A DNA stretch of 62,968 bases. It comes from Pseudomonadota bacterium (lineage in GTDB: Bacteria; Myxococcota_A; Bradymonadia; UBA4248). How positions within the stretch are numbered: the first letter of the stretch is position 1; every line of letters starts with the position of its first letter. Shown piece by piece: positions 1 through 62,968 of the stretch. The stretch covers positions 1-62,968 of the forward strand of contig JAFRYG010000047.1 in assembly GCA_017441205.1 (NCBI GenBank), read 5' to 3'. Position numbers and translations under genes: made by a program. Under the pieces are notes generated by a model that was given only the letters and a program-made list of their open reading frames with translations, was not told the DNA's origin and ran no database searches.

Positions 1-50
1 CTCCCAACTCACAACTCCCAACTCACAACTCACAACTTCCAACTTTTCCA
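1..50. repeat. Heptamer repeat array (CAACTCM)
   Basis: About seven head-to-tail 7-base units of CAACTCC/CAACTCA, decaying to CAACTTC and CAACTTT, run up to the phosphatase gene. The left end is cut by the window edge. The same 7-base periodicity with other consensus words recurs at 18691-18816, 38064-38084 and 62859-62907. Confidence 0.75.
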
Positions 51-60
51 GGACACACAA

Positions 61-861
61 ATGAAACACCTGATTCTGCCGCTCGCAATTGCTTTACTTT
101 CGTCGACGTCTGCCATGGCTGCTCCGGTGAGCAGCGGACTGACGGACAAGGGTGTCACCCGACCGCAAAATGAGGATAACTTTTTTATTGATAAGGCCCA
201 CGACGTCTATGTCGTCGCCGATGGCATGGGAGGTCATGCCGCCGGTGAAGTCGCCAGCCAGATAGCAGTCGATACCGTCCGGTATTATTCTGAGCATCCG
301 ATTTGGGGCGCGTTTGACACCATCTGGCCTTCGTCCCGGATTTCGCTGATGCTGGGAGCCTATTTTGCCGCCAACAATAATATCCTCACAGACTCCATTA
401 ATACCGCGGCACACAGAGGCATGGGAACGACCATGGTTTCTGTCATTCTGCGGGATGGGTATGCGGACGTCATCAATGTCGGCGATTCCAGAGCTTACCG
501 AATCCGGAACGGCCAAATCACGCAGGTTTCGCACGATCACTCCCTGGTACAGGCATACATCGATCAGGGTATCCTCAAAACACCCGAAGAAATCGAGAAC
601 TTCCCCTATAAAAATGTCATCACTCAGGCGATGGGCACCTCGCCCAAAATCGTTCCGGACGTTTTTACTGAGCCGCAAAAATCCGGAGATATCTACCTGC
701 TCTGCAGCGACGGGCTCTTCAACGAAGTCAAAGACGACGAAATACTGCGCATCATTATGTCGCATCCTGCCGACCTGGATGCCGCATCAAAAGAGCTCGT
801 CGAAACAGCAAATGCCAATGGCGGACATGACAACATTACAGTCGTTCTCGTCCAACTTTGA
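61..861 (+). CDS. PP2C-family Ser/Thr phosphatase with signal peptide
   Basis: This is a 266-residue bacterial PP2C (PPM, Stp1/PrpC type) phosphatase, a Mn/Mg-dependent enzyme that removes phosphate from Ser/Thr and normally opposes Hanks-type kinases. The motifs appear in order: RPQNEDNF (metal Asp39), VADGMGGHAAGE (Asp54), INVGDSRAYR, DHSLVQ, LLCSDGLFNEV and GGHDNIT, so all metal ligands are present. What is odd is the N-terminus. Before the catalytic fold comes Met-Lys-His, a hydrophobic run (LILPLAIALL) and an Ala-Met-Ala-Ala site near residue 20, which is a classic Sec signal peptide, whereas this family is usually cytosolic or fused to an inner-membrane segment. The ATG has an AGGA box eight bases upstream; a GTG at 127 would remove the signal but has no such box. 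It is followed by two envelope genes on the same strand. The family call is firm; export is inferred. Confidence 0.93.
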   Translation: MKHLILPLAIALLSSTSAMAAPVSSGLTDKGVTRPQNEDNFFIDKAHDVYVVADGMGGHAAGEVASQIAVDTVRYYSEHPIWGAFDTIWPSSRISLMLGAYFAANNNILTDSINTAAHRGMGTTMVSVILRDGYADVINVGDSRAYRIRNGQITQVSHDHSLVQAYIDQGILKTPEEIENFPYKNVITQAMGTSPKIVPDVFTEPQKSGDIYLLCSDGLFNEVKDDEILRIIMSHPADLDAASKELVETANANGGHDNITVVLVQL

Positions 862-932
862 ATAATTGACCCACGCCGCTCATACTGTTATACATGTGGT
901 TCCTGAGTGGGGGCTCACGATGAGGTATCATT

Positions 933-1193
933 TTGAAGTACGGTTTATTTTTCAGCACGGTTCTGTTCATCTTGGTTAATCCCGGCTTGCTCTGGGCACA
1001 GGATTCGTCTGGCGAGATCGAAGAAAAACTATACAATTTCGATGATATGCTCATCGATGGCTCGTTCCGGGATCCCCAGGGGATGTTCGAACGTGCCAGG
1101 TCTGAAGCTAAATTTGAAGGCGTATTAAAACTGGAGCGCAGCTTTATGAGCGAGCTCGAAAATAATGCGCAGGAATCATCGATGCGACCGTGA
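933..1193 (+). CDS. Small exported protein, unknown function
   Basis: The 86-residue product starts at TTG, chosen because a GAGG box lies seven bases upstream and because the signal peptide then begins correctly. Residues 1-22 form a basic start plus hydrophobic core ending LLWA, with cleavage predicted before QDSSG. The mature part (about 64 residues) is acidic and probably helical, without cysteines or recognised motifs. It lies between the exported phosphatase and the AgmX-like protein, with 71 and 30 bases of spacing, so it is probably in their operon. I do not recognise a family. Confidence 0.7.
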   Translation: MKYGLFFSTVLFILVNPGLLWAQDSSGEIEEKLYNFDDMLIDGSFRDPQGMFERARSEAKFEGVLKLERSFMSELENNAQESSMRP

Positions 1194-1223
1194 TGGATGC
1201 ATTGAAAATAAGGGAGTTGTTGA

Positions 1224-2936
1224 ATGAAAATCATATGTAGTGGTTGTGGAGCCAACCATTGGCTGTCCGATATGCAGTTGTCCGATGGTGGGTGCAATGT
1301 CGTATGTCCTCACTGTTCGACCACGAATTTCGTGGATGCTTCAATGCTGGATCCCATGTCCCTTGAACCACGATGGTATTATGCAATCAACGAAGAATCA
1401 GTAGGCCCTCTCTCGACGCGGGATCTTGAGTTCAGTTTCCAGAATGGACAGATTACACTGGATTCATACGTCTGGTGCGATGGACTCTCTGACTGGATGC
1501 CATTGAGTGCTGTTCCTGAATTTGGTTATCTGCTCTCCCCGGTTCAGGGCGTCCCCTATGGCTCCGAAAGAACAAATATCGCCGCCGGGGCTTCCGCATT
1601 TCCAAGCTATCCTGCCCCCCAATTCGCAGGCAACGACGACGAAACGGCCGCCATCGATCTGGCCGGATTCAATGCCGCACAGGCACAGGCGCAGGCCCAG
1701 AACTCAAGCTACAGCCCATTTGACAGCAATTCCCCGGCCGGCATCGTCGGCATGGACGGAAGAGCTGCACGGGATGACGAACCTGTCTTCGATATGGGTA
1801 TGTCTCAGCCACAGCCGGCCAACGCAGCCAATGATCTCGTCGGCGCACGCAGCGAAAACTCAGTTCTCTTCAGTCTGAGCAGTCTCCAGGCCGTCAGCGC
1901 ATCCGCTCCCGTCAGTACTTCAACTCCGGCAACCGCAGGCGGTGGTGCAGGGCTCATTGACGTCAAGGCTCTCGCCTCTTCTACCCCTGCCCCCCGACGC
2001 CGAACCAACGAAGTTGTCGACAGCTTCGCCGGAAGCTCTGTCCCCATGGCTACAGTCCTTCCCCTCGGAACCAAAAAAGACAACACGACCCTCTACATCA
2101 TCCTCGGTATCGCCGGTGCCCTCATCCTCGCACTCATTATCGTCGTTGCCATCGTCGCTGCCAGCGGAGGTGACAATCAGAATAATGTCCCGCAGCAGGT
2201 TGCCGTCATCAATGAAAATGAAGCTCTCGCCAATGCAAGAAACAACCCCGGCATAGCTCCCACTGCAGTCGCCGATAACACCGATGTTGTCAACAAGGAC
2301 AAGCAGGCCGAAGAAGAAAAGAAAGCCGAGGAAGAAAAGAAAGCTGAGGAAGAAAAGAAGGCCGAAGAAGAAAAGAAAGCCGAAGAAGAAAAGAAAGCCG
2401 AAGAAGAAAAGAAAGCCGAAGAAGAAAAGAAGGCCGAGGAAGAGAAGAAAGCCGAAGAAGAAAAACAGGCAGAAGAGAAGAAAGCTGAAGAAGATAATAA
2501 GAAGAGCGGCTCTGACAAAAAGTCGAACAAGAAAAAAGCTGATTCCAAGAAAGCTGAAGTAAAAGAAGCCCCGGCTCCTGAGCCCAAACCGGAACCGAAG
2601 CCTGAACCCAAGAAAACAGAACCCAAGAAGACAGAACCTGCAAAACCCGCTGCCGGTGGCGGCAGTGAAGGTCTCTCGAAAGGTGAAATCCAGACCACAC
2701 TGCGCGGCGCTGGTGCTCAGATCCGTACATGCAGCCGCACATCCGCGACAAAAGGTACGATGAAAGTTTCTTTCGTCATCAAGGGTGACGGGCGCGTCAG
2801 TAATGCCAAGGTAACATCACCGGAATTCGCCAATACGCCGACTGCATCCTGCGTGCTCAAAGTCGTCAATGGCGTCAAGTTCCGCGCAACCGGTACAGAT
2901 GTTCCCATCAACAATTACCCGTTCCCCATCCAGTAA
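1224..2936 (+). CDS. AgmX/GltJ-like inner-membrane protein: zinc ribbon, GYF, TM, TonB-C-like domain
   Basis: The 570-residue protein has the layout of the Myxococcus AgmX/GltJ group, part of a trans-envelope motility or energy-transducing machine. An N-terminal zinc ribbon has paired cysteines at 5/8 and 28/31. A GYF_2 (DUF4339-like) domain follows at about 50-100 (RWYYAINEESVGPLS...DYWVC-like Trp/Cys core). After a low-complexity cytoplasmic linker there is one membrane span at about 288-312, then a periplasmic Lys/Glu-rich rod and a C-terminal AgmX/PglI or TonB-C-like domain (about 485-570) with two cysteines. The rod contains about nine KAEEEK units. The start has a GGAG box. It follows the small exported protein by 30 bases and ends in a strong terminator. 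Whether it takes part in gliding cannot be told here, since no other Glt genes are in the window. Confidence 0.82.
   Translation: MKIICSGCGANHWLSDMQLSDGGCNVVCPHCSTTNFVDASMLDPMSLEPRWYYAINEESVGPLSTRDLEFSFQNGQITLDSYVWCDGLSDWMPLSAVPEFGYLLSPVQGVPYGSERTNIAAGASAFPSYPAPQFAGNDDETAAIDLAGFNAAQAQAQAQNSSYSPFDSNSPAGIVGMDGRAARDDEPVFDMGMSQPQPANAANDLVGARSENSVLFSLSSLQAVSASAPVSTSTPATAGGGAGLIDVKALASSTPAPRRRTNEVVDSFAGSSVPMATVLPLGTKKDNTTLYIILGIAGALILALIIVVAIVAASGGDNQNNVPQQVAVINENEALANARNNPGIAPTAVADNTDVVNKDKQAEEEKKAEEEKKAEEEKKAEEEKKAEEEKKAEEEKKAEEEKKAEEEKKAEEEKQAEEKKAEEDNKKSGSDKKSNKKKADSKKAEVKEAPAPEPKPEPKPEPKKTEPKKTEPAKPAAGGGSEGLSKGEIQTTLRGAGAQIRTCSRTSATKGTMKVSFVIKGDGRVSNAKVTSPEFANTPTASCVLKVVNGVKFRATGTDVPINNYPFPIQ
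2302..2490 (+). repeat. 18-base in-frame tandem repeat (KAEEEK)
   Basis: About nine to ten near-identical 18-base units encode KAEEEK in the periplasmic rod of the AgmX-like protein. Differences between units are mostly synonymous third-base changes (GCC/GCT, GAA/GAG). Such a run can gain or lose units by slippage without breaking the frame and would alter rod length. Confidence 0.9.
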
Positions 2937-2958
2937 GCGTCGGGACAGGTCCTCATCC

Positions 2959-2993
2959 AAAGCGCATTTTCTTTTGAAAATGCGCTTTTTTTT
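2959..2993 (+). terminator. Rho-independent terminator
   Basis: A perfect 13-base-pair stem (2959-2971 with 2976-2988) closes a TTTT loop and runs into eight T residues. It lies 22 bases after the AgmX-like gene and ends the phosphatase operon. Confidence 0.93.
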
Positions 2994-3084
2994 GCTCGCA
3001 TCAATACACACCAAAAGAAAAAAAGAAGCCGAAGACAATTGCCAATTGCCGATATGCCATATTTTTTGTAATCATTGTCAGCAG

Positions 3085-3151
3085 GCATACCCCCATTATC
3101 ATATCCATTATGGCATTGAATTAGCGTATATCTTAAGAAGCTGGGGTATGC
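3085..3151. promoter_or_regulatory. Long-spaced inverted repeat upstream of kinase gene
   Basis: GCATACCCC at 3085-3093 is exactly mirrored by GGGGTATGC at 3143-3151 with 49 bases between. It lies in the 240-base region between the terminator and the kinase start. It could be a paired operator site or an RNA leader stem; the sequence alone does not decide. The rest of the interval (2994-3233) is AT-rich and holds no gene that I can support. Confidence 0.4.
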
Positions 3152-3233
3152 AGACCTCATTTTTGATCTGATTTATCAATAGTGTTAAAGAACCCGTAGA
3201 GAGCTTATCGAACGAGTTTAAGAGACATCTGAA

Positions 3234-5432
3234 ATGGATACTTCTTTCGAACCTGATTCATCCATCTATCCGAATGGCACACTCATCGCGGATCGCTACG
3301 AGATCACCTCGTTTCTTGCACAGGGTGGCATGGCACAGGTCTATATTGCGAGTCAGCAGCTCGTCGGAAATATCCACCGGGAGGTTGCACTCAAAATTCT
3401 CTTGCCGGCGTTCTCATTGAATCCGGACATCGTCATGCGCTTCTTCTACGAAGCCAAAGCCATCATCAGACTCAATCACCCCAACACCATTAAGCTTTAT
3501 GATATGGGTGAAACCCCTGACCATCGTCTGTTTCTGGCAATGGAATTGCTCAAGGGCAAAGAACTCAGCGAGCGCATAAAGGACGAAAAACACCCGATTT
3601 CCCCTGAAGAGGCATTTTCCATTGCAAAGCAGGTCGCAGGAAGTCTTGCAGAAGCCCATCAGTACGGCATCATCCATCGTGATCTGAAACCAGATAATAT
3701 TTTCATCACCGATCTGAACGTCGTCAAAGTCCTTGATTTCGGCATTGCAAAGCTCAAAGATGACAGTGAACAGTCACGCATTGAAAAAAAACTGACCAAA
3801 GCCGGAACAGCCCCGGGTACTCCCGAATACATGAGTCCGGAACAGGCTCGCGGAAAGGAGCTCGACGCCCGCAGCGATCTCTATTCCCTCGGAGTCGTCA
3901 TCTACGAAATGCTCTGCAAGCATCCCCCGTTCGAAGAACCGACGTCTCTCGGGACAATTCTGATGCACGTACAGGCGCCGCCTCCCCCGCTTCCCGATTA
4001 CATCCCCAAACCCATGCGGGATTTCGTCATTAAGCGCCTGCTGGCAAAGAATCCAAATGATCGTCCCAAAGACGCGCAGGCTTTTATTAACGAAGTCGAT
4101 GAACTTTTGCGCCCCACCGACCAGTTATACAAAGCACAGGCCGAAATTGAGCTGCTGCGAAACGAGCTCGCCCAAACCAAGCTGGAACTTCTGCGTTCCA
4201 GCGATATGAGTGTCATTGTGGATGATCAGCCCTATATCCAGACACCCATGCCGAGCAGGGTTCCTTTAAAATCCGGAGATATGGTCTGTGTCAATACCGC
4301 AGACAATTCCATCGCCATCAGACAATATCCGGATGCCGCTTTTGCACAGAACTCATCACATTACCAACAGGATCCGCATGGACAAACCAATCCCGGTTTT
4401 ACCCATCAGCCTCCGGGAATGCCAGGATATCCTGTAAATACCTCCAGACAAAGGGGTAATCCTCAACCCCCAAGGACATCACAGTATAATCCTCCCCCCA
4501 GCAGGCAGAACTATTCATCACAGCTGCCCATGCCGCAGCCCACTTCTTCCGGTGAAATGCAGAGCGTCCCCATGCCCCAGCATCGCATGCGGTCCATGCC
4601 AAATATGCCATCCAGTGAGATGCCGCCCGTTCCACCGAAGCGCATGCATCCAATGACAGGGATGCCATCGTCTGAAATGCCCTGCGTCCCACCGCAGCGC
4701 ATGCGGTCCATGCCAAACATGCCATCATCCAGTGAGATGCCGTCCGTCCCGCCAACAGCAGCGCAGCAGCGCATGCGTCCAATGCCAGGCATACCATCCG
4801 GCGAAATGCCTTGTGTTCCTTCCACACAACAGCAGCGCATGCGGTCTATGCCAAACACGCCATCCAGTGAAATGCCGCATGTTCCCCCCGCTGCACTGCA
4901 GCAGCGAATGCAGCACACGGGAACATTCAATTCCCCAAACAATTACCAGGCCGATGCCAACGAGGATCCCATCGTTCCACCGGCACCGAGAAGATCAGCT
5001 CACACCAGCAAATCCATGGCTCAAATGCCCGGCCTTCCTCACAATATCAGCGAAGACTATTCCATGGATCATGCCAGCGCCGCAAGCCGTCCCAAAGATA
5101 CCATCACGGGTACAGCGTCCAGAAATCCAACGTCCGGCATCGATCGGGAAACGACGTTTATGATGTTTGCACAGCCCATGGTCAACAAGCTCGGACAAGC
5201 CAATACCCCGGAAATACTCAATCTTGCCAAAAGCATCTGGAATGCCGCCATTATGGGTCCTGATGCTCTCGCTGCGCTTATGGAATCCGCAAAGCCAAAA
5301 TCCAATCTGAGAACCCTGATTGAATTGATGGTTGGCAGAAAATTGAAGTATTTTGCAGGAGAATCGTGGATAATCAATGAATTGGGAGCGAGCCTCGACA
5401 AAAATGGAAAATTATCGCTGCGCATAAGATAA
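3234..5432 (+). CDS. Cytosolic Hanks-type Ser/Thr protein kinase with Pro/Met-rich repeats
   Basis: The 732-residue kinase has a complete catalytic domain at about 20-290: the Gly loop ([10 protein letters not shown]), Lys54 in VALK, the HRDLKPDN catalytic loop (Asp150), DFG (Asp168), and [10 protein letters not shown] in the activation segment, so it should be active. There is no membrane span, unlike PknB-type kinases. After the kinase comes a Gln/Pro-rich linker, then five imperfect repeats with [14 protein letters not shown]-like units, then a C-terminal conserved-looking helical domain of about 90 residues (from about 640) that I do not recognise. A short coiled coil (about 295-325) directly follows the kinase. 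The SD signal is weak (AGAGA). It is probably transcribed separately from the phosphatase operon because of the intervening terminator, but the two are neighbours and could share substrates. Confidence 0.93.
4584..4904 (+). repeat. Imperfect 57-72-base in-frame repeats in the kinase gene
   Basis: Five units, each beginning CGCATGCG or CGCATGC, are 57, 57, 72, 66 and 69 bases long. They encode variants of [18 protein letters not shown] followed by 0-5 extra Ala/Gln/Pro residues. The length differences are all multiples of three. Confidence 0.85.
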
Positions 5433-5535
5433 CACTCCATATTTGCCGATGTGCGCAATCCATCTTCACACCTGCTTTCAAAAATGTTAGATTTCGTCTG
5501 CGCATTTTTTACGCACTCAAAACAGGAGATACGCA

Positions 5536-6405
5536 ATGGCATCGGGTTTAAAGACAAGCAGTGAAGTTGCAAGAATTCGACGACAGCCCAAGGGAAAACC
5601 AGGCTCGGAAAGCGCAAAGAATCTGCTCGGAAGCATTCTTGATGATTCAGCAGCTGCAGCAGAAAAAGAGCGCAAACAGCTCGAAGAAAATCGACGACGT
5701 GCCGAAGAAGAAGAGCTGCTTCGTAAGGAACGTGAAGAAGAAATGGCCAAGCTCGAAGCCGAACAGGCCATTCTGGCTGAACAGCAGGCTCAGGAAGACC
5801 TCAAACTGCACCAGGCTGAAATGCAGGCTCAGCTGCAAAGAGAAAAAGATATCGAAGCCGGTCTGATTGACGTCGAAGAAGAAGCTCGACTCGCCCGCGA
5901 AGAGGAAGCTCGAAAGCAGGCTGAAGCCGAAAAATTACGTCGTAAAACAGAAGCCAAACTACAGGCAATTGAGCTCAAAAAATCTCAGGAAACGGAGCTT
6001 GAAGCTCTCAAAATGGAGCAAATCGCCAAAGTCGCTGCTCCCAAGAAATCAAAACTCCCACTGATTATTGCTGCTGCAGCAGTCGTCCTGCTCGCTGTCG
6101 GTGCGGTCCTCTTCTTTACCCTCAATAAAGAAGTCATCGATCCCTATGCACTCCACGGTGAGGAACAATACGAAACGCGTTCCATCACTTTCGTCAATAC
6201 CAAGCTCAACAGCCAGGAAATTGCTTTCAATGAAGTGAAACAGGCCGAAGATCCAAAGCCGGTAAAGAAATCCGGCGGCGGCAGGAAAAAAAGCGGTGGC
6301 GGCGGCGGCGCTGCACCTGCTGCTCCCGAGGCACCCAAGCCAAAACCCACCCTCTCTGGCGGGAAGAAAGGCGGCTTGTTCGGCGGTGGCAAACCATCGC
6401 TCTAG
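5536..6405 (+). CDS. Coiled-coil single-pass membrane protein, unknown function
   Basis: The 289-residue product has three parts. Residues about 40-165 are a long, highly charged Glu/Lys/Ala/Gln coiled coil. One membrane span follows at about 173-198 (LPLIIAAAAVVLLAVGAVLF). The short C-terminal part ends in a Gly/Lys/Pro-rich tail (KKSGGGGGAA...). By the positive-inside rule the Lys-rich flank before the span (AAPKKSK) puts the coiled coil in the cytoplasm and the tail in the periplasm. An AGGAG box sits seven bases before the ATG. It follows the kinase by 103 bases without a clear terminator and may be co-transcribed. No family is recognised. Confidence 0.75.
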   Translation: MASGLKTSSEVARIRRQPKGKPGSESAKNLLGSILDDSAAAAEKERKQLEENRRRAEEEELLRKEREEEMAKLEAEQAILAEQQAQEDLKLHQAEMQAQLQREKDIEAGLIDVEEEARLAREEEARKQAEAEKLRRKTEAKLQAIELKKSQETELEALKMEQIAKVAAPKKSKLPLIIAAAAVVLLAVGAVLFFTLNKEVIDPYALHGEEQYETRSITFVNTKLNSQEIAFNEVKQAEDPKPVKKSGGGRKKSGGGGGAAPAAPEAPKPKPTLSGGKKGGLFGGGKPSL

Positions 6406-6590
6406 CATTCTTCGGCAGCCGGCCCCTCGCCGACTGCTGTTCTTTTATTTCTCCCGCAGTTCATGCAGGATGAACGACTCAGATATGTCCGCATCATCCT
6501 GCAATTATGCGCGCCCCCGTTCATACGCGTGAAACTGCAGCTTAACCGTTAAATCATTCATATATTATTCATCTCACTAAGGATTAATGC

Positions 6591-8837
6591 ATGAGTAAAC
6601 GCTTCTCCCAGTTCGCATTGGCTGCTCTGTTGTGCGCATTTGGTACCGGCATGTTCGGATGTGTCGACGCAGATGAACTCCCCACCAAACCCAATCAGCC
6701 TGGCATCCAGCTGGAGACACATGTTAAGGATTGGCGCGACGAAGTCATCTATCAGCTCATCGTCGATCGCTTCAATAATGGCGACATCAACAATGACTTC
6801 AACGTCGATACACGTTCGCTGGGGCGCTATCACGGCGGCGACTGGCAGGGCATCATCGATAAACTCGATTACCTCCAGGAACTGGGCGTCACGACGCTCT
6901 GGATCTCACCTCCCGTCAAAAATGTCGAAGAAGATGCCGGATTCGCTTCGTATCACGGCTACTGGACTGTCGATTTCCTCAAACATAATCCTCACTTCGG
7001 CGATCTCGCCACACTGCGCCGCCTCTCGGATGAACTCCACAAACGCGGCATGAAACTCATCCTCGATATCGTCACCAATCACGTCGGACAGGTCTTCTTC
7101 TACGATATCAATATGAACGGAAGTCCCCAGGAATGGCTCGCCGGCCGCGGCGATATCGACAAAGGCGATTCCAAACGTCCGCAAGGCGGCGAGCTGAGCC
7201 GCGTCACAGAATACGATCCCGATTTCTCGGCACACGGCATCGACGCCTATACCTCCATGGGTATCTCCGGACAGGCCCCCATCGTATTTTTCGATCTCCC
7301 CGGCATCAACAGAACGGCCCCGGGACCCACCAATATCGACCTCGACGGCGACGGTGAAATCACTACACCCGCTGAAAAACTCGGTTTCAGCAACCCCAAC
7401 TGGTATCACCAGAAAGGCCGTACCTTCGACTACGATACACAGCTCGCATACGATTACAACTCCAGAGGTTATTCTTTCGCACCCATCTACAGCGCCGAAA
7501 GCTACAAAGCCGGTGCAGGACGGTGCCGCGAATTCGTCCTCGAGAATCCCATCCTCGAAAGATGCCGCGGTACGCTGGGCATCTGCGGCGGCGGTGACGG
7601 TGAGCAGAATGGCAGCTGCGAAGTCTGCACTGACCCGTGGTCGCCATGCACAACCGCAAATGAATGCTGCGAACTTAAAAAACTTTCCGGACCCTATACC
7701 CACCGCCTGACCAATTATGACGGTTCCGCCGGTGCCTTCCTCGACGGCGAGGAACGACAGTATTACCAGAACGATCAGACCCTCCTCGGTGACTTCCCCG
7801 GCGGACTCAAAGACGTCGCCACCGAACGCGATGACGTTCGCAAAGCCATGGTCCAGGTATTCTCCTACTGGATCGATGTAACGGACTGCGACGGCTTCCG
7901 AATCGACACGCTCAAACACGTCGAATATTCCTTCTGGGAATACTTTGCCCCTGCCATCCGCAAACACGCTGCAGCACGCGGCAAAAAGAACTTCCTCATG
8001 TTCGGCGAGGCCTTCGATGGCAACGACGATCTGCTCGCCGCTTATACGACAAACGAAAATTCCGTCGACTCGGTCTTCCTGTTCTCACAGAAATATGCCA
8101 TTGACCAGGCTTTCCAGTGCGCTCCGGGCAACACTGTCGCCTCCTGCGGCGGCGCGTCCAACGATACACACTCGCTCTATGGCTGGAACGTCGGCGAAAG
8201 CCGTCACGACAAATTCAGCAACACACCGCGTCCAAACGGCGTTATCGATGCCTCCGGAAACGGCGTCCCACCGCGCGACCTGCTCGTCAACTTCCTCGAT
8301 AACCACGACGTCAACAGGTACCTCTACAACCGCCGCGATGATAAAGGCGTTGATTCCCTCAAAAACGCACTCGCATTCCTCATCATGCAGCGCGGTATCC
8401 CATGCATTTATTACGGAACAGAACAGGGCTTCTTCGGCGGCAATGACCCCGGAAACCGCGAAAATATGAGCGATCCAACGGCCTCCATCTTCTACAGCCT
8501 CCAAAAATCGCTCTACCCGGATTACAAACCATGGGATACGGGTAACCCCCTGTTCAAACACATCAAAAAACTCATCCAGCTGCGCAAAAGCAACCCAGTT
8601 CTCAGCCATGGCGCAGTCTCGAACGTCAAGGCCGAAAACAGCATCTTCGCCTTTACGCGCACACTCGATGGTACAACAGCCGTCATCGTCGTCAACACGC
8701 ACGAAACCCAGAGCGCATCTTACAGTGATGCCGCCGTCTCGGGCAAATCCGACCAGCTCAGCATGTCTGCTGATGCCTGCCAGGTCAACGGAACCTCCGT
8801 CACCGTTCCTCCGATGACCACCTGCGTTCTGTTGTAA
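6591..8837 (+). CDS. GH13 alpha-amylase-family lipoprotein
   Basis: The 748-residue enzyme is a glycoside hydrolase of family 13, acting on alpha-glucans outside the cytoplasm. The signal peptide ends in a lipobox (MFGC, Cys24), so it should be lipid-anchored. The four conserved GH13 regions are present: DIVTNH (159-164), GFRIDTLKH with nucleophile Asp439, FGEAF with acid/base Glu473, and FLDNHD with Asp573. A C-terminal beta domain (about 650-748) follows the barrel. It is longer than typical amylases (about 450-600) because of insertions between regions I and II, including a Cys-rich stretch at about 310-367 with ten or more cysteines (CREF..., CGGGDG, CEVC, CCELKK). The ATG has an AGGA box. 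No sugar transporter or regulator lies nearby, so the product's fate is unclear. Confidence 0.92.
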   Translation: MSKRFSQFALAALLCAFGTGMFGCVDADELPTKPNQPGIQLETHVKDWRDEVIYQLIVDRFNNGDINNDFNVDTRSLGRYHGGDWQGIIDKLDYLQELGVTTLWISPPVKNVEEDAGFASYHGYWTVDFLKHNPHFGDLATLRRLSDELHKRGMKLILDIVTNHVGQVFFYDINMNGSPQEWLAGRGDIDKGDSKRPQGGELSRVTEYDPDFSAHGIDAYTSMGISGQAPIVFFDLPGINRTAPGPTNIDLDGDGEITTPAEKLGFSNPNWYHQKGRTFDYDTQLAYDYNSRGYSFAPIYSAESYKAGAGRCREFVLENPILERCRGTLGICGGGDGEQNGSCEVCTDPWSPCTTANECCELKKLSGPYTHRLTNYDGSAGAFLDGEERQYYQNDQTLLGDFPGGLKDVATERDDVRKAMVQVFSYWIDVTDCDGFRIDTLKHVEYSFWEYFAPAIRKHAAARGKKNFLMFGEAFDGNDDLLAAYTTNENSVDSVFLFSQKYAIDQAFQCAPGNTVASCGGASNDTHSLYGWNVGESRHDKFSNTPRPNGVIDASGNGVPPRDLLVNFLDNHDVNRYLYNRRDDKGVDSLKNALAFLIMQRGIPCIYYGTEQGFFGGNDPGNRENMSDPTASIFYSLQKSLYPDYKPWDTGNPLFKHIKKLIQLRKSNPVLSHGAVSNVKAENSIFAFTRTLDGTTAVIVVNTHETQSASYSDAAVSGKSDQLSMSADACQVNGTSVTVPPMTTCVLL

Positions 8838-8870
8838 TCTTTTTTCATTTCTTCGCCCTGCTGTCGCCTT

Positions 8871-8977
8871 GCGGCGATACGCCGGGCGCATCGCTGCTAT
8901 GGCAAAAGCGTTCATCCAAACGCTTTTGCCATACGCTGCTTCAGCCGGGCTATCTGCGATACGCCCGGCTTTTTTTT
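8871..8977 (+). repeat. Cluster of three nested bulged palindromes ending in a terminator
   Basis: Three hairpins follow the GH13 gene. The first is a GCGAT/ATCGC stem at 8874-8895. The second is a 12-bp stem (8901-8912 with 8919-8930) extended by TAT/ATA and then interrupted by a single extra C at 8934. The third is AGCCGGGC + TATC / GATA + extra C (8962) + GCCCGGCT (8943-8970), followed by a run of T that makes it a rho-independent terminator. The GC-TA...TA-C-GC flank with one bulged C is the signature of a repeat family seen throughout the window. Confidence 0.85.
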
Positions 8978-9085
8978 GGCCTTTCCCCACACACAACACC
9001 TCAAATTTGGCGCATTCCCCAAAGCAGGGTAAAATCTTTGCGGCATCAGCCCGCCGTTCCGTTCCCCGCGCTTCATGGAGTGAAC

Positions 9086-9985
9086 ATGCGCAGAACACTG
9101 ATTTTATTAAGTATTATTATCTTCACATGCATGGCGTTTTCCACCCATGCCCTGGCCAAAACAGAAGAAGGCGACCTGCTTACATCTCGCGAGATTCTCT
9201 CCTCGACTCGAGGATATGGGCTCGCCAATGCCATGACTGCAGCATCGAGCGGCACAACCGCCATCTGGCACAATCCCGCAGGTATTACCGCTGCCCAGAT
9301 GTATTCATTTGACGCATCCTATTTCTATCAGCACGATGTCAGCGGTCACGGTTTCGAAACCAACGTCGTCGATATGAAGAGCAATCAGTACGTCGGTGCA
9401 GGCCTCGGATTTCTCTATCAATATGCAACTCCGAACAAGGATGACACTCAGCACACCATCCACCTGAGATTCGGTGCCGGCGTCCCTCTGGCCAACAACC
9501 TCATCAGCCTGGGCATTTCGGGACTATATTCGCACATAAAATACAACGGTAAACAAAGGCTTTCGCAGTTCAGCATGGACGCCGGACTGGTCATTCGTCC
9601 GCTGGACTGGCTCTCTCTGGGGCTTTCCGCACAAAACCTCATCGTCGGCGACTACAAAAACTACATGCCGCGCATGATTTCAGCTGGTATTGCCGTAGGC
9701 AGCATCGAACTCGGACTCAATGCAATGTTCGACGTATCCTTCAACCTGAGTGCCGACAAAATCCCCAAATCCGGTTCATACGGAATCGGTGTTGAATACG
9801 TGCTCAAGGAATTCGTTCCACTGCGGCTCGGTTACCGGTATGAAGGAGATGAACACCACGTCCTGAGTGCAGGAATCGGCTACCGGCACGACGGCGGCAT
9901 TTTTGGACTCGATTTGGCCTATCAACACCATTTCGAAGATTACTCAAATGAGTTATTATCGGCTGCGCTGGAGTTCTATTTTTAG
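9086..9985 (+). CDS. FadL/PorV-like outer-membrane beta-barrel protein
   Basis: The 299-residue protein starts at the ATG preceded by GGAG five bases upstream; an in-frame ATG at 9038 would put 16 residues before the signal peptide and is rejected. The signal peptide is residues 1-24 or so, ending THALA. The mature protein opens with a glycine-rich hatch and the diagnostic NPAG motif (SGTTAIWHNPAGI) found in FadL, PorV/PorQ and UPF0164 barrels, then alternating amphipathic strands, and ends in an aromatic residue (LEFYF) as expected for BAM recognition. Ligand or transport substrate is unknown. It stands alone between a terminator and the next gene. Confidence 0.85.
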   Translation: MRRTLILLSIIIFTCMAFSTHALAKTEEGDLLTSREILSSTRGYGLANAMTAASSGTTAIWHNPAGITAAQMYSFDASYFYQHDVSGHGFETNVVDMKSNQYVGAGLGFLYQYATPNKDDTQHTIHLRFGAGVPLANNLISLGISGLYSHIKYNGKQRLSQFSMDAGLVIRPLDWLSLGLSAQNLIVGDYKNYMPRMISAGIAVGSIELGLNAMFDVSFNLSADKIPKSGSYGIGVEYVLKEFVPLRLGYRYEGDEHHVLSAGIGYRHDGGIFGLDLAYQHHFEDYSNELLSAALEFYF

Positions 9986-10070
9986 GAACTTCATGTTCGT
10001 GTGATGCAGTTCACCGTTTTGCATGGGACAATCGGGCGGATAACCCGATCTTTGCCAGAAGGACGCGATT

Positions 10071-11333
10071 ATGGCTAAAATCTCAGACAAAAACAGAATT
10101 ACCAACGAAGAGATTGAAGCAATTGTGGATGAGTTCCTGCGAAAGCTCGAAATTCTCCGCGTCCGCTACGAACAGTACTTTATTGGTGTAGAAAAAGTCG
10201 CCCCCTCGGTCATGCGCATGGATGTCGTCAGAATCATGCGCGAACTGGAGCAGATTAAGGTCAAGAATACTGCCCTGAAATTCAAGATCCGCCAGGGGAT
10301 TCAGAAATTTACAAGCTACTCCACATACTGGAACCGCACACTTCGCGAAATTGAGGATGGCACCTATAAACGCCACATCGATCGCGCCAAACGCAATCAG
10401 GAAACAAACAGGTCTGCTGCAGGACAGAACGCCAAAACTGAGGCCCCCGTCAAAGAAAACCGCGAAGCCTCCAAAGCCGTCGCCGACGAAGCAGAAGCCT
10501 TTCTGGCTGGTCTTGGACTGGCTCCGTCCCCAGCACCCAGACAGACACAAACTGCGCAGGATACTGCAGAGCCACAGCAGCGCAGGCGCGCGCCGACCAT
10601 CACGATGTCCCAGCCCGAAGATGCTCAAAAAGCAATGCTTCGAAAGCGCCGCCCCACGATCGTAACATCCCAGACGGGCGAAATCGCGCAACCCTCCCCA
10701 ACGCAGACACAGCCCATCGCACAACCTGCCCCAACGCAGACGCAGCCCATCGCACAACCATTCCCAACGCAGACGCAGCCCATCGCCCAGCCTGCACAAC
10801 AACCTGCGGCTGCAGCCGCAGCTCAGGCAGACTCACAGAAAAAACTTCTCCGGGCACGCAAACCAAGCATCGTTTCGTCGCAGATCAGTCCGGCTGTGCA
10901 GCCGCCAGCTGCAGCCCCGGCGCAGCCGGCCTTTGCGCAGCCTCAGTATCCGACGCAGCAGCCAGCTCCGCAGTATTCACAAAGACCAGCTGCCGCGCAG
11001 ACAGCCCAGATGCCGGCTGCAGCACAGTTCCCGCCAAGACCTGCGCCTGCTCCGATGCAGCAAAGGCCTGCACCAGCTCCGATGCCGCAAAGGCCTGCGC
11101 CCGCGCAGACAGCCCAGATGCCGGCTGCAGCACAGTTCCCGCCAAGGCCGCCACAGGTTCCGCAAAACCCGGTCATTCCCCAGGTTCCGCCAAGACCCGG
11201 CTTCGCGCAGATTCCGCAAAGAGCTGTACCATCCCAGGTTCCGCAGCAGCCAGCCATGACAAGACCGCCGGCTTCCAATTATGGCAATTCATCGCAGCTG
11301 CCCAATTATCCACAACCACCCTACCAAAAATAA
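10071..11333 (+). CDS. Unknown protein: conserved-looking helical domain plus Pro/Ala/Gln tail
   Basis: The 420-residue product has no signal peptide and no membrane span. Residues about 1-115 form a charged, predicted alpha-helical domain (EIEAIVDEFLRKLEILRVRYEQYF...) that looks globular or coiled-coil. The rest is disordered: blocks such as RRAPTITMSQPEDAQ, RRPTIVTSQTGE and RKPSIVSSQISP recur three times and read like kinase-type sites (basic-x-Pro-Thr/Ser), separated by Pro/Ala/Gln repeats (TQTQPIAQPAP, RPAPAPMQQ). The AAGGA box supports the ATG. A role as a kinase substrate is only a guess from the repeated R-[RK]-[AP]-[PT]-[ST]-I pattern. No family is recognised. Confidence 0.75.
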   Translation: MAKISDKNRITNEEIEAIVDEFLRKLEILRVRYEQYFIGVEKVAPSVMRMDVVRIMRELEQIKVKNTALKFKIRQGIQKFTSYSTYWNRTLREIEDGTYKRHIDRAKRNQETNRSAAGQNAKTEAPVKENREASKAVADEAEAFLAGLGLAPSPAPRQTQTAQDTAEPQQRRRAPTITMSQPEDAQKAMLRKRRPTIVTSQTGEIAQPSPTQTQPIAQPAPTQTQPIAQPFPTQTQPIAQPAQQPAAAAAAQADSQKKLLRARKPSIVSSQISPAVQPPAAAPAQPAFAQPQYPTQQPAPQYSQRPAAAQTAQMPAAAQFPPRPAPAPMQQRPAPAPMPQRPAPAQTAQMPAAAQFPPRPPQVPQNPVIPQVPPRPGFAQIPQRAVPSQVPQQPAMTRPPASNYGNSSQLPNYPQPPYQK

Positions 11334-11364
11334 CGCCACGTCGGGACGTGACTGATTATATTCT

Positions 11365-11392
11365 GTACAGACGTGCCGCGACACGTCTGTAC
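11365..11392. repeat. GTACAGACG palindrome
   Basis: A perfect 11-bp inverted repeat (GTACAGACGTG / CACGTCTGTAC) with a six-base loop. It belongs to the same family as 18367-18498, 18653-18684 and 62917-62942. A smaller CACGTC/GACGTG hairpin lies just before it (11337-11350), and a decayed relative is at about 11503-11535. The rest of 11334-11579 holds no gene I can support. Confidence 0.8.
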
Positions 11393-11579
11393 CAACCGGC
11401 AATACTCCCCCAGGAATTACGCGGCGATTTTACTCAGTTCGAAAGGGAAGCATTCACTTCGTCTCCCGCGCCTGCCGGCGCTGCGGCTCGTATCTGATCT
11501 TATTTTGTACAAACGCTCCATCAGAACGTCTGACAACACAAAAAATCGAACACACCGGCAAGATTCCCGACAATGCCGC

Positions 11580-11858
11580 ATGGCCACCTTCTTCTATTAC
11601 GATGAAGATGCCGATAATCATCAGGGCAAGGCGATCTGTACCTCCTATACGCAAAAAGTCGTCAAAGTCGGAGAATGCTCTGAAGTTGGCTGTTCCATTG
11701 CCAAAGAAGATCTCGATAAGCTCGCAGGAGAAAAGCTTTTCATGGTCACCAATCTTGATGCCAGTGGCCTGCCAAGTACGATCGAATGCAATACTGGCAA
11801 CAATACAGACACAATTACCGTTGATAAGTGTGAAACCAAGATCGAGGTCATAAACTAG
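11580..11858 (+). pseudogene. Broken 3' copy of the downstream FG-GAP lipoprotein gene
   Basis: From MATFFYYDEDADNHQGK to the stop, this 92-residue frame matches the last ~92 residues of the 12095-15562 protein at roughly 80% identity (shared AICTSYTQKVV, VGECSEVGC, NNTDTITVDKC). Homology begins abruptly at the GGCCACCTTCTTC word near 11581 and continues past the stop through the palindromes at 11869-11950, which match 15576-15655. There is no SD or signal peptide, so it is a remnant of a tandem duplicate or an orphan C-terminal module rather than a working gene. The open frame extends upstream to 11373, but that part resembles nothing. Confidence 0.8.
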
Positions 11859-11868
11859 CCATAAAAAA

Positions 11869-11950
11869 GGCCGACCGTATGATGCATCATAGGGCGGCCA
11901 GGCGAGTGTATTTTGCCCCGGCCAATAGCAGGGGCAAAATAACGAGCATA
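11869..11950. repeat. Bulged palindrome plus TATTTTGCCCC hairpin
   Basis: GGCCGACC + bulged G (11877) + the perfect palindrome TATGATGCATCATA + GGGCGGCC, then a GGCGAGTG word and an 11-bp stem TATTTTGCCCC/GGGGCAAAATA (11909-11919 with 11931-11941). It is nearly identical to 15576-15655. Confidence 0.85.
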
Positions 11951-12094
11951 CCTAAAAAAAATACTTCCGCCCCTACAACGCGATACGTCTCTGCTGCCAA
12001 AAAAACCATGAATTAACTCCATAACAATGCTATGCTTGCTGAGTTGTGATTCAATTTGCTTTATTTAAAACTGCAACATGCAATGGAGGAAGAC

Positions 12095-15000
12095 ATGCAA
12101 AACCCAAAAAGCCTGTTTTTCGTGTTTATCAGCGCCCTGGCAATGTACGGCTGCAACGATGAATCCAGCACGTCGACGAATACTCCGGCTCCGGCGCCGA
12201 CCCCGGAATGCCAGTCCGGGGCGGATTGCGATTCGGGCGTCTGCAATGAAGACGGAACCTGCGCCCCCAAAAAGGAAGAAAAGAAACCTGAATGTGACGA
12301 TGACAATCCATGCAAGAAACCTCAGAAATGTTTCGATGGAAAATGCAAAACGCCCGAGGGTTACTGCGAATCTGACGATGACTGCAAGGATGACAAAATC
12401 TGTGTGGAAGAGAGCTGCATCGATATTACCTGGCTAAATGAAGGAGACGAATGCAAACCTCTGGGAAAAGAGGCTCAATGCCAGGCACCGCTGATCTGCC
12501 AGGAAGGAACATGCCAGCCTCCAAAAAAGATCATCGACAAGGACAATCCCTGCACGAATGACGAAGATTGCGCAGATCAGGATGGAAAACCGTACTGCCT
12601 CAAAACCGGACTCTGCGGAAATATAGGGGAGCTCGGCGAGGTTTGCAGCGATGAGGTGCAATGCCCGGACGATATGTCCTGCCAAACGGTTTGCGTACAC
12701 GTCAAACACGAAAATGAACCCTGCAACGAGGAAACCTTTGATGTTTGCGATGAGGGATTGAGCTGCAAGGAAGGTGCCTGCCACATTTATAATGACAAAA
12801 TTCAGTCCGGAGAAGAATGCAATGAGTCATGGCTGCTCTGTGACGAGGGCTTGACCTGCCACGACGGTATCTGCGTTACGATTGTTGACGAAGATACCAA
12901 GTGCGACGAAGCAAAGCATATTATCTGCAAGGATGAACAGGCTTGTATCGGAGGTGTCTGCAAATCCGTGACCGGCACATGCGAATCCACACAAGACTGC
13001 AAACAGAAGGATTCGTTCTGCTGCAAGGATGATTCCTGCGGCATGAAGGGTTACTGCATTCCGTACAATGACACGGTTACACACGACGAAACCTGCGAGT
13101 TCGTTACAAAGGAAGGTATCTTCGAAGCCCAGATTCAGTGCCGCTGGCAGCCGCCAGCCAATAATGACTACAGCACATCCACAAAAGTCGAAATGCCTCC
13201 TCTGGTCGGACCATTCGGAGAGTTCAAAACATCCAAGGGTAAGGATATAAAGAACGTCATTGCCGTTTATTCATATGATAAACGATATACCAAAACAGAG
13301 GAGACCGATCAAAAGGCTCATAAATCGGCGATTCGCTTCATCAACCCGGAAACCTGTGACACGCTCCAGACTATTCCCTACGAAATGTCGTGTGCATGGC
13401 AGAACTATCCCTCTGCAGCGGATCTGAACAACGACGGTCTTTTTGAACTCATCGTCATCGACAGCAAACACCGTCCGGTCGCATTCAAGTGGGATGCTTC
13501 GAAAAAGCAATACGCCAAATGGTGGACCGGTGAAGTCACCACCGGCGATGTTCCCATGATTTTCGACATCGACAACGACAAAAATCCCGAAATCATTCTG
13601 GGGGATGCCGTCATCAACGGAAAAACGGGCAAAACCATCTTTGCAGGTACCTTAGATAAAGAAGGAAAACCCACTGACTACACATATCGTACGCTTGCCG
13701 TCGGTTATCTGGATACAGCCAAAGACGGGCTCGCCTCGATGGCCATCAGCAGCAAAGTACAAAAATGGGATAAGACCAATAAAAACTGGAAAGTGATCGC
13801 CAGACTTCCCAAGAGCCGTACGCACTTGGCATACGCAGATTTCGGCACACCAGGCAAAGAAGACAAAGACTTTAATTTCAGCAAACTCGACGGCAAACCT
13901 GAAATCGTCTCTGCCGGCGGCGGTACGATGAGCATCTATGCCCTGACGCCCAGCGCCAAAGGAGATGGCACCTACGACGTTCAGACTGTCATGGATGTCA
14001 CATTTACAGACCCCATTGGTTCGACGAGCGATAAACCCCAGGGAGGCCCGATCACCATCGGCGACTTCGACAGCGATGGATTCCCCGAAATCGGCATCGC
14101 TTCATCCGGATTTTTCGGCGTCTATGATCCGCGATGCCCGGGCTATAAAAAAGGCGAAAAAGGCGAATGCGCCGACAAAAACGTCCTCTGGGAACGATGG
14201 TCGCAGGATGCATCCTCAGGTCAAACCGGTTCCTCGCTGTTTGATTTCGACGGCGACGGCAGAGCCGAAGCCGTTTATGCCGACGAATGTTTTACACGTA
14301 TCTATGATGGCAAAACAGGAAAAGTTCTCTTCAGTGCAAAGCGTTCATCCAGTACATCCATCGAAGCACCGACGATTGCCGATATCGATGGCGACGGCAG
14401 CGCCGAAATCGTCATGGGGTCCGATAACAATATCTCGTGCTATCACGATACGTACGATCCAAACGATACTACGGGTGAAAAGACGAAGTATAGTCCGACC
14501 AATTCAGAGCATGCCAAATTGACGGACTTTGCCGACCCAATCCACGAAGGCATTCCATGCCTGGCCGACGAAGATTGCCCGCTGAGCAAGAACTGCGACA
14601 CAAACCTCAAACTCTGCCTGTGCCAAACCGATGCAGACTGCAACACTCAAAATACTCCGACGCTCAAACCTGAAGGAAAAAAAGCAGGTGAAGAGTGTAA
14701 GAAAGATGCAGATTGCAGGAGCAACAACTGCGTTCTCGACACCAAGACCAACAAGAAAACTTGCAGCAATATCCTCCAGCAATACGTCTGTGCGCCCCCG
14801 ATCCATAGCCAGGTCGGCATGATGGTCAATTCCGACGGCAAAGGCAGAAAAATGGTCAAACCCAGAGGAACGCGCCCCAATGGCTGGAAAGAAGGTGACT
14901 ATCAGGTCTGCCGTGCAACCCGAAAAACGAGGCAGATTGGTAATGCCGACATGATGATCTTCAAGGATCGTCTGGATCGATGGGTCAGCTCCCGCAATAT

Positions 15001-15562
15001 CTGGAATCAGCACTCCTACAATATCATCAATATCGAAGATAACGGCAAAGTGCCTGACAATGCCACATGGCTCAAAAACTGGAATCTCAAGAATGATAAG
15101 AAAAATCCCGTTTACAATAATTATCGCCTGAACAAGCAGGGCACATACGGTGCAGGCAAAGCCCCAGATATTACAGGACGATTCCTGCCCGGCGATATAT
15201 GCGGCCAAACCGAAGATGGAGAATACATCATCAAAGGCAAGCTCTGTAACCGCGGAACCAAGCCCGTATCGCAGAACCTTCCGGCCACCTTCTTCTATTA
15301 CGATGAAAATAATGAGAAAAATCATCAGGGTAAGGCGATCTGTACCTCCTATACGCAGAAGGTCGTCGGCGTCGGTGAATGCTCTGAAGTTGGCTGCACC
15401 ATTACCAAAGAAGAACTCGATGCTCTCGCTGGACAAAAGCTTCTCATGGTTGCCAATCTCAACGAAAAAGGTCTGGCAAGCACGATCGAGTGCAATACGG
15501 AAAACAATACAGACACAATTACCGTTGATAAATGTGTAACCAAGATTGAGGTCGTGAATTAA
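12095..15562 (+). CDS. Large Cys-rich FG-GAP/VCBS-repeat lipoprotein
   Basis: The 1155-residue protein starts at the ATG five bases after GGAGGA (an upstream in-frame ATG at 12056 has no SD and would bury the signal). The signal peptide ends AMYGC, a lipobox. Residues about 30-330 hold repeated cysteine modules (CxSGxDCDSGVC..., CESDDDCKDDKIC) typical of Myxococcota surface lipoproteins. About 360-800 is a beta-propeller-like region with FG-GAP/VCBS calcium loops (DLNNDGLFELIV, DIDNDKNPEIIL, DFDSDGFPEIGI, DFDGDGRAEAVY, DIDGDGSAEIVM). A further Cys-rich patch (CLADEDCPLSKNC) and a C-terminal beta domain follow, the latter duplicated in the fragment upstream. A surface adhesion or recognition role is likely from the fold but unproven. 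Confidence 0.9.
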   Translation: MQNPKSLFFVFISALAMYGCNDESSTSTNTPAPAPTPECQSGADCDSGVCNEDGTCAPKKEEKKPECDDDNPCKKPQKCFDGKCKTPEGYCESDDDCKDDKICVEESCIDITWLNEGDECKPLGKEAQCQAPLICQEGTCQPPKKIIDKDNPCTNDEDCADQDGKPYCLKTGLCGNIGELGEVCSDEVQCPDDMSCQTVCVHVKHENEPCNEETFDVCDEGLSCKEGACHIYNDKIQSGEECNESWLLCDEGLTCHDGICVTIVDEDTKCDEAKHIICKDEQACIGGVCKSVTGTCESTQDCKQKDSFCCKDDSCGMKGYCIPYNDTVTHDETCEFVTKEGIFEAQIQCRWQPPANNDYSTSTKVEMPPLVGPFGEFKTSKGKDIKNVIAVYSYDKRYTKTEETDQKAHKSAIRFINPETCDTLQTIPYEMSCAWQNYPSAADLNNDGLFELIVIDSKHRPVAFKWDASKKQYAKWWTGEVTTGDVPMIFDIDNDKNPEIILGDAVINGKTGKTIFAGTLDKEGKPTDYTYRTLAVGYLDTAKDGLASMAISSKVQKWDKTNKNWKVIARLPKSRTHLAYADFGTPGKEDKDFNFSKLDGKPEIVSAGGGTMSIYALTPSAKGDGTYDVQTVMDVTFTDPIGSTSDKPQGGPITIGDFDSDGFPEIGIASSGFFGVYDPRCPGYKKGEKGECADKNVLWERWSQDASSGQTGSSLFDFDGDGRAEAVYADECFTRIYDGKTGKVLFSAKRSSSTSIEAPTIADIDGDGSAEIVMGSDNNISCYHDTYDPNDTTGEKTKYSPTNSEHAKLTDFADPIHEGIPCLADEDCPLSKNCDTNLKLCLCQTDADCNTQNTPTLKPEGKKAGEECKKDADCRSNNCVLDTKTNKKTCSNILQQYVCAPPIHSQVGMMVNSDGKGRKMVKPRGTRPNGWKEGDYQVCRATRKTRQIGNADMMIFKDRLDRWVSSRNIWNQHSYNIINIEDNGKVPDNATWLKNWNLKNDKKNPVYNNYRLNKQGTYGAGKAPDITGRFLPGDICGQTEDGEYIIKGKLCNRGTKPVSQNLPATFFYYDENNEKNHQGKAICTSYTQKVVGVGECSEVGCTITKEELDALAGQKLLMVANLNEKGLASTIECNTENNTDTITVDKCVTKIEVVN

Positions 15563-15575
15563 CCCCACAAAAAAA

Positions 15576-15655
15576 GGCCGCCCGTATGATGCATCATAGG
15601 GCGGCCAGGCGAGTGTATTTTGCCCCGGCCGGCAGCAGGGGCAAAATAACGAGCA
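15576..15655. repeat. Bulged palindrome plus TATTTTGCCCC hairpin (second copy)
   Basis: GGCCGCCC + bulged G (15584) + TATGATGCATCATA + GGGCGGCC forms a perfect stem with a single extra base. A GGCGAGTG word and an 11-bp TATTTTGCCCC/GGGGCAAAATA stem follow (15616-15626 with 15638-15648). On the minus strand the first stem runs into a T tract and could end transcription coming from the LysM gene. Confidence 0.85.
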
Positions 15656-15662
15656 TATTCCC

Positions 15663-16088
15663 CAATGCTCTGTTCCATGAGTATGGCTATTATTATTTTT
15701 GTTGCAATGATTGCGATGGCTATATTCAGCACTCATCACAATAAGTACGCCGCCATGGACGGCGGCGAGAGGCGAGGGAGGCATGTCCAGGGATGGACAT
15801 TCGACCCGCAACAACGATAACCAAAAGAAGCGTGCGGGGGGCCGAGATGAGTACCGTTCGGTGAACGGTGCGAATCGCAGAGCCCAGTGAACAACGGCCA
15901 ATCATGAGCCGATTGCCGACAGGCAAAGGAGGCGATATGAGTGGCCCATTGTGAACTGTGTAGGGGGTGTTCACAATCGAACACCCCCTGCCGCGTAAGC
16001 GTACAAAAAAAACAAGCATCCGCGCTGCAAAGCGCGAACAACTCTGTATACCAATAGGTGTGGCTATGTTAGGGGGAGAACGCCAAAA
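15663..16088. other. Structured non-coding interval
   Basis: This 426-base stretch has no supported gene but is dense in hairpins: GCCGCC/GGCGGC near 15749-15766, ATGTCC/GGACAT (15783-15800), ACCGTT/AACGGT (15853-15869), TTGCC/GGCAA near 15914-15927, a strong 11-bp stem at 15962-15989, and GCGCT/AGCGC near 16023-16035. Words such as GGCGAG, GAGATGAGT and GATATGAGT precede several hairpins. A 47-codon frame at 15677-15820 encodes a short hydrophobic peptide but lacks an SD. Confidence 0.55.
15948..15989 (+). promoter_or_regulatory. Two mutually exclusive hairpins
   Basis: ATTGTGAAC (15948-15956) can pair with GTTCACAAT (15969-15977). Part of the latter also forms the 3' side of the left arm AGGGGGTGTTC (15962-15972), which pairs with GAACACCCCCT (15979-15989). 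The two stems cannot coexist, as in an attenuator or RNA switch. No T run follows directly and no plus-strand gene is downstream, so the role is open. Confidence 0.4.
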
Positions 16089-17390
16089 TTAAAATCCTTT
16101 AATCATCACGACGCGGGTATCAATGACAACTTCCCGGATCGTCGACGTAATGATGCCGGTACAGAACTTGTCTTTCGTATCGACGACGAGGATTTCGCCT
16201 ATCTTGCGAAGCGGCAGATCATCCGTCGTATATTCACGATCCTCATAGACTTCATCCAGATATTCACGCTTGGGATACTGCGGCGTATTCGGCGGATGAC
16301 CGAGGACCCAGGTTCTCGTCGTTTCGCGTTTGAGCGTACCATCGCGAGGATCTTTTTTGTCATCATCGTCGTCGTCATCATTGTATTCTGATTTGACCCC
16401 TTCTCCCTGAGGCAGGTAATCCAGACCTTCGCGCTGTTCGAAAACGATCCATCGATTGCCAGGCACGACACCATCCTGCGAACCACGATTAATGATGACA
16501 AACTGGTTCGTTGCCAGTTGATCGAGCACATCAATCGTATCAATAATGCGGCCTTCCATGCTCTTGGTATTTGCCGTACGCTGAGTCGCAAAAACAAGGT
16601 CATTGTTGGGAATGATGAGATTACCGCGTTCAATCTCCCGGGTCGCATTGATAATACGTGCCGTCGAAAGCATTTCCGGCTGAACGTCGATGAGCTCAAT
16701 TTCGCCCGTGCGAATGAGTTTATAGGCCAGTTTGTCACCATTTTCGTCATAGATTGGCTTCGGCGACTGCTCAAACACCGTAAAACGCTGGCCAATCGAA
16801 TATTTTTTGCGCATCTCAATATCGACCCAGTCGACGTTGACTTCATCCCCCATCGTAAGCAGGTGTTTTTCCTGTTCCGAATAGAGGATATGCCCGCGCG
16901 ATTCGGGAAGTTCCGAAACATAGAACCCGGGTACCACGATGACACCGCGACCGACGGTCTTTGATGCATTGTAGGATACGGGAGATGCCGGAACCGTCGT
17001 CAAATCTGCCGATGCAGCACTTGGTTCCAGATAAATCGTATCACCGGGATATATCCAGTGCGGATTCGTCACCTGAGGATTGAACGACCACAATGCAGGC
17101 CATTTAAACGGATCTGCCATATACGTCGCACTCAAATCCCAAAGCGTATCCCCATTGACGACCTGATGCGTCCGCGGACCATTTTTTCTGGCGGAATCAT
17201 TGCGCTGCTGAAAAGGACTCGAATAAGACGTCGATTGTCCCTGTACACTCGAAATATGCTGAGTCTGCACCATCGGCGCGTCTCCCGCTCCGCCGCCCTC
17301 TGAAGCGCCTTCGCCTTCAGCAAAGGCATGAAGCGGCATCATCATACAGGATATTAACAGACAAGCCGTCAGAGAATATTTTCGATACAT
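16089..17390 (-). CDS. Exported LysM-domain protein
   Basis: The 433-residue product has a signal peptide (residues 1-25, ending AFA) and a LysM peptidoglycan-binding domain at about 73-122 (THQVVNGDTLWDLSATYMADPFKWPALWSFNPQVTNPHWIYPGDTIYL). This LysM variant, with the FKWP and NPHWIYPGD words, is common in delta-proteobacterial LysM proteins. The remaining 300 residues are mostly beta-rich and include an Asp run (seven consecutive Asp) before KKDPRDG. A GGAG box lies seven bases before the ATG. It follows the CpoB-like gene by 43 bases and is probably in its operon; both should act in the periplasm at the cell wall. The function of the large C-terminal part is unknown. Confidence 0.87.
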   Translation of the reverse strand: MYRKYSLTACLLISCMMMPLHAFAEGEGASEGGGAGDAPMVQTQHISSVQGQSTSYSSPFQQRNDSARKNGPRTHQVVNGDTLWDLSATYMADPFKWPALWSFNPQVTNPHWIYPGDTIYLEPSAASADLTTVPASPVSYNASKTVGRGVIVVPGFYVSELPESRGHILYSEQEKHLLTMGDEVNVDWVDIEMRKKYSIGQRFTVFEQSPKPIYDENGDKLAYKLIRTGEIELIDVQPEMLSTARIINATREIERGNLIIPNNDLVFATQRTANTKSMEGRIIDTIDVLDQLATNQFVIINRGSQDGVVPGNRWIVFEQREGLDYLPQGEGVKSEYNDDDDDDDKKDPRDGTLKRETTRTWVLGHPPNTPQYPKREYLDEVYEDREYTTDDLPLRKIGEILVVDTKDKFCTGIITSTIREVVIDTRVVMIKGF

Positions 17391-17433
17391 TGCGTGTCTC
17401 CGCGCCGCATTGCGGCAAAAATATAAAATGAAC

Positions 17434-18294
17434 TCAAGGTTTCACCGTATTCATTGACTCGTATTTTTCTTTTCCAATGCGAGCAGCTTCCGTTCCCGGG
17501 AATGCATCCATCAGATACCGCAGCATCTCACGCGCCGAATCCAACTTTCCGAGCTTCTGATAAGTCAGAGATACCTTCAGTATGGCATCCGGAACCTTGT
17601 TCGCATTCGGATATTCCTGAACTATTCTATGAAAATAACCGGCTGCCTCATGATACAAACCCTCGCCGTAAAAACACTCACCAATCCAGTAAAGCGCATT
17701 ATCGACGTACGACTCATCGGGTCGCGTCGCCAGGAACTTCTCAAATCTGGCGCGCGAATCCGCAAAAGCCCCCTGACGATAAAGATCAATACCTTCCTGA
17801 TAAAATGTCATCGGCGACGATGAAACTGCGGTCGCTGCTGCCGGTACTTCACCCGCTGCCGGCAACTTCTCATCTGTCACATTATCATAGGCCCTTACCG
17901 GACCACGTCCGGAACTCTGTGAGGTCGAAGACCCAAAATATGCCCGCTTCTTTTCGTCCGATACAACGATGTCCTGATATACATCATCCTCAATCTCCAC
18001 CACTTCCGTAGGATGATGATTAAACTGAGACGATACCTTCGAATTATCCGGATCAATACGAACGACTTCACGGGAATCCATGGACGTGCGGCGTGACAGC
18101 ATCGCAACCATATCTTCGAGCTGTGACACGCGCTTTTCAAGATTGGCAATCTTCGTTTTCTGGCGCATCTGCTCTGCATCAACGTCCTCAAGCTTGCCAT
18201 CCAGAACTATCCTGTCGCGTTCGCTCAGGCCTCCGCTCTGCGTTGCGCACCCCGTCGCCAGAAGCATTAATCCTATCCAAACCAGTCTCTTCAT
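17434..18294 (-). CDS. CpoB/YbgF-like TPR lipoprotein
   Basis: The 286-residue protein starts at the ATG following GGAGAGGG (an upstream in-frame ATG at 18387 lacks an SD and would precede the signal with 31 residues). The signal peptide ends LLATGC, a lipobox. A coiled coil (about 25-75, with heptads KIANLEKRVSQLEDMVAML) is followed by a disordered linker and a three-repeat TPR domain (about 165-275: AFADSRARFEKFL, DNALYWIGECFYGEG, DAILKVSLTYQKLG). This is the layout of CpoB/YbgF, which works with Tol-Pal and coordinates outer-membrane constriction and wall synthesis. Here it is lipidated and no tol or pal gene is adjacent; its partner is a LysM protein instead. Confidence 0.82.
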   Translation of the reverse strand: MKRLVWIGLMLLATGCATQSGGLSERDRIVLDGKLEDVDAEQMRQKTKIANLEKRVSQLEDMVAMLSRRTSMDSREVVRIDPDNSKVSSQFNHHPTEVVEIEDDVYQDIVVSDEKKRAYFGSSTSQSSGRGPVRAYDNVTDEKLPAAGEVPAAATAVSSSPMTFYQEGIDLYRQGAFADSRARFEKFLATRPDESYVDNALYWIGECFYGEGLYHEAAGYFHRIVQEYPNANKVPDAILKVSLTYQKLGKLDSAREMLRYLMDAFPGTEAARIGKEKYESMNTVKP

Positions 18295-18366
18295 TTCCCT
18301 CTCCAGAGACAACCTATGACAAAGACGGTTTAACTCAAAATATAAATGTTGGCACATTTTGGGGCT

Positions 18367-18498
18367 ACGGGTGCACAGACGTGTCACAAATCGTCTCTGC
18401 TAACCCTAACCCACAGACGTGTCGCTGCCAACTCTAACCCACAGACGTGTCGCTGCCAACTCTAACCGTACAGACGTTCCACGGAACGTCTCTAACAA
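18367..18498. repeat. Tandem GTACAGACG-type elements
   Basis: Four elements lie in tandem, each starting ACAGACGT and ending CTAAC. The second and third (18411-18438 and 18439-18466) are identical 28-base copies. The fourth (about 18467-18496) is the most symmetric, with AGACGTTCC / GGAACGTCT arms. The array is oriented like the other copies in the window. Confidence 0.85.
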
Positions 18499-18520
18499 TT
18501 AACTGCTTTTTTTGGGGGAT

Positions 18521-18600
18521 GTGGCCTTTTGCCTGCGGCAATACGGCCACCTGGCGCGGTTCTATTGGGGTGCCCCCAATACGCCCCGCGCTTTTATTTT
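18521..18600. repeat. Two bulged palindromes in tandem
   Basis: The first is GTGGCC + TTTTGCC / GGCAATA + extra C (18544) + GGCCAC. The second is GCGCGG (18554-18559) + TATTGGGG / CCCCAATA + extra C (18582) + GCC + CCGCGC, followed by a T-rich stretch. Both show the same bulged-C signature as 8943-8970 and 52566-52641. Confidence 0.8.
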
Positions 18601-18652
18601 CGATGGGCTGCACACGTAACTATCTCACTATTCACTAAACATTATGCATTCT

Positions 18653-18684
18653 GTACAGACGTGCGGCCCGCACGTCTCTAACAA
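18653..18684. repeat. GTACAGACG palindrome
   Basis: AGACGTGCG / CGCACGTCT arms flanked by CTGTAC and CTAACAAC. Compared with the copy at 18467-18496 the arms have changed on both sides in a compensating way (TTCC/GGAA to TGCG/CGCA). Confidence 0.85.
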
Positions 18685-18690
18685 CAATTC

Positions 18691-18816
18691 ATTACGCATT
18701 ATGAATTACGCATTATGCATTGCGCATTGCGAATTATGCATTATGAATTACGCATTATGCATTGCGAATTATGAATTATGCATTATGAATTACGCATTAT
18801 GCATTATGCATTACGA
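18691..18816. repeat. Heptamer array (ATTRYGM), 18 units
   Basis: Eighteen uninterrupted 7-base units drawn from ATTACGC, ATTATGA, ATTATGC, ATTGCGC, ATTGCGA and ATTACGA. Variation is confined to positions 4, 5 and 7. The last unit supplies the stop codon of the RNase H gene (TAA on the minus strand, 18811-18813). Confidence 0.92.
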
Positions 18817-19518
18817 ATTCCGGCGCGTCCCCGACTGCTTCGTATCGCGCGCCAATGCGACGAGCCTGTCAACATGCTCATTATGGCGAATTCCGACATG
18901 AGCCTTGACTTTAAGAAGCTGCAAATTCCTGCATTTGCGCATTTCTTCCCTAACCTGCGCAATCAGCTCCTGGTTTTTGTTTGCCTTCATCGTTCCGGTC
19001 AAAACGCCGATCGCATACTTTGAATCCGAATACAGCAATATCGGCAAATCCTTATTCTTCACATTTTCAAGCGCTCGCAAAATCGCCGTCAGTTCTGCGA
19101 TATTATTGGTCGATTTGCCCAGATATTCCCATATTTCAAGCGAATGAGTGCCGTACATCATCAATACGCCGAAACCGGCCGGACCGGGATTCGGACTTGC
19201 CCCGCCATCCGTATAAATGACGATCGTATTGGGAGGGATCGTATCATCGGCAGCAGCAGGCTCAACCGAGGTCACTGGCGTCTGGTGTTTTTTGGGCGCG
19301 CGCGCAGCATGTGGCGCAGAAGGCGGTCTCAGTTCAACAGGTTCAACGCCGGGTATCATCGTCAGATTGCCGCGCCCCGTCTGATATTCGGCGGCATCTT
19401 CCTGAGCCTGATAGCGATAGCGCGCCATGCCATTGGCATCTGCAATCAAATTCTGATTCTGATCTACATAGACGTAAACCTTGATTTTTTGCTTAAAAAG
19501 CATCCTGAGCCACGGCAT
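18811..19518 (-). CDS. RNase HI-fold protein with N-terminal extension
   Basis: Residues about 98-225 form a type I RNase H domain, which cleaves RNA in RNA:DNA hybrids. The catalytic set is complete: Asp104 in YTDGGASPNPGPAGFG, Glu142 in NNIAELTAI, Asp165 in YSDSKYAIG, and Asp217 in NEHVDRLV, with His207 in VKAHVG. The 95-residue N-terminal part (KIKVYVYVDQNQNLIADANGMARYRYQ) is not the usual hybrid-binding domain and is unfamiliar. GAGGTG precedes the ATG. The last three residues and stop codon derive from the heptamer repeat array, so the original C-terminus may have been altered by repeat insertion. It follows the kinase gene by 65 bases on the same strand. Confidence 0.9.
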   Translation of the reverse strand: MPWLRMLFKQKIKVYVYVDQNQNLIADANGMARYRYQAQEDAAEYQTGRGNLTMIPGVEPVELRPPSAPHAARAPKKHQTPVTSVEPAAADDTIPPNTIVIYTDGGASPNPGPAGFGVLMMYGTHSLEIWEYLGKSTNNIAELTAILRALENVKNKDLPILLYSDSKYAIGVLTGTMKANKNQELIAQVREEMRKCRNLQLLKVKAHVGIRHNEHVDRLVALARDTKQSGTRRNS

Positions 19519-19583
19519 GAAAACACCTCACAAACGTCCTGATGCATCCCTGTCCCATTCAGAAAACAAAGGCATGCCCTGGC

Positions 19584-21706
<2,123 letters not shown>

Positions 21707-21707
<1 letters not shown>

Positions 21708-22360
21708 TACTGCTCCTGTGGGGCTTCGGATGATTCTTCACCATTTGTCGGGGCGGCATCACCATTCTCGTTCCATGCACCTTCTGTATAGATCGACTGC
21801 CCCTTCAGATAACATGCTGCAGCCAGAACGATCGTACTTCCGGCACACTTTTCTGTACAGGAATCCAGTTGTTTTTCAGTCTCATCTTCCGAGATCGCCT
21901 GTTTTTCGATCTGCTCGGACATTTGTTCGGCACAGGGAATTGCGCATGCCTCATCCACTGCATTGTCACGGGCTTCCTCAAGGGTAGGACCAGCAGCCTG
22001 AGCTGTATAAAGCGAACCACCTTCGTCGATCTTCACTTCGCAATGCACAAATTCATCCAGAAATGCATCCGCCGAAACAGATTCTGACGAAGTCTGTTCA
22101 ACGACTTCCCCTTTGGCCTCTCCCGACGGAGAGGCAGTTTCGGACGCTGGCGCTGCAGGCTGAGAATCGTCAGATTCCGGCTTATCCGCTTTAGGCTCCT
22201 GAGCAGCTTTCTCTTCAGAAGAAACATCCTTATCCGATGCTCCACTCCCCTCATGAACCGCAGCACCTTCTGCATTCTGAGCCGATGTCTGCGACACACT
22301 GCAGCCCCCCATCAGAACCAAAACACAAGCCGTACATACGATTGAACAAAACCATTTCAT
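21707..22360 (-). CDS. Small lipoprotein coupled to kinase gene
   Basis: The 217-residue product has a signal peptide ending LMGGC (lipobox, Cys20). About 90 residues of acidic Ser/Glu/Ala/Pro linker lead to a compact domain at about 98-200 with five cysteines (FVHCEVK, DEACAIPCAEQ, LDSCTEKC, AACYL) that could form disulfides in the periplasm. Its stop overlaps the kinase start by one base. This coupling and the lipid anchor suggest it works with the membrane-anchored kinase, for example as an outside partner, though the kinase has almost no periplasmic part to contact. No family is recognised. Confidence 0.78.
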
Positions 22361-22442
22361 CTCTGCTTATTCCTACAACCAAATACAAAATGCACACTAT
22401 GCCATAATATCAATACTATGAAATCCCCCTCTTTGTCAGTAA

Positions 22443-25169
22443 TCATTCGTCTTTTCGTTCAGACTTATTTCCAGCCAATGACCCATAGTCAATAACGACA
22501 TGCAAATCCTCATCCTGTTCAGGTACATGCACGGCATCATTTTTTTCGGCCTGCGCCTGAGCCTCTTCGAACTGCTGCTTTGCGACGGCCGCATGGAGAT
22601 CAAAATCTTCCACTTCATCATCCCGTACTGCGGTATTCGCATGAATCATGTCCAAATCCGTATAGGCAAATCCCTTGATAACCAGATCCTCCGGCGCAAC
22701 CTTCTCGGTCTGTTCATCCGGATCTGTCGATTCCGTCGGTTTGAGCTGAAGTTGTTCAATCACTGGCCTGGCAACGCCATTTCTGCGCAGTTCCTCCAAT
22801 TCCCGTTCCGCTTCCTCGCGCTCCCTAAGCGCCTGTTCCCGGGCGGCCGCCTGCTTTTCTGCCATCAGACGTTCCAAGCGAGCCTGATAGGATTCAGCAA
22901 CCTGAACTTCTTTTTCTGTGCCATCCAGCGCCAGCTTGAGCTTCTGGTTCTCAAGATGCTGTGCTTTCTTCTGTTCCTGCTCCAGCTCAAGTTCCCGAAG
23001 CTGTGCATCGTGATCAAGCTCAACGACGTAATTCCGACGCTCATCTTCCTGCTCAAAAAACTTCGAATAATCACGCCCCGAAACAGAAGCATCCGAATAC
23101 GTTTCGTCCGCATTCTGAGGTGTACTCTCCGATTCCCGAACCTGCTCAGGTTCAGCAACCTCCGCATGTACCGGCTCAGATGCCGGCACATCCTTTGACT
23201 CAGTCGGTTCTTCATCCAGAGACATCTGAAGATCAGATGCAGCTTCCTGCGTCGTCTCCTCAAAGAATTTCGAAAAATCTCGCCCCATCCCGGCCATTTC
23301 CGCGCGTTCACGGTCTTCCTCGGATTCAGCAGGCGCAGCAGCTTCCGGCTCTGCAATCTGCTCCGATTCCGGTTCTGGTTCCGGCTCCGGCTCATCCAAC
23401 GTCATTTTGAGCCCCGAAAGGACATGATGCTCCTTCTCAAAGAAATCGCTCGTAAACGTCTTGCTCTCGGTAACATCCTCACTGCCGTCATCGTATTTGG
23501 GAATTGCGTCTTCAGACAAATTATCGAAAAACGAAGCATAGCTCCGCCCGCTGTCTGCAGCCTGAACTGATTCCTCCTCCACATGTGTCCGAATTGAATC
23601 GTCTTCCTGGCTGTCCTGACTGAAGAAATCACTGAAATCCTTGTTTTCTGTGGGTTCAGGTCTGGGCGCATTTTCCTCATCCAGATTGGCCCGCAAAGAA
23701 TCATCTTCTCTGCTTTCCTGATTAAAGAAACCGCTGAAATCCTTGCCGGTATCGGATTGCCCATCTTCTTCGCCGGCATCTGCGCCGGGAATTCTTTCGT
23801 CACCTTCAAAAAATGAAGCATAATCGCGGGTTTCTCTCTCCTGAGTTTCGGATGCATCCTCATTGGCCTGTCGTGCTGCCGCATCCACACTGTCATCCTC
23901 AGAAAAGAAGTCGGCATAGGATTTCGGCTGTTTCGCTGCATCATCCGCATCTTCCCCTTCGTGCAGCGCAAGCTTCTCCTGCCCAAGTTTTTCCGGTTCA
24001 ACTGAAGTATGAGCTTCCTCTTCGGCAATGCCCTGCGCAATTTTTGCGCGCACGTATTCCTGTGCCCTGCGCTGTCTTTCTTCAAAAAGCTCGGCAGCCC
24101 TGGCTTCACTCGCCGCTTTCTCATCCTCATACGTATGATCCACGCCCATCTGATCGGGATCGATCCCCGCCTGTTCCAGAATGCGGCGCGTCTCTTCATC
24201 CAGTCCCGGAATCTCGATTCGGCGTTCCGGCATTTCTGTCAGACCGCGAATGAAATCACGGTATCCGGCAATCGCCCCATGATCCGGCAATTCAATGACT
24301 TCACCGCGCAGGACAGCCAATGCAATGATAGTCAGAATCGACATATCGAAATATTTGGGCGGCGGCATCTTATTGGGCGAAAGCCATGCATCCCCGGCAC
24401 GGCGCGCCTGTTCCTCTGCAAAAGCATCCGCCGCAGATGCCAGGATCTCCCCCACCATATCGAATTTTCCGCCGCAGATGCACGCCAGCGCCGTATTGAG
24501 CGAATCATAGCGCTTTATCTTTGCAAGCAAAGCGGTTGGCGGCATTCCTCGCAGGGAATCCCGGGCGCGCGCGTATGTGCTCAGTCCCAGCGTTGCCTCA
24601 TCATCAAATCCACGCCCAATGGCCGCGATGACTCCGGCATAGATCACAGCCGAAAGCCCGGTCAGTTCGACAAAATCCGCGCAAAATCCCCGCCGGAAAA
24701 ATGACGTCATCAGATTGGCTTCGCCCATGATATCTTCTGGTGCCGTCTGTCCCAAAACCATCATCAGCGGCAAACCATAAGTCGCCGAAAACTCGAGCGT
24801 CAGCATGGGCATGCCGCTCAATATACCAAGTTCGACCGGCACAATTCTGCGCGTCATGAACATCTCGGGCGGCTTGAGCTCCAGGTGCATCGTATGCTTG
24901 TCGTGCAAACAACGCGCAGCAAGAAAAGCATCATCGACGACCTCAAAAATGTCATCACCGGCCGCGTAGCGCAGCTGCATGCGCCATAAATACCAATCCA
25001 GATTACGGTAATCCGTTTCGTCACAATGTTTCTGGAAATACTCCGCACACTCAGCAAGACGGGCATCAACCGCTTCAATACTGATACCGGGAATTCGCGC
25101 TTCGCCTCTGGGCTGTGGTTCGTACTGAGGGGCCTCTTCTTTCGGTGTGTTCTGGGATTCGTCGCTCAT
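22443..25169 (-). CDS. Large cytosolic protein with eight FF-type short motifs
   Basis: The 908-residue product starts at the second of two close ATGs (MSDESQN), seven bases after AAAGG; an upstream frame opening reaches 25214. There is no signal or membrane span. Residues about 20-330 form an unrecognised folded domain (Ala/Leu-rich, with CICGGKFDMVGE and several cysteines). From about 400 to 715 the protein is acidic and disordered but carries eight motifs of the form [KR]-x-[YF]-[ASGT]-x-FF: SYADFF, DYASFF, DFSGFF, DFSDFF, SYASFF, FTSDFF, DFSKFF and DYSKFF. Several are followed 10-20 residues later by a second motif (SLRANLDE, SIRTHVEE, GLKMTLDE, DLQMSLDE). A coiled coil (about 715-800) and an acidic tail follow. 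The pattern suggests a multivalent scaffold. The motif Ser/Thr could be kinase sites; the downstream gene pair encodes a kinase. Confidence 0.8.
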   Translation of the reverse strand: MSDESQNTPKEEAPQYEPQPRGEARIPGISIEAVDARLAECAEYFQKHCDETDYRNLDWYLWRMQLRYAAGDDIFEVVDDAFLAARCLHDKHTMHLELKPPEMFMTRRIVPVELGILSGMPMLTLEFSATYGLPLMMVLGQTAPEDIMGEANLMTSFFRRGFCADFVELTGLSAVIYAGVIAAIGRGFDDEATLGLSTYARARDSLRGMPPTALLAKIKRYDSLNTALACICGGKFDMVGEILASAADAFAEEQARRAGDAWLSPNKMPPPKYFDMSILTIIALAVLRGEVIELPDHGAIAGYRDFIRGLTEMPERRIEIPGLDEETRRILEQAGIDPDQMGVDHTYEDEKAASEARAAELFEERQRRAQEYVRAKIAQGIAEEEAHTSVEPEKLGQEKLALHEGEDADDAAKQPKSYADFFSEDDSVDAAARQANEDASETQERETRDYASFFEGDERIPGADAGEEDGQSDTGKDFSGFFNQESREDDSLRANLDEENAPRPEPTENKDFSDFFSQDSQEDDSIRTHVEEESVQAADSGRSYASFFDNLSEDAIPKYDDGSEDVTESKTFTSDFFEKEHHVLSGLKMTLDEPEPEPEPESEQIAEPEAAAPAESEEDRERAEMAGMGRDFSKFFEETTQEAASDLQMSLDEEPTESKDVPASEPVHAEVAEPEQVRESESTPQNADETYSDASVSGRDYSKFFEQEDERRNYVVELDHDAQLRELELEQEQKKAQHLENQKLKLALDGTEKEVQVAESYQARLERLMAEKQAAAREQALREREEAERELEELRRNGVARPVIEQLQLKPTESTDPDEQTEKVAPEDLVIKGFAYTDLDMIHANTAVRDDEVEDFDLHAAVAKQQFEEAQAQAEKNDAVHVPEQDEDLHVVIDYGSLAGNKSERKDE

Positions 25170-25214
25170 AACCATGCCTTTCGGGGCTGTCACCCCCTGT
25201 TCCAAAATGCACAA

Positions 25215-25241
25215 ACAGGCTGGTGCATTCAGCCAGCCTGT
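25215..25241 (-). terminator. Hairpin with T-rich tail between two unknown genes
   Basis: ACAGGCTGG (25215-25223) pairs with CCAGCCTGT (25233-25241). Read on the minus strand it is followed by TTGTGCATTTT, so it may terminate or attenuate transcription between the 589-residue gene and the FF-motif gene. Confidence 0.6.
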
Positions 25242-25250
25242 CGAAATACT

Positions 25251-27020
25251 CTAATCAATTCCCAATTGATCGCGGGTAAAATATGCCGGTTCAGAACCGT
25301 CATAACGCAAATCCCGTTTGGGTTCGAAATACACCAGCGGAGCCTCCCAGGCGTCACCGGCCCCGAACCACTTCGACAATCGCCTTGAAATCTGAACAAG
25401 ATGCGCAAAATCCGCAGCATATGGTGTTTCAATAAACCCAAGCCGGAATGCAGTTTCACGAACCTTCGGAAGCGGCACAACCCCCAGAGTCAAAGCATCT
25501 TCGCAGGTCAGAACGCCCATGGCGGCCAGTTCTCTGGCCATCCAGATGATTTCATAGGTCAGCAGGAAATTGCCGATATGCTGCCACAAGCCCATGACGA
25601 CTTCAGCCATAGACGCGCTTGCCAGCAGCCCCCTGACGCCGTCCTGCCCAAGATTTCTCAGGGCACGCCGAATGATCAGCAAATAGTGGAGATTGCCAAA
25701 ATCTTCCGCACGATTGCCCATACCGCCGTCGAGCAGAGCCATCAGAATATCATCCACGCTCTGGGAAGACCGAATCAGATTCGAATAGAATCCCATCTGT
25801 TCAAGCATGGCATAGGATTGACCGCCTTTATTGGTATTCAGGCGGCCGCCGTAACGGAAAAGCTGCAGAGCGAGTGCTGCAAGACGGAATAATCCATAGA
25901 CGGGATCTTCGTCAAAATAGTCTTTTGAAAAGCCATAATCGGCGGCCGTCAGCAGCTTGCCGCCCGGGCGCGATTGCCACCAGACGCGCACGGCGCGCAG
26001 ATTGTCTTCAACCAACGATTCGTCCAGACGAAACTGGGCAATTCTGACCGCCGGTGCACTTCCGGGTTCCCCTTCTTCATCCTCTTCCATCTCTTCATCT
26101 GCGGCCATAAATGCCTCTTTGACGAGCTGAAGCGGCGTTTCGTCGGCTTTGGGGACGATTGGCTGAACGATGACCTCGACGTGCGTCGTCGAAATCGGCA
26201 CCGAAACAGCCGGAACTGCGGCAACAACGGTTCCTGCGGCAGGCGCTGCCAAAACGGACTTCGGGGCAGATGCGGGCTTCAGATCCGCAACCGCCTCCGG
26301 TACAACGGCTTTCACCGGCTGCTCAGCATGCGCAGGTTCCGGCTCTGCCGCAGCAGCTGCTGCATCATCCGATTCTGCACCGTCGCTGCCGTCCTTATCA
26401 TCTGCTGGTGAAGACGATTCAGAGGCAGAGCTGGTGCTATCGTCATCATCGTCATCGTCACTCTCGGAATCCAGAAGATCATCCACATCGATGAGTTTAA
26501 TGACCTTGTCCATGGCTTCCTTACCCAGATCGCTCAAGCCCCATCGAATGCCGACGACCTTGATGTGCTCACTGGCTTCGAGCCACTGCATCCAGTAACG
26601 GAAATCCACCAGCGTCAGGTATGTGCCCGGATAGACGTAACTCGTCAGATAACGGTACATCTCATTCGTCGAATACAGTCGCTCCGCGATGCCATCCATG
26701 ACATATTTCATGAGAATTTCATTCTTCGCCGTCAGATGGGCAAAAAGATGTCTCTTGCGATCTTCCGGATCGATGATTTTCATGAGCTGATTGAGAAAAT
26801 CGCCGCATTTGACTTGCTTTTCATTTTCAAAATCAATGTTCAGAAAACGAAGCAATATCTCGAACCGCTCTTTGTCAAAAAAATCGTGCTCCTTAAAAAA
26901 GCGTTTCAAACCCTTGAGATCGGGCTTTTCCTTATTGATAAAATTCGCGATGAGCCCCAGTTTTGGCAAAAGTTCGGAGGCAGTACAGCCTGCCATTACC
27001 GCATAATTGACTTCCTGCAT
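25251..27020 (-). CDS. Large cytosolic protein, unknown function
   Basis: The 589-residue product has two folded halves joined by a long acidic Ala/Pro/Ser linker (about 190-340, with a run of seven Asp). The N-terminal half (1-185) is helical (ELLPKLGLIANFINKEKPDLKGLKRFFKEHDFFDKERFEILLRF... type segments) and begins with a short hydrophobic stretch but no signal peptide. The C-terminal half (about 345-589) is also helical, with conserved-looking words VYGLFRLAALALQLFRYGG, SYAMLEQMGFYSNLI and IGNFLLTYEIIWMARELA. The SD is weak. It lies 81 bases upstream of the FF-motif gene on the same strand with a hairpin between. No family is recognised; the pair may be partners. Confidence 0.72.
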   Translation of the reverse strand: MQEVNYAVMAGCTASELLPKLGLIANFINKEKPDLKGLKRFFKEHDFFDKERFEILLRFLNIDFENEKQVKCGDFLNQLMKIIDPEDRKRHLFAHLTAKNEILMKYVMDGIAERLYSTNEMYRYLTSYVYPGTYLTLVDFRYWMQWLEASEHIKVVGIRWGLSDLGKEAMDKVIKLIDVDDLLDSESDDDDDDDSTSSASESSSPADDKDGSDGAESDDAAAAAAEPEPAHAEQPVKAVVPEAVADLKPASAPKSVLAAPAAGTVVAAVPAVSVPISTTHVEVIVQPIVPKADETPLQLVKEAFMAADEEMEEDEEGEPGSAPAVRIAQFRLDESLVEDNLRAVRVWWQSRPGGKLLTAADYGFSKDYFDEDPVYGLFRLAALALQLFRYGGRLNTNKGGQSYAMLEQMGFYSNLIRSSQSVDDILMALLDGGMGNRAEDFGNLHYLLIIRRALRNLGQDGVRGLLASASMAEVVMGLWQHIGNFLLTYEIIWMARELAAMGVLTCEDALTLGVVPLPKVRETAFRLGFIETPYAADFAHLVQISRRLSKWFGAGDAWEAPLVYFEPKRDLRYDGSEPAYFTRDQLGID

Positions 27021-27116
27021 GATTCAGCCCCAATTCGAGAAATAAAATTCTGCAAACGCAGATAAAATTCGTCTTACTTTACACGCTTGCGAGGCATTTT
27101 CGCAAGAATTGAAAAA

Positions 27117-27190
27117 GCCGACGTATCGCTCTGCGATAGTCGGCTTCAGGCCGGGCGTATCGTGAATGCAATGCATTCACGATAGCCGGC
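27117..27190 (-). repeat. Two bulged palindromes; first acts as a terminator
   Basis: GCCGAC + bulged G (27123) + TATCGC TCT GCGATA + GTCGGC (27117-27144) is perfect except for the extra base. On the minus strand it is followed by a CTTTTTC run, so it can terminate the gene at 27210-27740. The second, at 27150-27190, has a 13-bp TATCGTGAATGCA core with GCCGG arms and extra bases on one side. A further CTTGCGA/TCGCAAG hairpin lies at 27086-27106. Confidence 0.85.
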
Positions 27191-27209
27191 TCAAAAACAC
27201 ATTCAAAGA

Positions 27210-27740
27210 TCAGTTGGATTTTTCATCCACCATGTTGCGAAGCAATGCATTGAAAGCTTCCATACCTTCATTGCGATTGGCCTTGGCAAAATAGCCGACG
27301 ACAAGGAATGCTGTCGGTTTTTCATCCTTGACCACGAATCCGAATATCGCCGTCGAAATGGACAAACCTGCCGACGAAAACTCATATTCCGCCAGTCTGC
27401 CAGTTCGCGTAGATCCGTTGGCCAGATCAAATTTATGCTCCTTTGCCGGCATTACAACAGTAAAATTACTATTCTTCAACTGTTCATAAAAAGCCTCAAA
27501 CAACTGCTCTCCATAGCTATCCCTGACGAGCGTACGCTTAAAGATTTCAATTCGATTTTCATTGTCTGTATCGACAAAAACGGCAATACGATAATTATTG
27601 ACATCAGATGTTTCGTTTACCCAGTGTTCAGGCGGTTGAATAACTACCGGAGAACTATTGGGGACCTGTGCTGATGCCGTAAAAACCATCCCGGTCAAAG
27701 CAAAAAGAACAAGCGAACCAATTATCAAAAAGCGCTTCAT
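27210..27740 (-). CDS. Exported protein, unknown function
   Basis: The 176-residue protein has a signal peptide ending TASA before QVPNSS. The mature part of about 150 residues has alternating strands and helices (VNETSDVNNYRIAVFVD, EIFKRTLVRDSYGEQLF, AFLVVGYFAKANRNEGMEAF) and no cysteine; it vaguely recalls PsbP/Mog1-like folds, but I would not assign it. It lies 88 bases downstream of the permease gene and ends at a terminator-like bulged palindrome. Confidence 0.7.
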   Translation of the reverse strand: MKRFLIIGSLVLFALTGMVFTASAQVPNSSPVVIQPPEHWVNETSDVNNYRIAVFVDTDNENRIEIFKRTLVRDSYGEQLFEAFYEQLKNSNFTVVMPAKEHKFDLANGSTRTGRLAEYEFSSAGLSISTAIFGFVVKDEKPTAFLVVGYFAKANRNEGMEAFNALLRNMVDEKSN

Positions 27741-27828
27741 ATATAACCTCAGGATATGGGTCAGAATAACCAGACCGATTCAATTTATCTGTTTACTGAA
27801 ATTCAGGCAAGTTTAAGAATGAACGACC

Positions 27829-30126
27829 TCATTCCTTACTTTTTGCCCCTTTATGAATAATGACAGAGCGAGTTCGAACGCCGATTTCATCACCCGAAGA
27901 TGACTCCATGGAACGGACGGATTGCGAAAGCAAAGCTGTATCATCCATGCTGATGGTATCGTCTTCATTGCCGCCCTTTGGTGCCGTACTGGCAAATCCT
28001 TCAATGCTGCACAGTTCATCGAGCGTAATGCGAGCTGCCGGTTTCATTTTTTTGACGATCGAATCAGACTCATCCTTAATGGTCTGATTGATCTCGGATA
28101 TTGATGTTATGGATGGCGCATCAACCTTGGTTTTGGACGAAGCATCTTCATCAACTGCCATGTTCTGAGAGGAAGAGGCCCTGTTTACGGCTATGTTCTG
28201 TGAGGAAGAGGCCCTGTTTACGGCTATGTTCTGTGAGGAAGAGGCCTTATTTACAGCTATGTTCTGTGAGGAAGAGACCTTATTTACAGCTATGTTCTGA
28301 GAGGAAGAGACCCTGTTTACGGCTATGTTCTGAGAGGAAGAGACCTTATTTGCGGCTATGTTCTGTGAGGAAGAGGCTTTTATAGGCTGAACGATCGAAG
28401 GTGTTTTGGAACCGGAAGGCGTTTTGGAACCGGCCGGAGGATCGGACTTCGGAGCCTTACTCTCTGTGCTGTCCTGAACTTTGGGCTGATTATCCGAAGA
28501 CGGTGCAGGCACCGGAGCCATTTTCCGCGCAACGGGAGCCATGGGCTGAGTTTCGGAATTGCCGATATTGGCTCCTTTTGGCACGGCATTCGGCAAGGCA
28601 GCCAATGTTTCCGAAACCATGCCGCCGCCGGCAACGGCTGCCGCCGGAACTGCGCCGCCGGCAATGGCTGCCGCCGGAACCAGGGAATTCCGTGGTGCTT
28701 TGGCATGTTCGATAATAAAATTCAATGTCGTCTGAATGATCGATGCCACGGGAACCGCAAGGACCAGGCCGAGAATACCTGCAGCCATCTGACCGGCCAG
28801 TAATGCAAATATAATGATAACGGGGTGAAGGTTAGATGATGATCCCACGATCTTCGGGGTGAATATATTGGTATCCAAAAGATGGACGATGATGATGACG
28901 AGAAGAACGCAGCCTGCCATGGGAACACCCTTGACGAGGCCGAGCAGAACCGCGGGAATTGAACTGATGATCGTACCAAAAATGGGGACGATGCTGAGCA
29001 CACCGGCGATAATTCCGAGCAGCAATGCATAATCTATCTGCAGAAAAGCCAGTCCCAGACCGGTCAGCGTACCGTTGATACAGCATATAATGAGCTGACC
29101 GCGTACAACCCCCGAAAGGCCCCGGCCCAGTCGCTGCTTGTATTCCTCAAACAATTTGGTTTGCCTGTCGCTCGATTCAAAGAGCTTGTGGACTGCCCTC
29201 ATCAGACGCGGCGAATCGATGGAGATGAATGCAGCAAGCATGAAAACCAGAATGAACTGGATAAACGCATTGATGACAAACTCAATGACATTCTGCAAAA
29301 ATGACAGGGCACTGCCGGCATATTGCGTACTCGATTCGACGAACTCAATCGCGGATTTCTTGAGTTCACGCTCCAGATTGAAGGCATTCTCGGCAGTACC
29401 AGCCTTATCTTCAGTCTTGGGCTTGAGAATATAGGAACCATTCTGCCCCGATTCGAGGACGATGGCCTGATTCGCGCGTACTTCGAATTCACCTTTGGAA
29501 TTCTGCCGAAGGGTAAACAATATCGAAGCCCCATCATCCCTGTTATCCGCTTTGTCATGTTTATGACGCGCATTCGGTATATCCGGACGTTCCCCGGCAA
29601 CGAGCAGCGGCTTTTCTCCGCTCGTATCTACACTGGGTGGCGTGAGCTCATCAATATCAGCACTCGCGCGTTCAAACGACTCACTGATCTTTTCCCGGGC
29701 TTCCTCAACGGATTGTGCAACGTCCTTTGAATCCTTCCTGGAAAGCTTAAAGAGCATTTCATCCACAGACTGACTGATCCGGGGAATCTCATCACTTCTG
29801 ACTCTTTCCAGGAACTGGGGCAATTGCTCCGTTGCACGCGAGATTTCAGACGTCAGCGCGGGAATAAAGAGAAAACCAAAACCGGTCACCGATACGAGGA
29901 AAATTATATACGCACAGATCACTGCCACACCGCGCGGCAAATGGAACTTGCCAATGTGAATCTTATTCATCCGCGCAACCATCGGTTCGATCAGATACAC
30001 GACGATGAGCGCAATGATAAACGGAGTCATGATTTCGTGAAACAGAACGATCAGGATAAGCAGAATGATCGTCACCGTAATCAGAACGATATGCTCCCGA
30101 ATAAACCCAAACACATTGTGACTCAT
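27829..30126 (-). CDS. AI-2E/PerM-family permease with insertion and repeat tail
   Basis: This is a PF01594 (PerM/YdiK/TqsA type) membrane protein with paired hydrophobic segments at the N-terminus (IVLITVTIILLILIVLF, FIIALIVVYLIEPM) and a C-terminal transmembrane bundle (about 270-490, including PIFGTIISSIPAVLLGLV). Members are usually about 350 residues; this one is 765. A soluble insert of about 150 residues (about 105-265) contains a small beta-rich segment (ILFTLRQNSKGEFEVRANQAIVLESG), and the last ~260 residues are a Pro/Ser-rich cytoplasmic tail with seven 11-residue repeats. Substrate is unknown; the family includes peptide, Na/H and putative AI-2 exporters. It starts nine bases after tamB and is co-transcribed with it. 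Confidence 0.88.
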   Translation of the reverse strand: MSHNVFGFIREHIVLITVTIILLILIVLFHEIMTPFIIALIVVYLIEPMVARMNKIHIGKFHLPRGVAVICAYIIFLVSVTGFGFLFIPALTSEISRATEQLPQFLERVRSDEIPRISQSVDEMLFKLSRKDSKDVAQSVEEAREKISESFERASADIDELTPPSVDTSGEKPLLVAGERPDIPNARHKHDKADNRDDGASILFTLRQNSKGEFEVRANQAIVLESGQNGSYILKPKTEDKAGTAENAFNLERELKKSAIEFVESSTQYAGSALSFLQNVIEFVINAFIQFILVFMLAAFISIDSPRLMRAVHKLFESSDRQTKLFEEYKQRLGRGLSGVVRGQLIICCINGTLTGLGLAFLQIDYALLLGIIAGVLSIVPIFGTIISSIPAVLLGLVKGVPMAGCVLLVIIIVHLLDTNIFTPKIVGSSSNLHPVIIIFALLAGQMAAGILGLVLAVPVASIIQTTLNFIIEHAKAPRNSLVPAAAIAGGAVPAAAVAGGGMVSETLAALPNAVPKGANIGNSETQPMAPVARKMAPVPAPSSDNQPKVQDSTESKAPKSDPPAGSKTPSGSKTPSIVQPIKASSSQNIAANKVSSSQNIAVNRVSSSQNIAVNKVSSSQNIAVNKASSSQNIAVNRASSSQNIAVNRASSSQNMAVDEDASSKTKVDAPSITSISEINQTIKDESDSIVKKMKPAARITLDELCSIEGFASTAPKGGNEDDTISMDDTALLSQSVRSMESSSGDEIGVRTRSVIIHKGAKSKE
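28157..28387 (-). repeat. 33-base in-frame tandem repeat, seven units
   Basis: Seven 33-base units encode [KR][AV]SSSQNIAVN in the cytoplasmic tail of the permease. Units differ by one to three bases, with a Lys/Arg and an Ala/Val alternation. Confidence 0.93.
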
Positions 30127-30135
30127 AATACGCCC

Positions 30136-33100
30136 CTATTCGATGGGCAGATGCCAGTGAAGCCGTCCACCAAGCTTGAGTGTCGGTGCACGCCCCTTCT
30201 CATCTGATGTGTTTTGACCTGTTAAATCGACAAACCAGTTATCATTGAAGTAATATTCTGCCGAAAGCGCCTGTTCATTCCCCTCAGCGCCCCGAATGGA
30301 AACTGCCGCAGCAACACGAAGTCCCTTGTTGATTTGCTTCACGTAAGCAAACTGCGCTGCCCCTTCACTCAGAACAAATTTGAACTGATCCGCATTGATA
30401 AACGTATCCAGCTGGGATGTGAAAAGTGGTGAAAGCAGGGATTCCATCGCCACATCGTTCCCTGAAAAATCTTCGATCGTGCGCCCGGTCAGAATTAATG
30501 CATATACGTTGGTATCTGTCAAATACGGACTGGATTCAAAACTCCATACCGGCTTGAATACGGTTCCGCCGACCGTAAGTGTTATCGCATAAAGATCACT
30601 GGAGTTCGCATTGCTCGTCGATATTCTCTTTCGGCGATCGAGATCCGTGTTGCCGGTCACCGAACTGAATGCACTCGAATCCGTGCTGATTTCCGTCGTA
30701 GCCGTGACATCGATCTTGCCATCCAATGACCCATTGAATGCCACCTGAGCTCCGCTCTGGAATTCAAAATCATTGTCTCGCAGCGTAAACACGCCCTGAT
30801 TGATCGAAATGATCCCCGTAGGGGCAAATTCCTTCACCGTTCCGCCGATGCGAAGCTGTGTCCCGAGCTCCAGTTCCACGACAGCTGTCGCAATCTTGAC
30901 ATCGACACCAATGGAGTTCTCCGCCGAAACACCAATATCAAGATTGATCTTGCCCAACTGAGGCATTCTTCTCAAAAACGAAGGTGAATAAGCCTCGACT
31001 CGCTTTTTGGAATCGATGAACATCGAAAGGATCTGCTCCTTGATGAAATTCGATGAACCATCGTCGAAGTCTTTCTTGTATTTGGCTTCGGCAATATCGA
31101 TATCACCAGCCACCTTAACCGTTTCGAAATCCGAAAAATCCTTCGCCGTTATCTGAATATCCGGAGAAACCGTAAGGAATAGTTCATCCTTCATACGGAA
31201 ACTGACATTGTTCGCCGTAATGGAAAGATTGCCTCCCTTCGGCGTAATGGCTTCACGACCGACCTCGCCAAAGATGAGATACGATCCACCCATCAGATTT
31301 CCCTTAAATCCCTGCGTTTTGGGAATCACGACACACTGGCCGTTGTTGCTGCACTCGCTGCCTTCAGTAATCAACAGCGCCCCCTGATCGAGGGTAATCG
31401 GATCATTGAATGATCTCAGAGAGATCGAAACAGGTTCATTGACCAGAATGTGCCCACCGAATTTAATCTTGTCCGGATCAAAAACGATATTCCTGGATTT
31501 ATCGACAATGCTGCCCGAAAGACTTGCCAGGATATCGATCGATCCTCTGGTTTCGTAGGCATCTTTCATAAACATCTGAACGATCGACGCATTGATCATG
31601 CCGCCAACGCTCAGATCCACCATACCATCCGACGATGCAAACATATTCAGGGCTATCGTTTGATCATTGAGCGAAACCGTAAATCCCTGATCTTCTGGCG
31701 TATACACGCAGGTCTTTGACTTACAGCGAGGATCATCCCGACCGATAATGAAAAATCCCTTGCTGAGCGTAACCGGGGATGACGTCATCGAAGTCTTGAC
31801 TTCAATGGGATCCCTGACTCCCAGATAACCGCTGAGTTCAAGATTATGAAAACTCAATTTGTCCTTGTAAAACATGTTGCCGCGCGCAGACAGGCTGATG
31901 CCCAAAAGGCCCGATGACCTCTCCACGGTATCCAGCACAGATCTCACAATGGCTGCATCCACTTCGCCGTTCAAATCAAAATCGACGTTGCCTTTCATAT
32001 CCGCTTTACCGCTCATCTTAAGCACGGAATCGCGGTATTTCAGTTCCAGCTGACGAAGGTTCGCAGACATATCTGCCAAATCCGCCATGACCAGCGCAGG
32101 CTGCGTCAACGAAAGCATATTCCCCAGAACATCGACCTCAATATCATCCACCAGAAGCGACACTTTCATGTCATCCAGGCTCTTCATACAGAAACCGACC
32201 GACCCCGAAACCATCGCATCGTGAACGGCAAACTGCGTAACGATATTACTCATATCAATGCCAAGATTCGAAAGGGTCTTCAATACATCGAGCTCTGGGA
32301 AATTGAGCGAAAGTGACGCTGAAAAATGCGGAGCTGTTCGAACGAATCCAGACAATTCAAACGTGTCGATGATATTGCCTTTGATCAGGGCATACTGCGC
32401 AGAACGCGACATCTGTATCTGAGTATTGCCCAGATACATATCCCCGTACGTCACATTATTCAGATTCAGTTCCCCCTCTACCCATGTCGATTCCATCTCT
32501 TTGGACTGACTGATATCCCGATTGCCGGAAGTCAGCATATCCAGATCGATGTTCGCAGAAATATCGAACGAAACCTGGCCTTCGACCGGTAGTTCAAGAG
32601 CCCGGAATGGTTCAAAATCATTCGGCGAAACGGGCTGAAGTGCCACATTGAATATGACTGTATTCTTCTCGAGATCATACGTCAGAGCGCCCAGCGAAAA
32701 ATCGGGCGTCCTTCGGCGAACTCTCGGACGGTTTCCATCACCGCGTCCCCGATCGGGTGGTCTGGGACCAGCCTGAAGCACCATTTCTTCAGCCTTGCCG
32801 GTGCCCAGTTTTTGCAGATTTCCGGCAACCACCTGAGTTTCCTGTTCCTGCTTCGCGCGCTGTTCTGCTTCCTCCTGTTCCTGTTTTGCAGCTTCCTCGG
32901 GCGAGAGTTCTGAAGGTCCAAACCACAGATTCAATGCGGGAACATATACTTTCTTGTCCTCATATCGAGCGAGCAGAAGCAGGCGCGAAGCAGGCACCTC
33001 CATCGCTTCCAGATCGGTCATCGTATAAAGCAGCCGCGCCTTGAGTTTTTTATATGGTCCGTCGATCGTCAGCGTCCCCTCGCCCTTGCCATGCAGATCG

Positions 33101-35316
33101 AGCTCTTCCAGTGCTGCAAACTGCATATTCTCAAGATCGACATCCGTCACGCGCAGTACCACATGAAACGGTATATTCTCGTAGTCCGACAACGTATTCA
33201 GACTCAGCTCGCTCGATATTTCTGCATTGATGTGGCCAAAAGGCGTTTCAATTTTGAATACCGGAGACGACAGTTTCGAGTCTTTCAGTGCCAGATCAAT
33301 ATCGACGACGGGAACATCTATCCCCATATACGACAGTTTCGACGCCTTCAGTTTTACACCGCCGCAGGATTTCCCGTTGCAATCAAAGTATTTGAGCGAA
33401 AAATCGACAGGCCCCGACTGAAAATCCATGATCCCCAGATGTTCTGCATAATGCGCCGGCGACTCAATATGCCCAGAAACATCTGCCGTAAAATTGGTCA
33501 GATTGTTCGTATCCAGACGAAGTCCGGGTGCAACGTGTATCGTATCCTTCCCGAGAGAAGCATTTAAACCGCCCGGTGAAGACACGATCCCGTTCTGGTA
33601 CGTCAGAATGCGCTGATCCTCTGCGCTGCCGGCAGCCACGACGATTTCCTTCACCCCCGCAAGCGGCTGATCGAGGCGATACTGCATGGGTTCGGGCAGC
33701 GACAGCGATATCTCCCCATCCTGCGACTGAGCTTTTAAATGACTCGAAAACAGACCGCTGAAATGCTGCAGATTCCCATCGGGCAAAAAGTCCAGCGGCG
33801 TCATTCCCTCTTTCAGACGATCGCCAAAACTCGCATCAATATAGGGAAAATCCGGATCCTCCGGTGCCATCCCGGCCCATATATCGAAATCAAAATTGCC
33901 GTCCATGATTTCGTAATAACCGCCGAGCAATACGCCGCCATACGCCGTATCTGCCTCAAATGCAGATATTCCCAAATGCTGGCCATCCATGTGCGCACGA
34001 AGTGACGCCCTCGACAAATCGACATTGAACGTCTCGAATTCCGGCATGTCGAGTGCAATATCCCCCGAAACGCGCGCCAAATCACCCGCCATCGCAGCAT
34101 TGAGCTGCAGCATCCCGTCGCCATGGAGAATCGGACCGAAGAAATACGTCAGAATCGGATCCGAAACCTTCAGATTCAAATCGAGTTTGGCCGCCCACAA
34201 AACGCTCTCTTCGGGCAGCAATCCAGACGGTTTATGATGGTATTCCTGCGCAGCTTCATCGATTTCCTGCTGTGTCGGCCCCACGTTCATCATCGCATGC
34301 GTCATGTGCATCGAACCGCCGTCCCCGATGCCGGATGACATCTTGGGAATCGTGAACGTATTGCCCTGCCAGTGAAATCCATCCACCTCGGTATTCGTCA
34401 GCGGAACGATAAAATTCCCGCGCATATCCCGCGCAAGACCGAGCTTCTCCAAAAATGCAGGATCCTCCCGAAGAATCCCCTCAATATGCCGCGCCATCTG
34501 GTTATAGGCATAACCCACTTTCCCGGAACTCCCAGGCCCGCCGCTCATCACCAGGCCTTCATCGGCATCCCCAACACTCGCCAATGAAAACGAAAATAGC
34601 GCCGGATTGAACGTCAGCACGCCTTCGCCCACGCGAATCGCACTCTGACCTCCGTTATTCTCCGATCTCGGTGACGTCATCTCAAGAACGGAACCCGCAC
34701 GAATCGCATAATGATCAACCTCGGTCTTGTACAGATCGATGCGAAAACCATCAAACACCAAATGAACCGCAGTATTCGTGGCATTCAAATCCGCAAGATT
34801 CGTCACAAAATTTCCCGGAACGGGATCGGGCGGTTCCGGCATGCTCGCATACGGAAGCACGACCTTCAGAATGTTGAGTTCACCATGCGTAAAATCCAGA
34901 TAGACATCCGCATCGTACGCCTTGATGCGCCCCACCGTCAGCGTCGTCGACGTAATCAGATCCACCAGCTCGACGATCGGAATCTTGGCCTCGACGTAAG
35001 GCACCCAGATGACGGCTTCCTCTTTGCCCGCCTCCGAAAGGCGGACATTCGTCATCTTGAGCGTCTGCAAAAACGCATCCGTCTTCATCGTCTCGGCAAA
35101 ATAATCTCCCCGCAGAAAACCGCTCAGCTGCGAATGAAGAATCTTCGGACCGTAGGAACTGTTCAGAATAAAAAACGCCGCAAGATAGATAAACCCCAGG
35201 AAGACACACGGCCACATCAGCGTGATGATGATGGTATTCGTGTACCTGGACACCCACGCCGGAATCTTCGATTCCGCCGCAAGTATCATCATGGTTTTAT
35301 CCCGTCTTCGCGCCAT
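30136..35316 (-). CDS. tamB: TamB-family translocation and assembly protein
   Basis: The 1726-residue protein has one N-terminal membrane span (about 28-50, TIIITLMWPCVFLGFIYLAAFF), an immense beta-rich repeat region and a C-terminal TamB/DUF490 domain (about 1400-1726, with FEFQSGAQVAFNGSLDGKIDVTA and ending in LKLGGRLHWHLPIE). Proteins of this AsmA/TamB group bridge inner and outer membranes as hydrophobic-groove tubes for phospholipid transport or barrel assembly. A Pro/Arg/Glu-rich patch (about 790-850) interrupts the beta region. A few cysteine pairs (CNGKSCGG, CKSKTC, CSNNGQC) could form disulfides. The SD is weak. It starts 11 bases after the SUMF1-like gene and ends nine bases before the permease; no tamA/bamA lies here. 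Confidence 0.93.
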   Translation of the reverse strand: MARRRDKTMMILAAESKIPAWVSRYTNTIIITLMWPCVFLGFIYLAAFFILNSSYGPKILHSQLSGFLRGDYFAETMKTDAFLQTLKMTNVRLSEAGKEEAVIWVPYVEAKIPIVELVDLITSTTLTVGRIKAYDADVYLDFTHGELNILKVVLPYASMPEPPDPVPGNFVTNLADLNATNTAVHLVFDGFRIDLYKTEVDHYAIRAGSVLEMTSPRSENNGGQSAIRVGEGVLTFNPALFSFSLASVGDADEGLVMSGGPGSSGKVGYAYNQMARHIEGILREDPAFLEKLGLARDMRGNFIVPLTNTEVDGFHWQGNTFTIPKMSSGIGDGGSMHMTHAMMNVGPTQQEIDEAAQEYHHKPSGLLPEESVLWAAKLDLNLKVSDPILTYFFGPILHGDGMLQLNAAMAGDLARVSGDIALDMPEFETFNVDLSRASLRAHMDGQHLGISAFEADTAYGGVLLGGYYEIMDGNFDFDIWAGMAPEDPDFPYIDASFGDRLKEGMTPLDFLPDGNLQHFSGLFSSHLKAQSQDGEISLSLPEPMQYRLDQPLAGVKEIVVAAGSAEDQRILTYQNGIVSSPGGLNASLGKDTIHVAPGLRLDTNNLTNFTADVSGHIESPAHYAEHLGIMDFQSGPVDFSLKYFDCNGKSCGGVKLKASKLSYMGIDVPVVDIDLALKDSKLSSPVFKIETPFGHINAEISSELSLNTLSDYENIPFHVVLRVTDVDLENMQFAALEELDLHGKGEGTLTIDGPYKKLKARLLYTMTDLEAMEVPASRLLLLARYEDKKVYVPALNLWFGPSELSPEEAAKQEQEEAEQRAKQEQETQVVAGNLQKLGTGKAEEMVLQAGPRPPDRGRGDGNRPRVRRRTPDFSLGALTYDLEKNTVIFNVALQPVSPNDFEPFRALELPVEGQVSFDISANIDLDMLTSGNRDISQSKEMESTWVEGELNLNNVTYGDMYLGNTQIQMSRSAQYALIKGNIIDTFELSGFVRTAPHFSASLSLNFPELDVLKTLSNLGIDMSNIVTQFAVHDAMVSGSVGFCMKSLDDMKVSLLVDDIEVDVLGNMLSLTQPALVMADLADMSANLRQLELKYRDSVLKMSGKADMKGNVDFDLNGEVDAAIVRSVLDTVERSSGLLGISLSARGNMFYKDKLSFHNLELSGYLGVRDPIEVKTSMTSSPVTLSKGFFIIGRDDPRCKSKTCVYTPEDQGFTVSLNDQTIALNMFASSDGMVDLSVGGMINASIVQMFMKDAYETRGSIDILASLSGSIVDKSRNIVFDPDKIKFGGHILVNEPVSISLRSFNDPITLDQGALLITEGSECSNNGQCVVIPKTQGFKGNLMGGSYLIFGEVGREAITPKGGNLSITANNVSFRMKDELFLTVSPDIQITAKDFSDFETVKVAGDIDIAEAKYKKDFDDGSSNFIKEQILSMFIDSKKRVEAYSPSFLRRMPQLGKINLDIGVSAENSIGVDVKIATAVVELELGTQLRIGGTVKEFAPTGIISINQGVFTLRDNDFEFQSGAQVAFNGSLDGKIDVTATTEISTDSSAFSSVTGNTDLDRRKRISTSNANSSDLYAITLTVGGTVFKPVWSFESSPYLTDTNVYALILTGRTIEDFSGNDVAMESLLSPLFTSQLDTFINADQFKFVLSEGAAQFAYVKQINKGLRVAAAVSIRGAEGNEQALSAEYYFNDNWFVDLTGQNTSDEKGRAPTLKLGGRLHWHLPIE

Positions 35317-35327
35317 ACTCTAGTTCG

Positions 35328-36392
35328 TCACTTTTTACCAACCAGCTTCTGCATTTCTTCCTGTGATGCGGCACAGCGGAATCCAAAATGGTGCGCCGGA
35401 TCGTTGCTCGGAACATGCGAACGGCGATGGATACCCGTGGCATGCTCAGGTTCCCAATACCATGAACCGCCGCGAACCGATTTGTGACGATAGCGACCGC
35501 AGCGGCCATCCTTATCCTCTCCGCCGCCGCAGGGGCCCTTCGGATCGATTCCCTGGCAGTCTGCTCCGCAATCTTCATAACTGCCCGTGTACCAGTCAGC
35601 CACCCATTCCTCGGCATTGCCCATCATGTCGCACAGACCATAGCGAGATGCACCCTTCGAACAAACCTCCAGAACACGGCCCTTTTCGGGATGCGCACCC
35701 TTGCGTTTAATCTCGCCGCACGAACGTCCCTTCGAATCCATGATGACCGCATTCTCGCACGAAGACGGCGCATTTCCCCACGGATAAAGATCGCCGTTCT
35801 CACCGCGCGCAGCCTTTTCCCACTCCGCCTCGGTCGTCAGATGCTTGCCCTGTGCCTCGCAGAATTTCTTCGCATTGTACCAGCTCAGCCCCGTTATCGG
35901 CTGTTTCGGCGCATCGTAATCGACGTACTTCGGACCGTCCTTCTCGCACTTCTTGGCCTTCACACACGCATTGTAGGCCTCGTTCGTCACCTCGGTCTTG
36001 TCGATGTAATACGTCTGCATCCAAATCGTCTGCTGGGGATAATTGTTGCGATAATCCTTCTCGGCCTTGTGTTCCTTGCTCACATATGCCTTGTTGTAGC
36101 TCGACTGATTGCAGTGCTTGTGCGGATCATTGTCGGCACCGCGAATGAACGAACCGCCGGGAATGCACGACATCCCTTCGATCGGCGTCAGACATTCGGC
36201 AATCGGACGCCCATCAGGCAGCGTTTTGGCCGGCTGAGCCGTCTGAACCGCAGGGGCTGCAGGGGCCGCAGGGGCCGGCTGAGCCGCAGGCGTTGCCGGT
36301 GTCGAAACAGGCTGCTGCGGATTCCCATCCTGAGCCATTGCCGGAACTGACACGAATAACGAACAAACCAATGCTAAATATATGCGTTTCAT
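35328..36392 (-). CDS. Exported SUMF1/FGE-fold protein, probably not a formylglycine enzyme
   Basis: The 354-residue product has a signal peptide (ending AMA before QDGN), a Pro/Ala linker (about 25-60) and a SUMF1 (FGE-sulfatase) domain at about 70-345: IPGGSFIRGAD, DKTEVTNEAYNACV, LSWYNAKKFCEAQGKHL, EAEWEKAARGE, DMMGNAEEWVADW, SVRGGSWYWEP and FGFRCA. In true formylglycine-generating enzymes two copper-binding cysteines lie between GGS and FRCA; here that segment (WYWEPEHATGIHRRSHVPSN) has none, so it is more likely a non-catalytic or differently acting member. About ten other cysteines suggest disulfides. AGGAG lies seven bases before the ATG. It leads an operon with tamB and the permease. 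Confidence 0.9.
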   Translation of the reverse strand: MKRIYLALVCSLFVSVPAMAQDGNPQQPVSTPATPAAQPAPAAPAAPAVQTAQPAKTLPDGRPIAECLTPIEGMSCIPGGSFIRGADNDPHKHCNQSSYNKAYVSKEHKAEKDYRNNYPQQTIWMQTYYIDKTEVTNEAYNACVKAKKCEKDGPKYVDYDAPKQPITGLSWYNAKKFCEAQGKHLTTEAEWEKAARGENGDLYPWGNAPSSCENAVIMDSKGRSCGEIKRKGAHPEKGRVLEVCSKGASRYGLCDMMGNAEEWVADWYTGSYEDCGADCQGIDPKGPCGGGEDKDGRCGRYRHKSVRGGSWYWEPEHATGIHRRSHVPSNDPAHHFGFRCAASQEEMQKLVGKK

Positions 36393-36762
36393 CGAATAAC
36401 TCCTTTTTTACAGGTTTGAACCTTGCAAACCCCTCCATCCTTTTCATACCATAAACCGCCCGCTAAAGGCTATTTATGGATGTCCCCATGCCATTGCATT
36501 TTTTGGGCCTTTTTGGACATGCTATGCCGGACGGCGCACGCGTGCCCCATCCGGCATACGCATGCCCCCGGCGCTATGGCTTTGCCATACGCGCCTTTTG
36601 CTTATTTATTCATCCGCACAGTCGCACGAATCCCCACATCGATCACGCCTGACATGCTCTGCATCATTTACCTTATCAACCCCGCCAGTCAGAGCCGCAA
36701 AATTGGGACACTTTCTGCGTCTCCCAAAGCCCTTGCGTACATGACATATTCCCCGGGTTATC
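36393..36762. other. Intergenic region with bulged palindromes
   Basis: This 370-base gap between two minus-strand genes holds the leader of the SUMF1-like gene, two bulged palindromes at 36519-36599 and otherwise nothing I can identify. Confidence 0.7.
36519..36599. repeat. Two bulged palindromes in tandem
   Basis: The first is ATGC + TATGCCGGA (36523-36531) / TCCGGCATA (36550-36558) + extra C (36559) + GCAT, with a second CACG/CGTG palindrome in its loop. The second is GGCGC + TATGGC TTT GCCATA + extra C (36590) + GCGCC followed by TTTT. The T tail points to the plus strand, where there is no upstream gene to terminate. Confidence 0.88.
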
Positions 36763-37956
36763 TCATTTACCGGCGCGCATAAATATAAATTCCGGCGAAG
36801 GCGCATCCATAACCTGAATTCTCGTCGTAAGCCTGCCATCGCTGTATTCCAGGGGCATAAACATACCGCCCAAAATATCATTTTCATTCGACTGACTGAC
36901 AATATGATATCTTTTTTCTTCTTTATCAGAAAAGCTGTGCGTCACGACATGAAATGTATCCTTTCGGCCATCGTATTCGATTTCATTTCCATGAATGGCA
37001 AGCGTATTGCCGTTCTGATCCTTCCATTCGCCCTCAAGTTCGGGAATGATCTCTTTATCCATGACAAAACGCCCGAAATATTCCGGCTTCCTCAAAATAT
37101 ATTCAAATTTATGATTCATAAAATCGGAATGAATCGAAAGCAGTATGGCCGTATCATCGAGATAATATAATCCAAATATATCATTGGGTATATTGCCGCT
37201 GTCCAGATTATAGCTGTCCAGCTCAATATGAGCCGGATTCTTTGGGGAAAGATGTATCCGGGATGAGAGCACTTCTTCTGCCTGCGAGTGGATTTTAATA
37301 TCTCTGCTGCTGATCATCACTTTATAATTGCAGTTGTCGCGGCCTTCCCATGTTCCCTGAATAGCCTGTAATATCTTATTGGCAGTATTCGGACTGTCTG
37401 TATTGTATATCAGATTGGGTTTGGGTTTGATATCTTCCAGTTCATCGAGCGCTTCCTTGGTCAGGCCGCGGCTCAGGACAAGTTCATCCTCGAGCTCGTG
37501 ATCCCTGTCTTTGGGACGAACATTCAGCGTAATTCTGTCATTGACATAATACATATTCAAAATGACATACATTTCACTGTATCCACGCCCCCTGGCGTAA
37601 TCATATTCACGGTTTTTGGGGATGATCTGAATCGGCATTCCCGCTTTGACTTCGTATTCGATCTGTCCAAGTTCACGATCGCTGTAACCAATCGTCATCT
37701 GACTGCCATCTATTTTTAATGTATAATTGAATCCATTTTCTTTCGAGGACCACTCTCCCTGCAGTGCCTTGACGATATCCGCTTCGGTGGCAGGGATGGT
37801 TTCTGCAAAGTTAAAGTTATCCACGGGTTCTGCCTCCATCACCTGTTGGGGCTGTGGTTCGACGGCACCGTTCACATTGGGTTCCGTCGTTGCCTTTTTG
37901 CAGGAAACACATGTGAATGCACAAAAAACCAGGACGACAGTCATGATGATTCGCAT
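36763..37956 (-). CDS. Lipoprotein, unknown function
   Basis: The 397-residue product has a signal peptide ending CVSC (lipobox, Cys19). After a short linker there appear to be three related beta-rich modules, each opening with a phrase of the type LQGEWSSKENG, IQGTWEGRDNC, LEGEWKDQNG and containing a [DG]-[ST]-x-[MI]-x-[IY] strand: this resembles tandem lipocalin/DUF-type 'GxW' barrels. AGAGGA precedes the ATG. It lies downstream of nothing closely spaced and is separated by 200 bases from the M23 gene. The internal threefold repeat is my reading and not a family assignment. Confidence 0.75.
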   Translation of the reverse strand: MRIIMTVVLVFCAFTCVSCKKATTEPNVNGAVEPQPQQVMEAEPVDNFNFAETIPATEADIVKALQGEWSSKENGFNYTLKIDGSQMTIGYSDRELGQIEYEVKAGMPIQIIPKNREYDYARGRGYSEMYVILNMYYVNDRITLNVRPKDRDHELEDELVLSRGLTKEALDELEDIKPKPNLIYNTDSPNTANKILQAIQGTWEGRDNCNYKVMISSRDIKIHSQAEEVLSSRIHLSPKNPAHIELDSYNLDSGNIPNDIFGLYYLDDTAILLSIHSDFMNHKFEYILRKPEYFGRFVMDKEIIPELEGEWKDQNGNTLAIHGNEIEYDGRKDTFHVVTHSFSDKEEKRYHIVSQSNENDILGGMFMPLEYSDGRLTTRIQVMDAPSPEFIFMRAGK

Positions 37957-38063
37957 AGAATCCTCTTTGATAAAGATGGCGATGATTGTGAATCAAAAAA
38001 TGATAAGGCTCTGTTATATAAATGTGGATATTTTGTTCGCGAATATTTGCAATTCTGAGCCTG

Positions 38064-38084
38064 GAGCTCAAAGCTCAAAGTTCA
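38064..38084. repeat. Heptamer repeat (AAGCTCA), three units
   Basis: GAGCTCA, AAGCTCA and AAGTTCA in tandem, between two minus-strand genes. The same word recurs at 62859-62886 and at the right end of the window. Confidence 0.75.
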
Positions 38085-38155
38085 GAACAATGAAAGACAT
38101 ATTCTTTGGAACATTGCATATCCACAATAGTTAAACATTGCCTGTTATAATAATA

Positions 38156-40711
38156 TTATCTTCTCTTTCTTCTCAGCCCGGCGAGTCCGATCATGCCCAG
38201 AATGCCGAACAGCCATGCACCTCCGTTGTTCGGAGTCGGTGTGCGTTTAATGCTGCATCCGCAATCCTCATCGGCATGGACATCCACTGCCGGCTTATCC
38301 TCACAGCCATCAGGTGACTCGCATTCTGTTTCCGGATCCTGCGTTGGCGGATCTGTCTTTTCGGGTTTGTCGCAGACCCCGCCTTCATCGACTTTGCCAT
38401 CGCAGTCATTGTCTTTATCATCGCAGATTTCCTTGCTTGGCGTACAATCCGGCTCGGGCGTGCAGTCGAGGCCTTCATCGACCTCGCCATCGCAGTCGTT
38501 ATCCTTATCATCACAGACTTCATCCTCGGGAATGCATTCCGGACGCTCGGAACAATCGAGATCCTCATCGACTTCACCATCGCAGTCGTTGTCTTTATTA
38601 TCGCAAATCTCTTCCTCAGGAACACATTCCGGTTCGGCATTGCAGTTGAGACCTTCGTCGACCTCGCCATCGCAGTCGTTGTCCTTATCGTCGCAAACCT
38701 CTTCCTCAGGGATGCAGGGCGGTGCGCAATTCTCATCGGCTTCACCATTGCAATTGTTGTCGATCTGATCGCCGCAGATTTCCTCGCGCTTGCTGCACGG
38801 ATTCCCGAAGGGACCACCCAGTCGAATGGTCGAATAATAGCGAGCATCGCTCCAGCCACCCGCATCCGTCCAGACGGGACCGGCAACGCTATTAAAGCCC
38901 TCACCCGTAAACAGGAAGCACTGAACGCCATCTGCTCCGCGCCCGCAAACATCCATACGACCATCGCCATTGATATCGCCCATGCGAAGTGTGCGGAAAT
39001 GCTCGGGTTTGTTAAAGCCTTTATCATCACCGAATGCTTCAATATGATATTCACCGCCATCAAAACCATCGCCCGTCGACAGATAACACGAAAGCCTGGC
39101 ATTCGCGCGGGCACAGAGATCATCCTTGCCATCGCCGTTCAAATCGCCGAACATGATGGTCGAATAATTGTCATAATCGCCCCAGCCGCTCTCATCCTTG
39201 CAGCCATCCCAGCGAATTTCCTGGCCAAATGACTTGCGGCCTTCCGAAAGCTGACACACAATGCCATTCGCATCGCGACCGCAGATGTCCGCCTTTCCAT
39301 CCCCATTGATGTCGGCAAGACGAATCGTCGCATAGTATTTCTGATCACCCCAGTTGTTTTTCCACCCCCAATTGTTCATCTCAACTTCGACAGACATACT
39401 GTCGCCTTCCCAGAACCAGCAGTACACGTGGTCCAAACCACGGGCACAGATATCCATCTTGCCGTCGCCATCGACATCGCCCATGCGGATCGTCGAAGTA
39501 TAATGCGGTTTTTGCCAACCCGTGCTATCCGCAAGATCCGTAACGTTGGCCACTTCCTTGTCAAATCCGTTGCCATTAGAAAGATAGCATTTTAGACCAT
39601 CCTTCAAACGAGCACAGAAATCATCCTTCTTGTCGCCATTGATATCACCAAAACGAATGGAAGAAAGATAGGCTGTATCCGCAGGATCATTGCTGCCGCC
39701 ATCCTTGTAGCCATCCGCATCGGACATCGAAAAGACTGGCGTCGGCTCACCAAAGGAAGTCCCATTCGAAGGCCAGCAAACGATGCCTTCACTGCGGCGT
39801 GCACAGACATCCGCTTTACCATCACCATTGATATCGGCAAAACGAATGGTTCGGTAATAAATATGATCTCCCCATCCCTTTTCATCACTCATATCAGGCA
39901 ATACGAGCTGATATTTCGTATAATCCTCGCCATTCGAAATCATACAATGCAGACCATCGCTGGCGCGTCCGCATATATCCGCTTTACCATCACCATTGAT
40001 ATCGGTATTCTGCGGATCATAATTCATCGCCTGATATTTGATATCATAATTCTCGTAACAGACTTCACCTTCGTCAACATGGCCATCGCAGTTATTGTCC
40101 TGGCCATCGCAGACTTCCGGGGATGGCTCGCATGTCTTGGGGCAATTGTTACTCGTAATCTCCTGCCATTGTTTGGGAACCCCAATATCTATCCACGAGG
40201 AAGGAATGCTCTGTGTCCACGGTTCACAAGTCGCAGTGGCAGTAAAGTGTAAATGTTCGCCTGTCGCACAGCCGGTCTTACCAGCATGAGCAATGACCTG
40301 TCCCTGCTTGAACTTCTCGCCTTCTTCAACATCAATACCATTATGGATCATGTGAGCCATATTAAGTCCAAACGTCACGCCGTTCCTGTCTGTCAAGCAC
40401 AAAATGAGATAGTTGGCACTGTTCAGACATGTATCCGTACAGCCATTATTATAGCAAGAATACTGAAAATTTTCTACCTTCTTGACCACATAACCGTCCA
40501 GCGGCGCTGCAATATCATCCCCTGGTCCCATACTGATATCCCAGGCATACTCAGAATACTTGCCTGTATGCGAAAACCCATCGCTGTTACCCTGTGAAAT
40601 GGTATGTTTCACGCCGCAAGGCCACGGAGCGTAATACTCCGGGGCTGCATAGGCCGCAGAACTGCACAATACCCCACAGATACACACACACATCATCATT
40701 CTAAGCTTCAT
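38156..40711 (-). CDS. Secreted M23-like peptidase with FG-GAP and metal-binding repeats, MYXO-CTERM
   Basis: The 851-residue protein has a signal peptide (ending AYA before APEYY), an M23 peptidase-like domain (about 25-190, with YAWDI, GDDIAAPLDGYV and the GEHLHF metal motif), a DNNCDGHVDEG motif, then six or seven FG-GAP loops of the form DINGDGKADICGR (about 225-640). Next come five further DNDCDGEVDEG-type metal-binding motifs (about 650-790) and a C-terminal GCS motif, hydrophobic span and RRKRR tail, which is the MYXO-CTERM sorting signal. The usual M23 HxGxD is replaced by a more distant His (SHTGKYSEYAWD), common in some subfamilies. GGAGGT precedes the ATG. It should be surface-anchored and may cut peptidoglycan, possibly that of other cells. 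Confidence 0.92.
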   Translation of the reverse strand: MKLRMMMCVCICGVLCSSAAYAAPEYYAPWPCGVKHTISQGNSDGFSHTGKYSEYAWDISMGPGDDIAAPLDGYVVKKVENFQYSCYNNGCTDTCLNSANYLILCLTDRNGVTFGLNMAHMIHNGIDVEEGEKFKQGQVIAHAGKTGCATGEHLHFTATATCEPWTQSIPSSWIDIGVPKQWQEITSNNCPKTCEPSPEVCDGQDNNCDGHVDEGEVCYENYDIKYQAMNYDPQNTDINGDGKADICGRASDGLHCMISNGEDYTKYQLVLPDMSDEKGWGDHIYYRTIRFADINGDGKADVCARRSEGIVCWPSNGTSFGEPTPVFSMSDADGYKDGGSNDPADTAYLSSIRFGDINGDKKDDFCARLKDGLKCYLSNGNGFDKEVANVTDLADSTGWQKPHYTSTIRMGDVDGDGKMDICARGLDHVYCWFWEGDSMSVEVEMNNWGWKNNWGDQKYYATIRLADINGDGKADICGRDANGIVCQLSEGRKSFGQEIRWDGCKDESGWGDYDNYSTIMFGDLNGDGKDDLCARANARLSCYLSTGDGFDGGEYHIEAFGDDKGFNKPEHFRTLRMGDINGDGRMDVCGRGADGVQCFLFTGEGFNSVAGPVWTDAGGWSDARYYSTIRLGGPFGNPCSKREEICGDQIDNNCNGEADENCAPPCIPEEEVCDDKDNDCDGEVDEGLNCNAEPECVPEEEICDNKDNDCDGEVDEDLDCSERPECIPEDEVCDDKDNDCDGEVDEGLDCTPEPDCTPSKEICDDKDNDCDGKVDEGGVCDKPEKTDPPTQDPETECESPDGCEDKPAVDVHADEDCGCSIKRTPTPNNGGAWLFGILGMIGLAGLRRKRR

Positions 40712-40813
40712 AACCAGTACCTCCGCATATCAGAATAAATGGTCTCAGCAACATCAATCTGAATGCATATTACAAAGATAAAAGTCAAGGACAGTCCCGA
40801 AAAAATCTATCTC

Positions 40814-40843
40814 AGCGGTTACTACTCAACCGCTTTTTTTTTA
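40814..40843. terminator. Hairpin with T run
   Basis: AGCGGTT (40814-40820) pairs with AACCGCT (40828-40834) and is followed by nine T on the plus strand. On the minus strand the same stem, followed by TGAGATAGATTTTTT, could terminate the DUF3592-like gene at 40969-41448. The remainder of 40712-40968 holds no gene. Confidence 0.65.
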
Positions 40844-40968
40844 ACAAACGGATTTGTTCGCATCTAACGATGCTCACATTTTTAGTGCGAATGTCAGCAG
40901 GTTTGCGGATGATGAAGCTGAGTTCAAAACAATTTCTTTAGAGAGATGGCGAAGGACTCCAATCGAGT

Positions 40969-41448
40969 TTACTGCCTGCGTCTTCTTGATAAAACCGCTC
41001 CCAGTATCAGCAGAATCAAGCCGATCCCCCCGATCAATCCCCCGAAGACAGCCCCAAGCCAAAGCGCGCCATCATCCGTCTGCGCGAGCGTGAATTCCGG
41101 ATTTTCCGGATCGACGTGACGCTTTTCTGAATGCCTTTGTTTTTTGGCAGAAAAGTAACCATAAGTCTCATACACTTTTCCCTTATATTTGTATGTCCCA
41201 TCGAACCGGCACTGTTTTTCCATCGACTCTCTTTTGCCATATTTGGAATAATGGGTCACCTTCCGGTTCATACATTCCGGTGACCGTTCATATCTGACGG
41301 TCACTGTCGGCCAGTTCCGGGATCCGCCTCCCAACTGCTTTATCCCGCTCATGGCGATCAAAAATATCAGACCTCCGATAATGGCAAAGACCAGCCCAAG
41401 CTTCATCAGCTCACCATTTTTTTTGTTCTGACTATATTGCTCCGGCAT
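40969..41448 (-). CDS. DUF3592-like membrane protein
   Basis: The 159-residue product has two membrane spans (about 17-35 and 127-150) enclosing a soluble domain of about 85 residues with the DUF3592 pattern: TVTVRYERSPEC, YKYKGKVYETYGYF, then HVDPENPEFTL, ending in an Arg-rich tail. AGGTG lies five bases before the ATG. Its neighbour at 41512 has the same layout, so the pair arose by tandem duplication followed by strong divergence. The function of DUF3592 is unknown. Confidence 0.78.
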   Translation of the reverse strand: MPEQYSQNKKNGELMKLGLVFAIIGGLIFLIAMSGIKQLGGGSRNWPTVTVRYERSPECMNRKVTHYSKYGKRESMEKQCRFDGTYKYKGKVYETYGYFSAKKQRHSEKRHVDPENPEFTLAQTDDGALWLGAVFGGLIGGIGLILLILGAVLSRRRRQ

Positions 41449-41511
41449 CTCATCACCTGATTATAGGTTAGGTGGTACATCGAGTTTTATGTTCGAATTC
41501 CGATGTAACAT

Positions 41512-41985
41512 TTATGCTCTTTTATTCTTTAGAATGCCACCGATCACCAGTATTAATCCCCCAGCCGCAACCAACCAGAAAATCCAATACTTTACCGGTT
41601 CTCGCGAATGCCATGGATACGACGAATTGACCAGGAGAGGACATTTTTTCGCATTCTTATATTCACAGGATTCATCTTCAATAATTACCGAATAGGTTTT
41701 ACCATTATATTCATATTCCGCACGGGATTTGCAGACCCAGCCTCTAAAGTTACCAATATTTCTGCGCCCATGGTAACGATTCAAATCAGCCTTATCATAT
41801 TCAGCTTCAAAATCCACGACCTCACAGGTTGCATCAATCACAGTCCACTCTTTGTACGTTTGACGAGTCCATTCCATGGCAGCAAATGTTCCTGCAATGA
41901 CGAGTATGCCCAGAACGATCAACTTGTAAGAACGACGTTTTTTTCTGTTGTCAGAATTGTCTGCCGAATCAGGAGAAGCTGCCAT
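41512..41985 (-). CDS. DUF3592-like membrane protein, paralogue of the next gene
   Basis: The 157-residue protein also has two spans (about 21-40 and 132-150) around a soluble domain with AEYEYNGKTYSVIIEDESCEY and four cysteines (ATCEVV, WVCKSR, ESCEYKNAKKC). Arg/Lys-rich sequence before span 1 and after span 2 places both ends in the cytoplasm and the domain outside. GAGGA precedes the ATG. It is 63 bases from the related gene at 40969-41448. Confidence 0.75.
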   Translation of the reverse strand: MAASPDSADNSDNRKKRRSYKLIVLGILVIAGTFAAMEWTRQTYKEWTVIDATCEVVDFEAEYDKADLNRYHGRRNIGNFRGWVCKSRAEYEYNGKTYSVIIEDESCEYKNAKKCPLLVNSSYPWHSREPVKYWIFWLVAAGGLILVIGGILKNKRA

Positions 41986-42066
41986 GGTATCCTCTTTGTT
42001 TCTGAACCCATTCGGGTTATCGCAGGATCATTGTATATATTTTTTTGTTTTCCCCATACAAAAAAA

Positions 42067-42135
42067 ACGCCGCGTATTGCGAAGCAATAGCGGCGTTCCG
42101 GCGCAGCGTATCGGCCCACGGGCCGATAGCGCGCC
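42067..42135 (-). repeat. Two bulged palindromes; first T-tailed on the minus strand
   Basis: ACGCCGC + bulged G (42074) + TATTGC GAA GCAATA + GCGGCGT, preceded on the plus strand by seven A, hence a T tail on the minus strand. The second is GGCGC-A-GC + bulged G (42108) + TATCGGCCC / GGGCCGATA + GCGCGCC. Both follow the decayed gene at 42154-42525. Confidence 0.88.
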
Positions 42136-42153
42136 ACCATATAAAACCCTTGA

Positions 42154-42525
42154 TTAATTCTTGTTTTCCGGCTTTTCGACGATCATGTCGAGGCAGCTGC
42201 AGGCATGCTCTTGGGAGCCCAGAGCGCATGGTCTGTCAATATCGTCCTACGTGCGCTCATGTATTTGACCCGCACATGGAGTGATCTGCTTACATGCTGT
42301 GCATTGAGTTGGCCCGCATTGGTGAACAGAACACATTCTGTCCACCCAGCCGTCGATTAGGGAGGCACACATCACTCGCTGCTCACCACAATGTTCCAGC
42401 GTGTCTTCTTCGCATTTGCCATTGAACACGTGTTTATTCGGTTCGCGTTGTCGATCCGCGCCATTTCCGGGATTTGTGTTATCCTCACTGGGAACCCACT
42501 GTTTTTTGTGTGTATGAAAGCTGAA
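42154..42525 (-). pseudogene. Decayed Cys-rich gene with an in-frame stop and an RpoC-like end
   Basis: Directly after the stop of the beta-barrel gene, in the same frame, the minus strand reads through about 92 codons with many cysteines (KCEEDTLEHCGEQ, MCSVHQCGPTQCTACKQ, TPCAGQ), then a single TAG at 42247-42249, then 30 more codons ending at TAA (42154-42156). The spacing of cysteines is like that of Cys-rich lipoproteins elsewhere in the window. There is no SD or start. The last part, HACSCLDMIVEKPENKN, resembles the RpoC C-terminus ([15 protein letters not shown]), with 35 of 37 bases identical between about 42174-42210 and 43822-43858. It is most likely a remnant, possibly of a recombined gene. 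Confidence 0.65.
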
Positions 42526-43146
42526 TTATAATTTAAACATCATACGAAATAGTATATTGATATAACCTTGCTGTTTTCCTGCACCATAATTATCAACCAT
42601 TTCATGTGTCTGCAATACGCTCAAATCATAATCGAGATCCAAACCAAGCCCAATCCAGTCATTGACATAAAATGTTGTTCCCAAACCGAATCGCATACCG
42701 AAATCGACATTCCTATGGCTCGTCGGAAAAATAACACCTGCACCAACTTTTGCATATAGATCAAACCTATCACTTGAATATGCATAAAATTTAGGAGCAA
42801 TAAATGCAGACATACCAAGAAATTCAGGATCAGGCTCACCTCTATTGCTCGTATCGCAATCACACTGAAGCAAGATTATTCGGAAGGAAGCTTCAAAATT
42901 CAGTAATGACAACCACTTATTCATTCTATGACCAAAACCCACATTTAAATTAAGGCCACTAAATTCATTTGTTTTCTTATGCTCACCTCCTATCGATTCA
43001 CCAACATATCCTACTCCTACATCCAATTCCCAGTCTTCTGCATACGCTTTCTGTGAAGTACCACAAACAATACTGCCTGTCAGAAACATGAAGATTATCA
43101 TGGTTAATACTTTTGTTAATATACAATCACAGAGTGCGTTTTTCAT
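42526..43146 (-). CDS. Small outer-membrane beta-barrel protein
   Basis: The 206-residue product starts at the ATG seven bases after AAGGA (the frame is open up to 43209). The signal peptide is residues 1-35, ending KAYA before EDWELD. The mature 170 residues alternate as in 8-stranded OmpX/OmpW-like barrels (WELDVGVGYVGES, GLNLNVGFGHRMNKWLSLL, FDLYAKVGAGVIFP, WIGLGLDLDYDLS, GYINILFRMMFKL). A CDCD pair in one loop is unusual. It is separated by 660 bases from rpoC's end. Confidence 0.78.
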   Translation of the reverse strand: MKNALCDCILTKVLTMIIFMFLTGSIVCGTSQKAYAEDWELDVGVGYVGESIGGEHKKTNEFSGLNLNVGFGHRMNKWLSLLNFEASFRIILLQCDCDTSNRGEPDPEFLGMSAFIAPKFYAYSSDRFDLYAKVGAGVIFPTSHRNVDFGMRFGLGTTFYVNDWIGLGLDLDYDLSVLQTHEMVDNYGAGKQQGYINILFRMMFKL

Positions 43147-43808
43147 AGTACATTCCTTTATAAAAACCAGTGAATACTCATCGCTGCCGCAGCGAAGTAC
43201 CCATGACATAAATCGAGAGGCTTTGTGGTGCCAAACAATTGGCAGGAACGTATTAGAGCATAGACTGTGCCAAAAGAAATCACCTCTTCTTTTTTTATCT
43301 ATACATCAATAATAACGATGAATTCTTTACCAATATTCCTGCGATTATCGCCATGAGCATGATTTTTATGGTTAAAGCATGCGTCAAAGGAACAAGCTAT
43401 CGCACTTAAATCTTCAAGTTTTTCTGTTTTATCCCTTTAGGGTGACTCTATTAGTGGATTATCGTTTTCCCAGGGGTTTCGCCAACTTTGAGCTCATCCC
43501 TCTATTACGGCGTAAGTCGTGACAGCTTCGGCTTCTTCACAAAATGTGAGAAGGTACTTTTAAAATTGACGCATTGCGCCGTGATTTGGGCTGGAATACT
43601 ATCGTTTATTAAGGGCGATAAACATCGATAAATGTGGAAGTATTTTTATCCATTTGTCATTATTTTGGACAATGGTAGTTTTTTATCCATTTATTTTTAT
43701 ATTGGATAATAGATCCGATCCCCCATCCCCCTTCCCCAAGGGGCAGGTGGCTTAAACAAAACGGGCGACCCATATAGGGTCGCCCGTTGAATCATCAAAA
43801 CCTAAAGG
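43147..43808. other. Intergenic region downstream of rpoC
   Basis: Apart from the rpoC terminator and the leader of the beta-barrel gene I see only short features: a CTTC-T-TCACA/TGTGAGAAG hairpin near 43530-43552 and two TATCCATTT words opposite an ATTGGATA (43647-43705). No gene or RNA family is recognised. Confidence 0.5.
43755..43788 (-). terminator. rpoC terminator
   Basis: A perfect 12-bp stem, AACGGGCGACCC with GGGTCGCCCGTT (43760-43771 and 43777-43788), closes a five-base loop. On the minus strand it runs into TTGTTT. It lies 20 bases after the rpoC stop. Confidence 0.92.
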
Positions 43809-47924
<4,116 letters not shown>

Positions 47925-48109
47925 AGCTTTACCTCTTGATTAAGGCAGGGAGTTTACCGGATTTTCCGGCGCTTCCCGAGTCGACTGAATGAGATTCAAC
48001 AATATTTCATAAATCCCCTCATCTCCCCCGAATATTCCACTGTCTCAGGACAGCTTCGCACTCGCCGAAGGCGAGGACATGGGGAAATGAGGTCGTGGGT
48101 GAGGAACAA

Positions 48110-51100
48110 TTAACGCGGTGCTTCTTCGAGAAGTTCGATGTCGAGGCAGAGAGACTGGAGCTCTTTGATGAGAACGTTGAACGACTCTGGGAGACCGGCT
48201 TCGAGCGCGAAGTCACCTTTGACGATGGACTCATACATACGCGTACGACCGAGGACGTCGTCGGATTTGACCGTGAGGAATTCCTGCAATGAGTAGGCAG
48301 CACCATAGGCCATCATTGCCCAGACTTCCATTTCGCCGAGACGCTGACCACCGAACTGCGTCTTACCACCGAGCGGCTGCTGCGTAACGAGGCTGTAGGG
48401 ACCAATCGAACGGGCGTGAATCTTTTCATCGACCAGGTGATGGAGTTTAAGCATGTACATGACGCCGACGGTCACGTCGTTGGCGAACGGATCGCCCGTG
48501 CGGCCATCGAACAGCGTCGATTTGGCGCTCAAATCGAGTCCTGCATTTTCGAGCAAATCGTGGATATCGGTTTCCTTGGCGCCATCGAATACCGGCGTCG
48601 CAACGTGAATACCGCGATTGCATTTCTTCGCGAACTCAATGACATCATCTTCGCTCAGGCTGTCGAGGAATTCGACCGTCTCGGGCTGCGGATAGGCTTT
48701 CTTAAGTTCTGCACGAAGCTTCTTGCACTGATCTTCGCGGGCAACCTGAAGCAGTGCATTGATCTTCTGGCCCATGCCGCGGGCGCCCCACCCCAGATGA
48801 ATTTCGAGGATCTGACCGATGTTCATACGGCTCGGTACGCCGAGCGGATTGAGCACGAAGTCGACCGGGGTACCATCTTCGAGGTAAGGCATATCCTCGA
48901 TCGGCAGAACATTACTGACGACGCCCTTGTTTCCGTGGCGGCCGGCCATCTTGTCACCGACCTGGATCTTGCGCTTAATCGCAACGCTGACCTTGACGAT
49001 CTTGATGACGCCGGGAGGAAGCTCATCGCCTTTTTCGAGCTTGGCGATTTTGTCATCGTAGTAAGCGCGTGCTTCTTCGCACTGCTGTTCCACGAGTTCC
49101 ATGATCTTGTCGATCTTTTCGGCAAGCGTGGCATCCTTAACCTGAATATTCGTCCACAGATGACGATCGATACCATCCATGATCTCATCGGTCAGAACGG
49201 TGCCCTTCGCAATCAGGGTATTTTTCTCTTCGTCGATGAGTTTTGCAGTCGTCGTCTGACCGACCAGGAATTCACGAATGCGCTGATAGCCGCCGTCGCG
49301 GATGATCTTGAGCTGAACATCCAGGGCCTTGGTCAGGCGTTCTTCTTCGACGCGATCGATTTCGCGCGAACGCTCATCGCTGTCTTCTTTCTTGCGGCTG
49401 AAGACCTTGGCATCGATGACGGTACCGACGAGCCCGGGCGGAACGCGCTGCGAGCTGTCGCGAACGTCGCCGGCCTTTTCACCGAAAATCGCGCGCAGAA
49501 GCTTTTCTTCCGGCGAAAGCTGCGTCTCGCCTTTCGGCGTGACCTTGCCGACCAGAATGTCGCCCGGCTTGATTTCCGCACCCACGCGAATGATACCGGA
49601 TTCATCCAGATCCTTGAGGGCTTCTTCACCGACGTTCGGAATGTCGCGCGTAATCTCTTCCTTGCCGAGCTTGGTATCGCGGGCAATGCACTCGAATTCC
49701 TCAATATGAATGGACGTGTACACGTCCTTGATGACCATTCTTTCGCTCAGCAGAATGGCGTCTTCGTAGTTGTAGCCGCACCACGGAACGAATGCGACGA
49801 CCACGTTCTTGCCGAGGGCAAGTTCACCGCAATCCGTCGAAGGACCATCGGCAATCACATCGCCGACGTTGACATGATCACCGACATTGACCGCAGGAAT
49901 CTGATTGAAGCAGGTGCCCTGGTTGGAACGGCGGTATTTGTAAAGATTATAGATATCGGGTTTGACGTTCAAACCGTTTTCATCGCGATCCGCACGAACG
50001 ACGATGCGCGACGCATCGACGCGTTCGACCGTACCGGCATGTTTCGCAAGGACGGCCACGCCGCTGTCGCGGGCAACCAGACGTTCCATGCCCGTTCCGA
50101 CCCACGGAGCTTCCGCAACCAAAAGGGGAACTGCCTGACGCTGCATGTTCGCGCCCATGAGGGCACGGTTGGCGTCGTCGTTTTCGAGGAAGGGAACGAG
50201 AGCCGCAGCAACCGAAACCATCTGGTTCGGGCTGACATCGATGTAATCGATATCTTCGGTGCGAACGACCGTCAGTTCGCCGTTCTGATGGCATTCGATC
50301 GTATCGCCGACGAGGCAGTTGTTCTCATCGATCGCAACGTTTGCCGGGCTGATATTGTGATCGTCTTCATCGAGTGCACTCAGGAAATCGACTTCATCGA
50401 GGATCTTGCGGTTCTCGACGCGGCGATACGGTGTCTCGATAAAGCCGTACTCATTGACGCGTGCAAACGTCGAAAGGGATGCGATCAGACCGATGTTCGG
50501 TCCTTCAGGCGTCTCGATCGGGCAGATTCGGCCATAGTGCGTGGGGTGAACGTCGCGGACTTCAAAGCCTGCGCGCTCACGCGTCAAACCGCCGGGGCCC
50601 AGTGCCGAAAGACGACGTTTATGCGTCAGCTCGCTGAGCGGGTTGGTCTGATCCATAAACTGCGACAACTGGCTCGAACCGAAATATTCACGGACGACAG
50701 CAACTACCGGCTTCGCATTGATGAGATCGTGCGGACGAACAACATCCGTCGCCTGATTCATCGTCATGCGTTCCTTGATCGCACGTTCCATGCGGGCAAG
50801 ACCATTGCGGTACTGATTCTCAAGGAGCTCGCCGACGGCGCGGACACGACGATTGCCCAAATGGTCGATATCGTCTGCCATTCCCTTGCCCTGGGCGAGG
50901 TCAATCAGATAACGCACGGTTTCGATGATGTCTTCTTTGGTCAGAACCGTCGTTTCAGTATTCAGTTTGAACTTGTGATTGAGCTTCAGACGGCCGACCT
51001 TCGACAGATCATAGCGTTCCGGATCAAAGAACAAACCATGGAAAAGCGCATCCGCCATTTCCTGAGTGGGAGGATCGCCGGGACGCGTGCGGGCATAAAT

Positions 51101-52222
51101 CTCAAGACGGGCATTTTCCGGGCTCGAGCATTTGTCCACTGCAAGCGTACGGCTCAACTGACGACCGACATTCAGGCCATCGTTGTCAAAATAGAGAACA
51201 TTGATTTCGTTGATGCCGCAGGCACCCAGTCTCTCGAGAATTTCCGGCGTGATCTGCTGGTTGCATTCCAGAATGACTTCGCCGGTCTCTTCATTATAGT
51301 AGTCCTCGGCTGCCACGCGGTCACACAGGGATTCCATGCTCATCGGAACATGCGTAATGCCTGCTGCGATCATCTTGCGGATCGAACCCGCATTGTATTT
51401 GCGCTTTTCGCGAACGATCACTTCGCCCGTCGTCGGATCGACAATATCAAAATCCGCACGCTGGTTCAGGAGATACTTGCGTTCGAGCGGACGATAGATA
51501 CCTGTTGCATCGACAGAAATCGTCTCGATATCGTAGTACATCTTGAGCAATTCTTCGGTGGAATAGCCAAGTGCACGAAGCAGAATCGTCGCATACATCT
51601 TGCGGCGGCGATCGATGCGAACACAGAGCATTTCTTTCGTGTCGAATTCAAAATCGACCCACGAACCACGGTAGGGAATGATTCGCGCCGAAAAACTCAG
51701 TTTTCCGGATGCCGAACTCGTACCGCCGTCATTGTCGAAAAATGCACCGGGACTGCGGTGCAGCTGGCTGACGACGACGCGCTCCGTGCCATTGATGATA
51801 AAGGTCCCTTCCGGCGTCATCAAAGGAATGGCGCCAAAATAAACCTGCTGCTCCTGAATGTCATGGATGCTGCGATTGCCGGCCTCATCCTTGTCAAACA
51901 CCGTCAGCCGAACATCGACCTTAACAGGTGCTTCATACGTCATCCCGCGGGAATGACATTCTTCAACATCATATTTCGACTCTTCAAGCGCATAACTCAC
52001 AAAATCCAGTTCGCTCGTCTCGTTGAAGTCGCGAATCGGGAAAATACTCCTGAACACGCCCTGAAGGCCTGTTTCCGTACGTTTCTCGGGCGGAACATCA
52101 GCCTGAAGGAACGCATCATAAGAGCGCCGCTGAATGTCGATCAAATTTGGCACATCCACAATGCATTTGCTCGTTGCATAGCTGCGGCGTGCCCTGAAGT
52201 TCGACTGAATCACAGATGCCAT
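48110..52222 (-). CDS. rpoB: DNA-directed RNA polymerase beta subunit
   Basis: The 1370-residue protein is full length. The rifampicin-pocket segment reads as in sensitive bacteria ([28 protein letters not shown]), and the downstream [16 protein letters not shown] and [12 protein letters not shown] motifs are intact. GGAG lies five bases before the ATG. The gene is not preceded by rplJ/rplL; a divergent lipoprotein gene starts 590 bases away. A short TGCGC/GCGCA hairpin (about 52283-52297) lies in its probable leader. Confidence 0.99.
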
Positions 52223-52811
52223 TTCATCTCCTCGAGTACAGGTCAGTAAAAATACGAATACTCTTGTATTAACGTGCTTTTGCGCGTGGTGCGCAGAATC
52301 CCGATGCGTTCAAGTCATATATGGTAAAGAATCGATTCGGGGTGAATTGTTTCATGCGCACAGACTCCATAAACGAATGCTGCCTCCATGCAGCTTCGCA
52401 AAACATACCCGCGCATTTTTTACGCAGGCTAAAGCCGAAAGAGGCTACACCTACACATCACACATTGTCAACCACATTTATCGTTTTTTTGATGCAGATT
52501 TTTTTCGTTTTCGCAACAAAAAAAATTAATTTTTTTAAATATTTTTTTAATTTTTTTATTTTTTTGCGGCCAGGCTAGTGCCGCCGGCACTACGCCCCGG
52601 CCGCCGTGCTATGGCGATGCCATACGCACGGCACTTTTTTTGGTGGGAATTCTCAGCCCACACTTCTCTGATGAAAAAATTCACTTACAGGCGTTCCGCA
52701 GAACATCTCCCCAATTACTTTCCATAACCGAATACTTCATTCTATAATCCAACCCGTGTTGCCCTCCCCGACGCACGAAGGCATGGAATCCCCATATTCA
52801 CCGGAGTTCTT
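52223..52811. other. Divergent promoter region of rpoB with repeats
   Basis: This 589-base gap between divergent genes must carry the promoters of rpoB and of the lipoprotein gene; I could not place a -35/-10 pair with confidence. It contains a small hairpin near 52283-52297, a T-rich stretch (52488-52565), two bulged palindromes (52566-52641) and a decayed GTACAGACG-type element near 52683-52715. Confidence 0.65.
52566..52641 (+). repeat. Two bulged palindromes in tandem
   Basis: First: GCGGCC-A-GGC + TAGTGCC GCC GGCACTA + extra C (52593) + GCC-CC-GGCCGC. Second, overlapping it by two bases: GCCGTGC + TATGGC GAT GCCATA + extra C (52625) + GCACGGC, then AC and seven T. These are the cleanest examples of the family. 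The T-tailed stem points at the lipoprotein gene, not away from one. Confidence 0.92.
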
Positions 52812-54578
52812 ATGAAATACGCAAATAAATCCCTTCTTATCCTCGCAATGGCAGGAATCATGTGCCTGACCGGATGCAAAAAAATAGCGGAAAGTCTCGA
52901 AGAAAAAGCCCCTCAGCTTTCACAGGCCCTCTCCGGAAAAAGCTGGGACAAATCCGAGGTCAACTCCCTGCTCACCTACGTTCCCGCCGATACGGCAGCA
53001 ATCTTCGCCACGACCAGACAGTTCGACTTCGACAATCCAACCATCAAAATGGTACTGTCAAAAGGATTGAAAAACTTCGACGCCACCCTTGATGAAGCCA
53101 AAAATCACCTCAAACAGCTGCCGCCCGACAGCAAGGATATGCCAAAATTAAAGGAGCTCATCGACACGCTCGAAGAAACCTATCGCCCCATGCTGGCTGA
53201 TTTTTCCAATGAATCCGTCAAGTGGGGATTCGATCCCAAACACATGGATTCCATCATCTATCTAAATGATACGACGCTTGTCGCCAAAGTCACCGTCGCT
53301 GACGGCAATAAACTCAAAGCCAAACTGACGGAATCCCTGAACGCCGTAAATCATCTGTTCGGAGCCCTGGCCAATAATAATGCCCCAAAGGTCGAACTCA
53401 AGGAAATCAAAGCCGGCGGCGAAACCTGGTCGGTTTACTCCACCGCCGCAGCCCTCGAAAAAGCTGCCGGCGAATGCATCGCATGCGAAAATGGAAAAAC
53501 CACGCTCCCGTCCGATATCGCCATTCATTTCGGAAAAGAAATCGTCACCATGGCTTTCGTTGTCCATGACGATACGGCCACGCTCGAAAAACTCCTCAAA
53601 CCGGCCGCAAATCCGCTCAATAAAAAGGATCTCGGAACAATATCGGATACGACGGCCTATATCGGTTACGTCAACAACGTCGCATTGTACAACCAGATTA
53701 CTCGCGGAAATGGCCTGAAATTTATCCAGGCCATGGGTTTGGAAACATCTCCGGAATGTATTGCCGAAATCGGTCAGATGGTTTCTGTCTTCCCCAAATT
53801 CAAGCATGAATCGCAGATCACGCCTTCCAATCACATTGTGTCCAGCAATACACTCATGATGAACGACAAGGAGGAGCTCAAAAAAATCAACGAACTCCAC
53901 ACTCAGGGCATGGATTTGATCAAAGACGGAACACTCGCCGGGCTCGGGCTGAATCTGAACATTCCCAAATTCATCGCCTATCTCCAGGAGATCGGCGATA
54001 AACTAAAGGCAAAATCATACAAATGCGAAGCCATCCGCGAGATTCCTTCGGCGATTGGCATGATGGCAGTATTTATGCTCAATCCCGAAATCAGCAAATA
54101 CACTTCGGCAATCACCGGTATCTCTGCCGCACTGACAAAACTCGATATCACCGGCGCAGAGCCTCAGATCGAAGCCGCCGTCCATCTGACGGGTCCCCAA
54201 ATTGCGGCTGCCATACAGGACGATAGCCTGCCGTTAAAACTCCTCATGGTTTCACCGTATGCCGCCAAAGCCGTTAAGAGCATCAAGAAAGGCGAAGTCT
54301 CTGAGATCGACCTCTCACCCACGCTCAATATGCCGCTCAAACTCAGTACCTATCTCAGCGATACAGACCTCGTTCTGGGAACTTCCAGCTTCGATGTTCA
54401 ATCGATTGCCAATCAATCCAAAGTTCAATCCGGGGATTTCCTGAGAATTGCCGTGGATACGAGCATCCTGGCCCTTGCAGGTCTGAATCTTCCGGTTAAT
54501 TTCACTCAGGAACTCATTGATACACACTTCGGCTCAAACGACGAAGGCTTCTTTTTTACTGCCGTTCTCAAACAATAG
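52812..54578 (+). CDS. Large lipoprotein, unknown function
   Basis: The 588-residue product has a signal peptide ending CLTGC (lipobox, Cys22). The mature protein opens with LLTYVPADTAAIFATTRQFD, a phrase like those at the start of DUF3352-type proteins that track a 'dose' of periplasmic substrate, and continues as a mixed alpha/beta protein with repeated TxAYIGYVNNVALYNQI-like strands. Two short cysteine pairs occur (GECIACENG; SPECIAE with YKCEA). GGAG precedes the ATG. It is divergent from rpoB and convergent with the small lipoprotein at 54676; a TGCAGCGC/GCGCTGCA hairpin without T run lies just after its stop (54588-54611). Confidence 0.82.
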   Translation: MKYANKSLLILAMAGIMCLTGCKKIAESLEEKAPQLSQALSGKSWDKSEVNSLLTYVPADTAAIFATTRQFDFDNPTIKMVLSKGLKNFDATLDEAKNHLKQLPPDSKDMPKLKELIDTLEETYRPMLADFSNESVKWGFDPKHMDSIIYLNDTTLVAKVTVADGNKLKAKLTESLNAVNHLFGALANNNAPKVELKEIKAGGETWSVYSTAAALEKAAGECIACENGKTTLPSDIAIHFGKEIVTMAFVVHDDTATLEKLLKPAANPLNKKDLGTISDTTAYIGYVNNVALYNQITRGNGLKFIQAMGLETSPECIAEIGQMVSVFPKFKHESQITPSNHIVSSNTLMMNDKEELKKINELHTQGMDLIKDGTLAGLGLNLNIPKFIAYLQEIGDKLKAKSYKCEAIREIPSAIGMMAVFMLNPEISKYTSAITGISAALTKLDITGAEPQIEAAVHLTGPQIAAAIQDDSLPLKLLMVSPYAAKAVKSIKKGEVSEIDLSPTLNMPLKLSTYLSDTDLVLGTSSFDVQSIANQSKVQSGDFLRIAVDTSILALAGLNLPVNFTQELIDTHFGSNDEGFFFTAVLKQ

Positions 54579-54675
54579 CCTCGCCTCTGCAGCGCTCCAA
54601 CGGGCGCTGCATAAATAGCAGTGTGTGAGCGAAGCGCATCCCACGGTATCAGTGTTCCCCGATGCGCATTACGAA

Positions 54676-55023
54676 TTACGACGCGGGCTTGACATCAAAA
54701 GGAAGTGCAGCCCTGACTGCATCATCGCTGCCGCAGGTACCAGTTGATATTTCCAGATAAACCCGCTGACACTGAGAAACCGCGTCGATATAGAGCGCAC
54801 GTTCGGACTCTTCCGGCACCTGTTTCCCTATGGAGTCAATAATACCATTATATTTTTTGGTCAAAGGCGCCAGTGCCTCGGCCATCGCCGGGCAATCATC
54901 CGTCATTTCAGATACTTTTGTCAGATCCCGGCTAATCTGCTCCAATTGCTCTCGTTCATTCTGACATCCGGAAATACAGACAAACGTGCCAACAGTTAAT
55001 AAAACCAGAATTATCCGATTCAT
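54676..55023 (-). CDS. Small lipoprotein, unknown function
   Basis: The 115-residue protein has a signal peptide ending CISGC (lipobox, Cys20). The mature 95 residues are mostly helical (EREQLEQISRDLTKVSEM, MAEALAPLTKKYNGIIDSI) with three cysteines (DDCPAM, SQCQRV, GTCGSD), so at least one disulfide is likely. GAGGT precedes the ATG. Its stop codon lies within an ATTACGA heptamer (two units at about 54668-54681), the same arrangement as at the end of the RNase H gene. Confidence 0.78.
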   Translation of the reverse strand: MNRIILVLLTVGTFVCISGCQNEREQLEQISRDLTKVSEMTDDCPAMAEALAPLTKKYNGIIDSIGKQVPEESERALYIDAVSQCQRVYLEISTGTCGSDDAVRAALPFDVKPAS

Positions 55024-55101
55024 TGTTTACCTCGTGACATATACAGATTCATTACGGATATTTATGGATGAAATTGAGCATGAGGTCAAGACCAAAAGCA
55101 A

Positions 55102-55175
55102 GCCGCGCGTATCCCATAGCGCGGCCAGGCGAGCCGTAGTGGCATCTCCGTGACATTCGGTCACGGGGATGTCAC
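55102..55175. repeat. Bulged palindrome plus GGCGAG-flanked hairpin
   Basis: GCCGCGC + bulged G (55109) + TAT CCC ATA + GCGCGGC, then CCAGGCGAG, then a 16-bp stem (55139-55154 with 55160-55175) whose only imperfections are two G-U wobbles, then AAGGCGAG. The stem is in the leader of rph. Confidence 0.82.
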
Positions 55176-55260
55176 AAGGCGAGAAAAAATGTTGTCTTTT
55201 CATAAAACGCGTTATAGAGGCTGTTTGCGCAACCGTGCATATTTTATGGGAGATGCAGTT

Positions 55261-55986
55261 ATGTCGCATACCTATTCGCGCCTGAATGAACGTCTTTGGA
55301 ATGAAATCCGTCCTGTCGAAATCACCCCCGACTTTATTACCTCCGCACCGGGATCCTGTCTGATTGCATGCGGTCAGACGCGCGTCATCTGTACGGCAAG
55401 TGTCGAAGACAAAGTACCGCCGTTCCTCGAAAATGCAGGCCTTGGCTGGCTGACGGCAGAATACAGCATGCTCCCGGCTTCTGCCTCAGGACGAATGACG
55501 CGCGAAAAAGTTGCAGGCAGCGGACGGACGTACGAAATCCAGCGCCTGATCGGACGCAGCCTGCGCGCTGCAATCGATAGAAAATTGCTCGGTCTGCGCA
55601 CCATCACCATCGACTGCGATGTCATCCAGGCCGACGGCGGAACGAGAACCGCCTCTGTTACCGGAGGGTACGTCGCACTTGCACTCGCCATAAAAAAATT
55701 GATGGCAAACGGCGTTCTGAAAGAGAATCCCATCATACATCAGGTCTCGGCCATCAGCCTGGGAATCGTCGCCGGCGAACTCCTGCTCGACCTCAATTTT
55801 GTCGAGGATTCTTCAGCCGATATCGACGCCAATCTCGTCGCCACTCCGGATGGAAACATCATCGAATGGCAGACGACGGCAGAACGAAACCTTCTGCCCA
55901 TGGCTCAATTGTCCGAAATGGTCGAACTTGGCATGTCCGGCATCCGCATGCTATCTGAGCTTCAAAAAAAGGCCATCGGCGAATAA
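55261..55986 (+). CDS. rph: RNase PH
   Basis: The 241-residue enzyme is a phosphate-dependent 3'-5' exoribonuclease that trims tRNA precursors. It matches the family throughout: NEIRPVEIT, GQTRVICTASVEDKVP, GWLTAEYSMLPAS, the catalytic EIQRLIGRSLRAA, ITIDCDVIQADGGTRTASVTGGYVALA (in parts: CDVIQADGGTRTAS) and LDLNFVEDSSADIDANLV. Length is normal (about 240). The ATG chosen follows GGGAG; an in-frame opening from 55150 would add 37 residues absent from the family. The next gene starts 19 bases after its stop, so an rph-porin-lipoprotein operon is likely. Confidence 0.96.
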   Translation: MSHTYSRLNERLWNEIRPVEITPDFITSAPGSCLIACGQTRVICTASVEDKVPPFLENAGLGWLTAEYSMLPASASGRMTREKVAGSGRTYEIQRLIGRSLRAAIDRKLLGLRTITIDCDVIQADGGTRTASVTGGYVALALAIKKLMANGVLKENPIIHQVSAISLGIVAGELLLDLNFVEDSSADIDANLVATPDGNIIEWQTTAERNLLPMAQLSEMVELGMSGIRMLSELQKKAIGE

Positions 55987-56005
55987 CCACCATGATGCGA
56001 TTCTG

Positions 56006-57340
56006 ATGAATAAATCCGAACTCAACCTCCTGAACAACAAACGCTCCTTCCGCCGGTTAGGGGTATGCGCACTGAGTGCATGCCTCTGGTTATTGAGTAC
56101 ACTGCCGGCAGCTGCCTCACCGGTCACGGCTTTCGGACTCGATGCAGAATCGGCATCACAGGCCATGGCGGTGACTGCATCAGCAAAACCGCTGTCGGCA
56201 GCCGCCACAAATCCGGCCAGGCTCATGGATGCCAGAGGAGGAGAAGCTGCTTTGGGAATCGTCGTTTCGGAGGATCAGATCACGATCAACCGGAAGGATG
56301 CCGGGCTGGATACTTACGTCGGCTGGCAGGTCGGACTCGCCACACCCATTCCACTCGGACAGATCAGGGACAGGATTTATGCCGGCTTCAATCTGCACGT
56401 TCCATACAATGGCCTTTATGATGTCAACAATACGGCTGTAGCAGACCCCGTCGTCTGGAACAATGGATCAACCGCCAGACGACTGGCGATGGACGCTGCT
56501 TTCGCCGTGAGGCTCTGGGAACGCATCGCCATTGGATTTGGTCTGCATCTCATGCCACTGGTTACAGCCAGTGTAAACATCGATTTCCGGGGACAGAATG
56601 AATCCAGTTCGAGCGACGTAAAAGTCGGTTACGGCCTCATCCCTAAACTCGGTTTTTATGCTGAACCCATACAGGGGCTGCATCTCGGATTTTCGTACCA
56701 CGCCGGAATGAAGCTGGCACTCAATGTACCCGCTGAAATCAACATCAGTGACGCCATCGGCAATATCCACGTCAGACTCAAGGGATACGCCTATACGGAG
56801 CCGCACACGTTTACGATCGGAGCTCGCTACGATTTTTCCAGACATGCCCAGTCACATCTGGCAAACTTCGCCCTCGATCTCGATTTTGCATACAGGCACT
56901 ATACAGATCCCATTGCATCATCGGCCAATGTTCAGCTGCTGGACGACGATGGCGGCATCATGAACGAAACCGATCGGCCTTATCAGGAATTCAATGGTTC
57001 GTGGAGTCTTCGGACTGCCCTGACGTGGATGCCAATCGACGAAATCTCGGCATCCGTCGGCTACGCCTTCGAAAAAAGTGCCATTCCTGCTCAGCGCAAT
57101 GCTTTCAACGTACTGGACAGCGACAGAAACCGAATTGCATTCGGTGCCTCTTTCTGGCTCCCGGAACCCTGGCTGGGATCGTTTGGACTCGGCTTTTCCA
57201 CCGCAGCACAGTTCGACATCTATGCCGAACGAAATATGGAAAAATATGAATTTCTCGTTGGCAATCCCGGCTTTCCATCGATACATTTCGAGGGATATGC
57301 CTTTGCATGGCACGGTTCCATTCTCATGAGGTTCGAATGA
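56006..57340 (+). CDS. FadL/OmpP1-family outer-membrane transporter
   Basis: The 444-residue protein starts at MNKSELN, just after rph; the frame is open further upstream through rph but only this ATG places the signal peptide (about 20-40, ending PAAA before SPVTAFG) sensibly, although its SD is weak. The mature N-terminus has the FadL hatch (AFGLDAESASQAMAVTAS) and NPA motif (AAATNPARLMD), followed by a 14-strand-type barrel ending ILMRFE. Such porins take up long-chain fatty acids or other hydrophobic compounds. Its last codon overlaps the start of the next gene (ATGA), indicating tight coupling. Confidence 0.88.
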   Translation: MNKSELNLLNNKRSFRRLGVCALSACLWLLSTLPAAASPVTAFGLDAESASQAMAVTASAKPLSAAATNPARLMDARGGEAALGIVVSEDQITINRKDAGLDTYVGWQVGLATPIPLGQIRDRIYAGFNLHVPYNGLYDVNNTAVADPVVWNNGSTARRLAMDAAFAVRLWERIAIGFGLHLMPLVTASVNIDFRGQNESSSSDVKVGYGLIPKLGFYAEPIQGLHLGFSYHAGMKLALNVPAEINISDAIGNIHVRLKGYAYTEPHTFTIGARYDFSRHAQSHLANFALDLDFAYRHYTDPIASSANVQLLDDDGGIMNETDRPYQEFNGSWSLRTALTWMPIDEISASVGYAFEKSAIPAQRNAFNVLDSDRNRIAFGASFWLPEPWLGSFGLGFSTAAQFDIYAERNMEKYEFLVGNPGFPSIHFEGYAFAWHGSILMRFE

Positions 57341-59640
57341 TATCATCCAGATGGCTAAAATGGGCTTTGCCGGGATTGCTGATCATCGCAGGCTGTACTT
57401 CCGAAATGCCGGGAACGGATGCCGACGGAGATGGCCTGAGCGACAGACAGGAACAACTGTTCGGGACAGATCCCAACAATGCGGATACCGACGGAGACAC
57501 CATCCCAGACGCCACGGATCCTTCCCCAAAAGACAGTCCCAAAATCATACTATCGCCATCTCTCGGCGGTATCTCCGCAACAGAAACCCAGGTTAGGGCA
57601 TCCATCATTCTCAGCATCAAAAACTCACGAAATCAGTGGGTTCAGTCCGACAGTATTTCTGCAACCACGACGATGGGAACGCTTTCCGAAATCCACAGCA
57701 TCAGCCCGGGACTCTACGAAGTTATCCTCACATCACATGAATCCGGAACTGCCGTCGTCTTTTTCCAAATGCCGTCCCCAAATTCCCCCGATGAACTGAT
57801 TTCCGAATCCATACGCATCGATCTCAAACTCGAAACAGAATCCCCTCAAAACAATCCTGATCAACAGAACCCCGACCAGCAGAATCCAAATCAACAGAAT
57901 CCAAATCAACAGAATCCAAATCAACAGAATCCAAATCAGCAGAATCCAAATCAGCAGAATCCAAACATTCCCGAAGATCCGCTCATCAATGAATCCCATG
58001 TCGATCTGGAAGTACCCGGCACAAACCCCGGCAAATACGCAGCAGCCGGCGGCATTCAGGGAGATATCTGGATCATGGCGATCGATGGAACGACGCTCGA
58101 CTGGTCGGGCTCGGAACTCAAAAGCTACCCCAATGCCTACGTCCAGGTAGATCTTCCGGATGGCACGAAACTGCACGGCATGACCAACGAATCGGGATGG
58201 ATACATTTTAAGGACGATCGTCTGAAGGGACCCGTGGCTGTTACGGTCGGAGCTGCAGGGTGCCGTTACGTGACGTGGATGAACGTCGATGCCCGTGTCA
58301 TTTCGGCAGGCATCCATAAACGCGACATCACCCCGAATGAACGCAGCACCAAAGGCAGCACCATTACGGGCGTCGTTCGCGGTTTTTGGGGCGAAACCGG
58401 CATTCCTCCGTTCCCAAGAGAAAATTCGAACGTTTTCGATACCATCAATATCGCCATTGTCCAGGTCGGCATCCGAAACATGCCCCTGAGTTCCATGAAC
58501 ACCGGTTCTATCCTGCTTCCGCCCGACAGCTCATCGACCACAGCAGAATACTTCGAAATCCCTCCAAATCTCGTTCTGGCAAATCAATCCAATCCAGACC
58601 TTTCGCGTTTTACCCTGAACTCCCTCAATCCGGGAAAATACATCGTCTTCGCACTTGCCGGGGCCGGCGGAAACATCCTCGCTGCATCCCAGAATCCTTA
58701 CGAAATGAAATTCAAGCCGATGGCTCTCGGATTTACCGAAGTTGAAATCGGATCCGGTCAGACGCAGGACATTTCCCTCGATCTGACCATCGATTTGCGC
58801 ACCGGTGACAATGACACAACCTCTCTGTATCTGGGACAGTTTCCCAACGATCCCAAAACGGGTTCGAGCCTTCCCATGGGATTGCTGCTCCCGCTCATGA
58901 ATACAGGGAAGGGCTACGTATTCCTCGACGTTAATTCTGCCTGGAATTTCGATGATTTCCAGAATCCCCTGACGATCATTTATCCCCAGGCCGTTCATCA
59001 GACACTGAGCCAGTACGGATTGAGCGTGCATCCCATGGCCGTTGGACTTGCCGCACGAAAAGCCGCCAACGGCTTCGATCAACCCGGCATTTCGACCGTC
59101 ATCATGCATCCGCAGATGCAAGCCAATGGCTCGCTCGAAAGCCTCTATATGAATTCCTCTCAGCTCTGGCCGAAACTCCCGACATTCGTCACACCAGCTC
59201 CCCCGGCCAGTTCAGCTTTCGATGCCGTCGGCGGTTCGCTCGGAACAGACCGCAAGATCGCATGGAATGGACCTAAAGACAGTGATTTAACAGTCCTCAG
59301 GCTCAATTACATGACGCCGCCAATCCATAACAAACTGCTCAACAGCGATATCGGATCATCTCAGGCGCATTTGCTCTGGGAAGTCTACGTCCCGGCTCCA
59401 CTCAGCGAAATCGTTTTGCCTGAACTCAGTCCGGAGGCACCGGATTATCCGGTGCTCGTCAACTATGCCCCGACATCTCCGGGTGATGCCTATCAATACG
59501 ATGCCGAAACCATAGAGCTTGAAATCAATCCCTATTATATGGGACCTCGCGCTTACAATTATAATTCGAATTTCCTCATCGACGATATCAACATGAACGC
59601 CTGGGCCGTCTCACAGGATTCCTACCTCATTCGCCGATAA
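57337..59640 (+). CDS. Lipoprotein with thrombospondin type 3 Ca motifs and NPNQQ linker
   Basis: The 767-residue product starts at the ATG overlapping the porin stop. The signal peptide ends IIAGC (lipobox). Residues about 25-60 are two calcium-binding thrombospondin-type-3 motifs (DADGDGLSDRQE, DTDGDTIPDATD). A beta domain (about 70-170) is followed by a linker of NPDQQ/NPNQQ repeats and then about 550 residues of beta-rich sequence with a carboxypeptidase-regulatory-like segment (YVQVDLPDGTKLHGMTNESGWIHF) and GVVRGFWGETG. Translational coupling to the FadL-like porin suggests a joint role at the outer membrane. Most of the C-terminal half is unfamiliar. Confidence 0.85.
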   Translation: MISSRWLKWALPGLLIIAGCTSEMPGTDADGDGLSDRQEQLFGTDPNNADTDGDTIPDATDPSPKDSPKIILSPSLGGISATETQVRASIILSIKNSRNQWVQSDSISATTTMGTLSEIHSISPGLYEVILTSHESGTAVVFFQMPSPNSPDELISESIRIDLKLETESPQNNPDQQNPDQQNPNQQNPNQQNPNQQNPNQQNPNQQNPNIPEDPLINESHVDLEVPGTNPGKYAAAGGIQGDIWIMAIDGTTLDWSGSELKSYPNAYVQVDLPDGTKLHGMTNESGWIHFKDDRLKGPVAVTVGAAGCRYVTWMNVDARVISAGIHKRDITPNERSTKGSTITGVVRGFWGETGIPPFPRENSNVFDTINIAIVQVGIRNMPLSSMNTGSILLPPDSSSTTAEYFEIPPNLVLANQSNPDLSRFTLNSLNPGKYIVFALAGAGGNILAASQNPYEMKFKPMALGFTEVEIGSGQTQDISLDLTIDLRTGDNDTTSLYLGQFPNDPKTGSSLPMGLLLPLMNTGKGYVFLDVNSAWNFDDFQNPLTIIYPQAVHQTLSQYGLSVHPMAVGLAARKAANGFDQPGISTVIMHPQMQANGSLESLYMNSSQLWPKLPTFVTPAPPASSAFDAVGGSLGTDRKIAWNGPKDSDLTVLRLNYMTPPIHNKLLNSDIGSSQAHLLWEVYVPAPLSEIVLPELSPEAPDYPVLVNYAPTSPGDAYQYDAETIELEINPYYMGPRAYNYNSNFLIDDINMNAWAVSQDSYLIRR
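57853..57957 (+). repeat. 15-base in-frame tandem repeat (NPNQQ)
   Basis: Seven units of 15 bases encode NPDQQ (two) then NPNQQ (five), ending in a partial NPN. The central units are identical at the base level. Confidence 0.9.
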
Positions 59641-59769
59641 TTCCCGCATATTTCGGCTGCAGTCACCTGCCGGAACCTGAAGCAAAATATCCAACCCGAA
59701 AAACTTGCCAAATCTCTGGCCCGGAACACAATACCACCGGCAGTATCCGCCTTGGTCTACAGGTTCCGA

Positions 59770-61080
59770 ATGTCTAAGAATATCCGTCAAAATCGCCGTT
59801 GCGAACCCAAAGTCAGCCAGATTGATCGGCAGGGATGGAAGAGTCTCCTGCTCGTTCTGCTCAAGATCATTCTGACATGTATTCTCGCCATCGGAATTCC
59901 CTACGGCATTTATGTCTACTACCAGCACGAGGTTAACGAAGGCCGTTTCCAGCCCAGTCAAATCACGATTCATGGAAATGTGCGTGCGGATGACGCCTCC
60001 ATTCTGGATGCATCCGGGCTCTCCAACGAAGATACGAACCTCTTCGAAGCCGATATCCATGTTCTCGAAACGAGCATCGAAACGCTCGCATGGGTAAAAA
60101 AAGCAAAAATCACGATCGATTTGCCCGACAAGGTCGACATCGAAATCACGGAACATGAGCCTCTCGGTATCGTCAATGACGGTCAGCTGTACATCGTGGA
60201 CGAAACAGGAACCGCCATCAAATACTGGACGACCGAAGATACCATCATAACCCCGATCGTCAGCCTCGATAAAGTCCTGGACGTCCGGTCGCATGCCGTC
60301 GTCAAGGCATTCCAACTCGCCGATGAAGTCGTCAGACTTGGATTCCCGCACAAAATCCAGGAAATTCATTATGACGATGCAACCGGATACACCTTGTATA
60401 CGGACACGACCGAAATCCGCGTCGGATACGATCGCTTCGATGAACGCATTCAGCGACTCCTCGCCGTCAATGATATCCTCGAAACGAAGAAGATCACGGC
60501 AGATTATATCTTGATCGATGGAGATAATTCGCTGGATCAAATCGTCGTCAAACCCAAACCCAAAGTCGTCTTTGCAGATCCAGTTCAGGACAACAAACCT
60601 GCTGATGCCGGAAATGATGGCAAAACAGAAAAACCGGGCGAGACTGCTGACCAGGGTAATGCTAAAGCAGATAAGCCTGCTGATGCAAAACAACAGGCTC
60701 CAAAAGATAAGCCTGCTGATGCAAAACAACAGGCTCCAAAAGATAAGCCTGCCGAAGCAAAACAACAGGCTCCAAAAGATAAGCCTGCCGAAGCAAAACA
60801 ACAGGCTCCAAAAGATAAGCCTGCCGAAGCAAAACAACAGGCTCCAAAAGACAACAATTCAAAGGATAAGCCGGTCGAAGCTGCCCCAAAACCGGCAAAT
60901 ACCCCGGAAGTGAACGACAAGCCGGCTGAGGCAAAGCCCGAATCAAAACCGGAAATGCCCAAAGGCAGCGACAAGAAGGAAACACCGGCGGAAGCCAAGG
61001 CCGAAGCCGTTAAAGACAGCAATACAAATGAAAAGCCGGTTGAGGCAAAGCCGCAAACGGCTCCTGAATCTACGCCCTGA
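59770..61080 (+). CDS. ftsQ: FtsQ/DivIB-like cell-division protein with repetitive tail
   Basis: The 436-residue protein has a short basic cytoplasmic head, one span (about 24-50, SLLLVLLKIILTCILAIGI), and a periplasmic POTRA domain (about 62-132: ITIHGNVRADDASILDASGL, LETSIETLAWVKKAKITIDLPDKVDIEITEHEPLGIV in parts) followed by the FtsQ beta domain to about 265. It normally recruits FtsB/FtsL in the divisome. Unlike typical FtsQ (about 250-280 residues) it carries about 165 further residues of Lys/Pro/Ala/Glu repeats. The ATG at 59770 with AGG six bases upstream is preferred to a TTG at 59752. ftsA follows after eight bases. No murC, murB or ddl precedes it. Confidence 0.9.
   Translation: MSKNIRQNRRCEPKVSQIDRQGWKSLLLVLLKIILTCILAIGIPYGIYVYYQHEVNEGRFQPSQITIHGNVRADDASILDASGLSNEDTNLFEADIHVLETSIETLAWVKKAKITIDLPDKVDIEITEHEPLGIVNDGQLYIVDETGTAIKYWTTEDTIITPIVSLDKVLDVRSHAVVKAFQLADEVVRLGFPHKIQEIHYDDATGYTLYTDTTEIRVGYDRFDERIQRLLAVNDILETKKITADYILIDGDNSLDQIVVKPKPKVVFADPVQDNKPADAGNDGKTEKPGETADQGNAKADKPADAKQQAPKDKPADAKQQAPKDKPAEAKQQAPKDKPAEAKQQAPKDKPAEAKQQAPKDNNSKDKPVEAAPKPANTPEVNDKPAEAKPESKPEMPKGSDKKETPAEAKAEAVKDSNTNEKPVEAKPQTAPESTP
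60670..60849 (+). repeat. 36-base in-frame tandem repeat in ftsQ
   Basis: Five 36-base units encode DKPA[DE]AKQQAPK; the last three are identical and the first two differ by a couple of bases. Further degenerate copies (DKPVEAAPKPAN, DKPAEAKPESKP) follow, showing older expansions. Confidence 0.93.
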
Positions 61081-61088
61081 GGAACATC

Positions 61089-62315
61089 ATGACTGTTAAA
61101 CTTGGAGATATCCTCGTTGGACTCGACATCGGAACGAGCAAAACATGCGCCATCATTGGTGAAGTCACCCCGGAAGGTCTCAATGTCATTGGCGCAGGGT
61201 CCTCGCCATCCAAAGGCATTCAGAAAGGTGCAGTCACCAATATTGACGCGGCTGCGCAGGGAATTCAGCATGCCATCGAAGTCGCCGAAGTCATTGCAAA
61301 CTGCAAGATTTCGAGCGTCATCGTCGATATCACAGGCAACCACATCGAAGGCATCAACTCGAATGGTGTGGCTGCCGTCAAAGGCGAAGAAATCGACGAC
61401 AACGACATTGCCAGAGTCCTCGAAAGTGCAAAAGCCGTAGCGATTCCACCGGATAGGGAATTTCTCCACGTCCTCGCGCAGGAATACATTCTGGACGGAC
61501 AAACCGGTATCCGGAATCCCAAAGGCATGAGCGGCGTTCGCCTCGAAGCCAAAGTCCATATCGTGACCGGGGCCATCAGCTGCGCTCAGAATATCATCAA
61601 ATGCGTCAACCGATGCGACGTCGAAGTCGCCGACATCGTCCTTTCTTCACTCGCAGCCAGCGAAGCCGTCGTCTCGGATGACGAAAAGGAACTTGGATGT
61701 GTCCTCGTCGATGTCGGCAGCGGCACGACCGATATCGCCATCTGGTCGAAGGGCGCTCTCGTGCATACACACGTCATCGGACTCGCCGGCAACCACCTGA
61801 CCAGCGATATCGCAAAGGGCCTTCAGACCTCACTGACGGATGCCGAAAAGCTTAAAATCCATTCAGGATGCGCCATGACGACCGCCGTCGGTGCCGACGA
61901 AATCATCGAAATTCCTTCGCCGGACGGACGCGAACCGCGCAAATACTCAAGACAGGTACTGACCGAAATCATCGAACCAAGGCTCGAAGAAATCTTCGAA
62001 ATGGTCAACTGCGAAATCGAAAAATCCGGCTACAAATCACTCATCCCTGCCGGCGTTATCCTGACCGGCGGTACTGCCATCATGGACGCCGTCCCCGAAC
62101 TCGCCGAGCGCGTCCTCGGCGTCTCGGTACGAAGAGGCGTACCAAGAGGTATCGGCGGTCTCACCGATTTCGTCCAGAATCCCCAGTATTCCACCGCAAT
62201 CGGACTCCTCCTGCACGCCGTCAATCACCCCGATATTTCGTCTTTCAGCCCGCAGGAAGCCAAGAATTCTTCCCTCGTCGGACGACTCCTCTCATGGCTG
62301 AAACAAATTGTTTAA
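61089..62315 (+). CDS. ftsA: Cell-division protein FtsA
   Basis: The 408-residue actin-like ATPase tethers FtsZ to the membrane. Motifs include the phosphate-1 loop VGLDIGTSKT, the 1C subdomain (GIQKGAVTNID), phosphate-2 VDVGSGTTD, and adenosine loop GVILTGGTA. The C-terminal amphipathic membrane helix (SLVGRLLSWLKQIV) is intact. GAGGAAC precedes the ATG. It is coupled to ftsQ by eight bases. ftsZ, which usually follows directly, is absent; rpmE follows instead. Confidence 0.97.
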   Translation: MTVKLGDILVGLDIGTSKTCAIIGEVTPEGLNVIGAGSSPSKGIQKGAVTNIDAAAQGIQHAIEVAEVIANCKISSVIVDITGNHIEGINSNGVAAVKGEEIDDNDIARVLESAKAVAIPPDREFLHVLAQEYILDGQTGIRNPKGMSGVRLEAKVHIVTGAISCAQNIIKCVNRCDVEVADIVLSSLAASEAVVSDDEKELGCVLVDVGSGTTDIAIWSKGALVHTHVIGLAGNHLTSDIAKGLQTSLTDAEKLKIHSGCAMTTAVGADEIIEIPSPDGREPRKYSRQVLTEIIEPRLEEIFEMVNCEIEKSGYKSLIPAGVILTGGTAIMDAVPELAERVLGVSVRRGVPRGIGGLTDFVQNPQYSTAIGLLLHAVNHPDISSFSPQEAKNSSLVGRLLSWLKQIV

Positions 62316-62380
62316 TCACCAAATCAAAAAAAGAATTTGACCCCGCAGGCTTTTATGCCTATACAGCGGCGACTTTATTC

Positions 62381-62397
62381 TGACCTCCTTCCGGGGG
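62381..62397 (+). promoter_or_regulatory. Hairpin upstream of rpmE
   Basis: ACCTCC and GGGGGT form a short stem around a TTCC loop (with one G-U pair), about 65 bases before rpmE. It lacks a T run, so it is more likely a leader structure than a terminator of ftsA. A link to L31 autoregulation is only a guess. Confidence 0.35.
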
Positions 62398-62460
62398 TCG
62401 GTCATGGAATCTTATTTATCGGCGGTTTCGTCCGTCAAATACTCAAAATGAGGTTGTGTT

Positions 62461-62664
62461 ATGAAGAAAGGCATTCATCCTGATTATAAACCCGCCAAAA
62501 TTACGTGCGCTTGTGGTGCCGTTATCGAAACGCGCTCCACTCTCGGTGACTACACCGTTGAAATTTGCTCGCAGTGCCATCCGCTCTTCACGGGCAAACA
62601 GAAAATGGTCGACACCGCTGGCCGCGTCGAACGTTTCAATAAGAAATATAATCGCACGAAATAG
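62461..62664 (+). CDS. rpmE: 50S ribosomal protein L31, zinc-binding form
   Basis: The 67-residue protein matches L31 ([56 protein letters not shown]). The cysteines at 16, 18, 37 and 40 make it the zinc-containing (C+) form rather than the zinc-independent paralogue used under zinc starvation. AGG precedes the ATG. It is probably transcribed from its own leader and ends at a strong terminator. Confidence 0.97.
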
Positions 62665-62678
62665 CGACTCTTACATCT

Positions 62679-62750
62679 AAGCCCCGAACACCTGAAAAAT
62701 GCACTCCGATTGAAGTGCATTTGCCTCGTTTTCGGGGCTTATTTGTATTT
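62679..62750 (+). terminator. Nested terminator after rpmE
   Basis: An outer 10-bp stem (AAGCCCCGAA 62679-62688 with TTCGGGGCTT 62731-62740) encloses an inner 9-bp stem (AAATGCACT 62697-62705 with AGTGCATTT 62714-62722). T-rich sequence follows. Confidence 0.88.
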
Positions 62751-62755
62751 TTTAA

Positions 62756-62968
62756 TAGTCGTTGGTTGGTAGTCGTTGGTTGGTAGTCGTTACAAACAAT
62801 TACCGAAATCATTTCTGAAGACCAAAGCTCCTGAATTTCGATATTCGTGAATCACTCCAAGCTCTAAGCTCTAAGCTCCAAGCTCACTAACCACTAACCA
62901 CTAACAACCAATTAAAGTACAGACGTTCCATGGAACGTCTCTCCTCCCCCCAAAAGCTCAAAGCTCAA
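62756..62968. repeat. Mixed heptamer arrays and a GTACAGACG palindrome
   Basis: In order: a GTTGGTTGGTAGTC 14-base unit repeated twice plus partial copies (62756-62791); four AAGCTCN units (62859-62886); three CTAACCA/CTAACAA units (62887-62907); a GTACAGACGTTCC-AT-GGAACGTCTCT palindrome (about 62917-62942, given here in parts); and AAGCTCA units at the right edge. No gene is visible after rpmE. Confidence 0.85.

Follow-up and report, generated by a model that had tools for sequence, protein, structure and literature searches.

A lineage-specific family of dispersed bulged hairpins in gut Myxococcota, probably serving in part as intrinsic terminators

Related systems and the copies in the window

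Intrinsic (Rho-independent) terminators, including the uptake-sequence ones, consist of a G+C-rich hairpin followed by a T run and lie just after stop codons. The REP/BIME and REPIN elements are short extragenic palindromes that number from hundreds to over a thousand per genome, occur at 3' ends and are often dimeric, the dimers being mostly head-to-head and rarely head-to-tail (PMC3733652). The REPs of E. coli carry a conserved stem irregularity with a bulged C that is contacted (PMC8266576). The double-hairpin or repetitive hairpin-forming elements of mitochondria are tandem, intergenic and suspected to be mobile, and their copy number differs between close species (PMC2800124).

The bulged hairpins analysed here resemble REP/BIME elements and REPINs in being high-copy, short, extragenic, situated at 3' ends and often dimeric. 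Unlike REPs, they carry no unpaired GTAG/CGTC tag, the 90 pairs profiled showing T-rich flanks instead; adjacent copies lie head-to-tail (91 of 93), the structure is fixed but leaves the sequence nearly free, T-tails are frequent and no RAYT accompanies them consistently. Membership of a REPtron, which calls for a Y1 transposase gene flanked by repeats, was considered and rejected. Since the tag, the dimer orientation and the transposase linkage of REPs were all lacking, the hairpins were not filed as REP. The mitochondrial double-hairpin elements are the closest formal analogue, differing from the present family in that the latter is bacterial, has an 8-bp arm with a single-C bulge and is put to use as a predicted terminator; there is no known relationship between the two. 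A subset of the copies is like intrinsic terminators in being G+C-rich, followed directly by a T run and placed just after stop codons, but an internal conserved bulged core, tandem pairing and many T-less or antisense copies set the family apart, as does the absence of the long fixed sequence of uptake-sequence terminators.

The window, that is, the whole stretch of DNA analysed, is a 62,968-nt contig of a 4.36-Mb, 221-contig genome (G000) that is 94% complete. An initial annotation had listed 15 hairpins of one bulged design in it, and all 15 places were found to fold as hairpins or imperfect hairpins of that design. The copies are given below with their scores in R1, a covariance model of the hairpin family.

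8854-8888, plus strand: first of three bulged hairpins, 16 nt past the stop codon of a gene with an alpha-amylase domain (6591-8837, Pfam); 25.2 bits; newly found
8890-8942, plus strand: second of three, with a long inner stem; 11.5 bits (weak)
8943-8970, plus strand: third of three, with a T8 tail, sense and terminator-like; 30.6 bits
11869-11899, minus strand: bulged hairpin with T-tail, antisense to the neighbouring genes; 25.3 bits
11900-11949, minus strand: first hairpin of the pair with 11869-11899; newly found
15576-15606, minus strand: bulged hairpin with T-tail, between convergent genes; 28.0 bits
15607-15656, minus strand: first hairpin of the pair with 15576-15606; newly found
18519-18552, plus strand: first hairpin of a pair, starting TTT instead of TAT, antisense to the neighbouring genes; 24.4 bits
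18555-18590, plus strand: second hairpin of the 18519 pair, with a T-rich tail; 20.1 bits
27115-27146, minus strand: second hairpin of a sense pair, with T-tail; 34.4 bits
27149-27191, minus strand: first hairpin of the 27115 pair, with a long inner stem; 17.8 bits
36515-36567, plus strand: first hairpin of a pair, antisense to both neighbours; 23.2 bits; pair z = -6.9
36570-36595, plus strand: second hairpin of the 36515 pair, with T-tail; 25.1 bits
42066-42097, minus strand: second hairpin of a pair, with a T8 tail and with arms, AACGCCGC/GCGGCGTT, that match exactly those of the copy at the rpoC end in genomes G001 and G005; 40.9 bits
42100-42135, minus strand: first hairpin of the 42066 pair; 29.3 bits
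52566-52604, plus strand: first hairpin of the focal pair, inner TAGTGCC, between the divergent rpoB (minus) and ORF 52812-54578 (plus)
52602-52633, plus strand: second hairpin of the focal pair, with a T7 tail; 37.6 bits
55101-55126, minus strand: short single bulged hairpin; 24.5 bits

The three newly found hairpins had been missed by the initial annotation, its copy at 8898-8936 really spans about 8890-8942, that at 18521-18550 has the TTT start, and that at 55102-55125 has an inner stem of only 3 bp. Arms and stems had been said to differ completely between copies. The sequence is indeed very varied, but the pairs at 11869-11949 and 15576-15656 are 95% identical copies of one pair, so the copies are not all independent. 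The focal pair (52566-52633) sits between rpoB (48110-52222, minus strand) and the ORF at 52812, and the focal region 52566-52641 folds at -45.6 kcal/mol (z = -5.3 against dinucleotide shuffles). Strand or replication bias was examined, and the strand of the copies was found to alternate within the window.

Other repeated sequences were seen beside the hairpins. A long T-rich tract occupies the plus strand at 52480-52565, upstream of rpoB, and is also found in G001, G002 and G003, where hairpins may or may not follow it. Two other repeats, each dispersed and about 150 bp long, lie at about 40817-40967 (many copies in G000 and G005) and about 38000-38144 (many in G000). Dispersed repeat blocks adjoin the hairpin at 15607-15656; the block at about 15690-16059 is 85-90% identical at loci L031, L035, L036, L038 and L046. 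Palindromes of a second type, in AGACGTTCCACGGAACGTCT and GTGTCACGACAC forms, were observed at L042:7465-7595, at L033 about 19780-19870 and in the window at about 18480; they are often interleaved with bulged hairpins and followed by CTAC-GCTCGC.

Architecture, abundance and taxonomic range

The architecture of the copies was found to be one-sided, namely 5'-[8 bp]-TAT-stem-loop-stem-ATA-C-[8 bp]-3'. The initial annotation had described two mirror forms. Both were seen, but they represent one oriented core, the 'GC-G-TA' form being the reverse complement of the C-bulge form, so every copy has an orientation; GC beside TA is common without being fixed. The T-tails follow the C-bulge orientation, as in the minus-strand copies at 27115, 42066, 11869 and 15576. 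Alignment of 32 copies in one orientation (A1) revealed an invariant core, C-TAT ... ATA-C-G, and the closing pair of the outer arm was C-G in 316 of 332 copies. The loop is mostly 3 nt. Contiguous outer pairing stops sharply at 8 bp (68 copies at 8 bp, 9 at 9 bp and 1 longer), with a second peak at 3 bp formed by arms that have an additional mismatch or bulge. The reversed pattern, used as a control, was common in the window genome.

Conservation of pairing was evaluated in A1, where 96.2% of the pairing cells were paired against 23-44% with the partner slid. Both sides had changed in 10 of the 14 pairs, with 138 such cells against 45 expected by shuffling, a count whose outer-arm share is partly circular since the members of A1 had been chosen beforehand with at least 6 of 8 outer pairs. 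Because of this selection for pairing, a scan that required no letters was run (inner stem 5-9 bp, loop 3-5, exactly one unpaired base, outer stem at least 6 bp). It returned 134 single-base-bulged hairpins from 187 kb of intergenic DNA of the bacterial family, and 130 of them had the TAT...ATA core with the bulged C on the 3' side. The controls gave 1-2 hairpins in 1.0 Mb of coding DNA and 0-2 in five shuffles, none of the shuffled ones with the core, so that the excess over shuffled intergenic DNA is huge. This result is in accordance with the earlier claims of a structure conserved without conserved sequence and of a bulge kept in place beyond the listed copies. The hairpin family is defined almost purely by shape, that is, by the constant length of the arm, the core of 3 bp and the single bulged base, with very varied sequence.

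The copies had also been said to come in pairs, and this was borne out. Since adjacent hairpins are in direct orientation and mostly 0-4 nt apart, the element typically occurs as a head-to-tail pair some 70 bp long. On either side the pairs are flanked by T-rich DNA, with the Ts on the same strand, the upstream peak lying 5 nt before the pair and the downstream one directly after it. Within pairs, the T-tail belongs to the last hairpin in about half of the cases and rarely to the first.

Abundance was analysed in 404 kb of the window genome, where 112-130 copies were counted against about 8 expected by chance in random sequence; by extrapolation the genome is estimated to hold about 1,200-1,400 copies. 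The genomes analysed are fragmented metagenome bins. Among 38 relatives, R1 gave at least 157-236 matches in each of the eight genomes of the same Myxococcota family (8/8), none in the only genome from a different family of that order, and 0-3 in members of the class. Among 284 genomes of the phylum, matches occurred only in the same eight genomes, apart from one single hit. The covariance scan thus revealed a genome-wide excess throughout the family and its absence outside, and the hairpins are restricted to one family of animal-gut Myxococcota. The relatives found by sequence pattern were gut metagenome genomes deposited as Myxococcales UBA4248 and as 'Proteobacteria' RGIG464, RGIG7731 and RGIG4413, together with one further bin, presumably from a termite gut as read from its isolate name; UBA4248 is placed in Myxococcota by the NCBI taxonomy. 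Single pattern matches outside the family, in Marinomonas, Verrucomicrobia, Acidobacteria and one Deltaproteobacteria contig were taken as chance, their 8-kb loci holding no strict bulged hairpins. No Rfam family matched the window at gathering score, and no description of a bulged-hairpin family was found in open-licence papers.

Gene ends, termination and turnover

The position of the arrays was surveyed against 860 genes, predicted by a purpose-written script, in 1.19 Mb of DNA from the family. Only 3 of 255 arrays lay inside genes, and the density per kb was 3.0 in convergent, 1.4 in co-directional and 0.6 in divergent gene gaps. The co-directional gaps held 77 sense and 55 antisense arrays, a weak orientation bias, and the sense arrays started at a median of 46 nt after the stop codon. 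Strong T-tails (at least six T in eight) were seen in 32 of the 77 sense arrays and in 10 of the 55 antisense ones; for convergent and divergent arrays the figures were 23 of 60 and 5 of 25. A G+C-rich hairpin with a T run, in sense and downstream of a gene, as expected of an intrinsic terminator, was therefore found for a subset of the arrays, and a clear T-tail was absent from over half. At the 130 gene ends with a strong T-tailed sense hairpin, 65 hairpins had the bulged core and 65 were plain; bulged hairpins are thus predicted to account for about one in two of the T-tailed terminator hairpins that can be recognised at gene ends. The initial remark that some copies work as terminators was, as a prediction, an understatement.

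The last hairpin, if transcribed in the C-bulge direction and then through the Ts, would act as an intrinsic terminator, and RNA polymerase presumably terminates at the T-tailed sense copies. Copies without a T-tail or facing the other way would be at most 3'-end mRNA hairpins. Termination accounts for the T-tailed sense copies; it accounts neither for the antisense or T-less ones nor for the bulge, because half of the terminators have no bulge. Given the weak orientation bias and the many arrays without a clear T-tail, termination cannot be the only reason for the arrays.

Comparison of orthologous gene ends gave further insight. A T-tailed sense pair was present within about 100 nt of the rpoC stop in each of four relatives (G001, G002, G003 and G005), with different sequences. 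In the four distinct second hairpins, 4 of 12 pairs had changed on both sides and 97.9% of the cells were paired against 27-50% in slid versions. The corresponding pair of the window genome is 42066-42135. An outer-membrane beta-barrel gene (42526-43209) lies between it and rpoC, and just before the displaced pair, about 1.6 kb downstream of rpoC, 37 bp at 42172-42208 resemble the rpoC 3' end at 43821-43857 (94.6%, minus strand). Since the arms of its second hairpin are identical to those of G001 and G005 and the rpoC-like 37 bp precede the pair, this is apparently the ancestral rpoC-end pair, parted from rpoC by about 1.6 kb with the beta-barrel gene. An insertion appears to have taken place at the rpoC end of the window genome.

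The ends of coaX carried copies in G000, G001, G003, G005 and G007 and none in G002, G004 and G006, and presence was similarly patchy at the ends of uppP and ddl. After uppP, G002 and G004 share the inner stems, and the outer arms differ yet are still complementary. Presence and sequence turn over quickly at orthologous gene ends. Pairs at unrelated sites could be 77-87% alike, the similarity stopping at the edges of the pair, and this likeness together with the patchy presence fits dispersal. The empty-site comparison had one usable case, the rpoB-rpoC spacer, where G003 has a composite element with one copy and G000, G001 and G002 have none; the flanks were too diverged to define the ends.

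A composite element of some 100-200 bp consists of G-run and C-run hairpins around one bulged hairpin (GGGGG..CCCCCTGC-hairpin-TACCCCC..GCGGGGG..CCCCCGCAACGCCCC), its sites being about 76-82% alike. It was seen at L031 (about 8370-8480), L035 (about 220-310), L038 (about 170-260), L041, L046 and L150 (about 4780-4890). In L146 (G002:C266), on the reverse strand and past the orthologue of the gene at L042:10163-12060, a tandem array of about 20-bp units (GTTATGCATCAATCCCCGGC) occupies a site that in G004 bears bulged hairpins.

The foremost rival explanation is a purely lineage-specific style of terminator, in which RNA polymerase or an RNA-binding factor prefers a bulged stem, the copies have arisen by convergence, nothing moves, and the pairs are tandem fail-safe terminators. 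The share of the core among T-tailed gene-end hairpins, the compensatory changes in the sense T-tailed pairs at the rpoC ends of four relatives and the T-tail on the last rather than the first hairpin are all consistent with it. The 55 antisense arrays among 132 co-directional ones, most of them T-less, argue against it, as do the copies in divergent regions and between rpoB and rpoC. The core is moreover not needed for termination, as half of the terminators lack it, and between pairs at unrelated sites the shared sequence does not reach beyond the pair. This explanation was judged rather unlikely. Most likely the hairpins form a REP-like family of elements that is specific to the lineage and in wide use as intrinsic terminators.

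Mobility, recognition and remaining alternatives

Signs of mobility were searched for in the family. Short direct repeats at the edges, as left by transposons or MITEs with target duplication, were not found: flanking 6-mers were shared in 57 of 248 cases against 45 (maximum 60) with shuffled pairing, with no consistent position; a first count had hinted at an excess, which fell within the shuffled range with cleaner flanks. The Y1_Tnp domain (PF01797) was found in only six of the eight family genomes, being absent from G002 and G003, both of which are full of hairpins, and no convincing family hairpin lay near Y1_Tnp in L136, L137, L138 and L140. A RAYT/Y1 transposase as obligatory partner was rejected, as it is missing from two genomes and not consistently flanked by hairpins. 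The family genomes yielded no clean empty site and no consistently linked mobilising enzyme. The copying of a mobile hairpin by some enzyme, as suggested earlier, is thus a possibility; the presence and absence of copies and the similar pairs fit dispersal, and the hairpins may be mobile.

The copies could alternatively be folded single-stranded DNA sites for an HUH-type or other single-strand enzyme, like REP/RAYT or IS200/IS605 ends, the bulge being a contact and termination a by-product. The TnpA-REP of E. coli needs the stem bulge and contacts the bulged C, and the IS608 transposase contacts an unpaired T (PMC8266576), thereby lending this explanation a precedent. The orientation tied only weakly to transcription also agrees with it, and so does the strand asymmetry of single outer-arm defects, with C.T far above A.G. 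Among copies with one defect, the mismatch on the C-bulge strand was C.T in 36 and A.C in 26 against A.G in 5 and G.U in 8. Repeated arm types such as GGCTCGC contribute to this asymmetry; with distinct outer arms only, the C.T/A.G asymmetry stays (32 to 5) and that of A.C/G.U is marginal (13 to 5, p = 0.10). The opposite-strand equivalents of C.T and A.C are G.A and G.T, which are the most stable mismatches, so the bulged-G strand may, tentatively, be the one that folds. The missing GTAG/CGTC-like unpaired tag and target duplication speak against such an enzyme, as does Y1_Tnp, which is absent from G002 and G003 and in several other genomes is not flanked by copies, and the explanation is considered improbable.

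Neutral palindrome drift, in which template switching or hairpin repair keeps quasi-palindromes perfect without function, draws on the rarity of G.U pairs (2 of 448 cells in A1, and the 8 G.U against 26 A.C single defects), lower than an RNA-selected stem would tolerate, so that the palindrome looks maintained as DNA. It is largely refuted and very improbable, since repair would erase the bulge too, yet the copies have a fixed C bulge, TAT/ATA core and 8-bp arm, and the family occurs in one taxon only. A role as attC-like recombination sites in an integron-type system, for which the structural recognition of arrayed stem-loops with extrahelical bases is the analogy, is hardly credible, as no integron integrase (TIGR02249) exceeded the curated cut-off in any of the eight family genomes, the hairpins abut with no cassettes between them, and the aligned copies have no GTT/AAC core boxes. 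The bulged hairpins are neither REPs, nor the partner of a RAYT, nor attC sites, nor an Rfam family.

The explanation regarded as probable is a lineage-specific family of dispersed extragenic hairpin elements, usually doubled head-to-tail, whose T-tailed sense copies serve as terminators. Its unit would be one hairpin of about 26-60 nt, which combines the 8-bp outer arm and the invariant core C-TAT...ATA-(bulged C)-G with an inner stem that varies and a loop usually of 3 nt. Such units would settle in intergenic DNA, mostly just downstream of genes, and may spread by DNA copying. A C bulge fixed at 8 bp from the base is accounted for neither by termination nor by palindrome repair, and we therefore infer a dedicated protein that recognises the bulged core in folded DNA or RNA. 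It is proposed that a dispersed element whose folded core is read in this way explains shape, orientation, pairing and turnover together. A further, less probable reading is that the hairpins form a structure-coded mark, in which a dedicated factor of the family recognises the folded C-bulge core at its 8-bp distance, independently of sequence, and employs more than 1000 such sites in each genome, whether for spreading and rewriting the hairpins at the DNA level or for defining and processing the 3' ends of transcripts.

The known bacterial palindrome families are defined by sequence, and the bulged hairpins are defined almost purely by shape. The family therefore offers a natural experiment on the spread of non-coding hairpins and on the origin and turnover of terminators, and raises the question whether a structure-specific nuclease, recombinase or RNA-binding protein stands behind it. 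With the covariance model and the comparison of rpoC ends, these questions can be tested directly.
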